Shown here piece after piece: positions 1-64,000 of a DNA stretch of 64,000 nucleotides (the first letter of the stretch is position 1; every line of letters starts with the position of its first letter). Location of the stretch: positions 6,014,001 to 6,078,000 of the forward strand of contig CP108997.1 in assembly GCA_036226585.1 (NCBI GenBank). Reading direction: 5' to 3'. The notes beneath the pieces were generated by a model that was given only the letters and a program-made list of their open reading frames with translations, was not told the origin of the DNA and did no database searches. The position numbers and the translations under genes were made by a program. The DNA is from Streptomyces sp. NBC_00708 (GTDB taxonomy: Bacteria; Actinomycetota; Actinomycetes; Streptomycetales; Streptomycetaceae).

Positions 1-348
1 CTCGCGGTCGGCGGTGACCGAGTGCATCAGCCGGGCCGCGTCCGGATGCTCCTGGACGAAGCGGAGGTACGCCTCCGTCAGCGCGTGCACCCCGTCGCGC
101 GCGTCCGGCACCCCCTCCAGGGCCGCGCCCACTTCGCCGAGGAGGCGGCCCAGCCAGGACTGCGCGAGGGCGAGGGCGACGCCCTGGAGGCTGCCGAAGT
201 GGTGGTAGATGCTGCCCGCGCTCACCCCGCTCGCGGAGGTGATCGCTGCGAGCGTCAGGCCGTCCTCGCCGTGTGCCGCGTACAGCTCCAGGGCGCAGTC
301 GAGTACCTGGGCGGCCGTGGCCTCGCCGCGCTGCTGCTTCGGACTCAT
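1..348 (-). CDS. TetR family transcriptional regulator (C-terminus beyond window)
   Basis: Reading leftwards from ATG at 348, the visible 116 residues start MSPKQQRGEATAAQVLDCAL and contain a TetR-type helix-turn-helix ending in GVSAGSIYHHFGS at about residues 43-55, the most conserved part of the family. The following helices begin the ligand-binding domain and run off the left edge, so the 3' end is missing. TetR proteins are usually repressors whose DNA binding is released by a small ligand. The gene is divergent from the kinase gene at 568, and the 219-bp gap between them contains the 8-bp palindrome GAACGTTC near 470, which could be part of an operator; that is inference. The ligand cannot be predicted. 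Confidence 0.9.
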   Translation of the reverse strand, partial: MSPKQQRGEATAAQVLDCALELYAAHGEDGLTLAAITSASGVSAGSIYHHFGSLQGVALALAQSWLGRLLGEVGAALEGVPDARDGVHALTEAYLRFVQEHPDAARLMHSVTADRE

Positions 349-567
349 CGGTGCCGCCCCGCTTCCGGAATCAGTGGCTCCTCATGATGCCCGGGAGGGC
401 ACCGCAGGAGAAGGTTCCGGAAATGTTTCCAGAAGTTGTTCCAATGAGTGCCCACTTTGCTTCACACTGAACGTTCGTCGCGCCAAGTCGCGGCCCTACA
501 TGGGGATTTAAGGTGGCGGAGGCGGTCCCGGGGACCGCTGTCCGGGACATACGGGGAGCAGTCGCAC

Positions 568-2463
568 ATGACCGGCGTGAACAACGACGACCACGCGGAC
601 AACGAGGACTACCTCGACGGAGGCATCAAACCGCTGACGCCGGCGGACCCGGCGCGCATCGGGCCGTATCTGCTGCTGGGCAGGCTCGGCGCGGGCGGAA
701 TGGGCCGGGTCTACCTCGCCCGGTCCGAGGGGGGCCGCACGGTCGCGGTCAAGGTGGTGCACGCGGAGCACGTCGCGGACCCGCAGTTCAGAGCACGCTT
801 CCGCCGCGAGGTCGAGGCGGCCCGGCGCGTCGGCGAGCGCTACACCGCGCCCGTCCTGGACGCCGCGCCGGACGCCGACTCCCCGTGGGTGGCCACGGGC
901 TACGTCCCCGGGCTCTCCCTGGAACAGGTCGTGCGCGGCCACGGCGCGCTGCGCGCCGCCTCCGTGCGGACGCTCGCCACCGGACTGCTGTACGCGCTGA
1001 AGGACATCCACGCGGCGGGCATCGTCCACCGCGACCTCAAGCCCTCCAACGTGATGCTCACGATGGAGGGCCCCAAGGTCATCGACTTCGGCATCGCCCG
1101 CGCCGTCGGAACCACCGTCGAATCCCTGCTCACCAGCACCGGCATGATGATCGGTACGCCCGGCTTCATGGCCCCGGAGCAGGTGCGCGGGGAGAGCGCG
1201 GTACCGGAGAGCGATGTGTTCACCCTCGGCTGCGTGCTGACGTACGCGGCCACCGGCACGCTCGCGTTCGGCCAGGGGGCGAGCAACCAGCACGCGATCA
1301 TGTACAAGATCGTCGAGGCCGAACCCGACCTCGCGCGCGTCCGGGACGCGGGCCTGAAGGACCTGATCACGCGGCTCCTGGCGAAGCGGATCGAAGACCG
1401 GCCCTCCGTGGACGCACTCCTGGCCGAGCCGGGGCGCGAGGCGGGACCGGTGCCGTCCTCGTGGCTGCCCGCCGCCGTGGTGAGCCACCTGGCGCGTCAG
1501 TCAGCGCAGTTGCTCGACGCGGAGACGGAACCGCTGCGGCAGGAGGAGGACCGTGCGACGGTCGACCTCCGGGCGGCGCCCGAGGTGGCGGCGCTCGTGG
1601 CGGGCGAGAAGACGGCGAAGAAGCCGAAGCGGGAGCGGCGCCGCCCCTGGATGGTCGCCGTACCGCTGGTGGTCGTCCTCGGCGGCGGGGGCGGCGCACT
1701 GGCCGTGCTCCAGCCGTTCGGCCACGACGGCCCCGACGCACACGCGGCGCCGCCGGTCGCCTCGGCGACGGACACGACCCCCGCTCCGGAGCCCTTGGCG
1801 GCCGGCAGCGCGTCCCCCACCGGCACCACGAGCCCGAAGGCATCCCCGAGCAAGAAGAAGAAGGCGGGCGCCGGCAAGGACGGGAAGGACGGCAAGGACG
1901 GGGAGCCGGGCAGGGACGGCCAGGACGCCGGGGACGGGGGCGGCGGCTCGTCCGCCACCGGGGGCTCCTCCGGCGGCGGCTCGTCCACGGGCGGCGGCAG
2001 CACGGGCGGCGGGAGTTCGAGCGGCGGCGGCTCCTCCACGACCAGTGGCGGGAGTTCGGGCGGCAGCAGTTCGGGCGGCTCCACGAGCACGTCCGGCGGC
2101 GGGGGTTCGTCCAGCACGTCGGGCGGCTCCAGCGGCGGTTCGGGCGGGGGCAGCACGGTGCCGGCGTCGTTCGTGGGCACCTGGAAGTTCGGGGAGGTCT
2201 ACAACCCGACGAACCAGCCCGGCACCATCAAGATCACCAAATCGGGCCTGGTGACCATGAACGACTACATGTACAACAGCTGCCCGTACGAGGCCAAGGT
2301 GACCTCCAGCAGCAGCGGCCGCCTCAACATCGGCGTCTCCAAACTCGTCGGCCCCAACCCCGGCTACTGCTACAGCGAGGTCAAGGCCTCCTTCTTCGTC
2401 ACCAACGGCAGCGGCATCCAGCACGACGTGGACAGCTTCAAGTACTACTACAAGCGAGCCTGA
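568..2463 (+). CDS. Transmembrane serine/threonine protein kinase with collagen-like/Gly-Ser stalk
   Basis: A 631-residue Hanks-type kinase. The glycine loop LGAGGMGRVYLAR lies near residues 40-52, the ATP-binding lysine is K62 (VAVK), the catalytic loop is HRDLKPSN with D156, the metal-binding DFG is at 173-175, and GTPGFMAPEQ marks the activation segment. One membrane helix follows near residues 360-383. The outside part has a short GKDGKDGKDGEPGRDG collagen-like stretch, about 75 residues of Gly/Ser/Thr spacer, and a final domain of about 100 residues (FVGTWKFGEV onward) with two cysteines. That final domain resembles no PASTA or other sensor known to me. ATG 568 was chosen because GGGGAG sits upstream; an in-frame upstream extension to 448 lacks kinase-like sequence. 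Likely an environmental sensor kinase; the stimulus is unknown. Confidence 0.93.
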   Translation: MTGVNNDDHADNEDYLDGGIKPLTPADPARIGPYLLLGRLGAGGMGRVYLARSEGGRTVAVKVVHAEHVADPQFRARFRREVEAARRVGERYTAPVLDAAPDADSPWVATGYVPGLSLEQVVRGHGALRAASVRTLATGLLYALKDIHAAGIVHRDLKPSNVMLTMEGPKVIDFGIARAVGTTVESLLTSTGMMIGTPGFMAPEQVRGESAVPESDVFTLGCVLTYAATGTLAFGQGASNQHAIMYKIVEAEPDLARVRDAGLKDLITRLLAKRIEDRPSVDALLAEPGREAGPVPSSWLPAAVVSHLARQSAQLLDAETEPLRQEEDRATVDLRAAPEVAALVAGEKTAKKPKRERRRPWMVAVPLVVVLGGGGGALAVLQPFGHDGPDAHAAPPVASATDTTPAPEPLAAGSASPTGTTSPKASPSKKKKAGAGKDGKDGKDGEPGRDGQDAGDGGGGSSATGGSSGGGSSTGGGSTGGGSSSGGGSSTTSGGSSGGSSSGGSTSTSGGGGSSSTSGGSSGGSGGGSTVPASFVGTWKFGEVYNPTNQPGTIKITKSGLVTMNDYMYNSCPYEAKVTSSSSGRLNIGVSKLVGPNPGYCYSEVKASFFVTNGSGIQHDVDSFKYYYKRA

Positions 2464-2559
2464 ACGCCGCACGATTCGCTCCTTCCCGCCGCTCTCCGCA
2501 AGCGTGACAGCCCGTACGTGGGGCATGCATTGCGTGAGCACCTTCGAGACAGGGGGCGA

Positions 2560-2985
2560 ATGACCGTGTGGGCGGGGGAAACGATGGAGCGTCACGAGGT
2601 GGCCCGGATGCATCGCAGAGTGGACCGGGCCGATCTGGCAGCCGTGGGCGAAGTGCGCGGTGCGGTCCGTGAGTTATTGCGGTACCGGTGGAAGGAGGAG
2701 CCGGCCCAGGTCGCCGAGCTGTTGCTCAGTGAACTGGTGACCAACGCCCTGGTGCACACGGACGACGGCGCGGTCGTCGCCGTGAGCGTCGCACCCCGCC
2801 GGCTGCGCGTGGAGGTGCGGGACTTCGTCACCGGCATGCCGCCCGAGTCGCACGTACCGCCCGCCGACGACGGTACGCACGGCCGGGGGCTGGTCCTGGT
2901 GGAGAGCCTTGCCGACTCCTGGGGGATCAGCCCCCGTTCGCTGGGCAAGGTGGTGTGGTTCGAACTGGACGGCGAACGGCCCTGA
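2560..2985 (+). CDS. ATP-binding protein of the anti-sigma (RsbW/SpoIIAB-like) HATPase family
   Basis: A 141-residue GHKL-type ATPase domain. The N-box is LLLSELVTNALVHT and the later glycine box is THGRGLVLVESLADSWG. This small, single-domain form is very common in Streptomyces and is related to anti-sigma-factor kinases; the partner (sigma factor or anti-anti-sigma) is not next to it. Start ATG 2560 follows AGGGGGCGA. ATG 2584, preceded by GGGGGAA, is an equally possible shorter start, while the GTG at 2518 has no good ribosome site. It lies 96 bp after the kinase gene in the same direction and ends inside a strong hairpin. Confidence 0.85.
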   Translation: MTVWAGETMERHEVARMHRRVDRADLAAVGEVRGAVRELLRYRWKEEPAQVAELLLSELVTNALVHTDDGAVVAVSVAPRRLRVEVRDFVTGMPPESHVPPADDGTHGRGLVLVESLADSWGISPRSLGKVVWFELDGERP

Positions 2986-3014
2986 CGGTCCTCGCGGTCC
3001 GTCAGGGCCGTTCG
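2973..3014. terminator. Bidirectional hairpin terminator between convergent genes
   Basis: A perfect 16-bp inverted repeat (left arm 2973-2988, right arm 2999-3014) with a 10-base loop. It overlaps the stop codon of the ATPase gene and precedes the stop of the DUF2637 gene on the other strand. There is no U-tract, as usual for actinobacterial terminators. Confidence 0.75.
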
Positions 3015-3036
3015 TGCGCGACTGCCGTCCCGCTTC

Positions 3037-4116
3037 TCAGCCGAACTGCTGCTCCAGGTCCTTCAGTTTCTGCTCCAGCGAATCGAGCCGGGGCAGGGCC
3101 TGGGTGTCGTCCTCGGCGAGGGGATCGGCCGAGGCCGATTCGCTCGCGCCCAGTTCAGGGACGCTCGCCGAGTTCGAGTGGTTCACGGCTTGCAGGGATG
3201 GCCGGGGTCGCAGGGGCAGCTGACCCGGCTCGGATATGGCGGGCTCCGCGACGGACTGCGCGGAGCCCGTCGCGGGGGCGAGCGCGGCCACGTCGACCGG
3301 GGCGCCGCCCCGGCCGAGCCGTCCCCAGGCCCGGTTCTGCCGGTTCAGGGCCTTGATGTGCGCCCGGTCCAGCTTCTCCTGGTCTCTCCTGCGGAGACGG
3401 TTCTGCTCCTTCTCCCTGCGGTCCTCGCGTACCTCGTCGACCGCCTCGTCCAGCGTGCGTACACCTTCGAGGAGCATCAGCGACCAGGCGCCGAAGGTCT
3501 CCCGGGGCGCGCGCAGCCAGCGCACGATCCGGATCTGCGGCAGTGGCCGGGGTACGAGGCCCTGCTCGCGCAGGGCGGCCCGGCGGGTCTGCTTCAGCGC
3601 CCGGTCGAACAGCACGGCGGCCGAGAGGGACATCCCCGCGAAGAAGTGCGGGGCGCCCGCGTGGTTGATGCCGCGCGGCGCGTGCACCCAGTTGAACCAG
3701 GCGGCGGCACCGGCGAAGGTCCACACCAGCAGCCGCGAACCGAGCGCCGCGTCCCCGTGGCTGGCCTCCCGCACGGCCAGGACCGAGCAGAACATCGCCG
3801 CCCCGTCCAGACCGAAGGGCACCAGGTACTCCCAGCCGTCGGAGAGGCCGAGGTTCTGCTCGCCGAAGCCGACGAGCCCGTGGAAGGAGAGCGCGGCGGC
3901 GACCGCCGCGCAGCAGAACAGCAGCACGTACGAAGCGGTGGCGTACAGCGCTTCCTTGCGTCTGCGCCGCTCCTCGCTGCGTTCCCAGCTGTCGTCGGCC
4001 GCGGATGCGTCGGAGGCACGCTTGCCGCGCGCGACGACCGCCACCGCCGCCATGACGCCCACGAGCAGCACGGCGCCCGGAAGCAGCCAGTCAAGCGATA
4101 TGTCGGTCAGTCTCAT
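3037..4116 (-). CDS. DUF2637 domain-containing membrane protein
   Basis: A 359-residue protein. It has one hydrophobic segment at residues 10-30, a basic linker (RRRRKEALYA), and then a run of helices (SYVLLFCCAAVAAALSFHGL, EYLVPFGLDGAAMFCSVLAV, LVWTFAGAAAWFNWVHAP) matching the DUF2637 arrangement found in Streptomyces chromosomes and conjugative plasmids, some of which carry Spd-type transfer proteins. The second half is hydrophilic and charged, with a DEVREDRREKEQNRLRRRDQ stretch and a final LDSLEQKLKDLEQQF coiled coil. The biochemical role is unknown. No plasmid transfer or replication genes surround it, so it is probably a resident chromosomal paralogue. Confidence 0.85.
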   Translation of the reverse strand: MRLTDISLDWLLPGAVLLVGVMAAVAVVARGKRASDASAADDSWERSEERRRRKEALYATASYVLLFCCAAVAAALSFHGLVGFGEQNLGLSDGWEYLVPFGLDGAAMFCSVLAVREASHGDAALGSRLLVWTFAGAAAWFNWVHAPRGINHAGAPHFFAGMSLSAAVLFDRALKQTRRAALREQGLVPRPLPQIRIVRWLRAPRETFGAWSLMLLEGVRTLDEAVDEVREDRREKEQNRLRRRDQEKLDRAHIKALNRQNRAWGRLGRGGAPVDVAALAPATGSAQSVAEPAISEPGQLPLRPRPSLQAVNHSNSASVPELGASESASADPLAEDDTQALPRLDSLEQKLKDLEQQFG

Positions 4117-4308
4117 GCGCGGTCCCTTGCGTCACGTAGGGGGTTTCGGACGCCATCGTGGCGGAAACTCCCTTACGTTCAGGCTGTTTCGAGGCAAGAG
4201 AACGCCAATGGGGTGCACGAGAGCGCCGATATCGACGATCTGGTCGAACACACCTCAGCGGGGCGCGCATGTTGTTCGAATGGGTGCCACTCGTTCGGGT
4301 GGTGTGGA

Positions 4309-5157
4309 TCAGGGAGCGGGCGTCAGCCTGCTGATCCGCTCCGCGTCGCAGGTGCGCGGGCAGGTGACGCAGGTGTCCTCGGGGCGCAGCGTGTAGAAGA
4401 GGCAGCAGCTCGCACGGTCGCGGGTGGGCAGCGACTCCCCATTGGGGCCCGTCAGTTCGCGGAAGCCCGCGGTGCCGACGTACGGCTTCGTGGTGCCCGG
4501 CAGCAGCGCCTCCAGCTCCGCCATGGCGCGCTTCTCCTCGCCCAGCAGATGGGCGACGTACCAGAGCCCCTCGACGATCTCGTCGGTCGCCATCCCCCAC
4601 AGGGCCCGCTTGCCGCGCCGCATGCGCGGCCGGAAGCCCTCCAGCACCGGTTCCAGGTGTTCGGCCACCGCGTCCAGCACCTCGGCCCGCAGCGCGGCCT
4701 CGTCGGCCACCACGCGGGCTCCCGGCAGCACGGCCGCCGGGTCGTCGGGCAGGCAGGCGAACTCCCGCACCCGCAGCGTCAGGTGCCCCAGCGCCCGCTG
4801 GAACGAGACGTCCTCGACCGGGACGCGAGGCACCCGGCGGTGCAGGAACCACGGCACCGTCACCAGAAGACAGGCCGGCCAGGCGTAGCGGTGCAGTCCG
4901 AAGCTGGCGATCACATCGGGCCGGCCCTCCTGGCCGTAGTCCCGCCGCACCTGCTCGTCGTCGAAGGCGAGGAAGGTGTCCAGGGCCTCGCCGCCCGCCG
5001 CCAGCTCGTGCGCGCCCACCCAGCCGGGGCCGCCGGGGGCGCTCTCGCCGTCGGCGAGGATCTCGGCGCGCAGCCCGGGGAAGACCTCGGTCAGGCGCGC
5101 GTACGCGTCGGCCACGGGCGAGGCCGTCACTGCGGGAAGCAGGGCGGGCATGGTCAT
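4309..5157 (-). CDS. FhuF-like [2Fe-2S] protein, putative siderophore-iron reductase
   Basis: A 282-residue protein whose C-terminus carries the FhuF cysteine signature exactly: CC, ten residues, C, two residues, C (within CCLFYTLRPEDTCVTC). FhuF proteins bind a [2Fe-2S] cluster and release iron from ferric siderophores by reduction in the cytoplasm; some relatives are only called (2Fe-2S)-binding proteins. Support for an iron role comes from the promoter: a DtxR/DmdR-type iron box lies 28-46 bp upstream of ATG 5157. The gene stands alone and no siderophore synthesis or uptake gene adjoins it. It is divergent from the GntR gene at 5305. Confidence 0.88.
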   Translation of the reverse strand: MTMPALLPAVTASPVADAYARLTEVFPGLRAEILADGESAPGGPGWVGAHELAAGGEALDTFLAFDDEQVRRDYGQEGRPDVIASFGLHRYAWPACLLVTVPWFLHRRVPRVPVEDVSFQRALGHLTLRVREFACLPDDPAAVLPGARVVADEAALRAEVLDAVAEHLEPVLEGFRPRMRRGKRALWGMATDEIVEGLWYVAHLLGEEKRAMAELEALLPGTTKPYVGTAGFRELTGPNGESLPTRDRASCCLFYTLRPEDTCVTCPRTCDAERISRLTPAP

Positions 5158-5184
5158 GCGGGGACCACCGATTCACGATCGTCA

Positions 5185-5203
5185 GCAGGTAAGCCTTACC
5201 TTA
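5185..5203 (-). promoter_or_regulatory. Iron box (DmdR/DtxR-type operator)
   Basis: On the minus strand the site reads TAAGGTAAGGCTTACCTGC, which by hand alignment matches 14 of 19 positions of the actinobacterial iron-box consensus TTAGGTTAGGCTAACCTAA. It lies just upstream of the FhuF-like gene, so that gene is predicted to be repressed when iron is plentiful. Confidence 0.8.
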
Positions 5204-5304
5204 CCCTGCCGGATCGATGTTTGAACTGGGGCCCCATGCGCCTATCGTGCACTGAGGGCGCCCGACGCGCGAGCCGCGCCCCGCGACCGGCCGAGGAGGT
5301 GCCC

Positions 5305-6072
5305 GTGGAGCAGGGCAGAGCGCGCGAGGAGGTGCGGCCCCCGTACGGGGCGTCCGCAGGCGTGCCCGCATCGGCCGTACGGGTGCCCGAGCAGGCCCGC
5401 GGCGAACACACCCACGGCGAGCACCCGCACGGGGATGCCCCCCGCGCCCAGGTGCGCCGGCACTCGGTGCGCGGCCAGATCCTGGACGCCCTGCGCGCCT
5501 CCCTCGTCGACGGTGAGCTCATCCCCGGGCAGGTCTACTCCGCGCCCGCCCTCGGCGCCCGCTTCGGGGTCTCCGCCACCCCCGTGCGCGAGGCGATGCA
5601 GCAGCTGGCCGTCGAGGGCGCCGTGGAGGTCGTGCCGAACCGCGGCTTCCGGGTCGCCGAGCGCGGACCGCGCGAGCTGGCCGAGCTGGCCGAGGTGCGG
5701 GCCCTGATCGAGGTCCCCGTCATGCTGCGGCTCGCCCGGACCGTCCCGCCCGCCCGCTGGTGCGCACTGCGCCCGCTGGCCGACGCCACCGTGGCCGCGG
5801 CGGCCGTCGGCGACCGGGCGAGCTACGCGGAGGCGGACCGGGCCTTCCACGGCGCGGTCCTCGCCCTCGCGGGGAACGGCAGCCTGGTCGCGGTCGCCGA
5901 CGACCTGCACCGCCGCTCCCAGTGGCCCCTGATGGACAACCCGGTCACCCGGCGCGCCGATCTGCTGGCCGACGCCTCCGAGCACACCGCGCTGCTCGAC
6001 GCGCTGATCGCCCAGGACGTGACGGTCGTCCAGTCGCTCGTACGCGAACACTTCGCGGGCGCCGACGGCTGA
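5305..6072 (+). CDS. GntR family (FadR-like, FCD) transcriptional regulator
   Basis: A 255-residue protein. After about 50 residues of low-complexity, His-rich N-terminus comes a winged helix (RGQILDALRASLVDGELIPG, then LGARFGVSATPVREAMQQLA, GAVEVVPNRGFRVA) and an all-helical FCD effector domain. Full start placement is uncertain. GTG 5305 follows an excellent GAGGAGG site at 5293-5299; ATG 5236 in the same frame is possible but lacks such a site. FCD regulators usually respond to organic acids or sugar acids. It is divergent from the iron-regulated FhuF-like gene, but a functional link is not shown. Confidence 0.88.
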   Translation: MEQGRAREEVRPPYGASAGVPASAVRVPEQARGEHTHGEHPHGDAPRAQVRRHSVRGQILDALRASLVDGELIPGQVYSAPALGARFGVSATPVREAMQQLAVEGAVEVVPNRGFRVAERGPRELAELAEVRALIEVPVMLRLARTVPPARWCALRPLADATVAAAAVGDRASYAEADRAFHGAVLALAGNGSLVAVADDLHRRSQWPLMDNPVTRRADLLADASEHTALLDALIAQDVTVVQSLVREHFAGADG

Positions 6073-6105
6073 CCCCGTAGGGCGTACGGGGTCAGCCGTC
6101 GGCGC
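6059..6105. terminator. Very strong bidirectional hairpin terminator
   Basis: A perfect 21-bp stem (6059-6079 pairs with 6085-6105) with a 5-base loop, GGGCG. The left arm includes the stop codon of the GntR gene; the convergent TPR-like gene ends at 6112. Confidence 0.82.
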
Positions 6106-6111
6106 GCGGTC

Positions 6112-6912
6112 TCAGTTCGCCCCGACCGTCTCCGGCGGGGGCGGGTCCAGATGCGGGCCCAGCCACGTCGGGACGCCGCCCAGCAGGCGGAAGAGCCGGC
6201 CCGCCTCGGCCCGCAGCCGGGTCGCCTCCCCGGGCTCCGGCTCGGCGTCCGCCAGGGCGATGAGCGCCGGGGCCGTACCGACCAGATAGCCCAGCTCCTC
6301 CCTTATCCGCAGGGACTCCGCGAAGCCGTGCCGGGCCTCCGCCAACTCCCCCTCGCGCAGGGCGATCAGCGCGAGATGGCGCCAGGTGGAGGAGAGCAGC
6401 AGCGCGTCGCCCTGCGCGGCGGCGCCTGCGTGGGCCCTGCGGTAGGCGGCGCGGGCGGCCTGCGGGGAGTCCGCGATGTTCTGGGCGATCAGACCGCGCC
6501 GGAAGTCGAGCAGCGGCCGGCCCAGGGCGGCGGGGGAGAGCAGGGCGGCGGCCCGGCTCAGCGCCACCCGGGCCTCGTCGGCCCGGTCCCGCACTCCGAG
6601 GAGGGTCGAGGCGTACGCGAGGTAGCCCCGTTCGCAGGCCGCCGCGCCGCGCTCCTCGTCGTCGTGGGCCAGGGCCTCGGCGGTGCGCAGGGCGTCCTCG
6701 GCGTCCGTCCAGCCCTGCCCGGTGTACAGGCATCGCTCGGTCAGCAGGGCCGTCCGCTGGAGGGCCGCGGCCGGGTCGGTGGCGGCGTCGTGCTCCAGCA
6801 GGGCCGCGGCATCCGTCCAGCAGGCGCGCGAGCGCAGCCGCCATACCGCGGTCTGGAGCGGAGGATCGTCATCTGCTGTCGTTCCGGAACCAGACATGGC
6901 GGTATGCGCCAC
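6112..6912 (-). CDS. Alpha-helical TPR-like protein of unknown function
   Basis: About 266 residues made almost wholly of Ala/Leu/Arg-rich helices with spacing like tetratricopeptide repeats, for example DAEDALRTAEALAHDDEERG, LSRAAALLSPAALG and ARHGFAESLRIREELG. No catalytic motif is visible. GTG 6912 is preferred as start because GGGAGGGC lies upstream on the minus strand; ATG 6897 and TTG 6984 are alternatives. It may be a protein-interaction scaffold or an orphan helical domain of a regulator, but no DNA-binding domain is present. Confidence 0.7.
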   Translation of the reverse strand: MAHTAMSGSGTTADDDPPLQTAVWRLRSRACWTDAAALLEHDAATDPAAALQRTALLTERCLYTGQGWTDAEDALRTAEALAHDDEERGAAACERGYLAYASTLLGVRDRADEARVALSRAAALLSPAALGRPLLDFRRGLIAQNIADSPQAARAAYRRAHAGAAAQGDALLLSSTWRHLALIALREGELAEARHGFAESLRIREELGYLVGTAPALIALADAEPEPGEATRLRAEAGRLFRLLGGVPTWLGPHLDPPPPETVGAN

Positions 6913-7058
6913 ATTGCCCTCCCCGAGCGCGCCTTCGAGCTGAGTATGGGCCGCATCACAGCACGGAATGGCACGCCGGGCCAAGAGGTCGAGGCAATGT
7001 CAGGTGAAACTTTTCACAATCGACGGGAGGCGGCGAAGCCGTTGCGGGGCCCGGGAAT

Positions 7059-8777
7059 TCAGCTCATCCGCAGGGCGAGGAAGAAATCGAGCTTGTCCTC
7101 CAGGCGCGCCAGGTCACGCCCCGTCAACTGCTCGATTCGCCCGACCCGGTAGCGCAGCGTGTTGACGTGGAGGTGCAGCCGCGCCGCGCAGCGCGTCCAG
7201 GAACCGTCGCAGTCCAGGAAGGCTTCCAGGGTGGGGATCAGCTCCGCGCGGTGGCGCCGGTCGTAGTCGCGCAGCGGGTCGAGCAGCCGCGCGGTGAACG
7301 CCCGGCGCACGTCGTCGGGGACGAACGGCAGCAGCAGGACGTGCGAGGCCAGCTCGTGGTGGCCGGCCGCGCAGACCCGCCCCGGACGGGCCGCGGCCAC
7401 CCGGCGCGCGTGCCGGGCCTCCTCCAGGGCGCCGCGCAGCCCCTCGGCCGAGTGCACCGAGGCGCTGACACCCAGTGTCAGGCGGCCGTCGTCGGCGAGT
7501 CCCGCGGAGAGCGGGGCCCGCACGGCGGCGAGCAGCGCGTCGGCGTGCAGGGCCGGTCCGTCGTCCGGTCCTTCGGCGTCCGCGTCCCCCTCCCGGGGCG
7601 CGTCGGCCGCCTGGTCGGGGACGGCGGGCAGCGGCACCAGGGCGATCGCCTCGTCACCCGTGTGGGCGACGGCGATCCGGTCCGCCGAGTCGGGTCCGGT
7701 CACGGCCGGGTCGACGAGGATCTCCTCAAGGAGGGCCTGCGCGACCGGGCCGCCCCGGACCTCGGACGTTCCGTCCCCGTCCCACTCGACCCGGGCCACC
7801 ACCACCTGCCAGTGCGGTGCCGTGCCCAGGCCGGGGAGCAGGACCGGGGTGGCCACGCGCAGCCGGGCGGCGATCCCGGCGGGCGCGGCGCCCGCCTGGA
7901 CCAGCTCCAGGACCTCCTGGGCGAGCCGGCGGCGCACCGTGCGGGCCGCGTCGCGCCGGTCGCGCTCGACGGCGATCAGCTGGGTGACGCCCTGGAGGAG
8001 GTCCAGGCGGGCGGCCGGCCAGTCGCTCGCGTCGGCCTCCACGGCCAGCAGCCAGTCGGAGAGCACGGACTCCCGCACGTCGCGGACGGCCGGAGCCGCC
8101 CCACCGCGGCCGTTGTTCCGGATGGGGAAGAGCGAATACGTCGTACCGCCGAGGGCGGCCCGGTGCGGGGCGCGGCGGCCGGAGCGGACGGCGGCCAGAT
8201 GCAGCCCGGCCAGCTCGGCCCCGGCGGCGGCGGAGAGCGGGGCGCCCGCGCCCGCGATCTGGCGCCCGGTGGGGGAGAGCACCCAGGCGTGGAGGTCCAG
8301 GTCGGAGCCGAGGAGGTCGAGGACCACCTCCGGGCCGCCGCCCGCCGGGCCCGAGGTCATGAGCCTGCGGTGCCGGTCCACCACGGCCGCCAGGTCGCCG
8401 GCCCGTTCCCCGGACACCTGGCGCACCACGTACTCGGTGATCGTTGCGAACGCGACCGTCTCGTGGACGGCGAACAGCGGCAGCCGGTTCCGGCGGCACG
8501 CCTCGACGAGATCGTCCGGGATATCGCCCAGCTCCGCCTCGCCCGCCGCGAGCCCGGCCACCCCGGCGCCCGCCAGGATGCGCACGAAGGGCTCCGAGTC
8601 CTCGGCGTCCCGGCGCCAGGCCAGTCCGGTCAGGACCAGCTCGCCGCCGGTGAGGTAGCGGCTCGGGTCGCGCAGGTCGGTGGTCATCACCCCGCGGACC
8701 GACCGGTCCAGCTCCTCGTCGCCGCCGAGCAGCCGCAGGCCCAGCGCGTCGTTCTCCAGCAATGCGCGCAGCCGCAT
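7059..8777 (-). CDS. pucR: PucR family transcriptional regulator of purine catabolism
   Basis: A 572-residue protein with an N-terminal PucR domain (MRLRALLEND, TTDLRDPSRYLTGGELVLTG), a long variable middle, and the C-terminal PucR helix-turn-helix (SWTRCAARLHLHVNTLRYRV, then GRIEQLTGRDLARLEDKLDF). PucR proteins control purine and allantoin degradation in Gram-positive bacteria. This one is divergent from the xanthine dehydrogenase operon starting at 9035, so it is the obvious local regulator, probably an activator. Start ATG 8777 gives the expected PucR N-terminus. Confidence 0.9.
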   Translation of the reverse strand: MRLRALLENDALGLRLLGGDEELDRSVRGVMTTDLRDPSRYLTGGELVLTGLAWRRDAEDSEPFVRILAGAGVAGLAAGEAELGDIPDDLVEACRRNRLPLFAVHETVAFATITEYVVRQVSGERAGDLAAVVDRHRRLMTSGPAGGGPEVVLDLLGSDLDLHAWVLSPTGRQIAGAGAPLSAAAGAELAGLHLAAVRSGRRAPHRAALGGTTYSLFPIRNNGRGGAAPAVRDVRESVLSDWLLAVEADASDWPAARLDLLQGVTQLIAVERDRRDAARTVRRRLAQEVLELVQAGAAPAGIAARLRVATPVLLPGLGTAPHWQVVVARVEWDGDGTSEVRGGPVAQALLEEILVDPAVTGPDSADRIAVAHTGDEAIALVPLPAVPDQAADAPREGDADAEGPDDGPALHADALLAAVRAPLSAGLADDGRLTLGVSASVHSAEGLRGALEEARHARRVAAARPGRVCAAGHHELASHVLLLPFVPDDVRRAFTARLLDPLRDYDRRHRAELIPTLEAFLDCDGSWTRCAARLHLHVNTLRYRVGRIEQLTGRDLARLEDKLDFFLALRMS

Positions 8778-8863
8778 CGGGTCGCCGCCGATCTCTTTCG
8801 TTGGTACGGGTGAAGTCTGGGTGTTGCGGTGAGGCTGTTGAGCCCCGCCATTCGTTCGAATCT

Positions 8864-8968
8864 ACAAGACATGAGCGGAGACCGGCCAACCGCTTCATGG
8901 GTTCGGTGACTGCACCAGGTGGAGCAGGGCTTGTGTACTGGGCCACACACCGCGTGAACAAGACATGA
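8864..8968. promoter_or_regulatory. Divergent pucR/xdh control region with repeated ACAAGACATGA
   Basis: The 257-bp gap between pucR and the xdh operon is less GC-rich than its flanks and carries the 11-mer ACAAGACATGA twice, at 8864-8874 and 8958-8968. Next to these are TTCGTTCGAA at 8851-8860 and AAGTTCGA at 8971-8978. Repeats of this sort suit a regulator site, plausibly PucR, but no binding consensus is available to me. Confidence 0.45.
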
Positions 8969-9034
8969 ACAAGTTCGAGGGCCGGCCGTCACCCAGCCCA
9001 GCGTGAAGACACGATTGAGAAGAAGAGAGCCACC

Positions 9035-9925
9035 ATGGACTTCCTTCGCCCCGCAAGCTGGGAGGAGGCGCTCGCCGCCAAGGCCGAGCACCCGACGGCT
9101 GTGCCCATCGCCGGGGGCACCGATGTGATGGTCGAGATCAACTTCGACCACCGGCGCCCCGCATACCTCCTGGACCTCAACCGCATCGGTGAGCTCACCG
9201 AGTGGGAGGTGGGCCAGGAGAACGTACGGCTCGGCGCCTCGGTCCCGTACAGCCAGATCATGGAGCACCTGCGGGCCGAGCTGCCCGGACTCGCGCTCGC
9301 CTCGCACACCGTCGCCTCCCCGCAGATCCGCAACCGCGGCGGCGTCGGCGGCAATCTGGGCACCGCGTCCCCGGCCGGTGACGCCCACCCCGCCCTGCTC
9401 GCCGCGGGCGCCGAGGTGGAGGCCGAGTCCGTACGCGGCACCCGGATGATCCCCATCGACGCCTTCTACACCGGCGTCAAGCGCAACGCCCTCGAACCGG
9501 ACGAGCTGATCCGGGCCGTGCACATCAAGAAGGCCGACGGGCCCCAGCAGTACTCCAAGGTCGGCACCCGCAACGCGATGGTCATCGCCGTCTGCGCCTT
9601 CGGCCTGGCCCTGCACCCCGAGACCCGCACGGTCCGCACCGGCATCGGATCGGCCGCCCCGACCCCCGTACGGGCGAAGGAGGCCGAGGAGTTCCTGAAC
9701 GCCGCCCTGGAGGAGGGCGGGTTCTGGGACAGCCGGACGATCATCACCCCGTCCGTCGCCCAGCAGTTCGCCACGCTCGCCGCCGGCGCCTGCAACCCGA
9801 TCGACGACGTGCGCGGCACCGCGAGCTACCGCCGGCACGCGGTCGGGATCATGGCCCGCCGGACCCTCGGCTGGGCCTGGGAGTCATACCGCGGCAACGG
9901 CCGCAGCACCGAAGGAGCCGCCTGA
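9035..9925 (+). CDS. Xanthine dehydrogenase, FAD-binding subunit
   Basis: A 296-residue medium subunit of the molybdenum hydroxylase family. It starts MDFLRPASWEEALAAKAEHP and has the FAD motifs AVPIAGGTDVMVEINFDHRR and RNRGGVGGNLGTASPAGDAHP, which hold the flavin pyrophosphate and ring. The C-terminus (RRHAVGIMARRTLGWAWESY) is the family's CO-dehydrogenase-flavoprotein C domain. It carries electrons from the Fe-S subunit to NAD+ during hypoxanthine/xanthine oxidation to urate. It is the first gene of the operon, starts at ATG 9035 after GAAGAAGAGAGC, and ends two bases before the next start. Confidence 0.92.
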   Translation: MDFLRPASWEEALAAKAEHPTAVPIAGGTDVMVEINFDHRRPAYLLDLNRIGELTEWEVGQENVRLGASVPYSQIMEHLRAELPGLALASHTVASPQIRNRGGVGGNLGTASPAGDAHPALLAAGAEVEAESVRGTRMIPIDAFYTGVKRNALEPDELIRAVHIKKADGPQQYSKVGTRNAMVIAVCAFGLALHPETRTVRTGIGSAAPTPVRAKEAEEFLNAALEEGGFWDSRTIITPSVAQQFATLAAGACNPIDDVRGTASYRRHAVGIMARRTLGWAWESYRGNGRSTEGAA

Positions 9926-9927
9926 TC

Positions 9928-10524
9928 ATGCGCGTCAATTTCACGGTCAACGGCCGCCGTCACGAGGCCGACGACGTCTGGGAGGGCGAGTCCCTCCTCT
10001 ACGTCCTGCGCGAGCGCATGGGCCTGCCCGGCTCGAAGAACGCCTGCGAGCAGGGCGAGTGCGGCTCCTGCACGGTCCGCCTCGACGGGGTGCCCGTCTG
10101 CTCCTGCCTGGTCGCCGCCGGACAGGTCGAGGGCCGCGACGTCGTCACCGTCGAGGGCCTGGCCGACTTCGCCGCCCACCGCGCCGAGGCCCACCCCGGC
10201 ACCGGCTGCGCCTCCGGCGCCTGCGGCACCTCCCTCGACCGGGCCAAGCGCTGGAAGGCCGAGCCCGCCGCCGGTGAGGAGACCCGGGACACCGGGGAGC
10301 TGTCCCCGATCCAGCAGGCGTTCATCGACGCCGGAGCCGTCCAGTGCGGCTTCTGCACCCCCGGCCTCCTGGTCGCGGCCGACGAGCTCCTGGAGCGCAC
10401 CCCGCAGCCGTCCGACGCGGACATCCGCGAGGCGCTGTCCGGCAACCTCTGCCGCTGCACCGGCTACGAGAAGATCCTCGACGCGGTCCGCCTCGCGGCC
10501 GCCCGCGCGGAAGAGACGGTCTGA
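9928..10524 (+). CDS. Xanthine dehydrogenase, two-[2Fe-2S] subunit
   Basis: A 198-residue small subunit. The plant-type cluster ligands are CEQGECGSC plus the C of VPVCSCL; the second cluster ligands are CGFCTPG and CRCTGY near the C-terminus. Between them is an insertion of about 45 residues (TGCASGACGTSLDRAKRWKA region) that lengthens it beyond the usual 160 or so and adds two further cysteines. It relays electrons from the molybdenum centre to FAD. It starts at ATG 9928, two bases after the FAD subunit, and ends three bases before the large subunit. Confidence 0.93.
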   Translation: MRVNFTVNGRRHEADDVWEGESLLYVLRERMGLPGSKNACEQGECGSCTVRLDGVPVCSCLVAAGQVEGRDVVTVEGLADFAAHRAEAHPGTGCASGACGTSLDRAKRWKAEPAAGEETRDTGELSPIQQAFIDAGAVQCGFCTPGLLVAADELLERTPQPSDADIREALSGNLCRCTGYEKILDAVRLAAARAEETV

Positions 10525-10527
10525 GCC

Positions 10528-12912
10528 ATGGGCGTTACCGGTTCCCCCACCAACATCAACCAGGGCACCCGCACCAAGGGCGGCATCGGCGAGTCCACGC
10601 TGCGCCCCGACGGCATCCTGAAGGTCACCGGCGAGTTCGCGTACTCCTCGGACATGTGGCACGAGGACATGCTCTGGGGCCACACCCTGCGCTCCACCGT
10701 CGCGCACGCGGAGATCGTCTCCATCGACGTCTCCGAGGCGCTCGCCACCTCCGGCGTCTACGCGGTCCTCACCTACGACGACCTGCCGGCCGCGATGAAG
10801 AACTACGGCCTGGAGATCCAGGACACCCCCGTCCTCGCCCACGGCCGGGTCCGCCACCACGGCGAGCCCGTCGCGCTCGTCGCCGCCGACCACCCGGAGA
10901 CGGCCCGCCGCGCCGCCGCGAAGATCCGGATCGACTACCGCGAGCTGCCCGTCGTCACCGACGAGGCGTCCGCGACCGCCCCCGGCGCCCCCCTCATCCA
11001 CGAGGGCCGCGACGACCACCACATCGGCCATGTGCCGCACCCCAACATCGTCCACCGCCAGCCGATCGTCCGCGGCGACGCGGAGGCGGCCGAGGCCCGT
11101 GCCGATGTGATCGTCAAGGGCGACTACTACTTCGGCATGCAGGACCAGGCGTTCCTGGGCCCCGAGTCCGGCCTCGCCGTGCCCGCCGAGGACGGCGGCG
11201 TCGACCTGTACGTGGCCACCCAGTGGCTCCACTCCGACCTGCGCCAGATCGCGCCCGTGCTCGGCCTGCCCGAGGACAAGGTCCGCATGACGCTCTCCGG
11301 CGTCGGCGGCGCCTTCGGCGGGCGCGAGGACCTGTCGATGCAGATCCACGCCTGCCTGCTCGCGCTGCGCACCGGCAAGCCCGTGAAGATCGTCTACAAC
11401 CGCTTCGAGTCCTTCTTCGGGCACGTCCACCGCCACCCGGCCCGCCTCCACTACGAGCACGGCGCCACCCGCGACGGCAAGCTCACGCACATGAAGTGCC
11501 GCATCGTCCTGGACGGCGGCGCCTACGCCTCCGCCTCCCCGGCCGTCGTCGGCAACGCCTCCTCGCTGGCCGTCGGCCCGTACGTCATCGAGGACGTCGA
11601 CATCGAGGCGATCGCCCTCTACACCAACAACCCCCCGTGCGGCGCGATGCGCGGCTTCGGCGCCGTCCAGGCATGCTTCGCCTACGAGGCGCAGATGGAC
11701 AAGCTCGCGGCCCGGCTGGACATGGACCCGGTCGAGTTCCGGCAGCTCAACGCCATGGAGCAGGGCACCCTGCTGCCCACCGGACAGGCGGTCGACTCGC
11801 CCGCCCCGGTCGCCGAACTGCTGCGCCGCGTCAAGGCCATGCCGATGCCGCCCGAGCGCCAGTGGGAGAGCGCCGGCGAGCACGCCGACGTACGGGCCCT
11901 GCCCGGCGGCCTGTCCAACACCACCCACGGCGAGGGCGTCGTACGCGGCGTCGGCTACGCGGTCGGCCTGAAGAACGTCGGGTTCTCCGAGGGCTTCGAC
12001 GACTACTCGACCGCCCGGGTCCGCATGGAGGTCATCGGCGGCGAACCCGTCGCGACCGTGCACACCGCGATGGCCGAGGTCGGGCAGGGCGGCGTCACCG
12101 TGCACGCCCAGATCGCCCGTACCGAACTCGGTGTCGCCCAGGTCACCATCCACCCCGCCGACACGCAGGTGGGCTCCGCCGGATCGACCTCCGCCTCCCG
12201 CCAGACGTACGTCACCGGCGGCGCGGTCAAGAACTCCTGCGAGGCCGTCCGCGAACAGGTCCTGGAGATGGGCCGCCGCAAGCTCGGCACCTACCACCCC
12301 GCCTGGGCCACCGCCGAACTCCTCCTGGAGGGCGGCAAGGTCGTCACCGACGGCGGCGAGGTGCTGGCCGACATCGCGGACGTCCTGGAGGACGAGGCGG
12401 TCGACATCGAGCTGGAGTGGCGCCACCGGCCCACCGAGGCCTTCGACCTGCGCACCGGACAGGGCAACGGCCACGTCCAGTACTCCTTTGCCGCGCACCG
12501 CGCGGTCGTCGAGGTCGACACCGAACTCGGCCTGGTCAAGGTCATCGAACTGGCCTGCGCCCAGGACGTCGGCAAGGCGCTCAACCCGCTGTCGGTCGTC
12601 GGCCAGATCCAGGGCGGCACCATCCAGGGGATGGGCATCGCCGTCATGGAGGAGATCATCGTCGACCCGGTGACCGCGAAGGTGCGCAACCCCTCCTTCA
12701 CGGACTACCTCCTCCCCACCATCCTCGACACGCCGACCATCCCGGTCGACGTGCTCGAACTCGCCGACGACCACGCCCCGTACGGGCTGCGCGGCATCGG
12801 CGAGGCCCCCACCCTGTCGTCCACCCCGGCCGTCCTCGCGGCGATCCGGAACGCGACGGGTCTGGAGCTCGACCGCACGCCGGTGCGGCCTGAACACCTC
12901 ACCGGCGTCTGA
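10528..12912 (+). CDS. Xanthine dehydrogenase, molybdenum-cofactor subunit
   Basis: A 794-residue large subunit. Family landmarks: KVTGEFAYSSDM at the N-terminus, GGAFGGRED for cofactor contact, GGAYASASP, CGAMRGFGAVQACFAYE (the substrate-pocket arginine loop), EVGQGGVTVHAQIARTELGV, and LRGIGEAP, where the glutamate is the usual catalytic base. It hydroxylates hypoxanthine and/or xanthine at the molybdenum centre. Substrate cannot be proven from sequence, but the PucR regulator, purine permease and XdhC maturation factor around it all point to purines. Confidence 0.92.
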   Translation: MGVTGSPTNINQGTRTKGGIGESTLRPDGILKVTGEFAYSSDMWHEDMLWGHTLRSTVAHAEIVSIDVSEALATSGVYAVLTYDDLPAAMKNYGLEIQDTPVLAHGRVRHHGEPVALVAADHPETARRAAAKIRIDYRELPVVTDEASATAPGAPLIHEGRDDHHIGHVPHPNIVHRQPIVRGDAEAAEARADVIVKGDYYFGMQDQAFLGPESGLAVPAEDGGVDLYVATQWLHSDLRQIAPVLGLPEDKVRMTLSGVGGAFGGREDLSMQIHACLLALRTGKPVKIVYNRFESFFGHVHRHPARLHYEHGATRDGKLTHMKCRIVLDGGAYASASPAVVGNASSLAVGPYVIEDVDIEAIALYTNNPPCGAMRGFGAVQACFAYEAQMDKLAARLDMDPVEFRQLNAMEQGTLLPTGQAVDSPAPVAELLRRVKAMPMPPERQWESAGEHADVRALPGGLSNTTHGEGVVRGVGYAVGLKNVGFSEGFDDYSTARVRMEVIGGEPVATVHTAMAEVGQGGVTVHAQIARTELGVAQVTIHPADTQVGSAGSTSASRQTYVTGGAVKNSCEAVREQVLEMGRRKLGTYHPAWATAELLLEGGKVVTDGGEVLADIADVLEDEAVDIELEWRHRPTEAFDLRTGQGNGHVQYSFAAHRAVVEVDTELGLVKVIELACAQDVGKALNPLSVVGQIQGGTIQGMGIAVMEEIIVDPVTAKVRNPSFTDYLLPTILDTPTIPVDVLELADDHAPYGLRGIGEAPTLSSTPAVLAAIRNATGLELDRTPVRPEHLTGV

Positions 12913-12931
12913 CCGAGGCTCCACCCCAGCT

Positions 12932-12990
12932 CTCCGGGCGGTGCGTGCCACCGGCGAACGTCACACTTCCCCGGCCCGCACCGCCCGGAG
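12932..12990 (+). terminator. Hairpin after the xdh large subunit
   Basis: A perfect 14-bp inverted repeat (12932-12945 with 12977-12990) and a 31-base loop, 20 bp after the stop of the molybdenum subunit. It could end the xdh transcript or reduce read-through into the permease gene. The rest of the 268-bp gap up to 13180 shows no other structure except the GGGAG ribosome site for the permease. Confidence 0.5.
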
Positions 12991-13180
12991 GCCCAGGGCC
13001 GCACCGCTCGCGGCCCCGAGCCCCCCGCACCCGGAACAGCGGCAGCCGTTCCGATTCCTTCCTGCATGAACAGTTCGTCTCGGGCCGTCCCCCGGGTCGT
13101 GCCGCCAGCGCAGTCATCCCAAATCCCGCATTTCGATTCTTCATCGCGGGTGCCCCTGTGAACCTTGGGAGTCAGGCATC

Positions 13181-14638
13181 ATGACCCAGCAGTCAGTGCA
13201 GCCGAAGACCGGTGCGGAGGACGCGGGCCCCGGCTCGCGCGTCCCCGCCGGCAGATCATGGCTCGACCGGTACTTCCACATATCCGAGCGCAACTCGACC
13301 GTTGCCCGGGAAGTGCGCGGCGGCGTCACGACCTTCATGGCCATGGCGTACATCCTTCTGCTCAACCCGCTGATCCTCGGCGGCAAGGACGTCGACCAGA
13401 ACGTGCTCAGCCAGCCGGCGCTGATCACCGCCACCGCGCTCGCGGCGGCGGCGACCACCCTGCTGATGGGCTTCGTCGGCAAGGTCCCGCTCGCGCTCGC
13501 CGCGGGCCTCAGCGTCTCCGGCGTCCTGTCCTCACAGGTCGCCCCCGAAATGACCTGGCCGCAGGCCATGGGCATGTGTGTGATGTACGGCCTGGTGATC
13601 TGCCTCCTGGTGGTCACCGGTCTGCGTGAGCTGATCATGAACGCGATCCCGCTCCCGCTGAAGCACGGCATCACCATGGGCATCGGCCTCTTCATCGCCC
13701 TGATCGGGCTCTACAAGGCCGGCTTCGTCGGCAAGGGCACCGCGACCCCGGTGACCCTCGGCCCCACCGGGGAACTCGCCGGCTGGCCCGTCCTCGTCTT
13801 CGCGGTGACCCTGCTGCTGATCTTCATGCTCCAGGCCCGCAACATCCCCGGCGCGATCCTCATCGGCATCGTCGTCGGCACCGTGGTCGCCGTCGTGATC
13901 AACAAGGTCGCGGACGTCGACCCGAAGATCTGGAGCAGCGGTCCGCCGGAGCTGAACGGCTCCGCGGTCTCCTCGCCGGACTTCTCGCTCTTCGGTGACG
14001 TCGACTTCGGCGGCTGGGGCGACGTCGGCGCGATGACCGTCGGCTTCATCGTCTTCACGCTGGTGCTCGCCGGGTTCTTCGACGCGATGGCCACCATCAT
14101 CGGCGTCGGTACGGAGGCCGGGCTCGCCGACGACAAGGGCCGCATGCCGGGCCTGTCCAAGGCGCTGTTCATCGACGGTGCGGGCGGCGCGATCGGCGGC
14201 GTCGCAGGCGGCTCCGGCCAGACGGTCTTCGTGGAGTCCGCGACCGGCGTCGGCGAGGGGGCCAGGACCGGCCTCGCCTCCGTCGTCACCGGCCTGTTCT
14301 TCGCCGCCTGCCTCTTCTTCACCCCGCTCACCGCGATCGTGCCCGCCGAGGTGGCGTCCGCCGCCCTCGTGGTCATCGGCGCCATGATGATGCAGAACGC
14401 CCGGCACGTGGACTGGAGCGACCGCTCCGTGGCCATCCCCGTGTTCCTCACGGTGGTCCTGATGCCGTTCACGTACACCATCACCACCGGTGTCGCGGCG
14501 GGCGTCATCTCCTACGTCGCCATCAAGGCCGCCCAGGGCCGGGCCCGCGAGGTCGGTGCCTTCATGTGGGGCCTGACGGTGATCTTCATCGTCTACTTCG
14601 CCCTGCACCCGATCGAGAGCTGGCTAGGCGTCAGCTGA
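13181..14638 (+). CDS. NCS2 family purine permease (AzgA/PbuG-like)
   Basis: A 485-residue membrane protein of the azaguanine-like branch of NCS2. Diagnostic stretches are REVRGGVTTFMAMAYILLLN, MGLFIALIGL-type helices (HGITMGIGLFIALIGLYKAG), VFTLVLAGFFDAMATIIGVG, and GGVAGGSGQTVFVESATGVG, the substrate-binding half-helix region. About 12-14 hydrophobic segments are present. These proteins import guanine, hypoxanthine, adenine or xanthine with protons. Its place between xanthine dehydrogenase and XdhC makes it the uptake step of the pathway. Confidence 0.92.
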   Translation: MTQQSVQPKTGAEDAGPGSRVPAGRSWLDRYFHISERNSTVAREVRGGVTTFMAMAYILLLNPLILGGKDVDQNVLSQPALITATALAAAATTLLMGFVGKVPLALAAGLSVSGVLSSQVAPEMTWPQAMGMCVMYGLVICLLVVTGLRELIMNAIPLPLKHGITMGIGLFIALIGLYKAGFVGKGTATPVTLGPTGELAGWPVLVFAVTLLLIFMLQARNIPGAILIGIVVGTVVAVVINKVADVDPKIWSSGPPELNGSAVSSPDFSLFGDVDFGGWGDVGAMTVGFIVFTLVLAGFFDAMATIIGVGTEAGLADDKGRMPGLSKALFIDGAGGAIGGVAGGSGQTVFVESATGVGEGARTGLASVVTGLFFAACLFFTPLTAIVPAEVASAALVVIGAMMMQNARHVDWSDRSVAIPVFLTVVLMPFTYTITTGVAAGVISYVAIKAAQGRAREVGAFMWGLTVIFIVYFALHPIESWLGVS

Positions 14639-14670
14639 CCCGCCGCTCCCACACCCGCAAGGAGACCGAG

Positions 14671-15822
14671 ATGCTCGACATCGCCGAAGAGCTCGACCGC
14701 TGGGCCGGGCAGGGACGCGATTTCGCCGTGGCCACCGTCGTCGCCGTCGGCGGCAGCGCGCCCCGCCAGCCGGGGGCCGCACTGGCCGTCGACCGCGACG
14801 GCACGGCGATCGGCTCGGTCTCCGGCGGGTGCGTGGAGGGCGCGGTGTACGAACTGTGCCAACAGGCCCTCGACGACGGCACCACCGTGCTCGAACGCTT
14901 CGGCTACAGCGACGAGGACGCCTTCGCGGTCGGCCTGACCTGCGGCGGCGTCATCGACATCCTGGTGACCCCGGTCCGGGCGGACGACCCCGCCCGCCCG
15001 GTGTTCACCGCCGCGCTCGCCGCCGCCGCGCAGGGGGAGGCGGCGGCGGTCGCCCGGATCACCGAAGGGCCCGCCGAACTCCTCGGCCGGCCCCTCCTGG
15101 TGCGCCCCGACGGCACCTACGAGGGCGGGCTCGGCGGACACCCCGAACTGAACCGCACCGCCGTCGCCGAGACCCGCGCCATGCTGGACCAGGGCCGCAC
15201 CGGCACCCTCACCATCGGCGCCGACGGCTCGCGCTGCGGGCAGCCCCTCACGCTGCTCGTGGAGTCCAGCGTCCCGCCGCCCCGGATGATCGTGTTCGGG
15301 GCCATCGACTTCGCCTCGGCCCTGGTCCGCGCCGGGAAGTTCCTCGGCTACCACGTCACGGTGTGCGACGCCCGGCCCGTCTTCGCGACGAAGGCCCGCT
15401 TCCCGGACGCCGACGAGCTGGTCGTCGACTGGCCGCACCGCTATCTGGCCGGCACCTCCGTGGACAGCCGCACGGTCCTGTGCGTCCTCACGCACGACGC
15501 CAAGTTCGACGTGCCCCTGCTGGAGGCGGCGCTCAAGCTGCCCGTCGCGTACGTCGGCGCGATGGGCTCCCGCCGCACCCACCTCCAGCGCAACGAACGG
15601 CTCCGCGAGGCCGGGGTCACCGAACTGGAACTGGCCCGCCTGCACTCGCCGATCGGCCTCGACCTCGGAGCCCGTACGCCCGAGGAGACGGCCCTGTCGA
15701 TCGCCGCCGAGATCATCGCCGTCCGGCGCGGCGGCAGCGGCGCCCCGCTCACCGGCGCGCACACCCCGATCCACCACCCCGGAGGGCTGCCCCCGGCGGG
15801 CCGCATCGGCTCGGTGGCCTGA
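14671..15822 (+). CDS. xdhC: XdhC/CoxI family molybdenum-hydroxylase maturation protein
   Basis: A 383-residue protein. The N-terminal XdhC/CoxI domain has VVAVGGSAPRQPGAALAV and GSVSGGCVEGAVYELC, and the C-terminal XdhC Rossmann domain has DDLGAR-like successors such as VTVCDARPVFATKARFPDA, VLCVLTHDAKFDVPLLEAAL and YVGAMGSRRTHLQRNERLRE. XdhC proteins deliver the sulfurated molybdenum cofactor to xanthine dehydrogenase. ATG 14671 follows AAGGAGACC; a longer open frame upstream overlaps the permease and is not used. It closes the purine unit. Confidence 0.92.
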   Translation: MLDIAEELDRWAGQGRDFAVATVVAVGGSAPRQPGAALAVDRDGTAIGSVSGGCVEGAVYELCQQALDDGTTVLERFGYSDEDAFAVGLTCGGVIDILVTPVRADDPARPVFTAALAAAAQGEAAAVARITEGPAELLGRPLLVRPDGTYEGGLGGHPELNRTAVAETRAMLDQGRTGTLTIGADGSRCGQPLTLLVESSVPPPRMIVFGAIDFASALVRAGKFLGYHVTVCDARPVFATKARFPDADELVVDWPHRYLAGTSVDSRTVLCVLTHDAKFDVPLLEAALKLPVAYVGAMGSRRTHLQRNERLREAGVTELELARLHSPIGLDLGARTPEETALSIAAEIIAVRRGGSGAPLTGAHTPIHHPGGLPPAGRIGSVA

Positions 15823-15939
15823 AGTGGCGCGAACTCGCCCCGGCCGCGCGGTGTCCGTGTCCGGCGGGTAGCCGCCACGGCACATTCACGCCAGGCGCGG
15901 ACCGTCCCACGGCGGCGGGTTTGCCGGTAGATCATCAGC

Positions 15940-18900
15940 ATGACATTCACCCCCTCCACCGCGACCGGCAGGGCGAGACCCGCTCGCGCCGGGCGACGCA
16001 CCCTCCTCATAGCCACCGCCGCGGCCCTGATGAGCGGCGCGCTGCTCCCCGTCACGGGCACCACGTACGCCGCCCCCGCTTCCCCCACCACGGCAACCAC
16101 CCCCGCCGCGAAGCCCGTTCAGCGCTACGACATCACCCTCGTCACCGGCGACGTCGTCCACTACACGGACGGCACGGGCAAGCAGGACACCGTCACCGTG
16201 GACCGCCCCGAGGGCGCGACCGGCGGCGTCCACGTCCAGCAGGCCGGGGACGACATCTACGTCCTGCCCGACGAGGCGCAGAGCCTGCTCGCGGCCGGAA
16301 AGCTCGACCGCCGCCTCTTCAACGTCTCGGCGCTCGCGAAGATGGGCTACGACGACAAGTCGACCGGCGGCATCCCGCTCATCGCCACCTACCCGGCGTC
16401 CACGGCCCGTTCGCTGCCCGTCGCCCCGCGCGGCAGCAAGGCCGTACGACAGCTGGAGTCCATCCACGGCGCCGCCCTCAAGGCCGGCAAGGACACCGCG
16501 CGCTCCTTCTGGAACGACATCGCGCGCACCGCCACGGCCCGTTCGCTGGACAACGGCATCGCCAAGCTCTGGCTCGACGGCCGCGCCGAGGCCGCGCTCA
16601 AGGACTCCGTGCCGCAGATCAACGCCCCGCAGGCCTGGGCCGAGGGTTATGACGGCAAGGGCATCAAGGTCGCCGTCCTGGACACCGGCATCGACGAGGA
16701 CCACCCGGACGTCAAGGACCGCATCCTGGAGACGAAGAGCTTCGTGCCGGGCGAGGAGGTCGACGACAAGAACGGCCACGGTACGCACGTCGCCTCCACC
16801 ATCGCCGGCTCCGGCGCCGCGTCCGACGGCGTCAACAAGGGCGTCGCCCCCGGGGCCGGGCTGCTCGTCGGCAAGGTCCTGAGCAACGAGGGCTCCGGCG
16901 CCGACTCCGGCATCATCGAGGCCATGGAGTGGGCCAAGGCGGAGGGCGCCGACGTCGTCTCCATGAGCCTCGGCTCACCGGTCGCCGACGACGGCACCGA
17001 CCCCATGTCCCAGGCCGTCAACACCCTCTCCGCGGACGGCGGCCCGCTCTTCGTGATCGCCGCGGGCAACGCGTACGGCGCCGGCACCATCGGCTCGCCC
17101 GGCTCGGCCGACAAGGCGCTCACCGTCGCCGCCGTCGACAAGCAGGACGGCCGCGCGGACTTCTCGTCCATGGGCCCGCTGGTGCGCACCTACGCCCTGA
17201 AGCCGGACCTGTCCGCGCCCGGCGTCGACATCAACGCCGCCGCCTCGCAGTCGGTCCCCGGCATCGAGGGCATGTACCAGTCGATGTCCGGTACGTCGAT
17301 GGCCACCCCGCACGTCGCGGGCGCCGCCGCCATCCTCAAGCAGCGCCACCCCGACTGGACCGGCCAACGCATCAAGGACGCGCTGATGAGCTCGTCCAAG
17401 GTGCTGCCCGACTACACCCCGTACGAGCAGGGCACCGGCCGGGTCGATGTGAAGACCGCCGTCGACACGACCGTCGAGGCCACCGGCTCCGTCGCGGTCG
17501 CCGCGTACGACTGGCCGCACAGCGCCTCCGACCCGGTCGCCGAACGGACCATCACCTACCGCAACACGGGCACCGCCGACGTCACCCTCGACCTGGCGAC
17601 GGACAGCGACTCGGACGCGTACACGCTCTCGGTGAAGAAGCTGACCGTCCCGGCCGGCTCCACCGCCGAGGCCGTCCTCACGCTCGACCCGTCGAAAACC
17701 GCCGCGGGCACGACGTTCTCCGGCCAGGTGATCGCCAAGGACGCCTCCGGCGCCGTCGTCGCGCACACCGGCTTCGCGCTCACCAAGGAGCAGGAGCTGT
17801 ACGACCTCACGCTCCGGCTGCGCGACCGCTCCGGCAAGCCCATGGACGGCACCGTCGTCCTCGGCGCGCTCGGCGACCCGAACCTGTCGCCGGTCCCGGT
17901 GTCGGGCGAGACCACGCTCCGGCTGCCCCCGGGCAACTACACCGCCTGGGCCGCCGCCGACGTCAAGGGCGACACCGCCGACTCGAAGGCCGTCGCCTTC
18001 CTGGCGGTCCCCGAGATCATCCTGAACAAGCCGGTCACGGCCACCCTCGACGCCTCCGAGGCCCGCAAGATCAGCGTGCGCACCCCGAAGGAGACCGAGA
18101 CCCGCCAGCTCCGCTACGACATGGCGCGCACCGCGCCGGACGGCACCGTCCAGCGCGACGCGTACCAGATCCCGCTGACGTACGACCAGCTGTGGGCGGC
18201 CCCGACCAAGAAGGTCACCGAGGGCAGCTTCTCCTTCCTGACCCGCTGGCGCCAGGGCGAGAAGCTGGTCGACCTGACGGCCGATGGCCGGGACGTCCCG
18301 GTGACCGTGCAGAGCGGTTCGCCGGTCGCCGAGGACAGCCGGGCCAAGCTCCGCGGCGTGTTCGCGGGTGACGGCGCCGCCGCCGACTACAAGCACCTGG
18401 ACGCCAAGGGCAAGGCGGTGGTGATCCGCAGCAGCGACACGGTGGCCCCGGCCGACCGGGCCGCCGCCGCCATCGCCGCCGGTGCCAAGGCGCTGTTCGT
18501 CGTCAACCGCGGCGACGGCCGCCTGATGGAGTCCTACGCCGACTGGGGCACCACGCTGCCCATCCCGGTGGCCACCGTCCAGCGGCTCGCCGGCGAGAAC
18601 CTGATCAAGGCCGCCCGGCGCGGCGAGAAGCTGACCGTCGAACAGCACAAGTTCGCGAGCTACGTCTACGACCTGGTCGACCGCCACAACGGCACCGTCC
18701 CGGACCGCTCGCTCGCCTTCGCCCCGGCCACCCGTGACCTGGCGAAGATCGAGAACACCTTCTACGGCCACCGCGACGTCGTCGGCGGCGGCTTCCGCTA
18801 CGACATCCCCGAGTACGGCCCCGGCCTCGGCTTCGAGGAGTACGAGAAGTTCCCCGGCACCCGCACCGAGTGGGTCAACCCGCTGCCGGGCGCCTCCTTC

Positions 18901-19698
18901 TGGTACGAGAACCACTCCCAGTTCAACGAGGAGGGCAGCGACACCGCGCTGGAGGAGCGCGGCGGCGAGATGGACTACCGGGCAGGCTCCACCAACAAGG
19001 CCCAGTGGTTCGCCCCCGTCACCCGGCCGCGCCTGGGCACCGCCTACTGGGGCCCGAACCGCTCGCAGTACGGCGACATCCAGTACAACATCACCCCGTG
19101 GACGGACGCCGGGGCCGGGCACTCGGGCTCCATGCCGGACAAGGAGTACGACACCGGCAAGGTGACGGTCTACCAGGGCGACAAGGTGCTGGACGAGTCC
19201 CCGGGCCGGGCCGGCTACATCGGTGATCTGCCCGACGAGAAGCTGCCCTACCGCCTGGTGCTCGACGCCTCGCGCGACGCGGACACCTGGAAGACGTCCG
19301 TACGCACCCACTCGGAGTGGTCGTTCGTCTCGGGCGCCCTCGACCCGGAGGGTCCGTACCAGGTGGACATCCCGATGCTCCAGCTGGACTACGACGTCGC
19401 CACGGACCTCGCCGGTGACGTCCGGGCCGGCCGGTGGACCGAGATCGGTCTGTCGTCCACCACGCAGGAGTGGCTGGAGGGCGCCGTGAAGGCGACGAAG
19501 GCCTCCCTGTCGGTGAGTTACGACGACGGGAAGACCTGGAGCCCGGTGTCGCTCGACAAGGACCGGACGGGATCCTGGACCGCCCGGTTCAAGACCCCGA
19601 AGAAGGGCGCCAAGGCGGTCTCGCTCAAGGCCCACGCCGAGGCCGCCGGCGGCCTCGCGGTGGACCAGGAGATCATCCGGGCGTTCGGCCTGAAGTAA
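15940..19698 (+). CDS. Secreted S8 (subtilisin-like) serine protease, very large
   Basis: A 1252-residue exported protease. The N-terminus (basic RARPARAGRR then a hydrophobic stretch ending near AAPA at 45) is a signal peptide, followed by a propeptide of about 190 residues. Catalytic residues are D248 in VAVLDTGID, H280 in GHGTHVAST and S453 in GTSMATPHVAG, with the oxyanion asparagine N377 in AAGNAYG. After the catalytic domain come immunoglobulin-like repeats and a protease-associated (PA)-like segment (AIAAGAKALFVVNRGDG) near residues 810-890. No cell-wall anchor is seen. It is probably an extracellular broad proteinase. The gene is monocistronic and ends in front of a hairpin. Confidence 0.92.
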   Translation: MTFTPSTATGRARPARAGRRTLLIATAAALMSGALLPVTGTTYAAPASPTTATTPAAKPVQRYDITLVTGDVVHYTDGTGKQDTVTVDRPEGATGGVHVQQAGDDIYVLPDEAQSLLAAGKLDRRLFNVSALAKMGYDDKSTGGIPLIATYPASTARSLPVAPRGSKAVRQLESIHGAALKAGKDTARSFWNDIARTATARSLDNGIAKLWLDGRAEAALKDSVPQINAPQAWAEGYDGKGIKVAVLDTGIDEDHPDVKDRILETKSFVPGEEVDDKNGHGTHVASTIAGSGAASDGVNKGVAPGAGLLVGKVLSNEGSGADSGIIEAMEWAKAEGADVVSMSLGSPVADDGTDPMSQAVNTLSADGGPLFVIAAGNAYGAGTIGSPGSADKALTVAAVDKQDGRADFSSMGPLVRTYALKPDLSAPGVDINAAASQSVPGIEGMYQSMSGTSMATPHVAGAAAILKQRHPDWTGQRIKDALMSSSKVLPDYTPYEQGTGRVDVKTAVDTTVEATGSVAVAAYDWPHSASDPVAERTITYRNTGTADVTLDLATDSDSDAYTLSVKKLTVPAGSTAEAVLTLDPSKTAAGTTFSGQVIAKDASGAVVAHTGFALTKEQELYDLTLRLRDRSGKPMDGTVVLGALGDPNLSPVPVSGETTLRLPPGNYTAWAAADVKGDTADSKAVAFLAVPEIILNKPVTATLDASEARKISVRTPKETETRQLRYDMARTAPDGTVQRDAYQIPLTYDQLWAAPTKKVTEGSFSFLTRWRQGEKLVDLTADGRDVPVTVQSGSPVAEDSRAKLRGVFAGDGAAADYKHLDAKGKAVVIRSSDTVAPADRAAAAIAAGAKALFVVNRGDGRLMESYADWGTTLPIPVATVQRLAGENLIKAARRGEKLTVEQHKFASYVYDLVDRHNGTVPDRSLAFAPATRDLAKIENTFYGHRDVVGGGFRYDIPEYGPGLGFEEYEKFPGTRTEWVNPLPGASFWYENHSQFNEEGSDTALEERGGEMDYRAGSTNKAQWFAPVTRPRLGTAYWGPNRSQYGDIQYNITPWTDAGAGHSGSMPDKEYDTGKVTVYQGDKVLDESPGRAGYIGDLPDEKLPYRLVLDASRDADTWKTSVRTHSEWSFVSGALDPEGPYQVDIPMLQLDYDVATDLAGDVRAGRWTEIGLSSTTQEWLEGAVKATKASLSVSYDDGKTWSPVSLDKDRTGSWTARFKTPKKGAKAVSLKAHAEAAGGLAVDQEIIRAFGLK

Positions 19699-19718
19699 CG
19701 CGCCGAACCCTCGTACGA

Positions 19719-19754
19719 GGCGGCCGCTCACCCGCTCCCGGGTGGGCGGCCGCC
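19719..19754. terminator. Hairpin between the protease and MFS genes
   Basis: A 16-bp stem (19719-19734 with 19739-19754) with a 4-base loop and one G-U/T-G position, lying between two convergent stop codons. Confidence 0.7.
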
Positions 19755-19780
19755 CCCGTGCGTCAAGGCGCTCCCGTGCG

Positions 19781-21010
19781 TCAGGCCGCGTCCACCGCCT
19801 CGGCCCCCGTCCGGGACCGCCGGACACCGGCGCCCCCGACGGCCGCCGCGCACAGCAGCGCCGGGGCCGCCGCCACCGCGCAGCACAGCGCGAGCGGCAG
19901 CCGGTCCACCAGCAGCCCCACCGCCGCCGTGCCGCCCGAGGAGCCCGCGTTGAACGCGGTGTTGACCCAGGCGCCCGCTCGGGTGCGCCGGGCCGCGTCC
20001 GCCGACTCGTCCGCTATCAGATACGCGGTCGTGAGCGCCGGCGCGACGAAGAGACCCGCCACGCCGGCCACGGCGATCAGCACGTACAGGTTGCCGGCGA
20101 GACCGGCCGCCGCCACCGCGGCGGACAGACCGGCGGCCGTCGCCGGCAGCCGCACCCCCAGCGGGGCCCGCCACCGCAGCGCCCCGTAGGCCAGGCCCCC
20201 GACGGCGCTCGTCGCCGACAGGGCCGCCAGCACCCAGGACACCGCCGACGCCCGGTGCATCGCCTCGGTCAGGGCCACCACCAGCAGGTCCAGCGCCCCC
20301 AGGCAGAGCCCCACGGCGGCCGTCACCAGCACGGCGCGCCGCAGCGCGGGCACGGCGCCCAGCCGCAGGCCGGGACCGGCGGAGCCGTCCGCCCCGGTGC
20401 CGTGTTCCGGCTTCCCGCGCGGCACGCAGGGCGAGGTCACCAGCGCCCCCGCCCCGACGGCGATCAGCACCGCACCGGCCAGCACACCGGCGGCGGGCCC
20501 GGTGACCGTCACCAGGACGCCCACCAGCAACGGGCCGGTGACGTACAGCAGTTCCTCGGCCACCCCGTCCAGGCTGTACGCGCGGCGCAGCAGCTCCCGG
20601 TCGGGGACGAGGCCGCTCCACAGCGCCCGCATGACCGGGCCCAGCGGTGGCGTGCAGGCGCCCGCCGCCGTGGCGAGCGCCCCGAGGAACAGCGGGGAGG
20701 CGTCCGCCCGCCAGGTGACCAGGGCGAGGGCGGTGAGCAGCACCGCGTACAGGCCCGCCATCGGCGGCAGGGCGCGGCGCGGCCCGTACCGGTCGATCAG
20801 CCCGGCACGGGCGGGGGAGAGGAACACACTGGCGGCCCCGAACAGGGCCATGACGGTCCCGGCGGCGGAGTAGGAGCCGGTGGCGTCCTTGACGGCGAGG
20901 AGCAGGGCGAGCGGAGCGATTCCGTAGGAGAGCCGCCCGGTGAGCGCGGCGGCGAAGGTGCGCGCGGCATGAGGGGCACGCAGGACAGCGGCGTACGAGG
21001 GCGTGGACAT
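19781..21010 (-). CDS. MFS transporter
   Basis: A 409-residue protein with about 12 hydrophobic segments. It carries the motif SPARAGLIDRYGPRRALPPM between helices 2 and 3, a variant of the major-facilitator motif A (G-x-x-x-D-R-x-G-R-R). ATG 21010 follows GAGGAAG on the minus strand and is preferred over the upstream ATG at 21058, whose extra 16 residues are Pro/Arg-rich. Substrate is unknown; the topology suits a drug or metabolite exporter. The gene is alone, convergent with the protease gene. Confidence 0.87.
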   Translation of the reverse strand: MSTPSYAAVLRAPHAARTFAAALTGRLSYGIAPLALLLAVKDATGSYSAAGTVMALFGAASVFLSPARAGLIDRYGPRRALPPMAGLYAVLLTALALVTWRADASPLFLGALATAAGACTPPLGPVMRALWSGLVPDRELLRRAYSLDGVAEELLYVTGPLLVGVLVTVTGPAAGVLAGAVLIAVGAGALVTSPCVPRGKPEHGTGADGSAGPGLRLGAVPALRRAVLVTAAVGLCLGALDLLVVALTEAMHRASAVSWVLAALSATSAVGGLAYGALRWRAPLGVRLPATAAGLSAAVAAAGLAGNLYVLIAVAGVAGLFVAPALTTAYLIADESADAARRTRAGAWVNTAFNAGSSGGTAAVGLLVDRLPLALCCAVAAAPALLCAAAVGGAGVRRSRTGAEAVDAA

Positions 21011-21158
21011 GGTGGGCTTCCTCGGAGGGCGGGGCGGACTCGGCCGCGCCGCGGGCATGCGGGGACACCGGGGCGCCGCACCCAGTGGGCCGGGCGCGGT
21101 CGGAGCGGGGTCCTACGCACGAGGAAGGGACACGCGGGCAAGGTAGCAGAGGGGCCCC

Positions 21159-21322
21159 TAGGGCCTTTCGTTTGGATCAGGCCGGGCTCGCGGGCTGCGG
21201 CACCGCACCTCGCGGCGTTGTCGTCAATCACCAACGCTCCGCGTTGATTCAATCCTCCGCCTTGCGATGCACGGCACCGCAGCCCGCTCCCTGATCCGCC
21301 CTGATCCAAACGAAAGGCCCTA
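21159..21322. repeat. 164-bp palindromic MITE-like element with perfect 22-bp terminal inverted repeats
   Basis: The ends are exact inverted copies over 22 bp (21159-21180 and 21301-21322; outermost bases TAGGGCCTTTCGTTTGGATC). A second paired block, GCGGGCTGCGG, lies inside each end, and a hairpin CAACGC-TCC-GCGTTG is at 21232-21246. No ORF is credible inside. TA at both tips would fit insertion at a TA dinucleotide as IS630/Tc1-type elements do. The element sits between the MFS gene and the nucleotidyltransferase-like gene and overlaps the stop codon of the latter. I recognise the terminal sequence as recurring in Streptomyces genomes, from memory only. Confidence 0.8.
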
Positions 21323-22360
21323 CCCGACGACCTCCGTGCCGGCGGCCAGGATCTCCTCGGTGGCGGCCCACAGCCGGGGCACGAAGCGCAGCACCTCGTC
21401 GCGCCGGGCGAGCAGGTCGCCGGCGCTCGTGATGCCGGTGAGGCCGGCGACCGCTTCCCGGAACGCGGGCAGCCGGGCGGTGTGCAGGTCCGGCGCGTCC
21501 ACGGCCAGGACCGTGTGGCAGCGGGCGAACGTCGCGACGATCCAGAAGACCGCCTCCCGGTGGTCGCCCCGGTCGATCAGCTCCCGGCTGCCGTCGACGG
21601 CGACGGGGCGCGCCCGCTCGGTGAGGTCGCTGCTGAAGAAGAACGGGGTGCGCGCGACCGGGACCGTGGCGTCGAACGTCCTTGTCAGCTCGGCCAGATG
21701 GTGGCGCACCCGCCGCGCGGAGACCTTCTCGCAGCCCAGGAGCGCCAGCAGTTCCGGGTAGAGCGCCTGCTGGCCGTATTCCGTGAGGACGTCGCGCACG
21801 GCGGGGTAGCGCAGCCGGATCGTCGGGTTGCGCAGGGCGGCCACCAGCGGGACGTGCGTGGTGACCCCGGTGGGGAAGAGCCACGCCATCACCCGTGCGG
21901 CGAAGGGCTGTCCGGTGTCCAGGGCGGCGAGGCGGCTCTCGATCCGGTGCCGGGCGTCCAGACACCGCCGGCGCACCTGATCCCGCTCGGCGAAGCGCGG
22001 CGCGACGTACGCGTGCAGCGCGCGCAGCCGCCCCGTGGGGTCGTCGATGACCGTGTCCCGGCAAAAGCCGCCCGCCAGGTGGTACGCGCCCAGCACCGCG
22101 TCCGGGTCGGCCAGCGCGGCCCACGGCTCGTACGTGATCTCCAGCAGGGCGCCCTCGTGGAGCAGCTTGCCGGGCTTCGCCGGTGCCTCGTCCCCCTCCG
22201 TCACCACGACCACGTCCACATCGGAGGAGACCGCCAGCTCCGCCCCGTCCGGGCGCCCGACCGTGGACCCGCTGAAGTACGCCCCCAGGTAGCCCGGTGC
22301 GGGGCGGGCGTGCGCGGCGACCCAGTGCGCGGCCGCGGCGCGCGCCTCTCCGACTCTCAT
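21320..22360 (-). CDS. Nucleotidyltransferase-fold protein of unknown substrate
   Basis: A 346-residue protein. Near the N-terminus GAYFSGSTVGRPDG is followed by SSDVDVVVV, matching the polymerase-beta-like G-S...D-x-D metal-binding pattern. The rest is helical (LRALHAYVAPRFAERDQVRR and onward) with no recognised domain. It could be an aminoglycoside-type or housekeeping nucleotidyltransferase. The stop codon TAG (21322-21320) is formed by the outermost bases of the adjacent repeat, so the natural C-terminus may have been replaced when that element inserted. ATG 22360 gives a sensible start. Confidence 0.72.
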   Translation of the reverse strand: MRVGEARAAAAHWVAAHARPAPGYLGAYFSGSTVGRPDGAELAVSSDVDVVVVTEGDEAPAKPGKLLHEGALLEITYEPWAALADPDAVLGAYHLAGGFCRDTVIDDPTGRLRALHAYVAPRFAERDQVRRRCLDARHRIESRLAALDTGQPFAARVMAWLFPTGVTTHVPLVAALRNPTIRLRYPAVRDVLTEYGQQALYPELLALLGCEKVSARRVRHHLAELTRTFDATVPVARTPFFFSSDLTERARPVAVDGSRELIDRGDHREAVFWIVATFARCHTVLAVDAPDLHTARLPAFREAVAGLTGITSAGDLLARRDEVLRFVPRLWAATEEILAAGTEVVG

Positions 22361-22461
22361 GCCCGACTCCTATGCGCCGCTGCGGCCCGGCGTCAAGCGC
22401 GGACGGTAGCGTCGGCGGCATTCCATCGCCCCGTCCCCGCGACCGCCCGGTGAGGTGCCCC

Positions 22462-23028
22462 ATGCGCAAGATCGTCTACTGGATGTCGATGTCACTCGAC
22501 GGCTTCATCGAGGGCCCGGGACAAAACATCGACTGGCATACGGTGGACGAGGAGCTCCACCAGTACTTCAACGAGCAACTGGCCGGTATGGGCGGCATGC
22601 TGGACGGGCGCGTCACGCATGAGCTGATGGCGGGCTTCTGGCCCACCGCCGACCAGGATCCCGCCAACGAGGGCCCGATGGCCGACTTCGCCGTCATCTG
22701 GCGGAACATGCCGAAGTACGTCTACTCGCGGACGCTGGAGCACGCCGACTGGAACACCACCATCGTCCGCGAGGTCGTCCCCGAGGAGGTCAGGGCCCTC
22801 AAGGAGCAGCCGGGCGGCGACCTCGCCCTCGGCGGCGCCGATCTCGCCGCGTCCTTCGCCGCGCACGACCTGATCGACCAGTACCGCGTCTACGTCCACC
22901 CGGTCCTCATCGGCCGGGGCAAGCCGATGTTCCCGGCGGAGGAGACCCTGCGGCCTCTCCGCCTCACCGGCACCCGTACCTTCGGCACCGGGGTCGTGGA
23001 GCTCTGTTACGACCGCGCCGACCGGTGA
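22462..23028 (+). CDS. Dihydrofolate reductase-fold (RibD C-terminal-like) oxidoreductase
   Basis: A 188-residue protein starting MRKIVYWMSMSLDGFIEGPG, the classic opening of the RibD-C/DHFR superfamily. It goes on through GRVTHELMAGFWP and DLALGGADLAASFAAHDLID to YRVYVHPVLIGRGKPMFP, which matches the NADPH-binding second half of the fold. These small proteins are rarely characterised; the reaction is an NADPH-dependent reduction of an unknown heterocycle. The start was set at ATG 22462 after GGTGAGGTG; the open frame extends further upstream but into unrelated sequence. Confidence 0.88.
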   Translation: MRKIVYWMSMSLDGFIEGPGQNIDWHTVDEELHQYFNEQLAGMGGMLDGRVTHELMAGFWPTADQDPANEGPMADFAVIWRNMPKYVYSRTLEHADWNTTIVREVVPEEVRALKEQPGGDLALGGADLAASFAAHDLIDQYRVYVHPVLIGRGKPMFPAEETLRPLRLTGTRTFGTGVVELCYDRADR

Positions 23029-23062
23029 CGCCCCGGGACCGGCCCGGGACGCCACCGCTCCG

Positions 23063-24604
23063 TCAGCGGCCCGCCTGGAGGGCCGCCCAGGTGCCGGGGC
23101 CCACGATCCCGTCGGCCGTCAGCCCCCGCCCCGTCTGGTAGGAGCGCACCGCGGTCGCGGTCGCCGGGCCGAAGGTGCCGTCGGCGTCCACCGTCGAGCC
23201 GAGCGCCGCCGTCAGCGCGCGCTGGAGCCGCTTCACGTCCTCGCCCGTCGCGTCCTCGGCGAGCACCGGCGTCGTCCCGGCGGACAGCAGCGCCGTCCAC
23301 GTCCTGGCGCCCACGACCCCGTCGGCGTCGAGGCCGTGCGCCGTCTGGAAGGCCGTCACCGCGGTCGCCGTGGCCGGCCCGAAGGTGCCGTCCGCCTCGC
23401 CCGCCGGGTAGCCCTGGTCGGTCAGCAGCCGCTGGAGGGCCGTGACCTGGGGCCCCGTCGAGCCGCCGCGCTGGGTCGTGTACGTGGTGAAGCTCAGCCC
23501 GTCCCGGGTCTCGCCGCCCGTCCCGTTGCCCTTGACCAGCTCCATGTAGCGGTCCCAGTCCCAGTAGGGGCCGGGGTCCGTGTGGTCGTTGCCGGGGGCC
23601 TCGCTGTGCCCGATGACGTGCGCCCGGTCCTTCGGAATGCCGTACGTGTCGCAGAGCGAGGCGGTCAGGGCGGCCGACGAGCGGTACATCGCGTCCGTGA
23701 ACCAGGTCGGGTCGTCGATGAAGCCCTCGTGCTCGATGCCGAGCGAGGAGGCGTTGGCGCTGCGCGCGTGGTACGCGGTGTCCGCGTCGCGCACCATCTG
23801 GGTGATCTGCCCGTCCGATGAGCGCACCACGTAGTGCGCGCTCACCTCGGACACCGGGTCCTGGAACCAGCTGATCGAGCCCGCGTACGAGCCCTGTGTG
23901 ACGTGGATGACGATCTTGTCGATCTTCGCGGTGCGGCCGGTGGTGTAGTTGTTCGGGTCGGCCGGGACCCACAGCGCCGCCGGATAGTCGGCGCTCCGCG
24001 CGCCGGTGTCGGCGGCGGTGATCCCGTCCTTGTGCGGGGAGACGGGCCGGCCGGTCACCGTGATCCGCTCGCCGTCGGGGGTGAGGGCGTCGAGGCCGTC
24101 CGCGAGGAACGTGTAGACCGTGTCGGCGTAGAGCGCGGCGGCCGGGCCCTGTGTACCGCTGTAGCGGGCGACGGCCGGGTACCAGGCGTCGAGGTCGTCG
24201 CGGTCCCGCGCGTCGAGGCCGAGCGTGTCCGCGTAGCCCCGCAGGATCGCGGCGCCGCCCAGGATGTTGGCGGCGGTGTCGGAGCGCAGGGCGGCGACCG
24301 GTTCGCCGGTGAGGGCGGCGGCCCGCTCCAGGGTGTGGTGCGCGGGGTTGCTGACCAGGTGCATCACACCGAAGCCGTTGGCCTGGCTGGGCCGTCCGGC
24401 GTGGCCGTCGAGGCGGGTCTCGCCGTATCCGACGGCGGCGAGCAGATCACGCGGTACGTCGAACTCGTGGGCGGCCCGGTCGAAGGCCCGGTCCATGGTG
24501 TCGCCGGCGGCGAGGGCCGGGGCGCCGGTGGCGGCCAGGACGGTGGCGGTGAGGGCTGCCAGGACGGAGGCGCGGGCCCTGGGGGCGGCGGCGCGTGTGG
24601 GCAT
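23063..24604 (-). CDS. Secreted peptidoglycan hydrolase: lysozyme-like domain + amidase + two peptidoglycan-binding domains
   Basis: A 513-residue exported enzyme with four parts. A signal peptide (VLAALTATVLAATGAPALA) comes first. Residues about 40-140 look like a lytic-transglycosylase/lysozyme fold (AVGYGETRLDGHAG with a candidate catalytic glutamate, then ANGFGVMHLV). Residues about 200-350 are an N-acetylmuramoyl-L-alanine amidase (Amidase_2/PGRP: IDKIVIHVTQGSYAGSISWF, SLGIEHEG, VIGHSEAPGNDHTDPG with zinc-type histidines). The last 150 residues are two tandem PG_binding_1 repeats, each with G-TFGPATATAV. ATG 24604 follows GGAGCAGG and places the signal peptide first. Likely used in wall turnover or lysis of other bacteria. 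Confidence 0.88.
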   Translation of the reverse strand: MPTRAAAPRARASVLAALTATVLAATGAPALAAGDTMDRAFDRAAHEFDVPRDLLAAVGYGETRLDGHAGRPSQANGFGVMHLVSNPAHHTLERAAALTGEPVAALRSDTAANILGGAAILRGYADTLGLDARDRDDLDAWYPAVARYSGTQGPAAALYADTVYTFLADGLDALTPDGERITVTGRPVSPHKDGITAADTGARSADYPAALWVPADPNNYTTGRTAKIDKIVIHVTQGSYAGSISWFQDPVSEVSAHYVVRSSDGQITQMVRDADTAYHARSANASSLGIEHEGFIDDPTWFTDAMYRSSAALTASLCDTYGIPKDRAHVIGHSEAPGNDHTDPGPYWDWDRYMELVKGNGTGGETRDGLSFTTYTTQRGGSTGPQVTALQRLLTDQGYPAGEADGTFGPATATAVTAFQTAHGLDADGVVGARTWTALLSAGTTPVLAEDATGEDVKRLQRALTAALGSTVDADGTFGPATATAVRSYQTGRGLTADGIVGPGTWAALQAGR

Positions 24605-24946
24605 ACCTGCTCCTGCTCTGTGGGGAGGGGAACGGCCCCGGCCCCGGAGGGGACGGACCGGGCGGCCGCGAAGCCTGCTCACGATAGGGAGCCGATAAAG
24701 GTATGACAATCATGTCGCACGCGTGTCGAATCCCCGTTCACTCCAACGGAGTTGGCGGCCGGTGGGCGGGAGCGCGCCGCCCGGGATTCGTACACCTGGA
24801 CAGCCCCCCACCGCACGGGGGAACGCGGACCGGGCCCGTGGCCGCCAGGGCGTATAACAGAGAACTCCGGACCGGCCGGCGTCCCCGATGGCAGTCACAT
24901 CTCACGCGGCAAGGCGTCACCGCGTACGACAGCGGAGAAGTGCCCG
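24605..24946. other. Intergenic region between divergent amidase and ACP genes
   Basis: 342 bp containing both divergent promoters. A small hairpin ACTCC-AAC-GGAGT is at 24740-24752, and a -10-like TATAAC at 24853-24858 faces the ACP gene but has no clear -35 partner. I compared it by eye with the ydaO-type c-di-AMP riboswitch often found before Streptomyces wall hydrolases and did not find its conserved core. Confidence 0.4.
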
Positions 24947-25186
24947 ATGAGCATGAGCACAGCAGACGAGATCAGCACCTTGCTGACGGCGAACTTCGGA
25001 ACCGACCCCGTGGCGATCCGCCCCGACGTGCCCCTCCGACAGCTGCGCCTGGACTCCCTGGCGCTGGAGGAGCTGCGGCTCCTCATCGAGGACCGGCTCG
25101 GCGTCGACCTCGACGACGTCCAGCTCACCTCCCGCGACACCGTCGGCCAACTGGTCGACGCCGTGCACCGCAAGGCCGCCGCGTGA
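24947..25186 (+). CDS. Acyl carrier protein
   Basis: A 79-residue four-helix carrier protein. The phosphopantetheine attachment serine is S37 in LRLDSLALEEL, followed by the acidic recognition helix IEDRLGVDLDDV. ATG 24947 follows AGCGGAGAAG; an upstream in-frame extension has no ACP similarity. Its stop codon overlaps the GTG start of the ketosynthase (GTGA), so the two are made together. It is distinct from a housekeeping fatty-acid ACP because no other fab gene adjoins it. Confidence 0.92.
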   Translation: MSMSTADEISTLLTANFGTDPVAIRPDVPLRQLRLDSLALEELRLLIEDRLGVDLDDVQLTSRDTVGQLVDAVHRKAAA

Positions 25187-26427
25187 CGGCCCCCTACCGC
25201 CTGCCGCCCTTCGCCGCGGCCGTCACCGGGATCGGGCTCGTCACCTCGGCGGGCGTCGGCACCGAGGCCACCTGGCGCGCGCTCAACGACCCCGCGACCG
25301 CGCCCTGCGTACCCCACCGGGACGAACTCCGGGGCCTGCCCTGCGACTTCATGTACAGCGTCACCGGCCTGGACACCCGGGCCGTCCTCGGCGTCGCCGC
25401 GCACCGGCTGATGGACCGCTTCTCGCACCTCGCCGTCATCGCCGCCCGCGAGGCCGTCGCGGACGCCGGGCTGGACCCCGCCGTCTGGGACAGCGGCCGG
25501 GTCGCCGTCGTCATCGGCTCCGCCCACGGCGGCCTGCCCTTCTACGACGAACAGCACACCGCCCTCACCGAGCGCGGCGCCCGCCGCGTCTCGCCCAAGC
25601 TCGCCCCGCTCACCGTCGTCAACGGCGCCGCCAGCAGCGTCGCCACCGACCTCGGCGCCCACGGACCCAGCCAGGCCGTCTCCACCGCCTGCTCCTCCGG
25701 CACCGTCGCCATCGGCACCGCCCACCAGATGCTGCGCACCGGCGCCTGCGACATCGTCGTCGCCGGCGGCGCCGAATCCGTCTGCTCCCGGCTCCTGATC
25801 GCCAGCGCCTGCCGCCTCAAGGCCGTCTCCACCCGCATCGACGACCCGCGGGCGGCCTGCCGCCCCTTCGACACCCACCGCGACGGCTTCGTCGTCGGCG
25901 AGGGCGCCGGACTCCTCGTCATGGAACGCCCCGAGCACGCCCGCGCCCGGGGCGCCGCCGTCCGCGCCCACATCGCCGGCTACGGATCCTCCAGCGACGC
26001 CTACTCCGCCGTCGCCCCCGACCCCGACGGGCTCGGCATCGAGCGGGCGCTGCGCACGGCCCTCGCGGACGCCGGGGCCGGCCCCGCCGACATCGGACAC
26101 GTCAACGCCCACGGCACCTCCACCGTCTCCAACGACCTGATCGAGACGGTCATGCTGCGCCGGGTCCTGGGCGAACACCCCCTCGTCACCTCCACCAAGG
26201 CGATGACCGGCCACACCCTCGGCGCCGCCGGCGGCATCGAGACCGCGCTGACCGTCCTCGCCCTCCAGCACCAGCTCGTACCGCCCACCGTCAACCTCGA
26301 CGCCCCCGACCCGGACATCCCCGTCGAGGTGGTGAGCAAGGAGGCCAGGCCGGCCGCGTTCCACGCCGCCGTCAAGACCTCGCTCGGCTTCGGGGGCCAC
26401 AACGCCGCCCTCGTCCTCACCAGGTGA
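25183..26427 (+). CDS. Beta-ketoacyl-ACP synthase (KAS II / FabF-like)
   Basis: A 414-residue thiolase-fold condensing enzyme. All catalytic residues are present: C170 in STACSSGTVA, H310 in NAHGTSTVSND, K339 and H344 in KAMTGHTLGAAGG. The family's C-terminal GFGGHNAAL is also there. With Cys-His-His it should perform both decarboxylation and condensation, unlike chain-length-factor partners, which lack the cysteine. The GTG start at 25183 overlaps the ACP stop, and its own stop overlaps a GTG at 26424. This is a type II polyketide/fatty-acid style pair without ketoreductase, dehydratase or malonyl transferase nearby, so it must rely on shared enzymes. Confidence 0.92.
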   Translation: MTAPYRLPPFAAAVTGIGLVTSAGVGTEATWRALNDPATAPCVPHRDELRGLPCDFMYSVTGLDTRAVLGVAAHRLMDRFSHLAVIAAREAVADAGLDPAVWDSGRVAVVIGSAHGGLPFYDEQHTALTERGARRVSPKLAPLTVVNGAASSVATDLGAHGPSQAVSTACSSGTVAIGTAHQMLRTGACDIVVAGGAESVCSRLLIASACRLKAVSTRIDDPRAACRPFDTHRDGFVVGEGAGLLVMERPEHARARGAAVRAHIAGYGSSSDAYSAVAPDPDGLGIERALRTALADAGAGPADIGHVNAHGTSTVSNDLIETVMLRRVLGEHPLVTSTKAMTGHTLGAAGGIETALTVLALQHQLVPPTVNLDAPDPDIPVEVVSKEARPAAFHAAVKTSLGFGGHNAALVLTR

Positions 26428-26450
26428 CCGGAGCCCAAGGACCAGACCTC

Positions 26451-27371
26451 ATGACCCAAGAGATCATCCGGACCCTCACCGTGGACGGGCTGACCTACCG
26501 CTACCGCGTCCTGCGGCAGCCCGCGCCCCGCACCGAACCCGTCGTCGTCCTCGGCGGCGCGCTCCAGGGGATGTACGGCTGGCCGCAGATGGACGAGCAC
26601 CTCGGCCCGCACGCCGACGTCGTCACCGCCGACCTGCCCGGCATGGGCGGCGCCGACCCGCTGCCGCCCGGCACCCGGGACGACCTCCTGTACGCCGCCG
26701 TCACCGGCATCATCGACGACCTGGGCGCGGAACGGGTCAACCTCTTCGGCTTCTCCTACGGTGCCTCGATCGCCTTCGGCTGCGCCCGGCGCGACCCCGG
26801 CCGTACCGCCCGCCTGGCCCTCGGCGGCGTACCGTCGCACATCAGCGACGCCCAGCGCGACGGATGGGGCCGGGCCGTCCGACGGCTGGAGGCCGGGGAC
26901 GCGGAAGGGCTCGCGGCCCTCACCGCCGAGGCGCTGATGTGCCTGGACCCGGAGCGTCCGGTCCACCGCAGGGACCTCGCCCTGCGCTATGTGCGCCGGT
27001 CCTTCGTGCACGCCCTCACCCACTCGCCGCACGCGGAACGCTCTCTGCGCCGGGCGCTGGACCACCGCCCGGACTTCTCCGGGGGGCTGCGCGGGGTGCC
27101 CGCGCTCGTCTTCGCGGGCGAGCACGACACCGTGACCTCGCCGGAGCGGCAGCGCGCCTTCGCGGCGACGATCGAGGGCAGCCGCTTCCTGACCATCGGG
27201 GAGTCGGACCACTGGGTCGTCCTGGAGCGGCCCGACGATGTGGCGGACCTGGTCGCCCGCTTTCTCACCGACCGTCCGCTGGAACCCGCCCCCGCGCTGC
27301 GGCCGGTCGGCCTGCTGCCGCGCCCGCGCACGGGGACGGCAGGTCATGCCCTGCCACGGGCGGGCGGCTGA
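26451..27371 (+). CDS. Alpha/beta hydrolase, possible thioesterase of the ACP-KS unit
   Basis: A 306-residue alpha/beta-hydrolase. The oxyanion region is VVVLGGALQGMYGWPQMDEH, the nucleophile elbow is GFSYGAS with S102, the acid is probably the D of FAGEHDTVTS, and the histidine is in GESDHWVVLE. ATG 26451 follows AAGGACC; a GTG at 26424 overlapping the ketosynthase stop is an alternative that would add nine residues. Its position suggests release or editing of the acyl chain made by the preceding pair. An ester or lactone hydrolase acting on the product is equally possible. Confidence 0.82.
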   Translation: MTQEIIRTLTVDGLTYRYRVLRQPAPRTEPVVVLGGALQGMYGWPQMDEHLGPHADVVTADLPGMGGADPLPPGTRDDLLYAAVTGIIDDLGAERVNLFGFSYGASIAFGCARRDPGRTARLALGGVPSHISDAQRDGWGRAVRRLEAGDAEGLAALTAEALMCLDPERPVHRRDLALRYVRRSFVHALTHSPHAERSLRRALDHRPDFSGGLRGVPALVFAGEHDTVTSPERQRAFAATIEGSRFLTIGESDHWVVLERPDDVADLVARFLTDRPLEPAPALRPVGLLPRPRTGTAGHALPRAGG

Positions 27372-27382
27372 GCCGCCCGCCC
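27358..27382. terminator. Hairpin terminator between hydrolase and nuclease genes
   Basis: An 11-bp all-G/C stem (27358-27368 with 27372-27382); the three loop bases are TGA, the stop codon of the hydrolase. The nuclease gene ends convergently at 27393. Confidence 0.72.
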
Positions 27383-27392
27383 GCGCGCCGGG

Positions 27393-29843
27393 TCAGTGGT
27401 GGCCGTGGTGCCCGTGGCCGCCGTGTCCGTGACCGTGGTCCGGGGCGTTCACGTCGACCCGCACGATCTGCGGGTCGTGGTCGCTCGCCTGGTCGGCGAA
27501 CTCCGCGTTGATGTGCACCACGTCGTAGTCGAAGCGGCGCACCCCCGGGCTGGTCAGGATGTGGTCGAGGGTCTGCGAGTTGCCCTCGTACACATAGCTG
27601 TACTGCTCGTTCTTCGGCAGCGTGGTGATCAGCGGCTTGAGCACCTTGCCGGCGGTCAGCGCGCCCACGGTGGGCGAGAAGGCGAAGTCGTTGAGGTCAC
27701 CGAGGACCACGACCCGCGCCGACTTGTCCGCGGCGAGCAGCGACTTGACGAAGGTGTTGACCTCCTTCGCCTGCTGCACACGCTTGGTCTCCGAGCTGCG
27801 CACCGGCTCCTGGTAGCGGCCGTGCAGCGGCTGGTCGCCGCCCTTGGACGCGAAGTGGTTGCCGACGACGAAGACGGACTTCCCGTGGAAGCGGAACTCG
27901 CCGACCAGCGGCTTGCGGCTGTCGTCCCAGGCCGCACTCGCCGGGGCGATCCGGCCCGGCGACACCGACAGCGTGACGCCCTTCCTCGTCTTCACGGCGG
28001 CCACGGGCGTCGTCGCGTCGCCGCCCGGACGGTCCACGAAGCCGACCCGCTTCGGGTTGAAGAGGAAGACGTTGCGGATGTTGCCGCCGGGCTCGCCGCC
28101 GTCCTTCCCGTCCTGCGGGGCGACATAGCGCCAGGAGTAGCGCGGGCCGCCCGCCGCGACGATCGCGTCCGTGAACCGCTTCAGCGTCGCCTCGGAGCCG
28201 ACCGTGCCGTCGTTGACGGCGCCGTTGTCGTCCTGGATCTCCTCCAGGGACACGATGTCCGGCGAGGAGAGATTGACCGCGACGCCCTCGGCCAGGGTGT
28301 CGAACTTCGTCTGGTCGTCGAGCGCGTCGAGGTTCTCCACGTTGTACGTGGCGACCGCGAGTTCCTTGCCCTTCTGCTTGCGCGTGACCTCGCGCCGCAG
28401 GTGGTGGTCGGTGAGCTTGCCGAGCGCGGTGGCCTGGAGGTTGTAGCCGCCGTACGAGTCGTAGTCCAGGACGCCCGAGGTGGTGCCGGAGAGCACGTCG
28501 CCCACGTTCGCGGTCGGCACCGGCGCGGCCGGGTCCAGCGACAGGACCTTGATCCGGCCGGTGTTCTGGTCGGTGTACGAGGCGTAGAGCGTGCCGCCGC
28601 GCCGGGTCGGGTTCTGCTTCGGCGCGACCGTCACCCAGACCTCGTGGTACGCGGTCGTCGCGCCCGTGACGCGGGTGTCGGCGATCTGGACCCGGGTGCC
28701 CTCCAGGGACTCGTACAGGTCCAGCGCGTACGTCGACGGCTCCAGGGGCAGCGCGTCGATCGAGCCGCCGCCGGCCGAGGGCACGTACTTCGAGGGCACC
28801 GCCTTGGCGTCCAGGACCACCGGCGCGGGCAGCGCGTTGCCGGAGGAGACGACCGTGACCTTCGGCGCGGTGATCTCGGTCACCGACTGGGTGGTGGCCG
28901 ACGGGTAGTACTCGTCCACGGTGCCGCTCACCAGTACCGAGTCCCCCACCTTCACGGCCGGGGCGGCGGAGCCGGTGTATACGAAGACGCCCTCGCCGGT
29001 GCGCGGGTCGGCGTCCGGGGCGGTGTCCTGGATCCAGAAACCGCGCGAACCCGAGGTGCGCACCGCCGTGACGACGCCGGGGACCCCGGTGACCGCCTTG
29101 CCGTCGAGCGGGGAGACCCGGGTGGTGCCCTGGATGTCGTGGATCCGCACGGTGCCGGGCGCGGTGGGGTTGCCCGGGTCGCCCGGGTCCTCGCCGCCGC
29201 CCGAGGTCTCGCCGGCCGCGTTGACCGGGGAGGGGGCCGCCTCGGTGAGGTCGGCCGCGTTGTCGTCGGTGTCCGCGAGCGAGGCCGCGCGCGCCACGGA
29301 TGCGGTGGCCGAGGCGCCCTTCGCGGGGCCACTGCCCTCCCGGACGACCGCGGTGCCGTAGCCGACCAGGTCCACGACGCGGGTGTCGGCGGCGCAGTCG
29401 GCGGCCGTCTTGCAGGTCAGCGGGGTGGTCCCGGAGACCAGGGCGACGGTGCCGGCCGTGGCGGACATCGCGACGGTGCCGGTGGCGTCCGGGGCCGGCA
29501 GCGCGACCGTGCCGCCGGTGCCCGCCGCCTGCGCGACGAGGTAACGGCCGCCGGGCGCGACGGAACCGGTCAGCGCCGAGACCTGCCACAGCGACCCCGC
29601 CGACGGGGCACCGGGCAGGTACTGGACGCTGAACCCGGAGAGGTCGTACGCGGCGGAGCCGGCGTTGGCCAGCTCGACGAAGTCACGGGTGAGCGTCGCA
29701 CCGGAGTTCCCGCCGCCCCCGTACACCTCGGAGATCACGGCGGTCGAGGACGGGGCCGCGAAGGCGGCGGGCAGCGCGGTCGCCGAGAGCGTCACGGCTA
29801 CCGCGCCGGCCAGCAGGGCGGAACGGGTGGTGGATATGCGCAC
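27393..29843 (-). CDS. ExeM/NucH-type secreted endonuclease with histidine-rich tail
   Basis: An 816-residue exported nuclease. A signal peptide (GAVAVTLSATALPAAFAAP) is followed by a lamin-tail-like domain (VISEVYGGGGNSGATLTRDF), an OB-fold-type middle (SVLVSGTVDEYYPSATTQSV), and a C-terminal endonuclease/exonuclease/phosphatase domain. The latter shows ATYNVENLDALDDQTKF, VSLEEIQDDNGA, VGNHFASKGGDQP, VVLGDLNDFAFSP and SDHDPQIVRVD, which contribute the metal ligands and catalytic histidines. The last 15 residues are almost only His, Gly and Asp (DHGHGHGGHGHHGHH). Role: extracellular DNA degradation for nutrient use. Confidence 0.9.
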   Translation of the reverse strand: MRISTTRSALLAGAVAVTLSATALPAAFAAPSSTAVISEVYGGGGNSGATLTRDFVELANAGSAAYDLSGFSVQYLPGAPSAGSLWQVSALTGSVAPGGRYLVAQAAGTGGTVALPAPDATGTVAMSATAGTVALVSGTTPLTCKTAADCAADTRVVDLVGYGTAVVREGSGPAKGASATASVARAASLADTDDNAADLTEAAPSPVNAAGETSGGGEDPGDPGNPTAPGTVRIHDIQGTTRVSPLDGKAVTGVPGVVTAVRTSGSRGFWIQDTAPDADPRTGEGVFVYTGSAAPAVKVGDSVLVSGTVDEYYPSATTQSVTEITAPKVTVVSSGNALPAPVVLDAKAVPSKYVPSAGGGSIDALPLEPSTYALDLYESLEGTRVQIADTRVTGATTAYHEVWVTVAPKQNPTRRGGTLYASYTDQNTGRIKVLSLDPAAPVPTANVGDVLSGTTSGVLDYDSYGGYNLQATALGKLTDHHLRREVTRKQKGKELAVATYNVENLDALDDQTKFDTLAEGVAVNLSSPDIVSLEEIQDDNGAVNDGTVGSEATLKRFTDAIVAAGGPRYSWRYVAPQDGKDGGEPGGNIRNVFLFNPKRVGFVDRPGGDATTPVAAVKTRKGVTLSVSPGRIAPASAAWDDSRKPLVGEFRFHGKSVFVVGNHFASKGGDQPLHGRYQEPVRSSETKRVQQAKEVNTFVKSLLAADKSARVVVLGDLNDFAFSPTVGALTAGKVLKPLITTLPKNEQYSYVYEGNSQTLDHILTSPGVRRFDYDVVHINAEFADQASDHDPQIVRVDVNAPDHGHGHGGHGHHGHH

Positions 29844-29973
29844 GGAGAATGCCCCTCAGAGTGTGGTGAGGGAGCACAAGCTATGCGCGTAGAACAGGCG
29901 ATGACAAGGCATCAGGGGTGAATTCCGGAAAACGTTCGGTGACGAGCGGAGCTGTCCAGGATGCGGCGATGGT

Positions 29974-30003
29974 TTGACCGGGTTGCGCCGGTCCGGCTAC
30001 GTT
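29974..30003 (+). promoter_or_regulatory. Predicted promoter placing the transcript start at the leader-peptide ATG
   Basis: TTGACC at 29974-29979, an 18-bp spacer, and TACGTT at 29998-30003 form a good housekeeping-type promoter. The expected first transcribed base is 30010-30011, the A of the leader ATG, so the message would begin directly with AUG. Confidence 0.65.
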
Positions 30004-30010
30004 GCGCGGC

Positions 30011-30091
30011 ATGCAGCGATCCGCACATCTCACGACGCGGGGTCACATCGACCTCAAGCGGGTGTGCTCCGCCGTGTGTCACCGCGTCTGA
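30011..30091 (+). CDS. Short leader peptide of the actinobacterial sulfur-gene type
   Basis: A 26-residue ORF that ends RGHIDLKRVCSAVCHRV. The pattern H-I/V-D-L-x-R-V-x-S-A-x-C is that of the small peptides NCBI labels putative leader peptide in Streptomyces, usually found ahead of sulfur-assimilation genes. It contains two cysteines. A predicted promoter places +1 at its ATG, making it leaderless. In mycobacteria, leaderless cysteine-rich short ORFs act as cysteine-responsive attenuators; a similar role for the ROK gene 103 bp downstream is inference. Confidence 0.75.
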   Translation: MQRSAHLTTRGHIDLKRVCSAVCHRV

Positions 30092-30193
30092 GGCACCCCG
30101 CCCGCGCCCTCCCGCTCCCCGAGGACCCGCGACCGCGCCCCGTGCCACGCCGACACCGCGACCGTCGCCGCCCCCGAGGACCTGGAAGACACT

Positions 30194-31462
30194 GTGAAGA
30201 GTCTGTCCGCCCCCGTCCGCCGCCCCCACGACACCCGTACCGCCCCGCTGCGCCGCGCCGACATACCCGCGCCGGTGCCGGCCCGCCGCGCGACCGGCAC
30301 CGGCTCCGTCTTCGGCGCGATCCTGGATCACGGCCCCGTCGCCCGGTCCACCGTCGCCCGCCTCACCGGCCTCTCGCCCGCCTCCGTCAGCGGGCACGTC
30401 GGCCGGCTGCTGGCCAGGGGGCTGGTCCGGGAGAGCGCCGAGACGGCCGGGCCCAAGGGGCTCGGCCGGCCGCACATCCCGGTCGAGATCGACACCGGCG
30501 GCTATCTGGTCGCCGGCGCCCATATCGCCGTCGCCCACTCCACCCTCTCGCTGATGGACCTGCGCGGCCGGATCGTCGCCCAGGACCGGCAGCCCCACCG
30601 CACCACGGACCCCCACCGCCTGCTCGCCGGACTCGCCGCCCGGCTGCCCCCGTTGGTGGCCGCCCACGCGGGCGGGCGCACCGTCCTCGCCCTCGGCCTG
30701 GCCACCGGCCACCGCGTCGACCCCGAGAACGGTGTGATCGTCGCGCACCCGCAGCTCGGCTGGGAGGACGTCCCCGCCCGCGAGGTGCTCACCGCCGCGA
30801 CCGGGCTGCCCGTCCACGTGGACAGCCACTCCCGCGCCCTGGCCCGTGCCGAGCAGCTGTTCGGCCAGGAATCGACGCGGGCCAGCACCGTCCTGCTCTT
30901 CGTCGGCGCGGTTGTGGACGCCGCCTTCGCCACCGAGGGCGCCCTGCACCGGGGCCCGCGCTCCGGAGCGGGCAGCGTCGCCCATCTGCCGCTGGGCGCC
31001 GGGGGATCGGGCGGCGCGGAGCCGTGCTCCTGCGGGCGGTCCGGCTGCCTCCAGTCGGAGGTCTCGGAGCGGGCCATGGTGCGGCGCGCCGCCGCCCAGG
31101 GGCTGGTGACCGGGTCCTTCCCGGAGCTGCTGGAGAAGGCGCTGGCCGGGGACGCGCGGGCGGTCGAGCTGTTCCGCCGGCGGGCCCGGCTGGTGGGCCG
31201 GGCCGCGGCCCTGCTCCTGGACATGTTCGACCCGGAGGTGCTCGTCGTCGTCGAGCCGGGGGCCGGGCGGATGCCGGAGTGCCTGGCCGATCTGCGCGCG
31301 GAGGTGGCCGAGCGCTCCTGGGTCTGCGACGACCCGGAGCGGGCCGTGGTGCCGAGCAGCTTCACCGGCTCGGTGCTGGCCGTGGCCGGCGGGGCGGTGG
31401 CGCTCGGCTCGCTGTACACGGACCCGCTCGGGCCGTGGCCGGCACTGCCCGCGGTGTCCTGA
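30194..31462 (+). CDS. ROK family transcriptional regulator
   Basis: A 422-residue protein. A winged helix-turn-helix (SRSTVARLTGL-like: VARSTVARLTGLSPASVSGH) is followed by a ROK sugar-kinase-like domain with the zinc motif CSCGRSGCLQSE. The kinase phosphate motif is not convincing, so it is probably a regulator and not a sugar kinase. GTG 30194 follows CTGGAAGACACT. ROK repressors normally sense sugars, but this one lies between a sulfur-type leader peptide and a sulfonate-type ABC operon, which suggests control of organosulfur use. Confidence 0.87.
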   Translation: MKSLSAPVRRPHDTRTAPLRRADIPAPVPARRATGTGSVFGAILDHGPVARSTVARLTGLSPASVSGHVGRLLARGLVRESAETAGPKGLGRPHIPVEIDTGGYLVAGAHIAVAHSTLSLMDLRGRIVAQDRQPHRTTDPHRLLAGLAARLPPLVAAHAGGRTVLALGLATGHRVDPENGVIVAHPQLGWEDVPAREVLTAATGLPVHVDSHSRALARAEQLFGQESTRASTVLLFVGAVVDAAFATEGALHRGPRSGAGSVAHLPLGAGGSGGAEPCSCGRSGCLQSEVSERAMVRRAAAQGLVTGSFPELLEKALAGDARAVELFRRRARLVGRAAALLLDMFDPEVLVVVEPGAGRMPECLADLRAEVAERSWVCDDPERAVVPSSFTGSVLAVAGGAVALGSLYTDPLGPWPALPAVS

Positions 31463-31517
31463 ATCCGGACGCGCCGCACCCCTCCCGTCATCCGACTTAA
31501 TTCAGTCAGTTGCATTG

Positions 31518-31547
31518 TTGACCGGCCCCGAACCCCGACGGGATGAT
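31518..31547 (+). promoter_or_regulatory. Candidate promoter of the organosulfur operon
   Basis: TTGACC at 31518-31523, an 18-bp spacer and GATGAT at 31542-31547. The -35 is the same hexamer and the spacing is the same as in the promoter at 29974, but the -10 is weaker. The predicted start falls on or next to the ATG at 31554. Confidence 0.45.
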
Positions 31548-31553
31548 GGATTC

Positions 31554-31673
31554 ATGACCAGCCGACAGCGGAATTCAGGGAAAGCGTCCTCGGTGACGCG
31601 GCCCTTCCGCTCGTCCGCGCCCACGGCCGCCCCGCTGCGTCCGTGTTGCGGCCGCTGTCCGGGCCTCCGGTAA
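31554..31673 (+). CDS. Candidate cysteine-rich upstream ORF (39 residues)
   Basis: ATG 31554 opens a 39-codon frame ending LRPCCGRCPGLR then TAA. Three cysteines in five residues near the end are unusual in a random GC-rich frame, and the ATG lies seven bases after a candidate -10, so the message could be leaderless. It is 152 bp upstream of the flavin reductase. It does not match the 30011 peptide family. It may be a cysteine-sensing upstream ORF for the operon or chance. Confidence 0.4.
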   Translation: MTSRQRNSGKASSVTRPFRSSAPTAAPLRPCCGRCPGLR

Positions 31674-31825
31674 ATACCCGCTGATATTCGGCGAACGTTC
31701 CGCGCGTCCGCGCGCCTCGCCGTGCGCGATTCCGTGAATGCCTCCGTGCGCACCGCCGCGCGCGTTTCCCCGCGACCACGGCAATTCCTCGCTGCCCTTT
31801 CCGACTTCCCACCCCGGGAGAGACG

Positions 31826-32350
31826 TTGACCGTCACTGTGCCCTCGTACGCCGCCCCTGCCGCCGTCCCCGCCCAGGCGGGGATCGCCCCCGACCGCTTC
31901 CGGAAGGCGTTCCGCCGCTACCCCGCCGGGGTCGTCGTCATCACCACCGACTCCGGCCGCGGACCCGTCGGCTTCACCGCCACCTCGCTCACCTCGCTCT
32001 CGCTCACCCCGCCGCTGATCTCGTTCGGCATCGGGACCACCACCTCCTCCTGGCCGCACTTCGAGCACGCCCGTACGGCGGTCGTGCACTTCCTCGCCGC
32101 CGAACAGCAGCCCCTGGCCGCCACCTTCGCGACCAGCGGAATCGACCGCTTCGCCGCCCCCACCCGCTGGCGCCGCCTGCCCGGCGGCGAACCGCTGCTC
32201 GACGAGGTGGCCGGCCACCTGCGGGTGGAGACCGAGCAGATCGTGCCCGCCGGTGACCACCGCATCGTCATCGCCCGGGTGGTGGACGCCCAGCTCGACG
32301 AGGGCCGTAGTCCCCTGCTCTTCCACGACGGCGCCTACCTCTCCCTCTGA
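31826..32350 (+). CDS. Flavin reductase (FMN-type, HpaC-like)
   Basis: A 174-residue protein. FRKAFRRYPAGVVVITTDSG and VGFTATSLTSLSLTPPLISF are the standard N-terminal flavin-binding stretches of the FlRed/HpaC family, and HRIVIARVVDAQLDEGRSPL with LLFHDGAYLSL its end. It reduces FMN with NAD(P)H and passes FMNH2 to a partner monooxygenase, here surely the one at 35063. The start is TTG 31826, supported by GGGAGAG five bases upstream; GTG 31838 is an alternative. First gene of the operon. Confidence 0.88.
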   Translation: MTVTVPSYAAPAAVPAQAGIAPDRFRKAFRRYPAGVVVITTDSGRGPVGFTATSLTSLSLTPPLISFGIGTTTSSWPHFEHARTAVVHFLAAEQQPLAATFATSGIDRFAAPTRWRRLPGGEPLLDEVAGHLRVETEQIVPAGDHRIVIARVVDAQLDEGRSPLLFHDGAYLSL

Positions 32351-32369
32351 CCGGATCAGGACCTCTCCC

Positions 32370-33437
32370 ATGCCACGCCACCGCACCTCCCCGACGCTCG
32401 GCCGCCGCTCGTTCCTCGCCCTCGGCGGCACCGCCCTCATCGGGACGCTCGCCGCCTGCTCCCCGCAGACGAAATCCGCGGCGAGCGCCGAACCGGCCGG
32501 AAAACTGCCGTCCGGGGCGCCGCCACCCGGCACGAAACTCTCCGTCGCCGTCCGTTCCACGCGTCTCCAACTCGGCCCCGCCGGACTGGAGAAGGACCTT
32601 CCCTTCACCGTTTCGCAATGGCCTAACCTGAGCGCGGGCCCCGATATCATCCAGGGATTCCGGGCGCATTCCATCGACCTGGCCGTCAACGCCGGAATTC
32701 CGCCGATCCAGGCCCACGCCATCGACGTCGGCGCGAAGATCGTCGCCGTGCAGGTGCGGAACAACCCCTCGTACGTCTTCGCCACCGCACCCGGCTCCGA
32801 CATCCGGTCCGTCGACGACTTCCGGGGCCGGAAGATCGGGTTCTCCCAGGGGCAGGCCCAGGGAGTCGTGGTGCTGCGGGCGCTCAAGCAGGCGGGCATC
32901 GACAACAAGGACGTGGAGCTGGTCGCCCTGCCCAGCACCCAGTTCCTCACCGCCCTGCAGTCCAAGCAGGTCGACGTCGCCCCGCTCGGCGAACCCACCC
33001 TCACCAAGTACCTCTCCCAGTACGGCAAGGACGGGGCGCGCGGCGTGAAGACCGATGTCGTGGACCTGCTCTCGGTGCTCTGGGCACCCAACGAGGTGCT
33101 GAACGACCGGGCCAAGGCCGCCGCCGTCCGCAGCTTCATTCCGCTGTGGGCCAGGGGCCAGGTCTGGGCGTGGGAGAACACCGACGAGTGGATCGACACG
33201 TACTACGTCAAGGACCAGGGCGTCTCGCGGGAGGACGGCAAGCGCATCGTCGCCTCGCTCAACAAGCCGCTCTTCCCGGCCTCCTGGGACAAGGCCATCG
33301 CCTGGGAGCAGGAGACCGCCGACCTGCTCGCCGCCGGCGGATTCGTACCGGAGCAGGACGCCACCGAACTGTTCGACCGCCGCTTCGAGGGGCTGGCGGC
33401 CGAGGCCGTGTCCGCCCCGTACCGGGAGAAGCCATGA
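32370..33437 (+). CDS. ABC transporter substrate-binding lipoprotein (SsuA/TauA-like)
   Basis: A 355-residue periplasmic-type binding protein. The N-terminus has a twin-arginine-like GRRSFLALGG and a lipobox LAAC. The mature part matches the aliphatic-sulfonate/nitrate/taurine family: DLAVNAGIPPIQAHAIDVGA, SVDDFRGRKIGFSQGQAQG, LPSTQFLTALQSKQVDVAPL. It should deliver a sulfonate, sulfate ester or other small anion to the permease. ATG 32370 follows AGGACC; the longer open frame overlaps the flavin reductase and is not used. Its stop overlaps the permease start (ATGA). Confidence 0.9.
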   Translation: MPRHRTSPTLGRRSFLALGGTALIGTLAACSPQTKSAASAEPAGKLPSGAPPPGTKLSVAVRSTRLQLGPAGLEKDLPFTVSQWPNLSAGPDIIQGFRAHSIDLAVNAGIPPIQAHAIDVGAKIVAVQVRNNPSYVFATAPGSDIRSVDDFRGRKIGFSQGQAQGVVVLRALKQAGIDNKDVELVALPSTQFLTALQSKQVDVAPLGEPTLTKYLSQYGKDGARGVKTDVVDLLSVLWAPNEVLNDRAKAAAVRSFIPLWARGQVWAWENTDEWIDTYYVKDQGVSREDGKRIVASLNKPLFPASWDKAIAWEQETADLLAAGGFVPEQDATELFDRRFEGLAAEAVSAPYREKP

Positions 33438-34306
33438 CCGAGCTGCTGACGCACACCACCCGCCCCGCCCCGCCGGTCACCACGGCCGCCGCCCCCGCCA
33501 AGGCACCGGCCCCGGCACCCAGGGGCACCCGCAGACGGCTGGGCCCCGGCCGGGCCGTCCCCTTCGGGCGGCTCATCGGCCCGGTGCTGGTCATCGCCCT
33601 GTGGTGGGCCGCCTCCGCCACCGGCTATCTGGACCCCCGGATCCTCTCCGGACCCGGCACCGTCCTGTCCACCGCGTCGGACCTCGTCTCCAGCGGCCGG
33701 CTCCAGGACAACGTCCTCATCTCGCTCCAGCGCGCCGGACTCGGCCTCTTCTTCGGGGTGAGTGCCGGGGTCCTCCTCGCCGTCGCCGCCGGACTGAGCC
33801 GGACCGGCGAATACCTCCTGGACGGCCCGCTTCAGATCAAGCGCGCCATCCCCTCCCTGGCCATGCTCCCGCTGCTGATCCTCTGGCTCGGCATCGGCGA
33901 GCAGATGAAGGTCACCGTCATCGCGCTCGGCGTCGCGGTGAACATGTACATCAACACGTACGCCTCGCTCACCGGCATCGACAGCCGGTACGTCGAACTC
34001 GCCGAAGGGCTCGACCTGAGCCGTGCGCAGTTCATCCGCAAGGTCGTCGTGCCCGGCTCGCTGCCCGGCTTCTTCGTCGGGCTGCGCCTCGGCGTCACCG
34101 CCTCCTGGCTCGGGCTGATCGTCGTCGAGCAGATCAACGCCACCAGCGGCATCGGCTACATGATGTTCCAGGCCCAGCAGTACGCCCAGTCCGACGTGAT
34201 CATCGTGGGCCTGGTGGCCTACGGGATCTTCGGATTCGCATCGGACGCGGCGGTCCGCGCCGTCGAGAGGAAGGTCCTGTCATGGCGACGCACCCTGGCG
34301 GGCTGA
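33434..34306 (+). CDS. ABC transporter permease (SsuC-like)
   Basis: A 290-residue membrane protein with about six helices after a 45-residue Pro/Ala-rich N-terminus. The cytoplasmic coupling loop is EGLDLSRAQFIRKVVVPGSLPGFFVGLRLG, the E-A-A-type motif of binding-protein-dependent permeases of the sulfonate/nitrate group. ATG 33434 overlaps the upstream stop, and the 3' end overlaps the ATPase gene by 25 bp, so SBP, permease and ATPase form one translationally coupled importer. Confidence 0.92.
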   Translation: MTELLTHTTRPAPPVTTAAAPAKAPAPAPRGTRRRLGPGRAVPFGRLIGPVLVIALWWAASATGYLDPRILSGPGTVLSTASDLVSSGRLQDNVLISLQRAGLGLFFGVSAGVLLAVAAGLSRTGEYLLDGPLQIKRAIPSLAMLPLLILWLGIGEQMKVTVIALGVAVNMYINTYASLTGIDSRYVELAEGLDLSRAQFIRKVVVPGSLPGFFVGLRLGVTASWLGLIVVEQINATSGIGYMMFQAQQYAQSDVIIVGLVAYGIFGFASDAAVRAVERKVLSWRRTLAG

Positions 34307-35079
34307 CCGGCCCCGGCGCGACGGCCGTCGCCGCGCGCCCCGCCATCCGCACCCGGAAACTGGTCCGCCGCTTCGGCGACCGCGACATCCTCAAGGAGCT
34401 CGACCTCACCGTCGCGCCCGGCGAGTTCACCGCCCTGCTCGGCCGCAGCGGCTCGGGCAAGTCCACCCTGCTGCGGGCCGTCGCCCGACTCGACCACACC
34501 GTCGAGGGCTCCGGCGAACTCACCGTCCCCGACCGGGTCTCGCTCTCCTTCCAGGACTCCCGGCTGCTGCCCTGGCTCCGGCTCATCGACAACGTCACCC
34601 TCGGGCTGCGCGGCCCCGGGGCCCGGGAACGCGGCCTCACCGCCCTCGCCGAGGTCGGCCTGAAGGGCCGCGACCGCTCCTGGCCGCACGAGCTGTCCGG
34701 CGGCGAACAGCAGCGCGCCGCCCTCGCCCGCGCCCTGGTCCGCGAACCCGAACTCCTCCTCGCGGACGAGCCGTTCGGCGCCCTCGACGCGCTGACCCGG
34801 ATCAAGATGCACGACCTGCTGCGCGAACTCTACGAACGCCACCGCCCCGCGGTGCTCCTGGTCACCCACGACGTCGACGAGGCCGTCGAACTCGCGGACC
34901 GGGTCCTGGTCCTGGAGGACGGCCGGATCTCCGTCGACCTCACCGTCGACCTCCCGACCCCGCGCTCCCGCCGCGACCCCCGCTTCCAGGAATACCGCGA
35001 CACCCTGCTGACCGCCCTCGGGGTCGGCGGCCCCCAGCCCCTCACCGATGCGAAGGACTCCCATGACCACCACGCCTGA
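34282..35079 (+). CDS. ABC transporter ATP-binding protein (SsuB-like)
   Basis: A 265-residue ATPase. Walker A is GRSGSGKST, the Q-loop is SFQDSRLLPW, the signature is LSGGEQQRAALARAL, Walker B is LLLADEPFGALDALTR, and the switch histidine is in VTHDVDEA. The FQDSRLLPW form is typical of sulfonate/nitrate importers. ATG 34282 follows GAGAGGAAGG. It overlaps the monooxygenase start at 35063 by 17 bp. Confidence 0.93.
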   Translation: MATHPGGLTGPGATAVAARPAIRTRKLVRRFGDRDILKELDLTVAPGEFTALLGRSGSGKSTLLRAVARLDHTVEGSGELTVPDRVSLSFQDSRLLPWLRLIDNVTLGLRGPGARERGLTALAEVGLKGRDRSWPHELSGGEQQRAALARALVREPELLLADEPFGALDALTRIKMHDLLRELYERHRPAVLLVTHDVDEAVELADRVLVLEDGRISVDLTVDLPTPRSRRDPRFQEYRDTLLTALGVGGPQPLTDAKDSHDHHA

Positions 35080-36448
35080 GCGCAAGCAGCTCCACCTCAA
35101 CGCCTTCCTCATGTCCACCGGCCACCACGAGGCGTCCTGGCGGCTGCCCGAGAGCCCGGCCGAGGCCAACTCCGACATCGAGCACTACAAGAACCTCGCC
35201 CGGATCGCGGAACGCGGCAGGCTGGACTCGCTGTTCCTCGCCGACAGCCCCGTCCTGATGGGCGACCCCGGCCGCCGGCCCGCCGCCAAGCTGGAACCCA
35301 CGGTCCTGCTCACCGCGCTCGCCGGGGCCACCCGCCACATCGGCCTCATCGCCACCGCGTCCACCAGCTACAACGAGCCGTACAACCTGGCCCGCAGGTT
35401 CGCCTCGCTCGACCACGTATCGGGCGGCCGGGCCGGCTGGAACATCGTCACCACCGCGGGCGCCGACGCGGCCCGCAACTTCGGCCTGGACGACACCCCG
35501 CTGCACCGCGACCGCTACCGGCGCGCCGGCGAGTTCGTCGAGGTGTCCACCAAGCTCTGGGACAGCTGGGCCGACGACGCGGTGATCGCCGACAAGGAGC
35601 GCGGGGTGCACGCGCTGGCCGAGCGGGTGCGGCAGATCGGGCACCGGGGCGAGTTCTTCCGCGTCGACGGGCCGCTCAACGTACAACGCCCCCCGCAGGG
35701 CTACCCGTTGCTCGTCCAGGCCGGCTCCAGCGAGGACGGCAAGGACTTCGCGGCCCGGTACGCGGAGGCGGTGTTCACCGCCCAGCAGACCCTGGAGGAG
35801 GGCATCGCCTTCTACAAGGACGTCAAGGAGCGCGCCACCGCCCTCGGCCGCAACCCCGACGGCATCAAGATCCTGCCCGGCATCGTCCCCGTCATCGGCG
35901 ACACCGAGGCCGAGGCACTGGAGCTCGACGCCGAACTGGAGAACCTCATCGTCCCCGAGTACGCCAAGATCCAGCTGGCCAAGCGGCTGAAGATCGCCCC
36001 CGACGACCTCGACCTGGACGCGGAACTCCCCGAGGACATCCCCACCGAGGACGACATCGAGGGCGCCAAGAGCCGCTACACCCTCATCGTGGAGCTGGCC
36101 AGGCGCGAGAAGCTGACCGTACGTCACCTCATCGGCCGGCTCGGCGGCGGACGCGGCCACCGCACCTTCGCCGGCACGGCCGAGCAGGTCGCGGACACCA
36201 TCGAGCACTGGTACGACAGCGGGGCCGCCGACGGCTTCAACATCATGCCCGCCGTCCTCCCGTCCGGCCTGGAGGTCTTCGTGGACCGGGTGGTCCCGAT
36301 CCTCCAGGAGCGCGGCCTGTTCCGCACCGAGTACACCGCGAGCACCCTGCGCGGCCACTACGGGCTGCCGCGCCCCGCGAACCGCCTCTTCGACGAGATC
36401 GTCCGCGGCGCCGGCGACTACGGCATCGGTCTGGCGGAGGCCCGGTGA
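35063..36448 (+). CDS. FMNH2-dependent monooxygenase (NtaA/SnaA/DszA family)
   Basis: A 461-residue luciferase-like enzyme. Family marks: HLNAFLMSTGHHEASWR at the start, SLFLADSPVLMGD, FASLDHVSGGRAGWNIVTTA, HRDRYRRAGEFVEV and the late GRGHRTFAGTAEQVAD. These enzymes use FMNH2 from a separate reductase to break C-S or C-N bonds, for example in dibenzothiophene sulfone or nitrilotriacetate. With the importer and the flavin reductase in the same operon it is likely a desulfonating or C-S cleaving enzyme. ATG 35063 (after GAAGGAC) is preferred to ATG 35048. Confidence 0.9.
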   Translation: MTTTPERKQLHLNAFLMSTGHHEASWRLPESPAEANSDIEHYKNLARIAERGRLDSLFLADSPVLMGDPGRRPAAKLEPTVLLTALAGATRHIGLIATASTSYNEPYNLARRFASLDHVSGGRAGWNIVTTAGADAARNFGLDDTPLHRDRYRRAGEFVEVSTKLWDSWADDAVIADKERGVHALAERVRQIGHRGEFFRVDGPLNVQRPPQGYPLLVQAGSSEDGKDFAARYAEAVFTAQQTLEEGIAFYKDVKERATALGRNPDGIKILPGIVPVIGDTEAEALELDAELENLIVPEYAKIQLAKRLKIAPDDLDLDAELPEDIPTEDDIEGAKSRYTLIVELARREKLTVRHLIGRLGGGRGHRTFAGTAEQVADTIEHWYDSGAADGFNIMPAVLPSGLEVFVDRVVPILQERGLFRTEYTASTLRGHYGLPRPANRLFDEIVRGAGDYGIGLAEAR

Positions 36449-39400
36449 CCGACTGTCCGAACCCGGGGACCGGTCCGGGCGGGGGCGCGGTCCGGCAGCC
36501 GTCGCCCGGCTGGGCGCGGCGGCTGCTGGGCTACTGCCTGCGCCACCGCACCGATCTCCTCATGGCCTTCGGTGCCGCCGTGACCGCCGCCGTCGCCACC
36601 GCCACCCTGCCCCTCGTGCTGCGGCACGTGGTGGACGGGGTGGCGGCCGGCACCACCGCATCCCTCGCCCCCTGGACCGGGCTGCTCGTCGCACTCGGCG
36701 CGCTCCGGTTCGGCGCGGCCTTCACCCGCCGCTACCGCTCGGGGCGGCTCTCCCTGGGGGTCCAGTACGACCTGCGCAACGACGCGTTCGCCGCGCTGCT
36801 CCGGCTCGGCGGAGCCCAGCAGGACGACCTGCGCACCGGACAGGTGGTGAGCCGGTCCATCTCCGACATCACGCTCATCCAGACCCTGCTGCAGTTCCTG
36901 CCCAACCTCACGGGCAACGCCCTGATGTTCCTGTTCTCGCTGGTCGTCATGGCCTGCCTGTCCCCGCTGCTGACCGTCGTGGCGCTGGTCGTCGGCCCGC
37001 TGCTCTGGCTGATCGCGCTGCGCAGCCGTCGCGAGCTGTTCCCCGCCAACTGGCATGCCCAGCAGGAGGCCGCCGAAGTCGCCTCCACCGTCGAGGCGAC
37101 CGTCACCGGCGTCCGGGTGGTGAAGGGCTTCGGCCAGGAACAGCGCGAACTCACCGGCCTCGAAGCACGCGCCCGCCACCTCTTCGCCTCCCGGCTGCGC
37201 GTCGTCCGCTTCACCAGCCGCTACAACCCCGCCCTCCAGGCGGTCCCCGCGCTCGGCCAGGTCGCCGTGCTGGCGCTCGGCGGCTGGATGGCCCTGCACG
37301 GCCGGATCTCGCTCGGTACCTTCCTCGCGTTCACCACCTACCTGGGCTCCTTCGTCACCCCCGTACGCCAGGTCGCCACCCTGCTCACCGTCTGGCAGCA
37401 GGCCCGCGCCGGCGCCGAACGCGTCCTGGAGGTCGTGGACGAGGCCCCCGTCATCACCGACGCGCCCGATGCCCGCCCCCTGCCCGACGAACCCCCCGCC
37501 CTCTCCTGGGACGGCGTCACCTTCGGATACGGCGACGCGGCCCCGCTCCTCGACGGCTTCACCCTGGACATCCGCCCCGGCGAGACCCTGGCCCTCATCG
37601 GCCCGGCCGGCTCCGGCAAATCCACCGCCGCCGCCCTGCTGCCCCGCTTCTACGACGTACCCTCCGGGGCGGTACGGGTCGGCGGCACCGACGTCCGCGA
37701 CCTCGCCCTCGCCTCGCTGCGCTCCCGGATCGGCTACGTCTTCGAGGAGAGCCTGCTCCTCTCCGACACCGTGCGCGCCAACATCGCGTACGGGAGGCCG
37801 GACGCCACCGACGAGCAGGTGCGCGCCGCGGCCCGGATCGCCCGCGCCGACGAGTTCATCGAACGGCTCCCGCAGGGCTACGACACCCTCGTCGGCGAAC
37901 AGGGCCTCACCCTGTCCGGCGGCCAGCGCCAGCGCATGGCGCTCGCCCGCGCGCTCATCGGCGACCCGGCCGTGCTCGTCCTGGACGACGCCACCTCCGC
38001 CATCGACGCCCGGGTCGAGGCCGAGATCCACCACCGGCTGCGCGCGGACGACCGCCGCCGCACCACGCTGATCATCGCCCACCGCCGCTCCACCCTGGAA
38101 CTCGCGGACCGCGTCGCGATCCTCGACGGTGGCCGCGTCACGGACATCGGCACACCCGACGAACTGCGCGGCAGATCCGCCCTGTTCCGCGAGCTCCTGG
38201 CCACCGACGACCCCCACGACGACGCCATCGCACCCGACCCCGGCTGCCCCACCCCGCACCTGTGGCTGCGCCCCGAGGAGGACGAGGACGAACAGCTGGA
38301 GGGCACCGCCGTGCGGGCCGCCCAGGCGCTCGCCGAGGCCGCCGCCACCTCCGGGCCCGGACGCGCCGGACCCGGCGGCGGGGTGCTCGGCTCGGCCCCG
38401 CCCACCCCCGAACTCCTCGCCGGCCTCGCCCGCCTCCCGCTGCCCGCCGCCGACCCGAAGGTGCCGACCGAACAGGCCGTCGCCGCCGACGCGCACTTCG
38501 GGCTCGGAGTCCTGCTGCGGCCCTTCCGGCTGCCCCTGCTCCTCGGCCTGCTGCTCGTCGCGCTCGACGCGGGCGCCCAGATCACCGTGCCGGTCCTCGT
38601 CCGGTACGGAGTGGACCGGGGCGTCGCCCATCACGCCGGGCACGTCCTGCTCGCCGCTGCCGCCGCTGCCGCCGTCGTGGTGGCCGCCAACTGGCTGATC
38701 GGCGTGGCCCAGGTGCGCACCACCGGACGCACCGGCGAACGCCTCCTCTACACCCTGCGGGTGAAGACCTTCGCCCAGCTCCAGCGCCTCGGCCTCGACT
38801 ACTACGAGCGCGAACTCGGCGGCCGGATCATGACCCGGATGACCACCGACGTGGACGCCCTGTCGAACTTCCTGCAGACCGGCCTGATCACCGCCGTGGT
38901 CAGCCTGCTCACGGTCCTCGGCGTCCTGGCCGCCCTGCTGGTGATCGACGCTGAACTCGCCCTGGTGCTGCTCGCCGCGCTCCCGGTGCTGATCGCGGCC
39001 ACCGCTGTCTTCCGCCACTACTCGGTCCCCGCCTACCGCGAGGCCCGGGAGCGGATCAGCGCCGTCAACGCCTGCCTCCAGGAGAACGTCACCGCGATCC
39101 GCGTCACCCAGGCGTTCCGCCGCGAGCAGCGCAACGCCGCCGACTTCGCCGTACTGGCCATGGCGTTCCGGGACTCCCGGCTGCGCGCGCAGCGGTACAT
39201 GGGCACGTTCTTCCCGTTCGTCGAATTCCTCGGCACGCTCTGCTCGGCGGCCGTGCTCACCGCCGGCGCGGCCCAGGTCCGCTCGGGCGAGCTGAGCGCG
39301 GGCACCCTCATCGCGTTCCTGCTGTACGTCGAGCTGTTCTTCTCGCCGATCCAGCAGCTCTCGCAGGTCTTCGACGGGTACCAGCAGGCGGTCGTCGGCC

Positions 39401-40269
39401 TCGGCCGCCTCCGCACCCTGATGAACACCCCGGCCGGCACCCCGCCCGCCGAGCACCCCCGGCCGGTGCCCGCCCTGCGCGGCGAGGTCGAGTTCGATGC
39501 GGTGTCCTTCGGGTACGCGGGCGGCGGCCACCAGGTCCTGCACGGGGTGAACCTGCGCATCGAACCGGGCGAGACCGTCGCGCTCGTCGGCGCCACGGGC
39601 GCGGGCAAGTCCACGGTGGTCAAGCTCCTCGCCCGGTTCTACGACCCGTCGGCCGGCGCGGTCCGGGTCGACGGGCACGACCTGCGCGACCTGGACCTGG
39701 CCGCCTTCCGGCGCAGGCTCGGGGTGGTCCCGCAGGAGGCCCACCTGTTCAGCGGCACCGTCCGCGACGCCATCGCCTACGGGCGGCCCGACGCCACGGA
39801 CGCCGAGGTGGAGCGGGCGGCCCGCGCGGTCGGCGCGCACGACATGGTCGCCGGGCTGCGGCTCGGCTACCTCACCCCGGTGGGGGAGCGGGGCCGCAGC
39901 CTCTCCGCCGGACAGCGCCAGCTCCTCGCCCTGGCCAGGGCCGAGCTGGTCGACCCCGATGTGCTGCTCCTGGACGAGGCGACCGCCTCGCTGGACCTGG
40001 CCACCGAGCGCCGGGTCGCCGCGGCCACCGAGGTCCTGGGCCGCCGCCGTACCACCGTCGTCGTCGCCCACCGGCTGACCACGGCGGCCCGTGCGGACCG
40101 GGTGGTGGTGCTCGACGCGGGAACCGTGGTGGAGACCGGCACCCACACCGAACTGCTCGCCGCCGGGGGCGCCTACCGGCGGCTGTGGGACGCCTTCCGG
40201 GAGACCGGCCCCGGCGCGGCCGTCGACCACCTCAATGTCAGTGAACTCGTCAAGGAGAACGCACGATGA
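36445..40269 (+). CDS. Fused ABC exporter: two complete half-transporters in one chain
   Basis: A 1274-residue protein with the order TMD1-NBD1-linker-TMD2-NBD2. NBD1: Walker A GPAGSGKS (386-393), E434 where the Q-loop glutamine is expected (YVFEES), signature LSGGQ (490-494), Walker B LVLDD with D515 in place of the catalytic glutamate. NBD2: Walker A GATGAGKS (1049-1056), normal Q-loop (VVPQEA), signature LSAGQ (1153-1157), Walker B LLLDE with E1178. This asymmetry is that of heterodimeric exporters with one degenerate site, here joined into one polypeptide. GTG 36445 overlaps the monooxygenase stop. Substrate unknown; its place suggests export of a product or toxic by-product of organosulfur use. 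Confidence 0.9.
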   Translation: MTDCPNPGTGPGGGAVRQPSPGWARRLLGYCLRHRTDLLMAFGAAVTAAVATATLPLVLRHVVDGVAAGTTASLAPWTGLLVALGALRFGAAFTRRYRSGRLSLGVQYDLRNDAFAALLRLGGAQQDDLRTGQVVSRSISDITLIQTLLQFLPNLTGNALMFLFSLVVMACLSPLLTVVALVVGPLLWLIALRSRRELFPANWHAQQEAAEVASTVEATVTGVRVVKGFGQEQRELTGLEARARHLFASRLRVVRFTSRYNPALQAVPALGQVAVLALGGWMALHGRISLGTFLAFTTYLGSFVTPVRQVATLLTVWQQARAGAERVLEVVDEAPVITDAPDARPLPDEPPALSWDGVTFGYGDAAPLLDGFTLDIRPGETLALIGPAGSGKSTAAALLPRFYDVPSGAVRVGGTDVRDLALASLRSRIGYVFEESLLLSDTVRANIAYGRPDATDEQVRAAARIARADEFIERLPQGYDTLVGEQGLTLSGGQRQRMALARALIGDPAVLVLDDATSAIDARVEAEIHHRLRADDRRRTTLIIAHRRSTLELADRVAILDGGRVTDIGTPDELRGRSALFRELLATDDPHDDAIAPDPGCPTPHLWLRPEEDEDEQLEGTAVRAAQALAEAAATSGPGRAGPGGGVLGSAPPTPELLAGLARLPLPAADPKVPTEQAVAADAHFGLGVLLRPFRLPLLLGLLLVALDAGAQITVPVLVRYGVDRGVAHHAGHVLLAAAAAAAVVVAANWLIGVAQVRTTGRTGERLLYTLRVKTFAQLQRLGLDYYERELGGRIMTRMTTDVDALSNFLQTGLITAVVSLLTVLGVLAALLVIDAELALVLLAALPVLIAATAVFRHYSVPAYREARERISAVNACLQENVTAIRVTQAFRREQRNAADFAVLAMAFRDSRLRAQRYMGTFFPFVEFLGTLCSAAVLTAGAAQVRSGELSAGTLIAFLLYVELFFSPIQQLSQVFDGYQQAVVGLGRLRTLMNTPAGTPPAEHPRPVPALRGEVEFDAVSFGYAGGGHQVLHGVNLRIEPGETVALVGATGAGKSTVVKLLARFYDPSAGAVRVDGHDLRDLDLAAFRRRLGVVPQEAHLFSGTVRDAIAYGRPDATDAEVERAARAVGAHDMVAGLRLGYLTPVGERGRSLSAGQRQLLALARAELVDPDVLLLDEATASLDLATERRVAAATEVLGRRRTTVVVAHRLTTAARADRVVVLDAGTVVETGTHTELLAAGGAYRRLWDAFRETGPGAAVDHLNVSELVKENAR

Positions 40270-41309
40270 CGCAGTACCGCGATTTCGGCCGCACGGGCGT
40301 GAAGGTCAGCCCGTTGTGCCTGGGCACCATGATGTTCGGCGCCCGCGGCAACCCCGACCACGACGACAGCGTCCGGATCATCCACCACGCCCTGGACGCC
40401 GGCATCAACTTCGTGGACACCGCCGACGTCTACTCGGCCGGTGAGTCCGAGACCATCGTCGGCAAGGCGCTCGCCGGCGGGCGCCGCGACAACGTCGTGC
40501 TCGCCACCAAGTTCCACGGCAGCCTCGGCACCGACCCCAACGAGCAGGGCAACTCCCGCCGTTGGATCATCCGCGAGGTGGAGAACAGCCTGCGCCGGCT
40601 GGGCACCGACTGGATCGACCTCTACCAGGTGCACCGCCCCGAGCCCGGCACCGACTTCGACGAGACCCTGGGCGCCCTCTCCGACCTGGTCCACCAGGGC
40701 AAGATCCGCTACATCGGCACCTCGACGTTCGAGCCGTCCGCGATCGTGGAGGGCCAGTGGACCGCCGAACGGCGTGGCCGTGAACGCGTCGTCGCCGAGC
40801 AGCCCCCGTACTCGGTCCTCGCCCGGGGCATCGAGCGCGAGGTGCTGCCCACCGCCCGGCGGTACGGCCTCGCCGTGCTGACCTGGAGCCCGCTCGCCGG
40901 CGGCTGGCTCTCCGGCCGCTACCGCAAGGGCGCCGGCCAGCCGGACTCCAGCCGGGCCGCACGGCAGGCCGAGCGGTTCGACATCGCGTCCCCGGAGAAC
41001 GCCGCCAAGCTCGACGCCGCCGAGGCCCTTGCCCAGCTGGCCGACGAGGCCGGGATCACCCTGGTCCAGCTCGCCCTGGCCTTCGTGCTGGAACACCCCG
41101 CCGTCACCTCGGCGATCATCGGCCCGCGCACCCTGGAGCAGCTGACGAGCCAGCTCGGCGCGGATCAGGTGCGGCTGAGCCAGGACGTGCTGGACCGGAT
41201 CGACAAGATCGTCCCGCCCGGCACCAACCTCTCGTCCCGGGACGCCGGTTACCACCCGGCGGACCTCACCGACCCGGCCCTGCGCCGCCGTTCGCACCCC
41301 GCCGCGTGA
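40266..41309 (+). CDS. Aldo/keto reductase
   Basis: A 347-residue TIM-barrel oxidoreductase. Catalytic tetrad: D and Y in NFVDTADVYSAGESE, K in LATKFHGSLG, H in YQVHRPEPGTDFD. NADPH is bound near SAIIGPRTLEQL. It resembles the YajO/YghZ-like group. ATG 40266 overlaps the exporter stop (ATGA), so it is the last gene of the operon. It could reduce the aldehyde that FMNH2-dependent desulfonation leaves behind; that is inference. Confidence 0.92.
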   Translation: MTQYRDFGRTGVKVSPLCLGTMMFGARGNPDHDDSVRIIHHALDAGINFVDTADVYSAGESETIVGKALAGGRRDNVVLATKFHGSLGTDPNEQGNSRRWIIREVENSLRRLGTDWIDLYQVHRPEPGTDFDETLGALSDLVHQGKIRYIGTSTFEPSAIVEGQWTAERRGRERVVAEQPPYSVLARGIEREVLPTARRYGLAVLTWSPLAGGWLSGRYRKGAGQPDSSRAARQAERFDIASPENAAKLDAAEALAQLADEAGITLVQLALAFVLEHPAVTSAIIGPRTLEQLTSQLGADQVRLSQDVLDRIDKIVPPGTNLSSRDAGYHPADLTDPALRRRSHPAA

Positions 41310-41672
41310 TCAGACGGCCGGCACCCGGTCCAGGAATCCGCTGACCGAGGTGATCCGGCCGTCCTCCGCGAGAGCGGCCACATCGAAGCCGGCGACGGGC
41401 GCCGAGCCGTCGGGCGCCACCAGCTCCCAGCCGAAGCGGACCAGCGCGTGGTGCCCGTCCACCGCGCCGAGGAGGCGGAAGACGAAGCCGGGGAACTGCT
41501 CCTGGGCTCCGGCGATCGCGGCCGTCAGCTGCTCGTGGCCCCGTACGTCCGCCAGCGGGTCGGTGTACGCGGCGTCCTCGGTGAACGCCGCGGCGACGGC
41601 CTTCTCCAGCTCGTCGGGGCCGGCGTTCCAGGCGGCGAAGTAGCGCTGTGCGGCGTCGTCGTACGTGGTCAT
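41310..41672 (-). CDS. SnoaL-like / NTF2-fold protein
   Basis: A 120-residue protein starting MTTYDDAAQRYFAAWNAGPD with AYTDPLADVRGHEQLTAAI and PGFVFRLLGAVDGHHALVRF, the pattern of the nuclear-transport-factor-2 superfamily (SnoaL_2 branch). Such proteins form small cone-shaped barrels and may be isomerases, hydrolases or simple binders. ATG 41672 follows GGGAGGGACC. It is convergent with the organosulfur operon, and its stop directly abuts the aldo/keto reductase stop. Function unassigned. Confidence 0.85.
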   Translation of the reverse strand: MTTYDDAAQRYFAAWNAGPDELEKAVAAAFTEDAAYTDPLADVRGHEQLTAAIAGAQEQFPGFVFRLLGAVDGHHALVRFGWELVAPDGSAPVAGFDVAALAEDGRITSVSGFLDRVPAV

Positions 41673-41793
41673 CGTGGGGTCCCTCCCGTAGGGCTCCCGG
41701 CCGGTGGGCCGGGAGCGCTGTGCTCGTGAGGAACACGATGTCCGACGCCGCGCGGGGCGTCGATTACCTGCCGGGTAAGGGAAACGGCCCCGG

Positions 41794-42255
41794 CTACGCC
41801 TGGTCCCGGCCGTCCGCGATGACGTGCACCGCCGCCTCTTCGGCCGAGGCCGCGGCGCCGTCGATCCCCACGTCCTCGCCCATCGTGCTGTCCGGGTCGT
41901 CGATGTCCAGGTCCCGGGTGAGCCGCCCGGCGCGTACGGTGCCGACCTCGCGGTCCCACGGCTCGCCGTCCCCGTCCACGACATCGCCCACCCCGTCCCC
42001 GGGCGGGACGCCGTTCTCGGGCCGTTCGCGCGCGAGCCGGCTCTCCAGGGTCTCGCCCCGGTGCTGCTCGGCCGCCGTGGTGCCCACGTCGTCCACCGCG
42101 TACGGGCGCTCGGGCGGCGAGTAGCCCCGGTCCAGCTCGTCGGCGACATCCGGGTCGTCGAGGATGTCCTCCGTATCGAGCTGCTCGATCGGGTCGGAGG
42201 CCTGCGACTCTTCCTGGGGCTGATAGACGTCGTCGCCCCGGTCGGCATCATCCAT
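41794..42255 (-). CDS. DUF5709 domain-containing acidic protein
   Basis: A 153-residue, very acidic, hydrophilic protein. Recognisable stretches are QLDTEDILDDPDVADELDRG, YSPPERPYAVDDVGTTAAEQ and ETLESRLARERPE, which match the DUF5709 family of actinobacteria. No catalytic residues or membrane segments. Likely intrinsically disordered; the role is unknown, though stress association is often assumed. ATG 42255 follows AGGGAAG. Confidence 0.85.
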   Translation of the reverse strand: MDDADRGDDVYQPQEESQASDPIEQLDTEDILDDPDVADELDRGYSPPERPYAVDDVGTTAAEQHRGETLESRLARERPENGVPPGDGVGDVVDGDGEPWDREVGTVRAGRLTRDLDIDDPDSTMGEDVGIDGAAASAEEAAVHVIADGRDQA

Positions 42256-42429
42256 GGCGCTTCCCTTTCCGCGGCGAGGCTCTTTCTCAGGATAGGCAGC
42301 GCATGCCCGCCCCCGCAGGGCGCACACATGCGCATCTGCGTCCCGGCCGGGTGTGCGCCACCATGGACAGTGCAGGCCGGGCACCGCCCCGAGGGGCCGG
42401 CCCGGAGATGTCGTCTGGAGAGCCTCGCC

Positions 42430-42660
42430 ATGGATTATCCGGAGAGCTACCAGCTCGTGTTCCAGTCGTCGGCCGTGGAGGACGACACCGTCACCGTCCA
42501 CCGGACCGCACAGAGCGGAGCGGGCGGTCACCCCGTCTACGAGGACGAGACGGGCATCGTCCGCGCCGAGATCAGCGATCACGAAGAGGTGCGGATGCTC
42601 GCCAGCGGTGGCCATCAGCGCCTGGGAACGCCGGTCGCGGTACGCGAACAGGCCGCCTGA
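42430..42660 (+). CDS. Small DUF6296-like protein
   Basis: A 76-residue protein: MDYPESYQLVFQSSAVEDD, HPVYEDETGIVRAEISDHEE. It resembles a small Streptomyces-specific family that I recall as DUF6296; the name is from memory. It has alternating hydrophobic positions suggesting a small beta sheet and no cysteines or catalytic motif. ATG 42430 follows GGAGAG. It is divergent from the DUF5709 gene and followed by a very strong hairpin. Confidence 0.7.
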   Translation: MDYPESYQLVFQSSAVEDDTVTVHRTAQSGAGGHPVYEDETGIVRAEISDHEEVRMLASGGHQRLGTPVAVREQAA

Positions 42661-42673
42661 GACCGGCCGCCGA

Positions 42674-42738
42674 CGCACGCCCGGTCCGGGACGCGGATTC
42701 GCTCGACCCCGAGCGCCGCGTCCCGGACCGGGCGTGCG
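42674..42738 (+). terminator. Exceptionally long perfect hairpin after the DUF6296-like gene
   Basis: A perfect 23-bp stem (42674-42696 with 42716-42738). The loop itself contains a second 6-bp stem (CGCTCG-ACCC-CGAGCG, 42700-42715), giving an almost continuous rod. It starts 13 bp after the stop codon and should terminate transcription before terD. Confidence 0.75.
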
Positions 42739-42904
42739 CGTCTCGGGCGTATCACGTGGACACGTACCCGTACATCGTGCCGAGGCAGGACAATCCGGCC
42801 GGACACGTCCAACACTTGGTCGAAATTTTGCCCCTGGTGAGGAGTCGCGGGAGGACACCAGGCAGACTCACCCTGTAGGAATCTCGCCACGAAGAGGATC
42901 TCGA

Positions 42905-43489
42905 ATGATCACGTTGAAGAAGGAAGACGGCCCGGCGGACCTGGACGGGGTGACCCATCTCTCCATCGGCGTCTCCTGGGACCCCACCGTCGGCAGCAGT
43001 GGCGGGCTGATGGGGAAGCTGAAGCAGAAGAAGGGCACCGACCTCGACCTGATCGCCATCGCGATGCAGGGCGCGGACCCGGTCCGGCTGGCCGGCCTGG
43101 ACTCCCTGGACCCGCTGGGCAACGGCTCGCTGGCGCACAGCGGTGACAACCAGACCGGCAAGGGCGACGGCGACGACGAGACGGTCACCGTCGACTTCGC
43201 CAGGATCCCCTCGAACGTCACGTCGATCGTCTTCATCGCCGCCGCGTACAAGAAGGGCAGCTCCTTCCAGAACGCGCGCAACGTCAGCATCAAGGTCTAC
43301 GACGCGACGGGCGGCAGCAGCCAGCAGGTCGCCGACATCTGGCCGAGCCTGCTCACCAGCGACAACGGCTGCGCGGTGGCCAAGGCCATGCGCGTCGGCG
43401 CCGGCTGGAAGCTTCAGGTGATCAACGAGACCGGCAAGATCAAGCAGGGCGACGAGCACGCCCTGATGCGCTTCGCGATCAGCAAGTAG
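42905..43489 (+). CDS. TerD family protein
   Basis: A 194-residue calcium-binding-type protein: ITLKKEDG, HLSIGVSWDP, DLDLIAIAM, DSLDPLGNGSLAHSGDNQTG, KGDGDDETVTVDF, and a C-terminal YDATGGSSQQVADIW. The acidic clusters are the TerD calcium sites. TerD proteins accompany tellurite resistance and general stress or phage-related responses; Streptomyces has many paralogues. The usual D-S-x-x-H-S-G-D motif is present as GSLAHSGDNQ. ATG 42905 follows AAGAGGATC. Confidence 0.9.
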   Translation: MITLKKEDGPADLDGVTHLSIGVSWDPTVGSSGGLMGKLKQKKGTDLDLIAIAMQGADPVRLAGLDSLDPLGNGSLAHSGDNQTGKGDGDDETVTVDFARIPSNVTSIVFIAAAYKKGSSFQNARNVSIKVYDATGGSSQQVADIWPSLLTSDNGCAVAKAMRVGAGWKLQVINETGKIKQGDEHALMRFAISK

Positions 43490-43527
43490 TACGGCGTGCG
43501 GCCCGGCCCCGGTCCGTGTGCGCCCGG

Positions 43528-44406
43528 TCAGTCGACCCGGCGCGCGCGGGCCGGGGCCGTCGGGTTCCCGGTGGCCAGCGGCGAACGCGCCAGCTCCACG
43601 CACCCCGCCGCGATCAGCCCCAGCGCCAGCAGCTCGGGCAGCACCCACCAGCCGGTGCGCAGCTCCTCGCCGAACAGCGTCACCCCGTACAGGACGCTGA
43701 TCAGGGCGTCGCCCAGCGTCAGGCACGGCTGCACCGCGACGAGCGTGCCCGCCTGAAGGGCGTTCTGCAGCAGGAACAGCGCGCCGACACCCGCCGCCGC
43801 GGTGGCGTACAGCTGCCAGGAGCTGAACAGCGCGCCGGCGCCGCCCTCGTCGAGCCGTGCCATGGCGTCCTTCATCAGCGCCGCGGTGAGCGCGTAACCG
43901 CAGGCGGCGGACGTGGCCAGCAGGGCGGCCCGGACATTGCCCCGGGTGGCCAGCGCGCCCGCGATCAGCAGCGCCTCGAACACGCCCGTGAGGATCAGCG
44001 CCGGCACCCAGGCGGCCCCGTGCACCCTCTCGCTGCCGCCGCCGGGCGCGGCCGTCGCCATGCCGAGGGCGAGTCCGGTCGTCACCGCGACCACCCCCAG
44101 CCAGACGGACCGGGGCAGCCGCGCCCGCATCATGAACCCGGCCAGCAGCAGCGTCGCCGGCAGCTCGATCACGAAGATGGGCTGCACCACGGAGATCGGG
44201 CCGGTGGCCAGCGCGACGGCCTGGCAGACGGCGGCGACGATCACCAGGGCGATCCCCGCGAGCCACACTTTCTGGCGCAGCAGATGGCCGATCAGCGACA
44301 GCCGCATGGTCTCGGTCTGCGGGACGTCGAGGGCGGCGCGGCGCTGGAGGACGGAGGCGGAGCCGTTGCTGAGGGCGGTCAGGACGGCGAACAGGACGGC
44401 GATCAC
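43528..44406 (-). CDS. EamA/DMT-type multidrug or metabolite transporter
   Basis: A 292-residue protein with about nine to ten hydrophobic segments in two halves, consistent with the drug/metabolite transporter superfamily. Examples are IAVLFAVLTALSNGSASVLQ and VALATGPISVVQPIFVIELP, and the last helix is LPELLALGLIAAGCVELAR. The second half repeats the first in outline (AVQPCLTLGDALISVLYG). The start is GTG 44406; no ATG fits the frame nearby and the ribosome site is weak. Substrate unknown. Confidence 0.8.
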   Translation of the reverse strand: MIAVLFAVLTALSNGSASVLQRRAALDVPQTETMRLSLIGHLLRQKVWLAGIALVIVAAVCQAVALATGPISVVQPIFVIELPATLLLAGFMMRARLPRSVWLGVVAVTTGLALGMATAAPGGGSERVHGAAWVPALILTGVFEALLIAGALATRGNVRAALLATSAACGYALTAALMKDAMARLDEGGAGALFSSWQLYATAAAGVGALFLLQNALQAGTLVAVQPCLTLGDALISVLYGVTLFGEELRTGWWVLPELLALGLIAAGCVELARSPLATGNPTAPARARRVD

Positions 44407-44562
44407 CGGACCATGATGCGGGCGGCCCCGCCGCGATCCCGGCTCCCGCCGGGCGACGGCATGGCGGGCCGGAACCACGTCCTCCCGACGGACCGCGACC
44501 TCGCCCCGAGCGGGCTCCCCAATAGGACAGAATCCGGCCGCATGGCCGCGTAGCGTGCGGTC

Positions 44563-45708
44563 ATGGCCGCGAAGAAGAAGACCTCCACCGGTAGCGCTCC
44601 CGCCCCCGTGCTCACGCCCAGGGCGCTGGGCCGGGCGACCCTGGCGCGCCAGCACCTGCTGCGCCGGACCGCGATGAGCGCCCGGGACGCCGTCACCCAC
44701 CTCGTCGGCCTCCAGGCGCAGAACACCAAGCCGCCGTACTACCAGCTCCTCGCCCGGCTCCAGGGCTTCCGGCCTGCCGAACTGTCCGCGCTGATGGAGT
44801 CGCGCGAGGTCGTGCGTATCCCCAGCCTCCGCTCCACCATCCATACCCACACCGCCGAGGACGCCCTGACCCTGCGCCCCCTGACGCAGCCGGCCCTCGA
44901 CCGGGAACTCGGCATGTTCCGCAAGCGGCTCCCGGGCGTGGACCTGGAACGGGTGCGCGAGCTGAGCAAGGCGTACGTCGAGGAGGCGCCCCGCGCCCCG
45001 AAGGAGATCCGCGCGCTGCTGCTCGCCGAGTGGCCCGAAGCGGACCCGCTGGCCCTGACCATCGCGGTCCGCTGCCTGCTGCCCCTGGTGCAGGTCACCC
45101 CGCGCGGCCTCTGGGGCGAGAGCGGCGGCGTCGCGCTCACCACGGTCGAGCACTGGCTCGGCCGTACGGAGGAGGAGGCACCCGACGTCGAGGCCGCCGT
45201 GCTGCGCTACCTCGGCGCGTTCGGCCCCGCATCGGTCAAGGACATGCAGACCTGGGCCGGGCTGACCCGGCTGAAGGACGTCTTCGAGCGGCTGCGGCCC
45301 CGGCTGGTCACCTTCCGCGACGAGCACGGCACCGAACTCTTCGACCTGCCCGATGCCCCGCGCCCCGCCGAGGACACCCCCGCCCCGCCCCGCTTCCTGC
45401 CCGAGTTCGACAACGTCCTCCTCGGCCACGCCGACCGCACCCGGGTCATCCCGGCCCACCTCAAGGGGCTCAACGGGGTGGGTAACCAGAACTACGGCAG
45501 CGTGCTGGTGGACGGCTTCCTCGCGGCGGTCTGGCGGCTGGACACCCCGCGCGACGCCCCGGCCGTCGTCACGGTCCAGGAGCTGCGGCCGCTCACCACG
45601 GCCGAACGCGAGGCCCTGTCGGAGGAGGCGGCGGACCTGGTCGCGACGATGACCCGGGCCGCCGGCCACGACATCCGGTTCGCCACGTTCGTCGACCTCG
45701 GCCGCTGA
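44563..45708 (+). CDS. Winged-helix protein of the AlkZ/YcaQ (HTH_42) family, candidate DNA glycosylase
   Basis: A 381-residue protein of the winged-helix HTH_42 family: LARQHLLRRT, HLVGLQAQNTKPPYYQLLAR, REVVRIPSLRSTIHTHTAED, and PRFLPEFDNVLLGHADRTRV. Q51-A-Q53 matches the QxQ motif of AlkZ, the Streptomyces glycosylase that unhooks azinomycin interstrand crosslinks; the E. coli relative YcaQ has QxD instead. This one is therefore likely a base-excision glycosylase for bulky adducts or crosslinks. No antibiotic cluster is adjacent, so it is probably a genomic paralogue. Confidence 0.82.
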   Translation: MAAKKKTSTGSAPAPVLTPRALGRATLARQHLLRRTAMSARDAVTHLVGLQAQNTKPPYYQLLARLQGFRPAELSALMESREVVRIPSLRSTIHTHTAEDALTLRPLTQPALDRELGMFRKRLPGVDLERVRELSKAYVEEAPRAPKEIRALLLAEWPEADPLALTIAVRCLLPLVQVTPRGLWGESGGVALTTVEHWLGRTEEEAPDVEAAVLRYLGAFGPASVKDMQTWAGLTRLKDVFERLRPRLVTFRDEHGTELFDLPDAPRPAEDTPAPPRFLPEFDNVLLGHADRTRVIPAHLKGLNGVGNQNYGSVLVDGFLAAVWRLDTPRDAPAVVTVQELRPLTTAEREALSEEAADLVATMTRAAGHDIRFATFVDLGR

Positions 45709-45741
45709 GGGGTCCCGGGGCCCGGCCCGAACGACAGGCCC

Positions 45742-46587
45742 TTACGGCAGCAGCCCCGCACGCCGGGCCGCGACCACCGCCTCAAGCCGGGTGTGCGCCC
45801 CCAGCCGCCGCATCGCGGAGCGCAGATACCCCTTCACCGTCTCCGGGCGCAGCCCCAGCCGCTCCGCCGCCACCGCATTGGTGGCGCCCGACGCGACACA
45901 GGCCAGCACATCGACCTCGCGCGGCGCGAGCCGGACCTCCCGCGCCCCGGGCTCCCGGGTGCCCGTCGCCGACGCCAGCCGCCCGCACACCGCGAGCAGC
46001 TCGTCCCGCAGCGCCGGGTCCAGCACCTTCGGCATCAGGGCGCGCAGCTCGCGGTGCGCCTCCCGGACGTCCTCCCAGGCGCCCGCCGCAGCCCCGCCCC
46101 CGGCGTCCGGCTCCGGGCGGCTCCCGGCCAGCAGCTGCCGCACCTCGTCCCGGACCGCCAGCGCCTGCTCCACATCACGGGCGGCGGCCACCGCCGCGTC
46201 GAACGTGCGGTCCCCGAGCGTCAGCGGCTCGCGCAGCGCCCCGTACAGCACACCCCGCACCTTGCGCCGCACCACCACGGGGACGGCCACCACCGAGCGC
46301 AGGCCCTCCGCCGCGACGGCCGCGTCGTACTCGTGGCTGATGTGGCGCGAGATGCGGTAGTCGGTCACCGCGCAGGGCCTCGACAGGGCCATGGACTTCC
46401 CGCCCAGACCGCTGCCCGAGGAGATCAGGAGACCGCGCAGCGCCGCCGTCCGCGCCCCGTTCACCTCGGCGATCCTGGCGTGGCGGGTGTCGGAGAGCAG
46501 ACCGCCGAACGCCACCGGCAGACCGCTCGTCCGGCGCAGCCGCAGCAGCGCCGCTTGCATCTCGACCGCCTCGACGGATTCCGGCAC
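45742..46587 (-). CDS. LuxR-type regulator with GAF-like sensor domain
   Basis: About 281 residues. The first 150 form a GAF-like domain (LPVAFGGLLSDTRHARIAEV, SRPCAVTDYRISRHISHEYD, VVAVPVVVRRKVRGVLYGAL). The C-terminal 65 are a LuxR helix-turn-helix (LAPREVDVLACVASGATNAV, RLGLRPETVKGYLRSAMRRL). GTG 46587 is favoured because AGAGAGG precedes it; GTG 46635 and ATG 46560 are alternatives. It is divergent from two acyl-CoA ligase genes, and proteins of this build in Streptomyces often sit beside acyl-CoA synthetase genes, so it probably controls them in response to a fatty or aromatic acid. Confidence 0.83.
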   Translation of the reverse strand: MPESVEAVEMQAALLRLRRTSGLPVAFGGLLSDTRHARIAEVNGARTAALRGLLISSGSGLGGKSMALSRPCAVTDYRISRHISHEYDAAVAAEGLRSVVAVPVVVRRKVRGVLYGALREPLTLGDRTFDAAVAAARDVEQALAVRDEVRQLLAGSRPEPDAGGGAAAGAWEDVREAHRELRALMPKVLDPALRDELLAVCGRLASATGTREPGAREVRLAPREVDVLACVASGATNAVAAERLGLRPETVKGYLRSAMRRLGAHTRLEAVVAARRAGLLP

Positions 46588-46722
46588 CCCGACGCCTCTC
46601 TGCCCGCCCCCGATGGAATGGCAGTCCCGCGACACCCCCGTCCGGGGGTGGTGAGACCTGGGTCACTGTTTACATCATGTGAGGACCCGAGGGACCGGGT
46701 GGGTCGGTAAAGAGGAGGGCAC

Positions 46723-48399
46723 ATGCCGGAAACGAGTGCGACGGAGACGTTCCGGGCGGCCCGGGACTTCCTGCTGCGGCACCGCGAGGACTACGCCGCC
46801 GCCCGCGCGGGCTTCCGCTGGCCCCGCGACGACCACTTCAACTGGGCGCTCGACTGGTTCGACGTCATCGCCCGGGACAACGACCGCACCGCCCTGCACA
46901 TCGTGGAGGAGGACGGCACCCGCACCGAGGTGTCGTTCGCCGAGATGTCCGCCCGCTCCGACCGCGCCGCGAACTGGCTGCGCGCCCAGGGCGTACGCGA
47001 GGGCCACCGCGTCCTCGTCATGCTCGGCAACCAGGTCGAGCTGTGGGAGACCGCGCTCGCCGCGATGAAGCTCCGGGCCGTCGTCATCCCCGCGACCCCG
47101 CTCCTCGGCCCCGGCGACCTGCGCGACCGGGTCGAGCGCGGCCGGGTCCGGCACGTCCTGGTCCGGGACACCGACACCGCCAAGTTCGACGAGGTGCCCG
47201 GCCGCTACACGCGGATCAGCGTCGGCGCCCCGACCGAGGGCTGGCTCGACTACGCGGAGGCCGCCGGGGCGCCGCGCACCTTCACGCCGGACCGCGAGAC
47301 CGACGCGGACGAGCCGCTGATGCTGTACTTCACCTCCGGCACGACCGCCAGCCCCAAGCTCGTCGAGCACACCCATGTCTCGTACCCCGTGGGCCACTTG
47401 GCGACGATGTACTGGATCGGGCTCAAGCCCGGCGACGTCCACCTCAACATCTCCTCGCCCGGCTGGGCCAAGCACGCCTGGTCCAACCTCTTCGCCCCGT
47501 GGAGCGCCGAGGCGACCGTCTTCATCTTCAACTACACCCGCTTCGACGCCGGCCGCCTGATGGCCGAGATGGACCGCTCCGGCATCACCAGCTTCTGCGC
47601 CCCGCCCACCGTGTGGCGCATGCTCATCCAGGCGGACCTGACCGAGCTGAAGACCCCGCCCCGCGAGGTGGTCGCGGCCGGCGAACCCCTGAACCCCGAG
47701 GTCATCGAGGCCGTCCGGCGCACCTGGGGCGTCACCATCCGCGACGGCTTCGGCCAGACGGAGACCGCCGTCCAGGTCGCCAACACCCCCGGCCAGGTCC
47801 TGAAGCCCGGCTCGATGGGCCGCCCCAGCCCCGGCTTCGACGTGGTCCTCCTCGACCCGGTGAGCGGGGAGCCCGGAGCCGCCGAGGGCGAGATCTCGCT
47901 CGACCTGTCCTCGCACCCGGTGGGCCTGATGACCGGCTACCACGGCGACCCCGAGCGCACGGCCGAGGCGATGGCCGGCGGCTACTACCGCACCGGGGAC
48001 ATCGGCTCCCGCGACGAGGACGGCTACATCACGTACGTCGGACGCGCCGACGACGTCTTCAAGTCCTCCGACTACAAGATCTCCCCGTTCGAGCTGGAGA
48101 GCGCCCTGCTGGAGCACGAGGCGGTCGTCGAGGCCGCCGTCGTCCCGGCGCCCGACGACGTACGCCTCTCCGTCCCGAAGGCGTACGTGGTGCTCGCCGA
48201 GGGCTGGGAGCCCGGACCCGACACCGCCAAGGTCCTCTTCGCCCACTCCCGGTCCGTGCTCGCCCCGTACAAGCGCGTGCGCCGGCTGGAGTTCGCCGAA
48301 CTGCCCAAGACCGTCTCCGGCAAGATCCGCCGGATCGAACTGCGCGAGCGCACCGCCCAGGGCGGCGGCACCGAGTACGCCGAGGGGGACCTGGCATGA
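46723..48399 (+). CDS. AMP-forming acyl-CoA synthetase (medium-chain type)
   Basis: A 558-residue adenylate-forming ligase. The ATP/AMP motif is YFTSGTTASPKLVEHTH, then GWAKHAWSNLFAPW, the core GFGQTETAV, the hinge YRTGDIGSRDEDGYITYVGR, and the C-terminal lysine in ELPKTVSGKIRRIEL. The HAWSNLFAPW form and DHFNWALDWFD start are those of the medium-chain acyl-CoA synthetase group (benzoate, butyrate and similar acids). ATG 46723 follows AGGAGGG, an ideal ribosome site. Its stop overlaps the next start. Confidence 0.92.
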   Translation: MPETSATETFRAARDFLLRHREDYAAARAGFRWPRDDHFNWALDWFDVIARDNDRTALHIVEEDGTRTEVSFAEMSARSDRAANWLRAQGVREGHRVLVMLGNQVELWETALAAMKLRAVVIPATPLLGPGDLRDRVERGRVRHVLVRDTDTAKFDEVPGRYTRISVGAPTEGWLDYAEAAGAPRTFTPDRETDADEPLMLYFTSGTTASPKLVEHTHVSYPVGHLATMYWIGLKPGDVHLNISSPGWAKHAWSNLFAPWSAEATVFIFNYTRFDAGRLMAEMDRSGITSFCAPPTVWRMLIQADLTELKTPPREVVAAGEPLNPEVIEAVRRTWGVTIRDGFGQTETAVQVANTPGQVLKPGSMGRPSPGFDVVLLDPVSGEPGAAEGEISLDLSSHPVGLMTGYHGDPERTAEAMAGGYYRTGDIGSRDEDGYITYVGRADDVFKSSDYKISPFELESALLEHEAVVEAAVVPAPDDVRLSVPKAYVVLAEGWEPGPDTAKVLFAHSRSVLAPYKRVRRLEFAELPKTVSGKIRRIELRERTAQGGGTEYAEGDLA

Positions 48400-50003
48400 C
48401 CGAGCTGTCCTACGCACACGGCACGGGCACCACCGCCCTGCTCGGCGACACCATCGGACGCAACCTCGACCGGACCGTGGCCGCCTGGCCCGACCGCGAG
48501 GCGCTGGTCGACGTACCGTCCGGCCGGCGCTGGACGTACGCCGAGTTCGCGGCGGACGTCGACGAGCTGGCCCGCGCGCTGATGGCGTCGGGCGTGGCCA
48601 AGGGGGACCGGGTCGGCATCTGGGCGGTCAACTGCCCCGAATGGGTGCTCGTCCAGTACGCCACCGCCCGCATCGGCGCGATCATGGTGAACATCAACCC
48701 CGCCTACCGGGCCCACGAGTTGGAGTACGTGCTGAAGCAGGCGGGGATCTCCCTCCTGGCCGCCTCGCTCGCACACCGCACCAGCGACTACCGGGCCCTG
48801 GTCGACCAGGTCCGCGCCGACTGCCCGGACCTGCGCGCGGTGCACTACATCGGCGACGACACCTGGGGCCAACTGCTCTCCGTGGCCGACCAGGTGACGG
48901 CTGATCAGCTCGCCGTGCGCGAGGCGGAGCTGTCCTGCGACGACCCGATCAACATCCAGTACACCTCCGGCACCACCGGCTTCCCCAAGGGCGCGACGCT
49001 CTCCCACCACAACATCCTCAACAACGGATACTTCGTGGGGGAGTTGGTCGCCTACACCGAGCAGGACCGGGTCTGCCTGCCGGTGCCCTTCTACCACTGC
49101 TTCGGCATGGTGATGGGCAACCTCGGCATCACCTCGCACGGCGCCTGCATCGTGATCCCGGGCCCCTCCTTCGAGCCCGCCGCCGTGCTGAGCGCCGTGC
49201 AGCAGGAGCGCTGCACCTCGCTGTACGGGGTGCCCACGATGTTCATCGCCGAGCTGAACCTGCCGGACTTCGCCTCGTACGACCTCTCCTCGCTGCGCAC
49301 CGGGATCATGGCCGGGTCGCCGTGCCCGGTCGAGGTGATGAAGCGGGTGGTGGCCGAGATGCACATGGAGGAGGTGTCCATCTGCTACGGCATGACGGAG
49401 ACCTCGCCGGTCTCCACCCAGACCCGCCGCGACGACGACCTGGAACGCCGCACCGGCACGGTCGGCCGTGTCATGCCGCATATCGAGGTCAAGGTGATCG
49501 ACCCGGCGAGCGGGGTGACCCTGGAGCGCGCGAAGTCCGGCGAGCTGTGCACCCGGGGCTACAGCGTGATGCTCGGCTACTGGGACCAGCCGGAGCGGAC
49601 CGCCGAGGCGATCGACGCGGGGCGCTGGATGCACACCGGGGACCTCGCGGTGATGCGTGAGGACGGCTACGTACAGATCGTCGGCCGCATCAAGGACGTG
49701 ATCATCCGGGGCGGTGAGAACGTCTACCCGCGCGAGATCGAGGAGTTCCTGTACCGCCACCCCAAGATCGCCGATGTGCAGGTGGTCGGGGTGCCCGACG
49801 AGCGCTACGGCGAGGAGGTGCTGGCCTGCGTCATCCCCGCCGACCCGGCCGACCCGCCGGCCCTGGAGGACGTACGGGCCTTCTGTGACGGGCAGTTGGC
49901 GCACTACAAGATCCCGCGCCTGCTCCAGATCCTGGAGACCTTCCCGATGACGGTCAGCGGCAAGGTCCGCAAGATCGATCTCCGGGAGAACTACCGGCGT
50001 TAG
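48396..50003 (+). CDS. AMP-forming acyl-CoA synthetase (FadD-like)
   Basis: A 535-residue ligase. Motifs: IQYTSGTTGFPKGATLSHHN, PFYHCFGMVMGN, CYGMTETSPVS, MHTGDLAVMREDGYVQIVGR, KDVIIRGGENVYPREIEEFL, and the catalytic lysine in PMTVSGKVRKIDLRE. It falls among fatty-acid CoA ligases of the FadD/AMP-binding group and not with acetyl-CoA synthetases. ATG 48396 overlaps the stop of the previous ligase (ATGA). Having two ligases in one operon suggests acids of differing length or ring type feed one degradation route. Confidence 0.92.
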   Translation: MTELSYAHGTGTTALLGDTIGRNLDRTVAAWPDREALVDVPSGRRWTYAEFAADVDELARALMASGVAKGDRVGIWAVNCPEWVLVQYATARIGAIMVNINPAYRAHELEYVLKQAGISLLAASLAHRTSDYRALVDQVRADCPDLRAVHYIGDDTWGQLLSVADQVTADQLAVREAELSCDDPINIQYTSGTTGFPKGATLSHHNILNNGYFVGELVAYTEQDRVCLPVPFYHCFGMVMGNLGITSHGACIVIPGPSFEPAAVLSAVQQERCTSLYGVPTMFIAELNLPDFASYDLSSLRTGIMAGSPCPVEVMKRVVAEMHMEEVSICYGMTETSPVSTQTRRDDDLERRTGTVGRVMPHIEVKVIDPASGVTLERAKSGELCTRGYSVMLGYWDQPERTAEAIDAGRWMHTGDLAVMREDGYVQIVGRIKDVIIRGGENVYPREIEEFLYRHPKIADVQVVGVPDERYGEEVLACVIPADPADPPALEDVRAFCDGQLAHYKIPRLLQILETFPMTVSGKVRKIDLRENYRR

Positions 50004-50028
50004 GGCGTCGCGGACGCGCGCCGGCGGC

Positions 50029-50253
50029 TCAGGCCGCCTCGATCACGTCCCCCGCGTCGCCCCGCGTCGCCGCCGCCCACTGGAGCAGCAGCACCTCGTA
50101 GGCCGCGGACTCCACGGGGGACCAGTCCTGGCCCGCGCGGGCGTCCACGAGCGCGCGGATCGCCTCGTTGGCCTCCAGGGCGGAGCGCCTGGGGAGCGCG
50201 GGGGCGTGCGCGGGCGTGTCCGAGGGTGGTGAAGTCCGTGGAGTTAAGACCAT
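50029..50253 (-). CDS. Small hypothetical protein, possibly a carboxylase epsilon-like subunit remnant
   Basis: A 74-residue protein ending ESAAYEVLLLQWAAATRGDAGDVIEAA, mostly helical. ATG 50253 gives the most sensible start and is preceded by GGAG at three bases. I do not recognise a family. It lies directly after the acyl-CoA ligase pair but on the other strand. The suggestion of a small helical subunit is weak; treat as unknown. Confidence 0.5.
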   Translation of the reverse strand: MVLTPRTSPPSDTPAHAPALPRRSALEANEAIRALVDARAGQDWSPVESAAYEVLLLQWAAATRGDAGDVIEAA

Positions 50254-50407
50254 GCGCTCCACTGTAGGGCCCGCCACTGACAACGAACCGCACATCGGGG
50301 GCCGTTGGCCAGAACGTGACGGATCACACGCAGTGTGGCCGGGCGGTTTCTGTGAGGCACGACACGCGGACCGGTCCCCGTGTCCGAAAATGTGCGTCCG
50401 TGCGCGA

Positions 50408-51256
50408 TCAGGCGCCGGTGCTGACGAGTTCGTCCGCCGCGCCGTTCACCGGCTGCGGTGAGCCGGTGAGGTCCATGACGAACAGCGGGACGCGCAGCGC
50501 GTCCGCCCGCTCCCGGGCCTCCGGCGCGTAGCCCGCGAGCGAGAACAGCACCCCGCGCACCGAGCCGTTGAGTGCGTTGAGCCACAGGCACTCGACATCG
50601 CGCGGAGCGGTCGGCCGGGTGGTCGAGTCGACCTGCGCGATCAGCCCGGCCGCCCGCAGGTCGATCCGGGACGCGGGGCGATTCACCGGGTGCGTGACGT
50701 CCCGGAAGCCCAGCCACGACAGATAGAGCGCCGCAGCCGCGACCGCGTCGCCCCCGGTGCGGATCGTCAGCGGGCGGAACGCCGGCCGGGGGGCCGCCGC
50801 CGTGCGCGGCAGCGGTATGTGCGCGGGCCTGACCGCCCCGGCGGACGCCGCCGGCCGCACCGGCACCCGCAGCACCGCCCCGCACGGGCAGCACAGCTCG
50901 GGCTGCGGCCACTGGTCGTGCCGCCCGCAGCCCCGGCAGCGCACGGTCACCCAGTCGTCGCTCCAGGTGCGGTGAGTGATCGGGGTGACGGGCGCGCCGC
51001 GCAGCAGGGGCGGGGCCGTGGGCTCCCCGCAGGGGCACGGGTAGACGGGGGTCACGTACGCGTGGTCGCGGCGGCAGTCCGGGCACCGTACCGGCACTGA
51101 CTCCACCCGGGGCTCCTTCCGTACCGCTGCCGTAATCCACCCATGCTCCACCAAGAGCCCGCCGCCGGGTGGGGAATCGCTCCACTTGCCGCCCTTCTCC
51201 GCGCACTGCTCCCGTCCCTTGACGACGGTCCGGGCACGCCTTAGATTTGCTTCCAC
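50408..51256 (-). CDS. Zinc-ribbon protein with a C-terminal nuclease-like (Mrr-type) domain
   Basis: Up to 282 residues. Residues about 57-130 hold four cysteine pairs (VRCPDCRRDHA, YPCPCGE, VRCRGCGRH, CCPCGA) typical of two zinc ribbons. The C-terminal part (GGDAVAAAALYLSWLGFRDV, IDLRAAGLIAQVDSTTRP, RGVLFSLAGYAPEARERADA) follows the layout of restriction-endonuclease-like Mrr folds, but the second catalytic cluster appears as QVD in place of Q/E-x-K, so activity is doubtful. The GTG start at 51256 is uncertain; a shorter start near 51142 is possible. If 51256 is used, it overlaps the gcl operator region. Confidence 0.68.
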   Translation of the reverse strand: MEANLRRARTVVKGREQCAEKGGKWSDSPPGGGLLVEHGWITAAVRKEPRVESVPVRCPDCRRDHAYVTPVYPCPCGEPTAPPLLRGAPVTPITHRTWSDDWVTVRCRGCGRHDQWPQPELCCPCGAVLRVPVRPAASAGAVRPAHIPLPRTAAAPRPAFRPLTIRTGGDAVAAAALYLSWLGFRDVTHPVNRPASRIDLRAAGLIAQVDSTTRPTAPRDVECLWLNALNGSVRGVLFSLAGYAPEARERADALRVPLFVMDLTGSPQPVNGAADELVSTGA

Positions 51257-51286
51257 ATAACAGAAGAAACTTTCCGCATTACGGAA
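51251..51286 (+). promoter_or_regulatory. Two 15-bp palindromic boxes upstream of gcl
   Basis: TTCCACATAACAGAA at 51251-51265 and the perfect dyad TTCCGCATTACGGAA at 51272-51286. They start exactly 21 bp apart, two turns of the helix, so a dimeric regulator could bind both on one face. TTCCG-N5-CGGAA resembles IclR-family operators; AllR, the IclR-type allantoin/glyoxylate regulator, is a candidate. They end 60 bp before the gcl start. Confidence 0.65.
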
Positions 51287-51346
51287 TAGGTGCTCTCAGG
51301 TGGCGCGAAGAGCCCGACTCCACCCAGGGACGAGCAGGAGCACTCA

Positions 51347-53131
51347 ATGCCTCGTATGACCGCTGCCCGCGCGGCAGTCGAGATCCTCAAGCGCGAAGGC
51401 GTCAGCAACGCGTTCGGTGTGCCGGGCGCCGCGATCAACCCCTTCTACGCGGCCCTCAAGGCGGCCGGCGGTGTGCAGCACACGCTCGCCCGCCACGTCG
51501 AGGGCGCCTCCCACATGGCGGAGGGCTACACCAGGGCCCGGCCGGGGAACATCGGCGTCTGCATCGGTACGTCGGGGCCCGCCGGCACCGACATGATCAC
51601 CGGCCTGTACTCCGCGATCGCGGACTCGATCCCGATCCTGTGCATCACCGGCCAGGCGCCGACCGCCGTCCTGCACAAGGAGGACTTCCAGGCCGTCGAC
51701 ATCGCCTCGATCGCCGCCCCGGTCACCAAGGCCGCGACGACCGTCCTGGAGGCCGCGCAGGTCCCGGGCGTCTTCCAGCAGGCGTTCCACCTGATGCGTA
51801 CGGGCCGGCCCGGCCCGGTCCTCATCGACCTGCCGATCGACGTGCAGCTGACCGAGATCGAATTCGACCCCGACCTGTACGAGCCGCTGCCGGTGCACAA
51901 GCCCGCCGCGACCCGCAAGCAGATCGAGCGCGCTCTGGAGATGCTGAACGCCTCCGAGCGCCCGCTGCTCGTCGCGGGCGGCGGCATCATCAACGCCGAC
52001 GCGTCGGAACTCCTCGTCGAGTTCGCCGAGTTGACCGGCGTCCCGGTCGTCCCGACCCTGATGGGCTGGGGCATCATCCCCGACGACCACGAGCTGAACG
52101 CCGGCATGGTCGGCCTCCAGACCTCGCACCGCTACGGCAACGCGAACTTCCTGGAGTCCGACTTCGTCCTCGGCATCGGCAACCGCTGGGCCAACCGCCA
52201 CACCGGCAAGCTCGACGTCTACACGGCGGGCCGCACGTTCGTCCACGTCGACATCGAGCCCACCCAGATCGGCAAGATCTTCGCCCCGGACCTCGGCATC
52301 GCCTCCGACGCGAAGGCGGCCCTGGAACTGTTCGTCGAGGTCGCCCGCGAGTTGAAGGCGGCGGGGCGTCTGAAGGACCGCTCGGAGTGGGCGGCGTCCA
52401 CGCAGGAGCGCCGCGCGACCCTGCAGCGCCGTACGCACTTCGACAACGTCCCGCTGAAGCCGCAGCGCGTGTACGAGGAGATGAACCGCGCGTTCGGCCC
52501 GGAGACCCGGTACGTCACGACGATCGGCCTCTCCCAGATCGCCGGCGCCCAGATGCTCCACGTGTACCGCCCGCGCCACTGGATCAACTGCGGCCAGGCG
52601 GGCCCGCTGGGCTGGACGATCCCGGCCGCGCTGGGCGTCGCCACGGCCGACCCCGAGGGCTCGGTGGTCGCGCTCTCGGGCGACTACGACTTCCAGTTCA
52701 TGCTGGAGGAGCTGGCCGTGGGCGCCCAGCACCGCATCCCGTACGTGCACGTGCTGGTCAACAACTCGTACCTGGGCCTGATCCGCCAGGCGCAGCGCAA
52801 CTTCGACATCGACTTCCAGGTCAACCTGGAGTTCGAGAACCTCAACTCCCCGGAGCTGGGCGTCTACGGCGTCGACCACGTCAAGGTCGTCGAGGGCCTG
52901 GGCTGCAAGGCCATCCGCGTCACCGAACCGGACGCCCTCCTCCCGGCCTTCGAGGAAGCCAAGAAGCTGGCCGCGGAACACCGCGTCCCGGTGGTGGTCG
53001 AAGCGATCCTGGAACGCGTCACGAACATCGCGATGAGCGGCACGGACATCGCCTCGGTCAACGAGTTCGAGGACGTGGCAACGGACCCGTCACACGCCCC
53101 GACGGCGATCAGGCCGTTCGTGGGGGCGTGA
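51347..53131 (+). CDS. gcl: Glyoxylate carboligase (tartronate-semialdehyde synthase)
   Basis: A 594-residue ThDP-dependent enzyme that joins two glyoxylates to tartronate semialdehyde and CO2. It aligns through its length with E. coli Gcl, for example [68 protein letters not shown] and the ThDP motif [19 protein letters not shown]51 replaces the glutamate found in nearly all other ThDP enzymes, the hallmark of Gcl. ATG 51347 follows GAGCAGGAG. It completes the use of purine- or allantoin-derived glyoxylate, although the allantoin genes are not in this window. Confidence 0.95.
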
Positions 53132-53157
53132 CGGCGTAGAGCCCGTGACCGGACGCG

Positions 53158-53189
53158 AAGAGCACCTGCGGAACTCCGCAGGTGCTCTT
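53158..53189 (+). terminator. Strong terminator after gcl
   Basis: A 15-bp stem (53158-53172 with 53175-53189) reading AAGAGCACCTGCGGA and its complement, starting 26 bp after the gcl stop. The right arm ends CTCTTT, giving a short T-run. Confidence 0.82.
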
Positions 53190-53435
53190 TCCGCTGAGAG
53201 CTCGTCACACGATCTTGTTCGGCTTTTCCTGCAGACCTTGACCGATGGTTCGATTCGGTGGACAGCAGCGCCGGCGCTCGAGCGCGTTGCAACGCAGGCG
53301 GCGACTCTGCCGCTGCCGTACCGGAGGCGGCTGCCGACGTGACCGTCAGGGCCACGATCGTGGCAGCGAGCCGGGAAACGAGAGCGTGGCAACCTCAGAA
53401 GCATGGGAGCGGATGCGGCATGCAACGATGTCAGG
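53190..53435. other. Gene-poor stretch at the edge of the accessory region
   Basis: About 245 bp after the gcl terminator with no credible ORF on either strand, no IS end and no clear promoter. Codon-free base composition already looks less biased here than to the left, and it may mark the junction between core and acquired DNA. Confidence 0.45.
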
Positions 53436-53873
53436 ATGTCTCGCCGATCACGCCTCCTGTCGTGGGCTGCCCCAGCAGCCCTGTCTGCCGTTCTGCTCGG
53501 CCTGTTCATCTACTCCCAGGACGACCAGGGTGATTCCGAGGTCTTCCCGGCCAACACTGAGGCCACATCACCCGCGGTGGCCCGGACTGTGCGTGAGCAC
53601 CTTCATCTGTCCGGCCCGTCGGGGAAGGAGAAGACGGTGCGGATGACCGTGGACGGCATCCTGCGCGGACAGCACTACAACTTCGTCGCGGGCACCCTGG
53701 ACTTCCTTGACGATGAGGGTGAGGTCGTCGACAGGGTCCCGTTCACCGACGGGGGTCTGGCCGACGGACCGATAAAGAGTTCGACCAGCGAGCACATTCC
53801 GCACCAGCGCCTCGACGACATCTCCTCGGTCAAGCTTGGACCTGGACTGAAGTTTTCACAGTGGCGTAGCTAG
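53436..53873 (+). CDS. Membrane-anchored or secreted hypothetical protein
   Basis: A 145-residue protein. MSRRSRLLSWAAPAALSAVLLGLFIYSQDD is an uncleaved anchor or signal peptide, followed by about 110 residues with beta-rich alternation (VRMTVDGILRGQHYNFVAG, TLDFLDDEGEVVDRVPFTDG). No lipobox and no known family. ATG 53436 sits just after AGG; an upstream in-frame ATG at 53403 is possible. It stands alone between the gcl terminator and an IS fragment. Confidence 0.6.
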   Translation: MSRRSRLLSWAAPAALSAVLLGLFIYSQDDQGDSEVFPANTEATSPAVARTVREHLHLSGPSGKEKTVRMTVDGILRGQHYNFVAGTLDFLDDEGEVVDRVPFTDGGLADGPIKSSTSEHIPHQRLDDISSVKLGPGLKFSQWRS

Positions 53874-53928
53874 GCAGTGCCCGGCGGATCACGTGACCTT
53901 CCGAGACCGGTCGCTCGTTGCTTCGGGC

Positions 53929-54165
53929 ATGGGCCGGGGGGATCCGACGAACCGCGAGTGATCGTTGCTGGAGCCGTATCTGCCACCTCTGGGTGGCCGG
54001 GGCGGGGCGGTGGAACGACCACCGCATCGTGGTCAACGGGATCCTGTTCCGGGTCCGGACCGGTGTCCCATGGCGTGACCTGCCGGAACGTTATGGCTCG
54101 TGGAAGACCGTCTATGAACGGCATCGCCGCTGGTCGGCGGACGGCACCTGGGACCGGGTCCTGCT
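53929..54165 (+). pseudogene. IS5-family transposase, N-terminal fragment with stop and frameshift
   Basis: The translated pieces MGRGDPTNRE, SLLEPYLPPLGGRGG and RWNDHRIVVNGILFRVRTG, VPWRDLPERYGSWKTVYERH, RRWSADGTWDRVL are the N-terminal third of an IS5-type (IS1647-like group) transposase. They lie in two frames. The codon after NRE is TGA where TGG (Trp) is normal, and a one-base shift near 54000 separates the two pieces. The gene stops abruptly at about 54165. A motif CCGGCGGATCA at 53880 probably belongs to the left end of the element. Confidence 0.82.
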
Positions 54166-54221
54166 AGGGCGTGCTTCGAAAGTGCTGGTCGCAGCTACGG
54201 CCTGTACCGCAGGATGACCTG

Positions 54222-54824
54222 ATGGCCCATATCGTGTTGTTCCACTCCGTTCTCGGCCTGCGCTCCGCTGAGATCCTTGCCGCCGGGCGACTGCGTCGCG
54301 CCGGGCATGAGGTCATCACGCCCGATCTGTTCAGCGGCGAGACTGCCTTCACTCTTGACGAGGGATTCCGACTGGTGGATCGAATCGGTTGGGCAGCGGT
54401 GGTGAAGCACGCCCGGCAGGCTCTTGCGGGTATGCCGGACGAGACCGTACTCGCTGGTGTGTCCATGGGGACAAGCGTCGTGGCACATCTCTGGCCCGAG
54501 CGTCCCGCCACCACGGGCGTTCTCCTCCTGCACGCCGCCGTAGACCTCCCCGTCTCCGTTCGCCCCGGTCTGCGGGTTCAGTTGCACGCCGCTGAGCCGG
54601 ATGACTTCGCACCGCCCGAGCGGGTTGCCGCTCTCTGCCAGGCGGCACGAGAGGCCGGCGTCGATGTGGAAGTCTTCCGCTACCCGGGCGTTGGCCACTT
54701 CTACATCGACGGTGAACTCCCTGACCACGATCCTGCGGCGGCCGAGCTGACCTGGCGCAGAGTGCTGGATTTCCTCAACCCGTTCGGCAGTAACTCGAAG
54801 GTGCAGGTCACAGCCACTCATTGA
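54222..54824 (+). CDS. Dienelactone-hydrolase-family protein
   Basis: A 200-residue alpha/beta-hydrolase close to dienelactone hydrolase: [39 protein letters not shown], nucleophile S81 in [15 protein letters not shown], and the histidine in [18 protein letters not shown]. Classical enzymes use cysteine as nucleophile; serine here suggests an esterase-like relative. ATG 54222 is preferred to the frame start at 54171, which reads into the IS border. The last residues ([11 protein letters not shown]) overlap, in antisense, the end of an IS5 transposase fragment, so the natural C-terminus was probably altered by an insertion. Confidence 0.82.
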
Positions 54825-55041
54825 TGGCTGCGATGACGACGGTCGCCTCGTAGCGGACCGCTAGCTTGTCGTATCGCGTAGCGATGGCGCGGTGCCTCTT
54901 GAGGCGGTTGATCCCGCACTCGACCGCATGGCGCTCGCGGTAGTCGACCGGATCGTAACGCGGCGGTCGCCCGCCGCGGGAGCCGAGGCCGCCGCAGCAA
55001 TCCGCCTCCGGCTCCGCCAATGATCCGCCGGACAGAACCTA
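54808..55041 (-). pseudogene. IS5-family transposase, C-terminal fragment joined to an IS end
   Basis: On the minus strand the peptide [55 protein letters not shown] is the C-terminus of an IS5-type transposase. Immediately before it (about 55041-55020) lies GGTTCTGTCCGGCGGATCA, which resembles an IS left end and shares CCGGCGGATCA with position 53880. The middle of the transposase is missing, so this is an internally deleted copy. Confidence 0.75.
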
Positions 55042-55140
55042 GTGGATCGTCTCGGATCCTTGGTCGGGATCTCTGTAAGCTGCCGACTGGCCCCGTGGCC
55101 ACCATTGTGGATATGCGCTTGCGGGATGGAGGGCTGGCGC

Positions 55141-55530
55141 GTGGCGGAGAAAGCTGTGCGGAACTCGGTGTCGTTGGGCGTGTTCCTCGCTGTGGCAGCT
55201 CACCCCAAGGTGCCGTTCAGCGTCGTCGAACTGGCCGGTCGAGGCATCACCGCGGACGCGGCTGCGAGCCGTTGGGTACTTGAGGTCGGGAAACCCTCGC
55301 TGGACGGCTTCGCACTGGCCGACAAGCTCATCGACTCCGGCGAGCGGGAGGACCAACTCGTCGAACTGTGGCAGGAGTATGAAACCGGTGAGGTCAACGC
55401 GGCGGCCTTCGAGACCCGGCTCGCGGAAATCGTCGCAGCCATGGAGAAGTGGCCTTCGGCCCCGGAGGGGCCTGTCGAGGACTTCTCAAGCCGCCTTCGC
55501 CGGGTACTGGGTCCAGGCATGGATGGGTGA
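55141..55530 (+). CDS. Hypothetical helical protein with an IS-derived end
   Basis: A 129-residue protein: KAVRNSVSLGVFLAVAAHPK, GITADAAASRWVLEVGKPSL, LIDSGEREDQLVELWQEYET, mostly helical. GTG 55141 is preceded by GGAGGG at 55128-55133 with seven bases between, an excellent ribosome site, so the gene is probably real. Its last 15 or so codons overlap the 3' end of the IS630 transposase on the other strand, which implies truncation by the insertion. No family recognised. Confidence 0.6.
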   Translation: MAEKAVRNSVSLGVFLAVAAHPKVPFSVVELAGRGITADAAASRWVLEVGKPSLDGFALADKLIDSGEREDQLVELWQEYETGEVNAAAFETRLAEIVAAMEKWPSAPEGPVEDFSSRLRRVLGPGMDG

Positions 55531-56082
55531 GTCGGGAGCGAAGACCGTCTTCGGTTCGGCGCGGGCGTTACGCCAACGCATGTAGGCGGCGATCGAGGCG
55601 TTCTGCTCACCGTGGTTGCGGTGGTCCGTGCCGTTGAGAGCGAAGTAGCGCAGGGCGGCGAACTCGGCCTCGATCCAGTTCAGCCACGACCCGTAGGTCG
55701 GCAGGAAGACCAGCTCGACGTCGTTGGCCGTGGCCCAGGCGCGGACGTTCGGGTGCTTGTGCGGGGAGAAGTTGTCCAGCACGACATACAACTTCTCGCC
55801 GGGCCAGCGGGCGCGCAGTGACTTGAGTAGGGACAGGAACTCATGCCACCGCTTGCGCGGCTGGATCCGGTAGTACATCTTGCCGGTGGCCAGGTCGAGG
55901 GCGGCGAGCATGTGCATCACTCCGTCGTAGCGGTTGTAGGTGGCCCGCAGGCGGCGCGGTGAGCGGAGCGGACGCCATGCCTTGCCCTTGCGGGGCGTCA
56001 GGTTCAGCGGGCCGAACTCGTCCACACACACCACGCGGCCATCACTTGGCGGGGTGTCGTACAGGGCCAGGACCCGGCGCAT
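55486..56082 (-). pseudogene. IS630-family transposase, 5'-truncated
   Basis: A 198-residue open frame that contains only the DDE catalytic half. The three acids are in VVCVDEFGPLNLTP, LYVVLDNFSPHKHP and YGSWLNWIEAEFAALRYFAL, followed by YMRWRNARA near the end. A full IS630 transposase is about 340-360 residues with an N-terminal helix-turn-helix; that half is missing. It abuts, head to head, a second IS630 copy on the plus strand at about 56090. Confidence 0.85.
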
Positions 56083-56089
56083 CTTGGCT

Positions 56090-57017
56090 ATGAAATGGGG
56101 GTCGTTCGAGGAGATCGGCCTGGCCTGCCTGGACCCTCAGTGGGCGGGGGCCGTTCCCGCCTGCTCAGTCCTGACGACGAGGACTTCGTCGTCCAGACGG
56201 CCACCACCCACCCAACCAAGCTCGGCCAGCCCTTCACTCGCTGGTCCATCCGCAAGCTCGCCGCCTACCTCCCGAAGGTGCACGGCCGCCTGATCAGGAT
56301 CGGCCGCGAGGCGTTACGGTGCCTGCTCGCCCGTCGCGGGGTCACCTTCCAGCGCACGAAGACCTGGAAGGAGTCCCCGGACCCGGAGCGCGACGCCAAG
56401 CTGGACCGCATCGAGGAGGTCCTGGAGCGTTTCCCGGACCGAGTGTTCGATGAGTACGGCTCGCTCGGTATCCGACTGACGGGCGGTTCCTGCTGGGCCG
56501 AGCAGGGTCGTCCGGAGCGCCATCCCGCGACCTACCACCGCACCCACGGGGTGCGCTACTTCCACGGCTGCTACTCGGTTGGCGACGACAACCTGTGGGG
56601 CGTCAACCGGCGCAAGAAGGGTGCCGCGAACACGCTGGCCGCGCTGCGGTCGATCCGTGCGGCCCGGCCGGACGGCGCCCCGATATACGTGATCCTGGAC
56701 AACCTGTCCGCCCACAAGAGCGACATCATCCGGCGCTGGGCGAAGAAGAATCGGGTCGAGCTGTGCTTCACTCCGACCTACGCGTCATGGGCCAACCCGA
56801 TCGAGGCGCACTTCGGGCCGCTGCTGCAGTGCACGATCGCCAACTTCAACCACCTCAACCACACGGTCCAGCCCCGGGCCCTGCACGCTACCTGCGCTGG
56901 CGCAACGCCAACGCCCGTTACCCCGACGTGCTGGCCGCCCAGCGCAGGGAGCGGGCCCGTGTCCGCAGCGAGAAGGGCCTCCGTTGGGGCGGAAGCCCAC
57001 TTGCCGCGGCGGCCTGA
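56090..57017 (+). pseudogene. IS630-family transposase, frameshifted and 5'-truncated
   Basis: Three frames must be joined to read this copy: EEIGLACLDPQWAG, then LSPDDEDFVVQTATTHPTKL through RTHGVRYFHGCYSVGDDNLW, VILDNLSAHKSDIIRRWAKK, YASWANPIEAHFGPL, then YLRWRNANARYPDVLAAQRR. The catalytic acids survive (FDEYGSLGIR, ILDN, NPIEAHF), but shifts at about 56150 and 56880 break the gene, and the first 80 or so residues of the usual protein are absent. Confidence 0.83.
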
Positions 57018-57037
57018 CTACCGACCTGTGAGCTCAG

Positions 57038-57736
57038 CTACGAAGCCGACAGGTTGGCGCAGACCCGGTGGAATGCAGACAGCGGATCCGGCGCGCGAGT
57101 GACCGTGCGGCCTACGACTATATGTGAGGCTCCGTCCGCGACGGCGGCCCGCGGTGTGCCGGGGCGGGCATGGTCGATAGCAGACTCGCCGGCCAAGGCA
57201 ACTCCGGGGGTGACGATCAGGGCATCATTTCCCAACGTCCGTTGCAAGGCTGCGACTTCCTGCGGTGAGGCCATCACGCCGTGGCATCCGGCCCGCTTGG
57301 CCAGGCTGGCCAAACGCAGCACTTGGCCCTCGGTGGGGCCGGCAACGCCGATGTCGACGAGGTCGGCGTCGGTCATGCTCGTGACGACGGTGAGGGCAAG
57401 GACCCGAAGGTCGGGATAGTCGCGAGCCGCATCGACCGCGGCGGCCATGATCCCCGTCCCGCCCATACTGTGCACAGTCACCATAGAGACGCCGAGTGCG
57501 CCTGCCGCGCGGACTGCACCGGCGACAGAGTTCGGGATCTCGAAGAGCTTGAGGTCCAGGAACACCTCGTTGCCCCGGGCGACGAGGTGTTCCACGAACT
57601 GGGGCCCGACCGCGGTGAGGAGTTCCAGGCCGACCTTGTAGAAGCGGCACTCGTCACCGAGTTGATCAACGACAGCTTGAGCGGCGGAGAGGTTGTCGCA
57701 GTCCAGCGCGACGATGATCTGACGGGTCGGCTCCAT
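57038..57736 (-). CDS. pyrF: Orotidine-5'-phosphate decarboxylase homologue with altered active-site motif
   Basis: A 232-residue TIM-barrel protein of the E. coli/Bacillus-type OMP decarboxylase group: IIVALDCDNLSAAQAVVDQL, FYKVGLELLTAVGPQFVEHL, VFLDLKLFEIPNSVAGAV, GVMASPQEVAALQ, LIVTPGV, HIVVGRTVTRA. K34, D61 and K63 occupy the usual Lys-Asp-Lys positions, but the next catalytic position is E66 within KLFEIPNS where KxHDIPNT is usual. The housekeeping pyrF of Streptomyces is, to my knowledge, of the longer mycobacterial type, so this looks like an extra copy. It directly follows the IS630 remains. Function as true decarboxylase is probable but not certain. Confidence 0.82.
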   Translation of the reverse strand: MEPTRQIIVALDCDNLSAAQAVVDQLGDECRFYKVGLELLTAVGPQFVEHLVARGNEVFLDLKLFEIPNSVAGAVRAAGALGVSMVTVHSMGGTGIMAAAVDAARDYPDLRVLALTVVTSMTDADLVDIGVAGPTEGQVLRLASLAKRAGCHGVMASPQEVAALQRTLGNDALIVTPGVALAGESAIDHARPGTPRAAVADGASHIVVGRTVTRAPDPLSAFHRVCANLSAS

Positions 57737-57908
57737 GACGCCATTGTGATCTCACGGCGTCGACCGCTTCACACCGCCCTATTCTCACTGCCCTGCACCA
57801 CCCCGGAACAGGACCTCGGCGACACCGTGAACGTTTCCGGTCGCAGCACTAGCCAGGGCGAGCGCCTGACAGCCCGATGTGTCACACCCCTCCGCCATGC
57901 TCTTCGAC

Positions 57909-58340
57909 ATGAACGAGAACGCCTTCTGGCAGCTCATCGAAGCGTGTAGCCCCGCTGTCCCCGACCCCGAGGGCGATGAGCTCGCCGCTGTCCTGACCGC
58001 CCGCCTGACGAACGGCCCTGTATCTGACGTGGTCGGCTTCGCCGAGCAGCTTTCCTGGGCCCTGTACAGGCTGGACCGCAAGGAATACGGCGATGGCCTG
58101 TCGAGCGATCAGTTCCTCTACACCCGGGCTGCGGTCGTCGCGGCCGGCCGTGAGGAATTCGAGCGCGTACTTCGAGACCCAGAGCGGTTCATGCCGTACG
58201 TCAGCGACCTCGTCTGGGCCGAAGCCCTGCTCTACGTGCCCGACAACGCATACAAGCACCTCACCGGAGACGAATGGGACCGCAGCACCCGCTACAGCTA
58301 CGAGTCCTACTCCAACACAGCTGGGTGGATCGCCGCATAG
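57909..58340 (+). CDS. DUF4240 domain-containing protein
   Basis: A 143-residue protein opening MNENAFWQLIEACSPAVPD and continuing RDPERFMPYVSDLVWAEALL, TRYSYESYSNTAGW. The opening E-x-x-FW-x-L-I-E and the central Asp/Tyr pattern match DUF4240. It is a small helical family of unknown role. No good ribosome site is visible; ATG 57897 and ATG 57879 are alternatives. It stands alone, divergent from pyrF and convergent with the deaminase operon. Confidence 0.75.
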   Translation: MNENAFWQLIEACSPAVPDPEGDELAAVLTARLTNGPVSDVVGFAEQLSWALYRLDRKEYGDGLSSDQFLYTRAAVVAAGREEFERVLRDPERFMPYVSDLVWAEALLYVPDNAYKHLTGDEWDRSTRYSYESYSNTAGWIAA

Positions 58341-58384
58341 GCGCGAAGAGGCCCGTACGGCCGACCTGTTGTCGTGGTTGGTAT

Positions 58385-58879
58385 TCAGAGCAGGTGCTGA
58401 TTGGAGGTCTGCGCGGATTTCGTGTACTCGGGCATCGTCACGACTGTTACGCCCTTGGCTTCGAGTGCCTTAGTTCCGTTTGCGTTGGAGACGAAGGTGT
58501 CTGGTTCGGTCCAGGCCGTTACTACGCGGCGCAATCCGGATTCCGCGATGAGCTGGGCGCACGGGTGGGTGCGGGAGGCTCGTTTGGCGCAGGGTTCCAG
58601 GGAGCTGTAGATCGTGGCTGTGGTGAGGCGGGAGTCCTGGGGTGGCAGTTTGGCCAGGGCCGCTTCTTCGGCGTGGTCGTGGGGGTCGGATTCACGGGAG
58701 TAGCCGTCGGAGAGTTCGGTTCCGTCTGCGGCGACGACTACCGCGCCCACGCTGAACGCGGTTTCCGAGGGTGGGCACAGGGTGGCCAGCTCACAGGCGC
58801 GGGCGAGCCATCTGCCGTCGGCGGCGTTCGGCTCGCGGCCTGTGCCCGGCGCGTCGGGTGAGGGGGGCGTCGTACTCAT
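58385..58879 (-). CDS. Cytidine/deoxycytidylate-deaminase-fold protein (RibD deaminase-like)
   Basis: A 164-residue protein. Zinc motif: H69-A-E71 (HDHAEEAAL) and C97/C107 in SLEPCAKRASRTHPCAQL, as in the RibD/CMP-dCMP deaminase group. GAVVVAADG, YSSLEPC and VTMPEYTKSAQT complete the fold. ATG 58879 overlaps the stop of the reductase gene (ATGA), so the two are coupled. Deaminase plus reductase as separate, coupled chains correspond to the two halves of RibD, but the substrate may differ because no other riboflavin gene is near. Confidence 0.87.
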   Translation of the reverse strand: MSTTPPSPDAPGTGREPNAADGRWLARACELATLCPPSETAFSVGAVVVAADGTELSDGYSRESDPHDHAEEAALAKLPPQDSRLTTATIYSSLEPCAKRASRTHPCAQLIAESGLRRVVTAWTEPDTFVSNANGTKALEAKGVTVVTMPEYTKSAQTSNQHLL

Positions 58880-59574
58880 CGTGACTCCGTCGAGGTGTCC
58901 TTGGGGGCGTACCTCAGGAGTACCACGTCGTCGATCTGGCGCGTCTCCAGCAGCCGCAGGCGCGCGGCGGGGCCGCCCGGGTAGGCAGCCGGACCGAGCA
59001 TGCGTACCGCGTCCGGCTGGCCGACGAGCAGCGGGGCGACCACGAGTTGCAGTTCGTCCGCCAGGCCCGCCGAAAGGAGTTGGGTGTGGATGGTCCCGCC
59101 GCCCTCCACCATGAGCCGCTTGACGCCGTACACATCTCCTAGGGCATCGAGAGCAGCCGGCCACACGGACTCGGTGGGGACAGTGTGGACCGTCGCCAGG
59201 TCACCGAGGTTGGCGCGGGCCTTTCTGGTGGCCGCCTCGCCGGCGGCCAGGACGAGCTTGTCTCCGCCGTGGTGCCAGAACTTCCAGTCCGGGTCGAGGT
59301 CTCCCGTGGCGGTGACGGTGACTTTAAGGGGGTACTCCGACTGACCGGAAGCCAGCCGGTCCGCCCTGCGCTGTGCCGAGTTGACCAGCAGGCGCGGGTT
59401 GTCGGCGCGCAGTGTCCCGGTGCCGACGAGAATGGCGTCGACGCCGGCGCGTACAGAGTCGACCCGGTCGAAGTCCGCCTTGTTGGACAGCAGGAGCCGG
59501 TCCTCGCCCGGACGGGTGTCGAGGTGACCGTCGATCGATACTGCTGCGGAGAGCAGGACGTACGGGCGTGCCAT
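58876..59574 (-). CDS. RibD C-terminal-type pyrimidine reductase
   Basis: A 232-residue protein: VLLSAAVSIDGHLDTRPGED, DAILVGTGTLRADNPRLLVN, KRLMVEGGGTIHTQLLSAGL, ADELQLVVAPLLVGQPDAVR. These are the standard motifs of 5-amino-6-(5-phosphoribosylamino)uracil reductase, including S-I-D-G, G-T-x-R-A-D-N-P and E-G-G-G-T. It should reduce a ribosylated pyrimidine with NADPH. ATG 59574 follows GGAG. It is the third gene of a minus-strand operon, 84 bp after the acetyltransferase. Confidence 0.88.
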   Translation of the reverse strand: MARPYVLLSAAVSIDGHLDTRPGEDRLLLSNKADFDRVDSVRAGVDAILVGTGTLRADNPRLLVNSAQRRADRLASGQSEYPLKVTVTATGDLDPDWKFWHHGGDKLVLAAGEAATRKARANLGDLATVHTVPTESVWPAALDALGDVYGVKRLMVEGGGTIHTQLLSAGLADELQLVVAPLLVGQPDAVRMLGPAAYPGGPAARLRLLETRQIDDVVLLRYAPKDTSTESR

Positions 59575-59658
59575 GGGAGTCTCCAGGATTCCTGCGCGGG
59601 GTGGCGTCGACGCCGGGACAGCAAGTCCAGGGCGAGACTCCGGGGGCGGGCCCCGGGG

Positions 59659-60225
59659 TCAGCTTCTGCGGTGCCCGTCTCCCGGCCCAGCGGTGTCACG
59701 GATCATCACGGTGAGGACCGGTGAGGCCGGGGACGGCTGGCTTTGGCCTATGTCCTCGTAGCCCCATGATCTGTAGAGCGCGTGCACCCTTCCGTCGCCC
59801 GCGGCCCCGTTGACCATGAGTGTCACGTACGGCTCGTCGCGGGTGGTGAGGAGGGCGTCGTGGATGCGGCGGGCGGTGCCGGTCTTGCGCCAGGCCGGGC
59901 TGACGCCGATCTCCTTGAGAGCCGTGGCCGGGTGCTCGGTGTACTGCTCTGCGGGAGCGGGGCTCGTGCGCTGCCAGTAGCGGTCGCCGTGCTCGATCGT
60001 GTTGCTGTACGCGTAGCCGACCGGTTGGTCGTCCGCGTATGCGAGGACGGCCGTGAACCCCGGTTCGGTGGAGTGCCGGTCGATGCGTTCACCGAACGCG
60101 GTGACCGCGTAGTTCGGCAGGTGGAGCAGCGGGGCGCGTACCTCGGCGTACACATCGAGGAGGTCGCCACGGATGATGTCCAAGCTGGTGAAGGTACGCA
60201 GCTCGGTGGGGGTTGCGATGGTCAT
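59659..60225 (-). CDS. GNAT family acetyltransferase
   Basis: A 188-residue GNAT protein: FTAVLAYADDQPVGYAYSNT, LKEIGVSPAWRKTGTARRIH (the acetyl-CoA motif A, here R-K-T-G-T-A in place of Q/R-x-x-G-x-G/A), VTLMVNGAAGDGRVHALYRS, WGYEDIGQ. The substrate is unknown. ATG 60225 overlaps the stop of the upstream regulator (ATGA), so expression is coupled to it. Confidence 0.86.
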   Translation of the reverse strand: MTIATPTELRTFTSLDIIRGDLLDVYAEVRAPLLHLPNYAVTAFGERIDRHSTEPGFTAVLAYADDQPVGYAYSNTIEHGDRYWQRTSPAPAEQYTEHPATALKEIGVSPAWRKTGTARRIHDALLTTRDEPYVTLMVNGAAGDGRVHALYRSWGYEDIGQSQPSPASPVLTVMIRDTAGPGDGHRRS

Positions 60226-61505
60226 GCGGCCGTACTCCAGGTGGCGGTGTGCTCGGTCCAGGTCTGGACCGTGGTGCTGCGCGGTGCGGTGGCGCGGAGG
60301 GCGGCCCCGAATTCCTGAAGCATGCGCGACACGCGGGCGTGGCGGGTGGCGGCATCTGCCGACACGCGCATGGCGGCTTCTGTCGCGGCGTCGGCGGCTC
60401 CCTGCGAGAGCAGGGCATGGGCGAGCCGAGTCGTGGTGATGGCGCGGGACCTCACCATGTGGGGCCGGCGCCCGGCCAGACAGCGGTGGGCGTGGTACTC
60501 GGCGGTCGGGTAGTCGCCCAGCGCCAGATACGCGGAAAGGGCCAAGGAATCCAGTTCGGCCTGGTCGTAGAAGGCGAGCAGCCAGACCGGCCGGTGATCG
60601 GCGGGATCGGCGCGCAGCATGGCGTCCTGCGCCTGCTCGAACGCGCGACGTGTCTCGGTCCTGTTGTGAGCCGTGCCGTGGATGGCTCCTTGGCGGGCCA
60701 GACCGAGGGACGCGAACAGAGGGTCCCGGCGAGTGAGATGCAGATTGCGGGCGACATCGTTGGCGGCGAACGCGTCGGCGGGTCGGCCCATGTGCCGGTA
60801 CATGGTGCCCGCGTGACTCCAGATGCGGAACTTGATGGCCTGGTCACCCGACATCTCGGCGAGAGCCTGGGCCTCGCGCATGTGCGCCTTGGCGACGTCG
60901 TAGCGCCGGCCGTCGATGGCCGCCCACATTGCAGACGAGCGGAACGCGGCTCCGGAGGCGTAGAGACTGCTGCGGACTCGTTGCGTGGCACTGCCCGCGT
61001 TCTGGAGGTTGAGCGCCTCATCGGCCAGCGCGGCGGCCTGTTCCTCGATGCGAGGTTGCCCGCCGTGGCGGTGGTCGCTGGCGATGATCTCGGCGAAGCG
61101 CTTGTTCAGCCGGTTGACGTCGCTCATGCCGATGCGGCGCGGTGACGCGGTCCCTGGGGCCGCTGCTGCGGCAGCCGCCGCAGCGATGCCGCCGACGAGG
61201 GTGCGGCGCTTCAATTCGGGTTCCTCCTGTTGCGATGACGCTGGGGTGAGTGAAGGCCGGCCTCGCGGAACGAACCCTAAGGCGACGGCGGGTAAGCCGG
61301 CGACATTCTCGAGCGCGGTACGCGTTGCCGACTTCGGCCAAGTGACTCGGCCTGCCTTCCATGCCCGCACCGATGAACCGTCGAGTCCGCCCATACGCCC
61401 TGTCAGTTCTTCAACAGCACTGTTCACGGCATCGGCCAGGCTGTTGGAGCTGTACCCATGCTCGGTCATCCACGCCTCAAGGACGGTGTTGCGGATCGCG
61501 GCCAT
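60222..61505 (-). CDS. Helix-turn-helix regulator with TPR-like C-terminal domain
   Basis: A 427-residue protein. The first 70 residues form a helix-turn-helix-like region (VLEAWMTEHGYSSNSLADAV, GLDGSSVRAWKAGRVTWPKS). A short Ala-rich stretch (GGIAAAAAAAAAPG) follows, then about 300 residues of helical repeats (AKAHMREAQALAEMSGDQAI, SLALSAYLALGDYPTAEYHA, RTTRLAHALLSQGAADAATE). This plan is common in Streptomyces regulators paired with anti-sigma-type ATPases. ATG 61505 is chosen; GTG 61541 is possible. It heads the minus-strand operon with GNAT, reductase and deaminase. Confidence 0.82.
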   Translation of the reverse strand: MAAIRNTVLEAWMTEHGYSSNSLADAVNSAVEELTGRMGGLDGSSVRAWKAGRVTWPKSATRTALENVAGLPAVALGFVPRGRPSLTPASSQQEEPELKRRTLVGGIAAAAAAAAAPGTASPRRIGMSDVNRLNKRFAEIIASDHRHGGQPRIEEQAAALADEALNLQNAGSATQRVRSSLYASGAAFRSSAMWAAIDGRRYDVAKAHMREAQALAEMSGDQAIKFRIWSHAGTMYRHMGRPADAFAANDVARNLHLTRRDPLFASLGLARQGAIHGTAHNRTETRRAFEQAQDAMLRADPADHRPVWLLAFYDQAELDSLALSAYLALGDYPTAEYHAHRCLAGRRPHMVRSRAITTTRLAHALLSQGAADAATEAAMRVSADAATRHARVSRMLQEFGAALRATAPRSTTVQTWTEHTATWSTAA

Positions 61506-61696
61506 GCGGGCACGGTAGCCGCCGTGCTCTTGGCCCACCACGTAAAGGGCAGGTCAAAACGCCCTAGGCGAGCCCGTTGGGCGAGTGCTTGAAAGCCCTA
61601 ACCGGCCTTCGGTGAAGCGGAGTTATCTAGATGTCCAGTCACTCTTCGAGAGCGGCTGGTGACTATTTGTTCCCTCTCCGAAGCAGGAGGCTCGCC

Positions 61697-62275
61697 ATGC
61701 CGCACGAACAGCCCCGGAGGAGCCGGCTCGCGTTGGCGGATACGCCCAATGCCGTCGCTCTGGCGCGGCTCCACACTGCTGATGTTCTCTCGGGCTGGGG
61801 CGTCTCCTCCGACATCGTCGAGACGGCGAAGCTCCTGGTGTCCGAGCTGGCGACCAACGCCGTGCGGCACTCGGAGACGGGACAGGCGCCCGCCCTTCCA
61901 CTCGCGTCGCCGAGCAGCGTGCAGACCTTCGAGCTGCTACTGGAGGCCCTGCCGTGCGCCGTCAGGCTTTCGGTGTGGGACCGGGATGTGAGACCGCCCG
62001 TTCTGAAGGAGGTCGGCGTCGACGCGACGGGTGGGCGCGGGATCTTCATCGTGGCGGCGATGAGCAGGAACTGGGGTTACTACCCGGCCCGTGGCCTGCC
62101 GGGCAAAGTGGTGTGGGCCGAGATCGCCCTCGCTTCCGTGAGCCCGGAGGACGACCGCGACGCTTCGGTGTCGTCCCCCGGCCGACGCGCGACGGGTGAT
62201 CTCCGTGCGTCCGGGGATGAGCGGGCCGACCCGAACGTGATCGGTCGCGTACTCGTCGGCATCAAGGAACTCTGA
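61697..62275 (+). CDS. ATP-binding anti-sigma-type (HATPase) protein
   Basis: A 192-residue GHKL ATPase: N-box LLVSELATNAVRHS, glycine box ATGGRGIFIVAAMSRNWGYY, and LPGKVVWAEIAL at the end. It has a 30-residue insertion (PALPLASPSSVQTFELLLEA) and a disordered, Arg/Asp-rich C-terminus of about 50 residues. ATG 61697 follows AGGAGG at ideal distance. It is divergent from the HTH-TPR regulator across 191 bp and probably belongs to the same control system. Confidence 0.86.
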   Translation: MPHEQPRRSRLALADTPNAVALARLHTADVLSGWGVSSDIVETAKLLVSELATNAVRHSETGQAPALPLASPSSVQTFELLLEALPCAVRLSVWDRDVRPPVLKEVGVDATGGRGIFIVAAMSRNWGYYPARGLPGKVVWAEIALASVSPEDDRDASVSSPGRRATGDLRASGDERADPNVIGRVLVGIKEL

Positions 62276-62421
62276 GCGCCCGCCGACCGAATGTCTTCCG
62301 CCCGCGCAGCTCGTCGCTCCGTGGCTTCGTACGGAAGTCACCGAGTCAGCGCCCTGCGAGATGCGACATAGGCGAGTGAACCACCAGCACGTACTGGACC
62401 TACCCCTACGAGGACAACCTG

Positions 62422-63165
62422 ATGACGAACTCGCTTACGACGGCGGCGGACGCCCCCGATACGACGACCGAGGCGGCCACGACTCGCGCGCTGAAGCTTG
62501 TCCTGGAGTACGCCGGTCTCGGCTTCGAGCTGGAGGAGGGCGGCGCGGCGGGTGGCTGCCGTCTGCGGTTGACTCCCTCGGCCGCCCACCCCTGGACGCG
62601 CGGAGACGTGCGGGGTCACCTGCTCGCCGAAGGCATCGCCGTAGAGGCGGCACGTTGTGAACAGCCCCTGCCCGGTCCCGGCCCCGGCCACGAACTGCTT
62701 CTCCTCCTGCCTTCGGACGCGGAAGTCCGGGCTCTCGGGCGACTGTTCGAAGCCCGTCTCACCGAGGCGCAGTACGCGGCACTGCAGCTGCATCGCGCGC
62801 TGGCGCGCATCGGTGTCGAGCGGCATGTGGACATCCAGACCACGGGGGACCGGGCCCTCATCGACATCGGCGTGTTCGACACAGACGCGGCCACGCTGCT
62901 GTACCGCGGTCTCGGCGGTGACGAGGCGGTTCTCCGTGACCTCGATCTTGCGGACTGGCACGACCACGAGCGGTTCGCCCGGGAACTGGAGCGGGCCATC
63001 TCCGCGACCGGGCAGGTGCCGCTTGTCGAGTCGGTGCCCACCTGCGGGCATTGCCAGGGCCGGTACGGCGGCAACCGCATCCGGCTCGACTACCTGGATC
63101 CCGACGACGCTCTGCTCCTCGCGGACGCGCTGCTCCGGGTTGCCGCGCCGGCAGATCCGACCTAG
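62422..63165 (+). CDS. Hypothetical protein with a CGHC motif
   Basis: A 247-residue protein. The first 25 residues are Thr/Ala-rich and disordered; then LKLVLEYAGLGFELEEGG, HPWTRGDVRGHLLAEGIAVE, LTEAQYAALQLHRALARIGV, ALIDIGVFDTDAATLLYRGL, and near the end SVPTCGHCQGRYGGNRIRLD. The single C-G-H-C could bind metal or act in redox chemistry, but no thioredoxin fold is visible. It lies 146 bp after the ATPase gene in the same direction. No family recognised. Confidence 0.62.
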   Translation: MTNSLTTAADAPDTTTEAATTRALKLVLEYAGLGFELEEGGAAGGCRLRLTPSAAHPWTRGDVRGHLLAEGIAVEAARCEQPLPGPGPGHELLLLLPSDAEVRALGRLFEARLTEAQYAALQLHRALARIGVERHVDIQTTGDRALIDIGVFDTDAATLLYRGLGGDEAVLRDLDLADWHDHERFARELERAISATGQVPLVESVPTCGHCQGRYGGNRIRLDYLDPDDALLLADALLRVAAPADPT

Positions 63166-63228
63166 GTCCGCGGCCCCGACAGGCATGGGCGCGGCCGTAG
63201 CGGCGATGCGCGCGGGCGGCCGTTGATG

Positions 63229-63489
63229 TCAGGCGCGCTGCGGGGTGATGCTCACCGCGCGGTAGTCGTAGCCGTCCTGCTTGAAGCCGGGCGCTTCCCA
63301 GGTGAGATCGACCTTCTGCCCCGGTGACAGCGTGCGGAAGCCGGGCGCCTGAATGTCGGAGTAGTGGCCGAAGCACCCTCCGGGGGTCTCGGGTGAGTCG
63401 AGGACACCCCAGCCCTCCTCATCCCTCCACTCACGCACCGTCGCCGTCACGACCGCCGTCTTCTTGCGGACCTCTTTACGGCGTCCCAT
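63229..63489 (-). CDS. Cold-shock/OB-fold-like small protein
   Basis: An 86-residue basic protein: TATVREWRDEEGWGVLDSPE, TPGGCFGHYSDIQAPGFRTL, SPGQKVDLTWEAPGFKQDGY. The W-x-x-x-x-G-W-G-V-L and F-x-H-Y pattern is that of cold-shock domains (G-W/Y-G-F-I and V-F-V-H), with a short insertion. It may bind RNA or DNA. ATG 63489 follows AAAGGAG. The gene is convergent with the CGHC protein gene. Confidence 0.78.
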   Translation of the reverse strand: MGRRKEVRKKTAVVTATVREWRDEEGWGVLDSPETPGGCFGHYSDIQAPGFRTLSPGQKVDLTWEAPGFKQDGYDYRAVSITPQRA

Positions 63490-63507
63490 CTGCCGCTCCT
63501 TTCACCT

Positions 63508-63590
63508 AGGGCGTTGTCACCAGTTGACCGGGCGCCGGCAGGCGATGTCGAGCCATTTGTCCTTGGTGTGCCGTACCCATCAGCACGCGG
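63508..63590 (-). mobile_element. Possible transposase-end remnant
   Basis: The stretch beginning CTAGGGCGTTGTCACC codes on the minus strand for VRHTKDKWLDIACRRPVNW followed by a stop, out of frame with any neighbour. CTAGGGCG is also found at 54165 beside an IS fragment. It resembles the tail of a transposase, but the evidence is thin. Confidence 0.3.
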
Positions 63591-63609
63591 TCCGAGCCCG
63601 TCGGCCGCC

Positions 63610-64000
63610 CTACCTGGCGAGTTCGACCGGCTCGTACAGTCGCGTCAGCTTCAGGGGATTCCGCACCAAGTAGACGCGGGTGACCCGTCCCTCCTCCACC
63701 ACGAGGCTCACCGCCGTGGCCGGCTCGCCGTCGATCTCGATCCGGCCGCCGGACGCCCCGTTGAGCCACACCGGTGTTGTCGTGAGTGCGGCCATGTGCA
63801 CCCGGTTGGTGCGCGCGAGCACATTCGCCACGAGTTCGACCCCGTGGATCGGAGCCAGAGCGGCGGCGGCAAGTCCGCCACCATCGGCGATCAGGACCAC
63901 GTCCGGCGCCATGACCTCCACAAGTTCCCGCAACTGCCCGGTACGCAGGGCGAGCAGGAACCGCTCCACCACTGCCCGCTGCTCCGAACGGCTCACCTTC
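63610..64000 (-). CDS. ECF41-type sigma factor (SigJ-like), C-terminal part, cut by the window
   Basis: The visible 129 residues are the SnoaL-like C-terminal domain of ECF41 sigma factors: RAVVERFLLALRTGQLRELV, VMAPDVVLIADGGGLAAAAL, PIHGVELVANVLART, VNGASGG-like PVWLNGASGG, and VYLVRNPLKLTRL. The N-P-x-K-L at the end is the conserved ECF41 tail motif. The frame stays open through 64000, so the sigma-2 and sigma-4 domains lie outside. In this family the C-terminal domain modulates the sigma factor without an anti-sigma factor. Confidence 0.85.
   Translation of the reverse strand, partial: KVSRSEQRAVVERFLLALRTGQLRELVEVMAPDVVLIADGGGLAAAALAPIHGVELVANVLARTNRVHMAALTTTPVWLNGASGGRIEIDGEPATAVSLVVEEGRVTRVYLVRNPLKLTRLYEPVELAR

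Follow-up and report, generated by a model that had tools for sequence, protein, structure and literature searches.

Two predicted cysteine leader peptides accompany a ROK regulator gene and a sulfonate-type operon in Streptomyces

Introduction

Leader peptides of the trpL or leu type carry their key codons only a few codons before the stop, and use the less usual codon at these places. In mycobacteria, leaderless short open reading frames (ORFs) of a polycysteine type have reportedly been described by Canestrari (2020). Shell 2015 (PMC4633059) describes leaderless mycobacterial mRNAs with Cys-enriched upstream ORFs before cysA2, Rv0485 and nirA, which upholds the precedent that the original prediction for the locus studied here had invoked, namely leaderless polycysteine ORFs at mycobacterial sulfur genes. 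For the Cys leaders of M. smegmatis, two papers (PMC9031893, PMC13236596) describe a stall at Cys codons that unmasks a buried downstream ribosome site. Two curated models also represent leaders of this kind, NF042936 (Ms4527A Cys-rich leader) and NF042934 (putative leader peptide). From our searches of the open-licence literature, no account emerged of a Cys leader at a sulfonate or ROK locus in Streptomyces.

Here we describe a locus at which two short ORFs, termed ORF1 and ORF2, precede a ROK family regulator gene and a sulfonate-type operon, respectively. The locus lies within the window, by which we mean the whole stretch of 64,000 nucleotides that was analysed, taken from Streptomyces sp. 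NBC_00708 (positions 6,014,001 to 6,078,000); its host genome is 7.65 Mb in size. The two ORFs resemble mycobacterial polycysteine short ORFs in their predicted leaderless-type start, in Cys codons that cluster towards the 3′ end and in their location at sulfur genes. They differ in that ORF2 represents another peptide family and stands before a sulfonate-type operon, that two leaders occur at one locus, and that ORF2 has no predicted pairing with the downstream ribosome site. ORF1 covers most of both NF042936 and NF042934, but it scores below both curated cut-offs. As in trpL or leu leaders, the key codons of ORF1 and ORF2 occur shortly before the stop and the less usual codon is used; unlike in those leaders, the start is predicted to be of the leaderless type, and no terminator was found in the window.

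Organization of the locus

All features described below are on the forward (+) strand, with coordinates relative to the window. The regulator gene (30194..31462) encodes a MarR-type winged helix and a ROK domain, and belongs to its class by having both PF12802 (32.7 bits) and PF00480 (100.2 bits) over their cut-offs. The first gene of the operon that follows is a flavin reductase (31826..32350; PF01613, 128.5 bits), whose start codon is TTG in the window and ATG or GTG in some relatives among 44 loci compared. Next come genes for an SsuA-like substrate-binding lipoprotein (32373..33437; TIGR01728, 101.7 bits, under the cut-off of 163.5), an SsuC-like permease (33434..34306; NF008470, 190.1 bits, under the cut-off of 347), an SsuB-like ATPase (34306..35079, start approximate; NF008420, 253.1 bits, under the cut-off of 395) and an FMN-dependent monooxygenase of the NtaA/DmoA family (35063..36448, start approximate; TIGR03860, 551.3 bits, over the cut-off of 279.7). 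The ROK gene and the transport/monooxygenase operon of the original prediction are present as described. Since the transporter parts match sulfonate models, at scores below the cut-offs, and the monooxygenase is above its cut-off, the substrate of the operon is likely an organosulfur compound, judging by gene family. An Rfam scan of 29800-36500 yielded a single match, far under the gathering score and inside the transporter genes.

A scan of named genomes for similar ROK genes returned 45 loci, from Streptomyces, Actinacidiphila and one Frankia, and 43 of these 45 fetched loci have a flavin reductase gene following in the same orientation. Conservation counts given below refer to the window plus 44 Streptomycetaceae loci (n=45). 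Three of them (L092, L117 and L120) are on contigs from which the upstream DNA is absent. Plasmid records, searched for near matches only, contributed none.

ORF1 precedes the ROK gene

ORF1 (30011..30091, stop codon 30089-30091) encodes a predicted leaderless Cys leader peptide of 26 amino acids, MQRSAHLTTRGHIDLKRVCSAVCHRV. The predicted promoter, TTGACC-N18-TACGTT (29974..30003), has its hexamers at 29974-29979 and 29998-30003, and the ATG at 30011 begins 7 bases past the second hexamer, TACGTT. The coordinates and spacing thus agree with the 26-residue ORF that had been proposed to start just after this promoter. An untranslated spacer (30092..30193) leads to the ROK gene.

We found ORF1 in 42 of the 45 loci, the remaining three being the contigs without upstream DNA. 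TTGAC is located 37 bases ahead of the ATG in 40 of these 42, 36 bases ahead in one, and was not seen in one, while the second hexamer is of the TANNTT type in all 42. A consensus promoter scan of 29850-31900 omits the ORF1 promoter, as its second hexamer is under the threshold of the scan. Among 33 distinct ORF1 copies, third codon positions carry most of the changes and the sequence RGHxDLKRVCSAxC is constant save for the two positions marked x; in all 33, Cys19 (always TGC) and Cys23 (always TGT) are constant. In the window, 3 codons separate the last Cys from the stop.

The peptide scores 31.9 bits with NF042936 (cut-off 45) and 22.5 bits with NF042934 (cut-off 27), and a common variant of it scores 32.2 and 22.1 bits, again under the cut-offs. 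The core motif aligns to positions 3-19 of 21 in NF042936 and 2-19 of 19 in NF042934, with Cys near the end. Because most of each model is aligned, yet the scores are beneath the curated cut-offs, we class ORF1 by its sequence as leader-peptide-like and not as a certified member of NF042936 or NF042934. With its ROK gene, ORF1 adds a new example to a kind of leader that is already known.

ORF2 precedes the operon

ORF2 (31554..31673, stop codon 31671-31673) is a predicted leaderless leader peptide of the polycysteine type, with 39 amino acids and the C-terminal end RPCCGRCPGLR. The predicted promoter, TTGACC-N18-GATGAT (31518..31547; hexamers 31518-31523 and 31542-31547), is the sole promoter-like site that the consensus scan found in 29850-31900 (shuffles 0.0). 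The length, promoter and ATG position in the original prediction were correct, but its gap of seven bases between the second hexamer and the ATG is in fact 6 bases. A pyrimidine-rich untranslated spacer (31674..31825) separates ORF2 from the flavin reductase gene.

ORF2 is present in 45/45 loci, and was not seen at the Frankia locus. Its ATG is 36 bases from the start of TTGACC in 43/45 loci and 35 bases in the other two (L087 and L112), and the first base of the -10 hexamer is G in 44/45. The length ranges from 18 to 60 amino acids, and each copy contains 2-6 Cys, with at least two in 45/45 and at least three in 36/45. The 45 copies have 161 Cys in frame, against 53.7 ± 7.0 in base shuffles, and the two other reading frames contain 50 and 23; 20 representatives, picked by a crude alignment score, have 70 in frame versus 26 and 10. 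Cys is the most over-represented residue of ORF2, with z values of 15.3 in the 45 copies and 10.2 in the representatives. The residues are clustered, often not contiguously: 110 of the 161 are within the last 12 residues, where two copies have none. In 25 of the 45 copies the distance from the last Cys to the stop is 4 codons, and three copies (L108, L110 and L113) end with CCC, the mycobacterial form.

The original prediction had proposed Cys conservation among relatives as a check that could refute it; Cys is kept near the 3′ end of both ORFs, and the proposed placement of one conserved, leaderless-spaced Cys ORF before the ROK gene and another before the sulfonate-type operon holds across the relatives. 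The first codons of ORF2 also vary little, for which a promoter or initiation constraint is a possible alternative cause. A separate draw by DNA pattern produced 26 loci from 392 genomes, with an ORF2 containing at least two Cys in 26/26; since this draw includes the ATG in its pattern and overlaps the first set, it is not an independent test of the ORF2 start.

For the ORF2 of the window, neither NCBIfam nor Pfam gives a match with an E value of 1 or less. Three further natural copies were compared with NCBIfam; two were unmatched and one had a chance-level match (10.3 bits, cut-off 380), and the copies tested match neither NF042936 nor NF042934. When 5.8 billion proteins were searched with a profile, restricted to those sharing short exact words, a single protein had an E value of 0.01 or less. 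ORF2 is a new, unannotated leader family of a known kind.

The Cys codons of ORF2 are TGT in 123 cases and TGC in 38. In the ROK genes of these loci (those readable without internal stops) the counts are TGT 44 and TGC 193, and in seven genes of the operon region of the window TGT 1 and TGC 11. ORF2 thus favours TGT, although this is the lesser Cys codon in these genes. The choice of TGT may slow decoding and thereby sharpen the response.

Related leaders in the same genome and at other ROK genes

With E values of up to 10 admitted, NF042934 has 24 matches in the window's own genome, of which 6 are over the cut-off and 9 above 20 bits; ORF1 is one of the three above 20 bits yet beneath the cut-off. 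In control genomes, 10 of 14 gave matches, none over the cut-off. Of the eight other matches above 20 bits, one is followed by a cysteine synthase gene (over cut-off). Judged by best matches below cut-off, others are followed by nitrite/sulfite-reductase-like and mercaptopyruvate-sulfurtransferase-like genes, and further ones by flavin-reductase-like, dicarboxylate-symporter-like and oligopeptide-binding-like genes. Two of the following genes were unmatched at 1e-10, one of which looks cysteine-dioxygenase-like by eye. With leader matches before a sulfurtransferase-like gene, a ROK gene and a NirA-like gene, the three types reported in Shell 2015 thus have counterparts in this genome.

In a class-wide search, 95/296 genomes had a ROK homologue with an E value of 1e-40 or less, and from these we took 40 regions, including the best match of each of the 22 genomes listed for family f4, which is probably the Mycobacteriaceae, a mycobacteria-like family. 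In 22/22 of the f4 regions the ROK gene is preceded by short ORFs that carry two or more Cys among their last 15 residues and have sequences unlike ORF1; this criterion alone is satisfied by 6.9 of 22 in shuffles. In the stretch of 560 bases ahead of the ROK match, 22/22 have a short ORF that carries CC close to its end (dinucleotide shuffles 1.2, at most 3), and one with CCC occurs in 16/22 (dinucleotide shuffles 0.0, at most 1). In one f4 region (L168), the CC is in a different short ORF from the presumed leader. The gene after the ROK gene in another f4 region (L158) is MshA, with TIGR03449 over its cut-off, and this order agrees with that of Rv0485, which we take to be a ROK regulator that precedes mshA. 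The f4 ROK loci with polycysteine ORFs are in line with the published mycobacterial case. We found no paper in the open-licence literature that names both Rv0485 and ROK.

Leaders more similar to ORF1 have a patchier distribution. At the Frankia sp. EI5c locus (L121), a HIDL leader is found with the ROK gene and SsuABC-like homologues at 27, 42 and 64% identity. ROK homologues that are about 52% identical (L015-L030) have a HIDL leader in 4/16 cases, one of the rest being on a short contig, and the loci L125-L132 have one in 5/8. In family f18, a RAH[IV]DLRRVASALC leader precedes the gene in 3/5 loci and no leader was seen in 2/5; at one f18 locus (L186) a taurine-dioxygenase-like gene comes next (218.9 bits, cut-off 313). 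No HIDL leader was found in 11 loci taken from f19, f46, f26 and f17, and a short ORF with CC occurs in 3/8 f19 loci (shuffles 0.2). These results speak against a universal link between leader and ROK gene, as no leader was found before many other ROK homologues.

Possible modes of control

The conservation of the ORFs, the Cys enrichment and the polycysteine ORFs at f4 ROK genes together make it likely, in our judgement, that two cis-acting, Cys-responsive leaders serve two transcription units at this one locus. Both leaders probably turn on the downstream genes when cysteine is short. We infer leaderless transcription, Cys sensing and the direction of this control. Each mRNA would begin with the leader ATG, scarce Cys-tRNA would make the ribosome slow or stop at the Cys codons near the leader end, and the slowed or stalled ribosome would allow expression of the downstream gene. 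ORF1, of the HIDL...SAxC type, would set the level of the ROK regulator, while ORF2, of the polycysteine type, would govern the operon for the flavin reductase, sulfonate-type ABC transporter and monooxygenase.

The spacers measure 113-439 nt between ORF2 and the flavin reductase gene (44 loci) and about 88-439 nt between ORF1 and the ROK match start (42 loci). The folding energy of the ORF2 spacers relative to shuffles has a mean z of -0.58 in 44 loci, or -0.72 when the ORF2 end is included, and that of the ORF1 spacers a mean z of 0.07 in 42 loci, or -0.50 with ORF1. Values below -2 occur in 1 locus for ORF2 spacers, 4 with the ORF2 end, 2 for ORF1 spacers and 5 with ORF1. According to these models, which miss tertiary and co-transcriptional effects, the spacers exceed shuffles in stability by a slight margin at best.

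Classical transcription attenuation, with an intrinsic terminator and an antiterminator in the spacer, would suit the trpL-like placement of the last Cys shortly ahead of the stop (4 intervening codons in 25/45 ORF2 copies, 3 in the window's ORF1), but no terminator-like site (a hairpin with a T tract) exists in 29850-31900 of the window, spacer stability is close to that of shuffles, and the variable spacer lengths also speak against a terminator. With no such site in the window and little or no extra folding energy, the classical attenuator was dropped as leading model, and we regard it as quite improbable. Translation attenuation in the mycobacterial style, where the downstream ribosome-binding site is hidden in mRNA structure until a Cys-stalled ribosome unmasks it, is less improbable though still unlikely. 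It has a precedent in the site unmasking that PMC9031893 and PMC13236596 describe for M. smegmatis Cys leaders, and the flavin reductase site is indeed mostly paired in models, with a mean access of 0.17. However, this access is not below the 0.15 obtained with shuffled upstream bases (0/44 loci at the 5% level). The ORF2 end, too, pairs with this site no more than shuffles do (0.023 versus 0.029 in 40 loci, in folding models), and a modelled ORF2 stall, with the ribosome footprint masked, shifts site access by only -0.001 on average in the same number of loci, these models having left out L103, which is without the flavin reductase, and four loci whose spacers are longer than 260 nt. Site unmasking for ORF2 is thus not supported by stall modelling or site access, within purely thermodynamic models. 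The ROK site, assessed in the 18 loci where one was recognised, is somewhat less open than with shuffled upstream bases (0.26 versus 0.34, mean z -0.44), and so leans slightly towards burial in the models.

Two further explanations were considered. The conserved stretches could be promoter DNA bound by a protein, the ORFs being by-products of a conserved -10 and start and no sensors, as the near invariance of a block at 31497-31523 and the little variation in the first ORF2 codons might suggest; but Cys stays in frame 0 downstream of the promoter while the peptide and length of ORF2 (18-60 amino acids) change, and ORF1 changes mostly at third positions, so we give this explanation very little credence. 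Hardly credible at all is an action of the peptides in trans, such as that of small proteins that bind thiols or metals: their Cys-rich sequence would fit, but the body of ORF2 diverges widely while its Cys codons and place are kept, and ORF2 is ahead of the same genes in nearly all loci. Returning to cis-acting, Cys-responsive leaders, the length range of the spacers and their at most slight extra stability make us lean, by exclusion and tentatively, towards an ORF2 stall relayed without a fixed hairpin, in a Rho- or polarity-type mechanism. The pooled composition of the ORF2 spacers is 0.405 C and 0.268 G, and their C-over-G bubble of 0.251 versus 0.236 in shuffles (one shuffle per locus) gives no positive support for Rho.

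If ORF2 is such a leader, ribosome-based cysteine sensing would gain a previously unannotated leader-peptide family, and a single sulfur-scavenging locus would carry two different sensor designs. The unrelated Cys leaders at ROK homologues of other families point to a connection of cysteine supply with this type of regulator that was selected repeatedly, or was kept while the leader changed. Through its TGT preference, ORF2 could also help to study stalling at particular codons in a high-GC organism.

A candidate regulator site at the ORF2 promoter

The near-invariant block of 27 bases (31497..31523) has the form TTAATTCA-N4-GTTGCATTGTTGACC and includes the -35 hexamer of ORF2. TTAATTCA is invariant in 45/45 loci and GTTGCATTGTTGACC nearly so, while the middle is free. 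The block holds an imperfect dyad, AATTCA-N6-TGCATT, which agrees at 5/6 positions and is centred near -46 from the ORF2 ATG; given the choice of offsets, it could have arisen by chance. The block is a candidate site for a local regulator, most simply the product of the adjacent ROK gene, which may thus be an additional input to the operon, and a G as first base of the -10 hexamer would suit an activated ORF2 promoter.

A more elaborate and rather doubtful possibility is a cysteine-gated, coherent feed-forward switch. The ORF1 leader, of the nascent-peptide-like HIDL type, would raise the level of an activating ROK regulator under cysteine limitation, this regulator would act at the AATTCA-N6-TGCATT dyad beside a poor -10, and the polycysteine, TGT-rich ORF2, unrelated to ORF1, would independently free the same operon without a conserved hairpin; unrelated Cys leaders would have been recruited before homologous ROK regulators in different actinobacterial families.

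The first 20 bases of the block, with up to 3 mismatches, have one site in the window's own genome, with the reversed control also giving 1. The full block pattern, with up to 2 mismatches, occurs in 22/295 Streptomyces genomes, with one site each and 0 for the reversed control. With one site in the own genome, and with 22/295 and 26/392 genomes found by the two patterns, a wider regulon of the block is not borne out; the block is local, and only a minority of genomes carry the locus.

Features of the two predicted leaders and their surroundings

A near-invariant 27-base block lies at the promoter of ORF2 (31554-31673), the predicted leaderless polycysteine leader. This block (window 31497-31523) contains an imperfect dyad, AATTCA-N6-TGCATT, and may be a site bound by the ROK regulator. 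The stop codon was compared among the 45 Streptomycetaceae loci, comprising the window and 44 others with similar ROK genes: it is TAA in 28 of the 45 copies of ORF2, and TGA in 39 of the 42 copies of ORF1 (30011-30091), the predicted Cys leader ahead of the ROK gene.

Individual loci vary in their layout. At locus L012, ORF2 and its promoter block are kept, and the DNA between the ROK gene and the ORF2 promoter is longer, with 235 bases from the end of the ROK match to TTGACC, versus 42-70 in the other loci of L001-L014. Two loci differ in gene order: L103 has ORF2, with no flavin reductase found adjoining it, and in L105 the reductase is followed directly by the monooxygenase.

Related arrangements elsewhere

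The same genome encodes a ROK paralogue with 47% identity (G000:C1:6961656-6962990; loci L033 and L188). Here the ROK gene comes first and the leader after it, as a match to the putative leader peptide family NF042934 lies about 115 bases past the end of the ROK match and is followed by a gene for an oligopeptide-binding-like protein. Another such match (L039; G000:C1:3723202-3723258), under the cut-off, is located ahead of a gene that had no NCBIfam match at 1e-10.

Cys-rich short ORFs of two further, unrelated types were observed upstream of the ROK homologues of family f4, presumably Mycobacteriaceae (L152-L171, L184 and L185). These are a CCC type and a VTYVTAALG...ELCC type, and one example of each gave no NCBIfam match. 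In family f19 (L172-L177, L180 and L190), three of eight loci have, ahead of the ROK match, a short ORF that carries CC close to its end, versus 0.2 in dinucleotide-shuffled controls.
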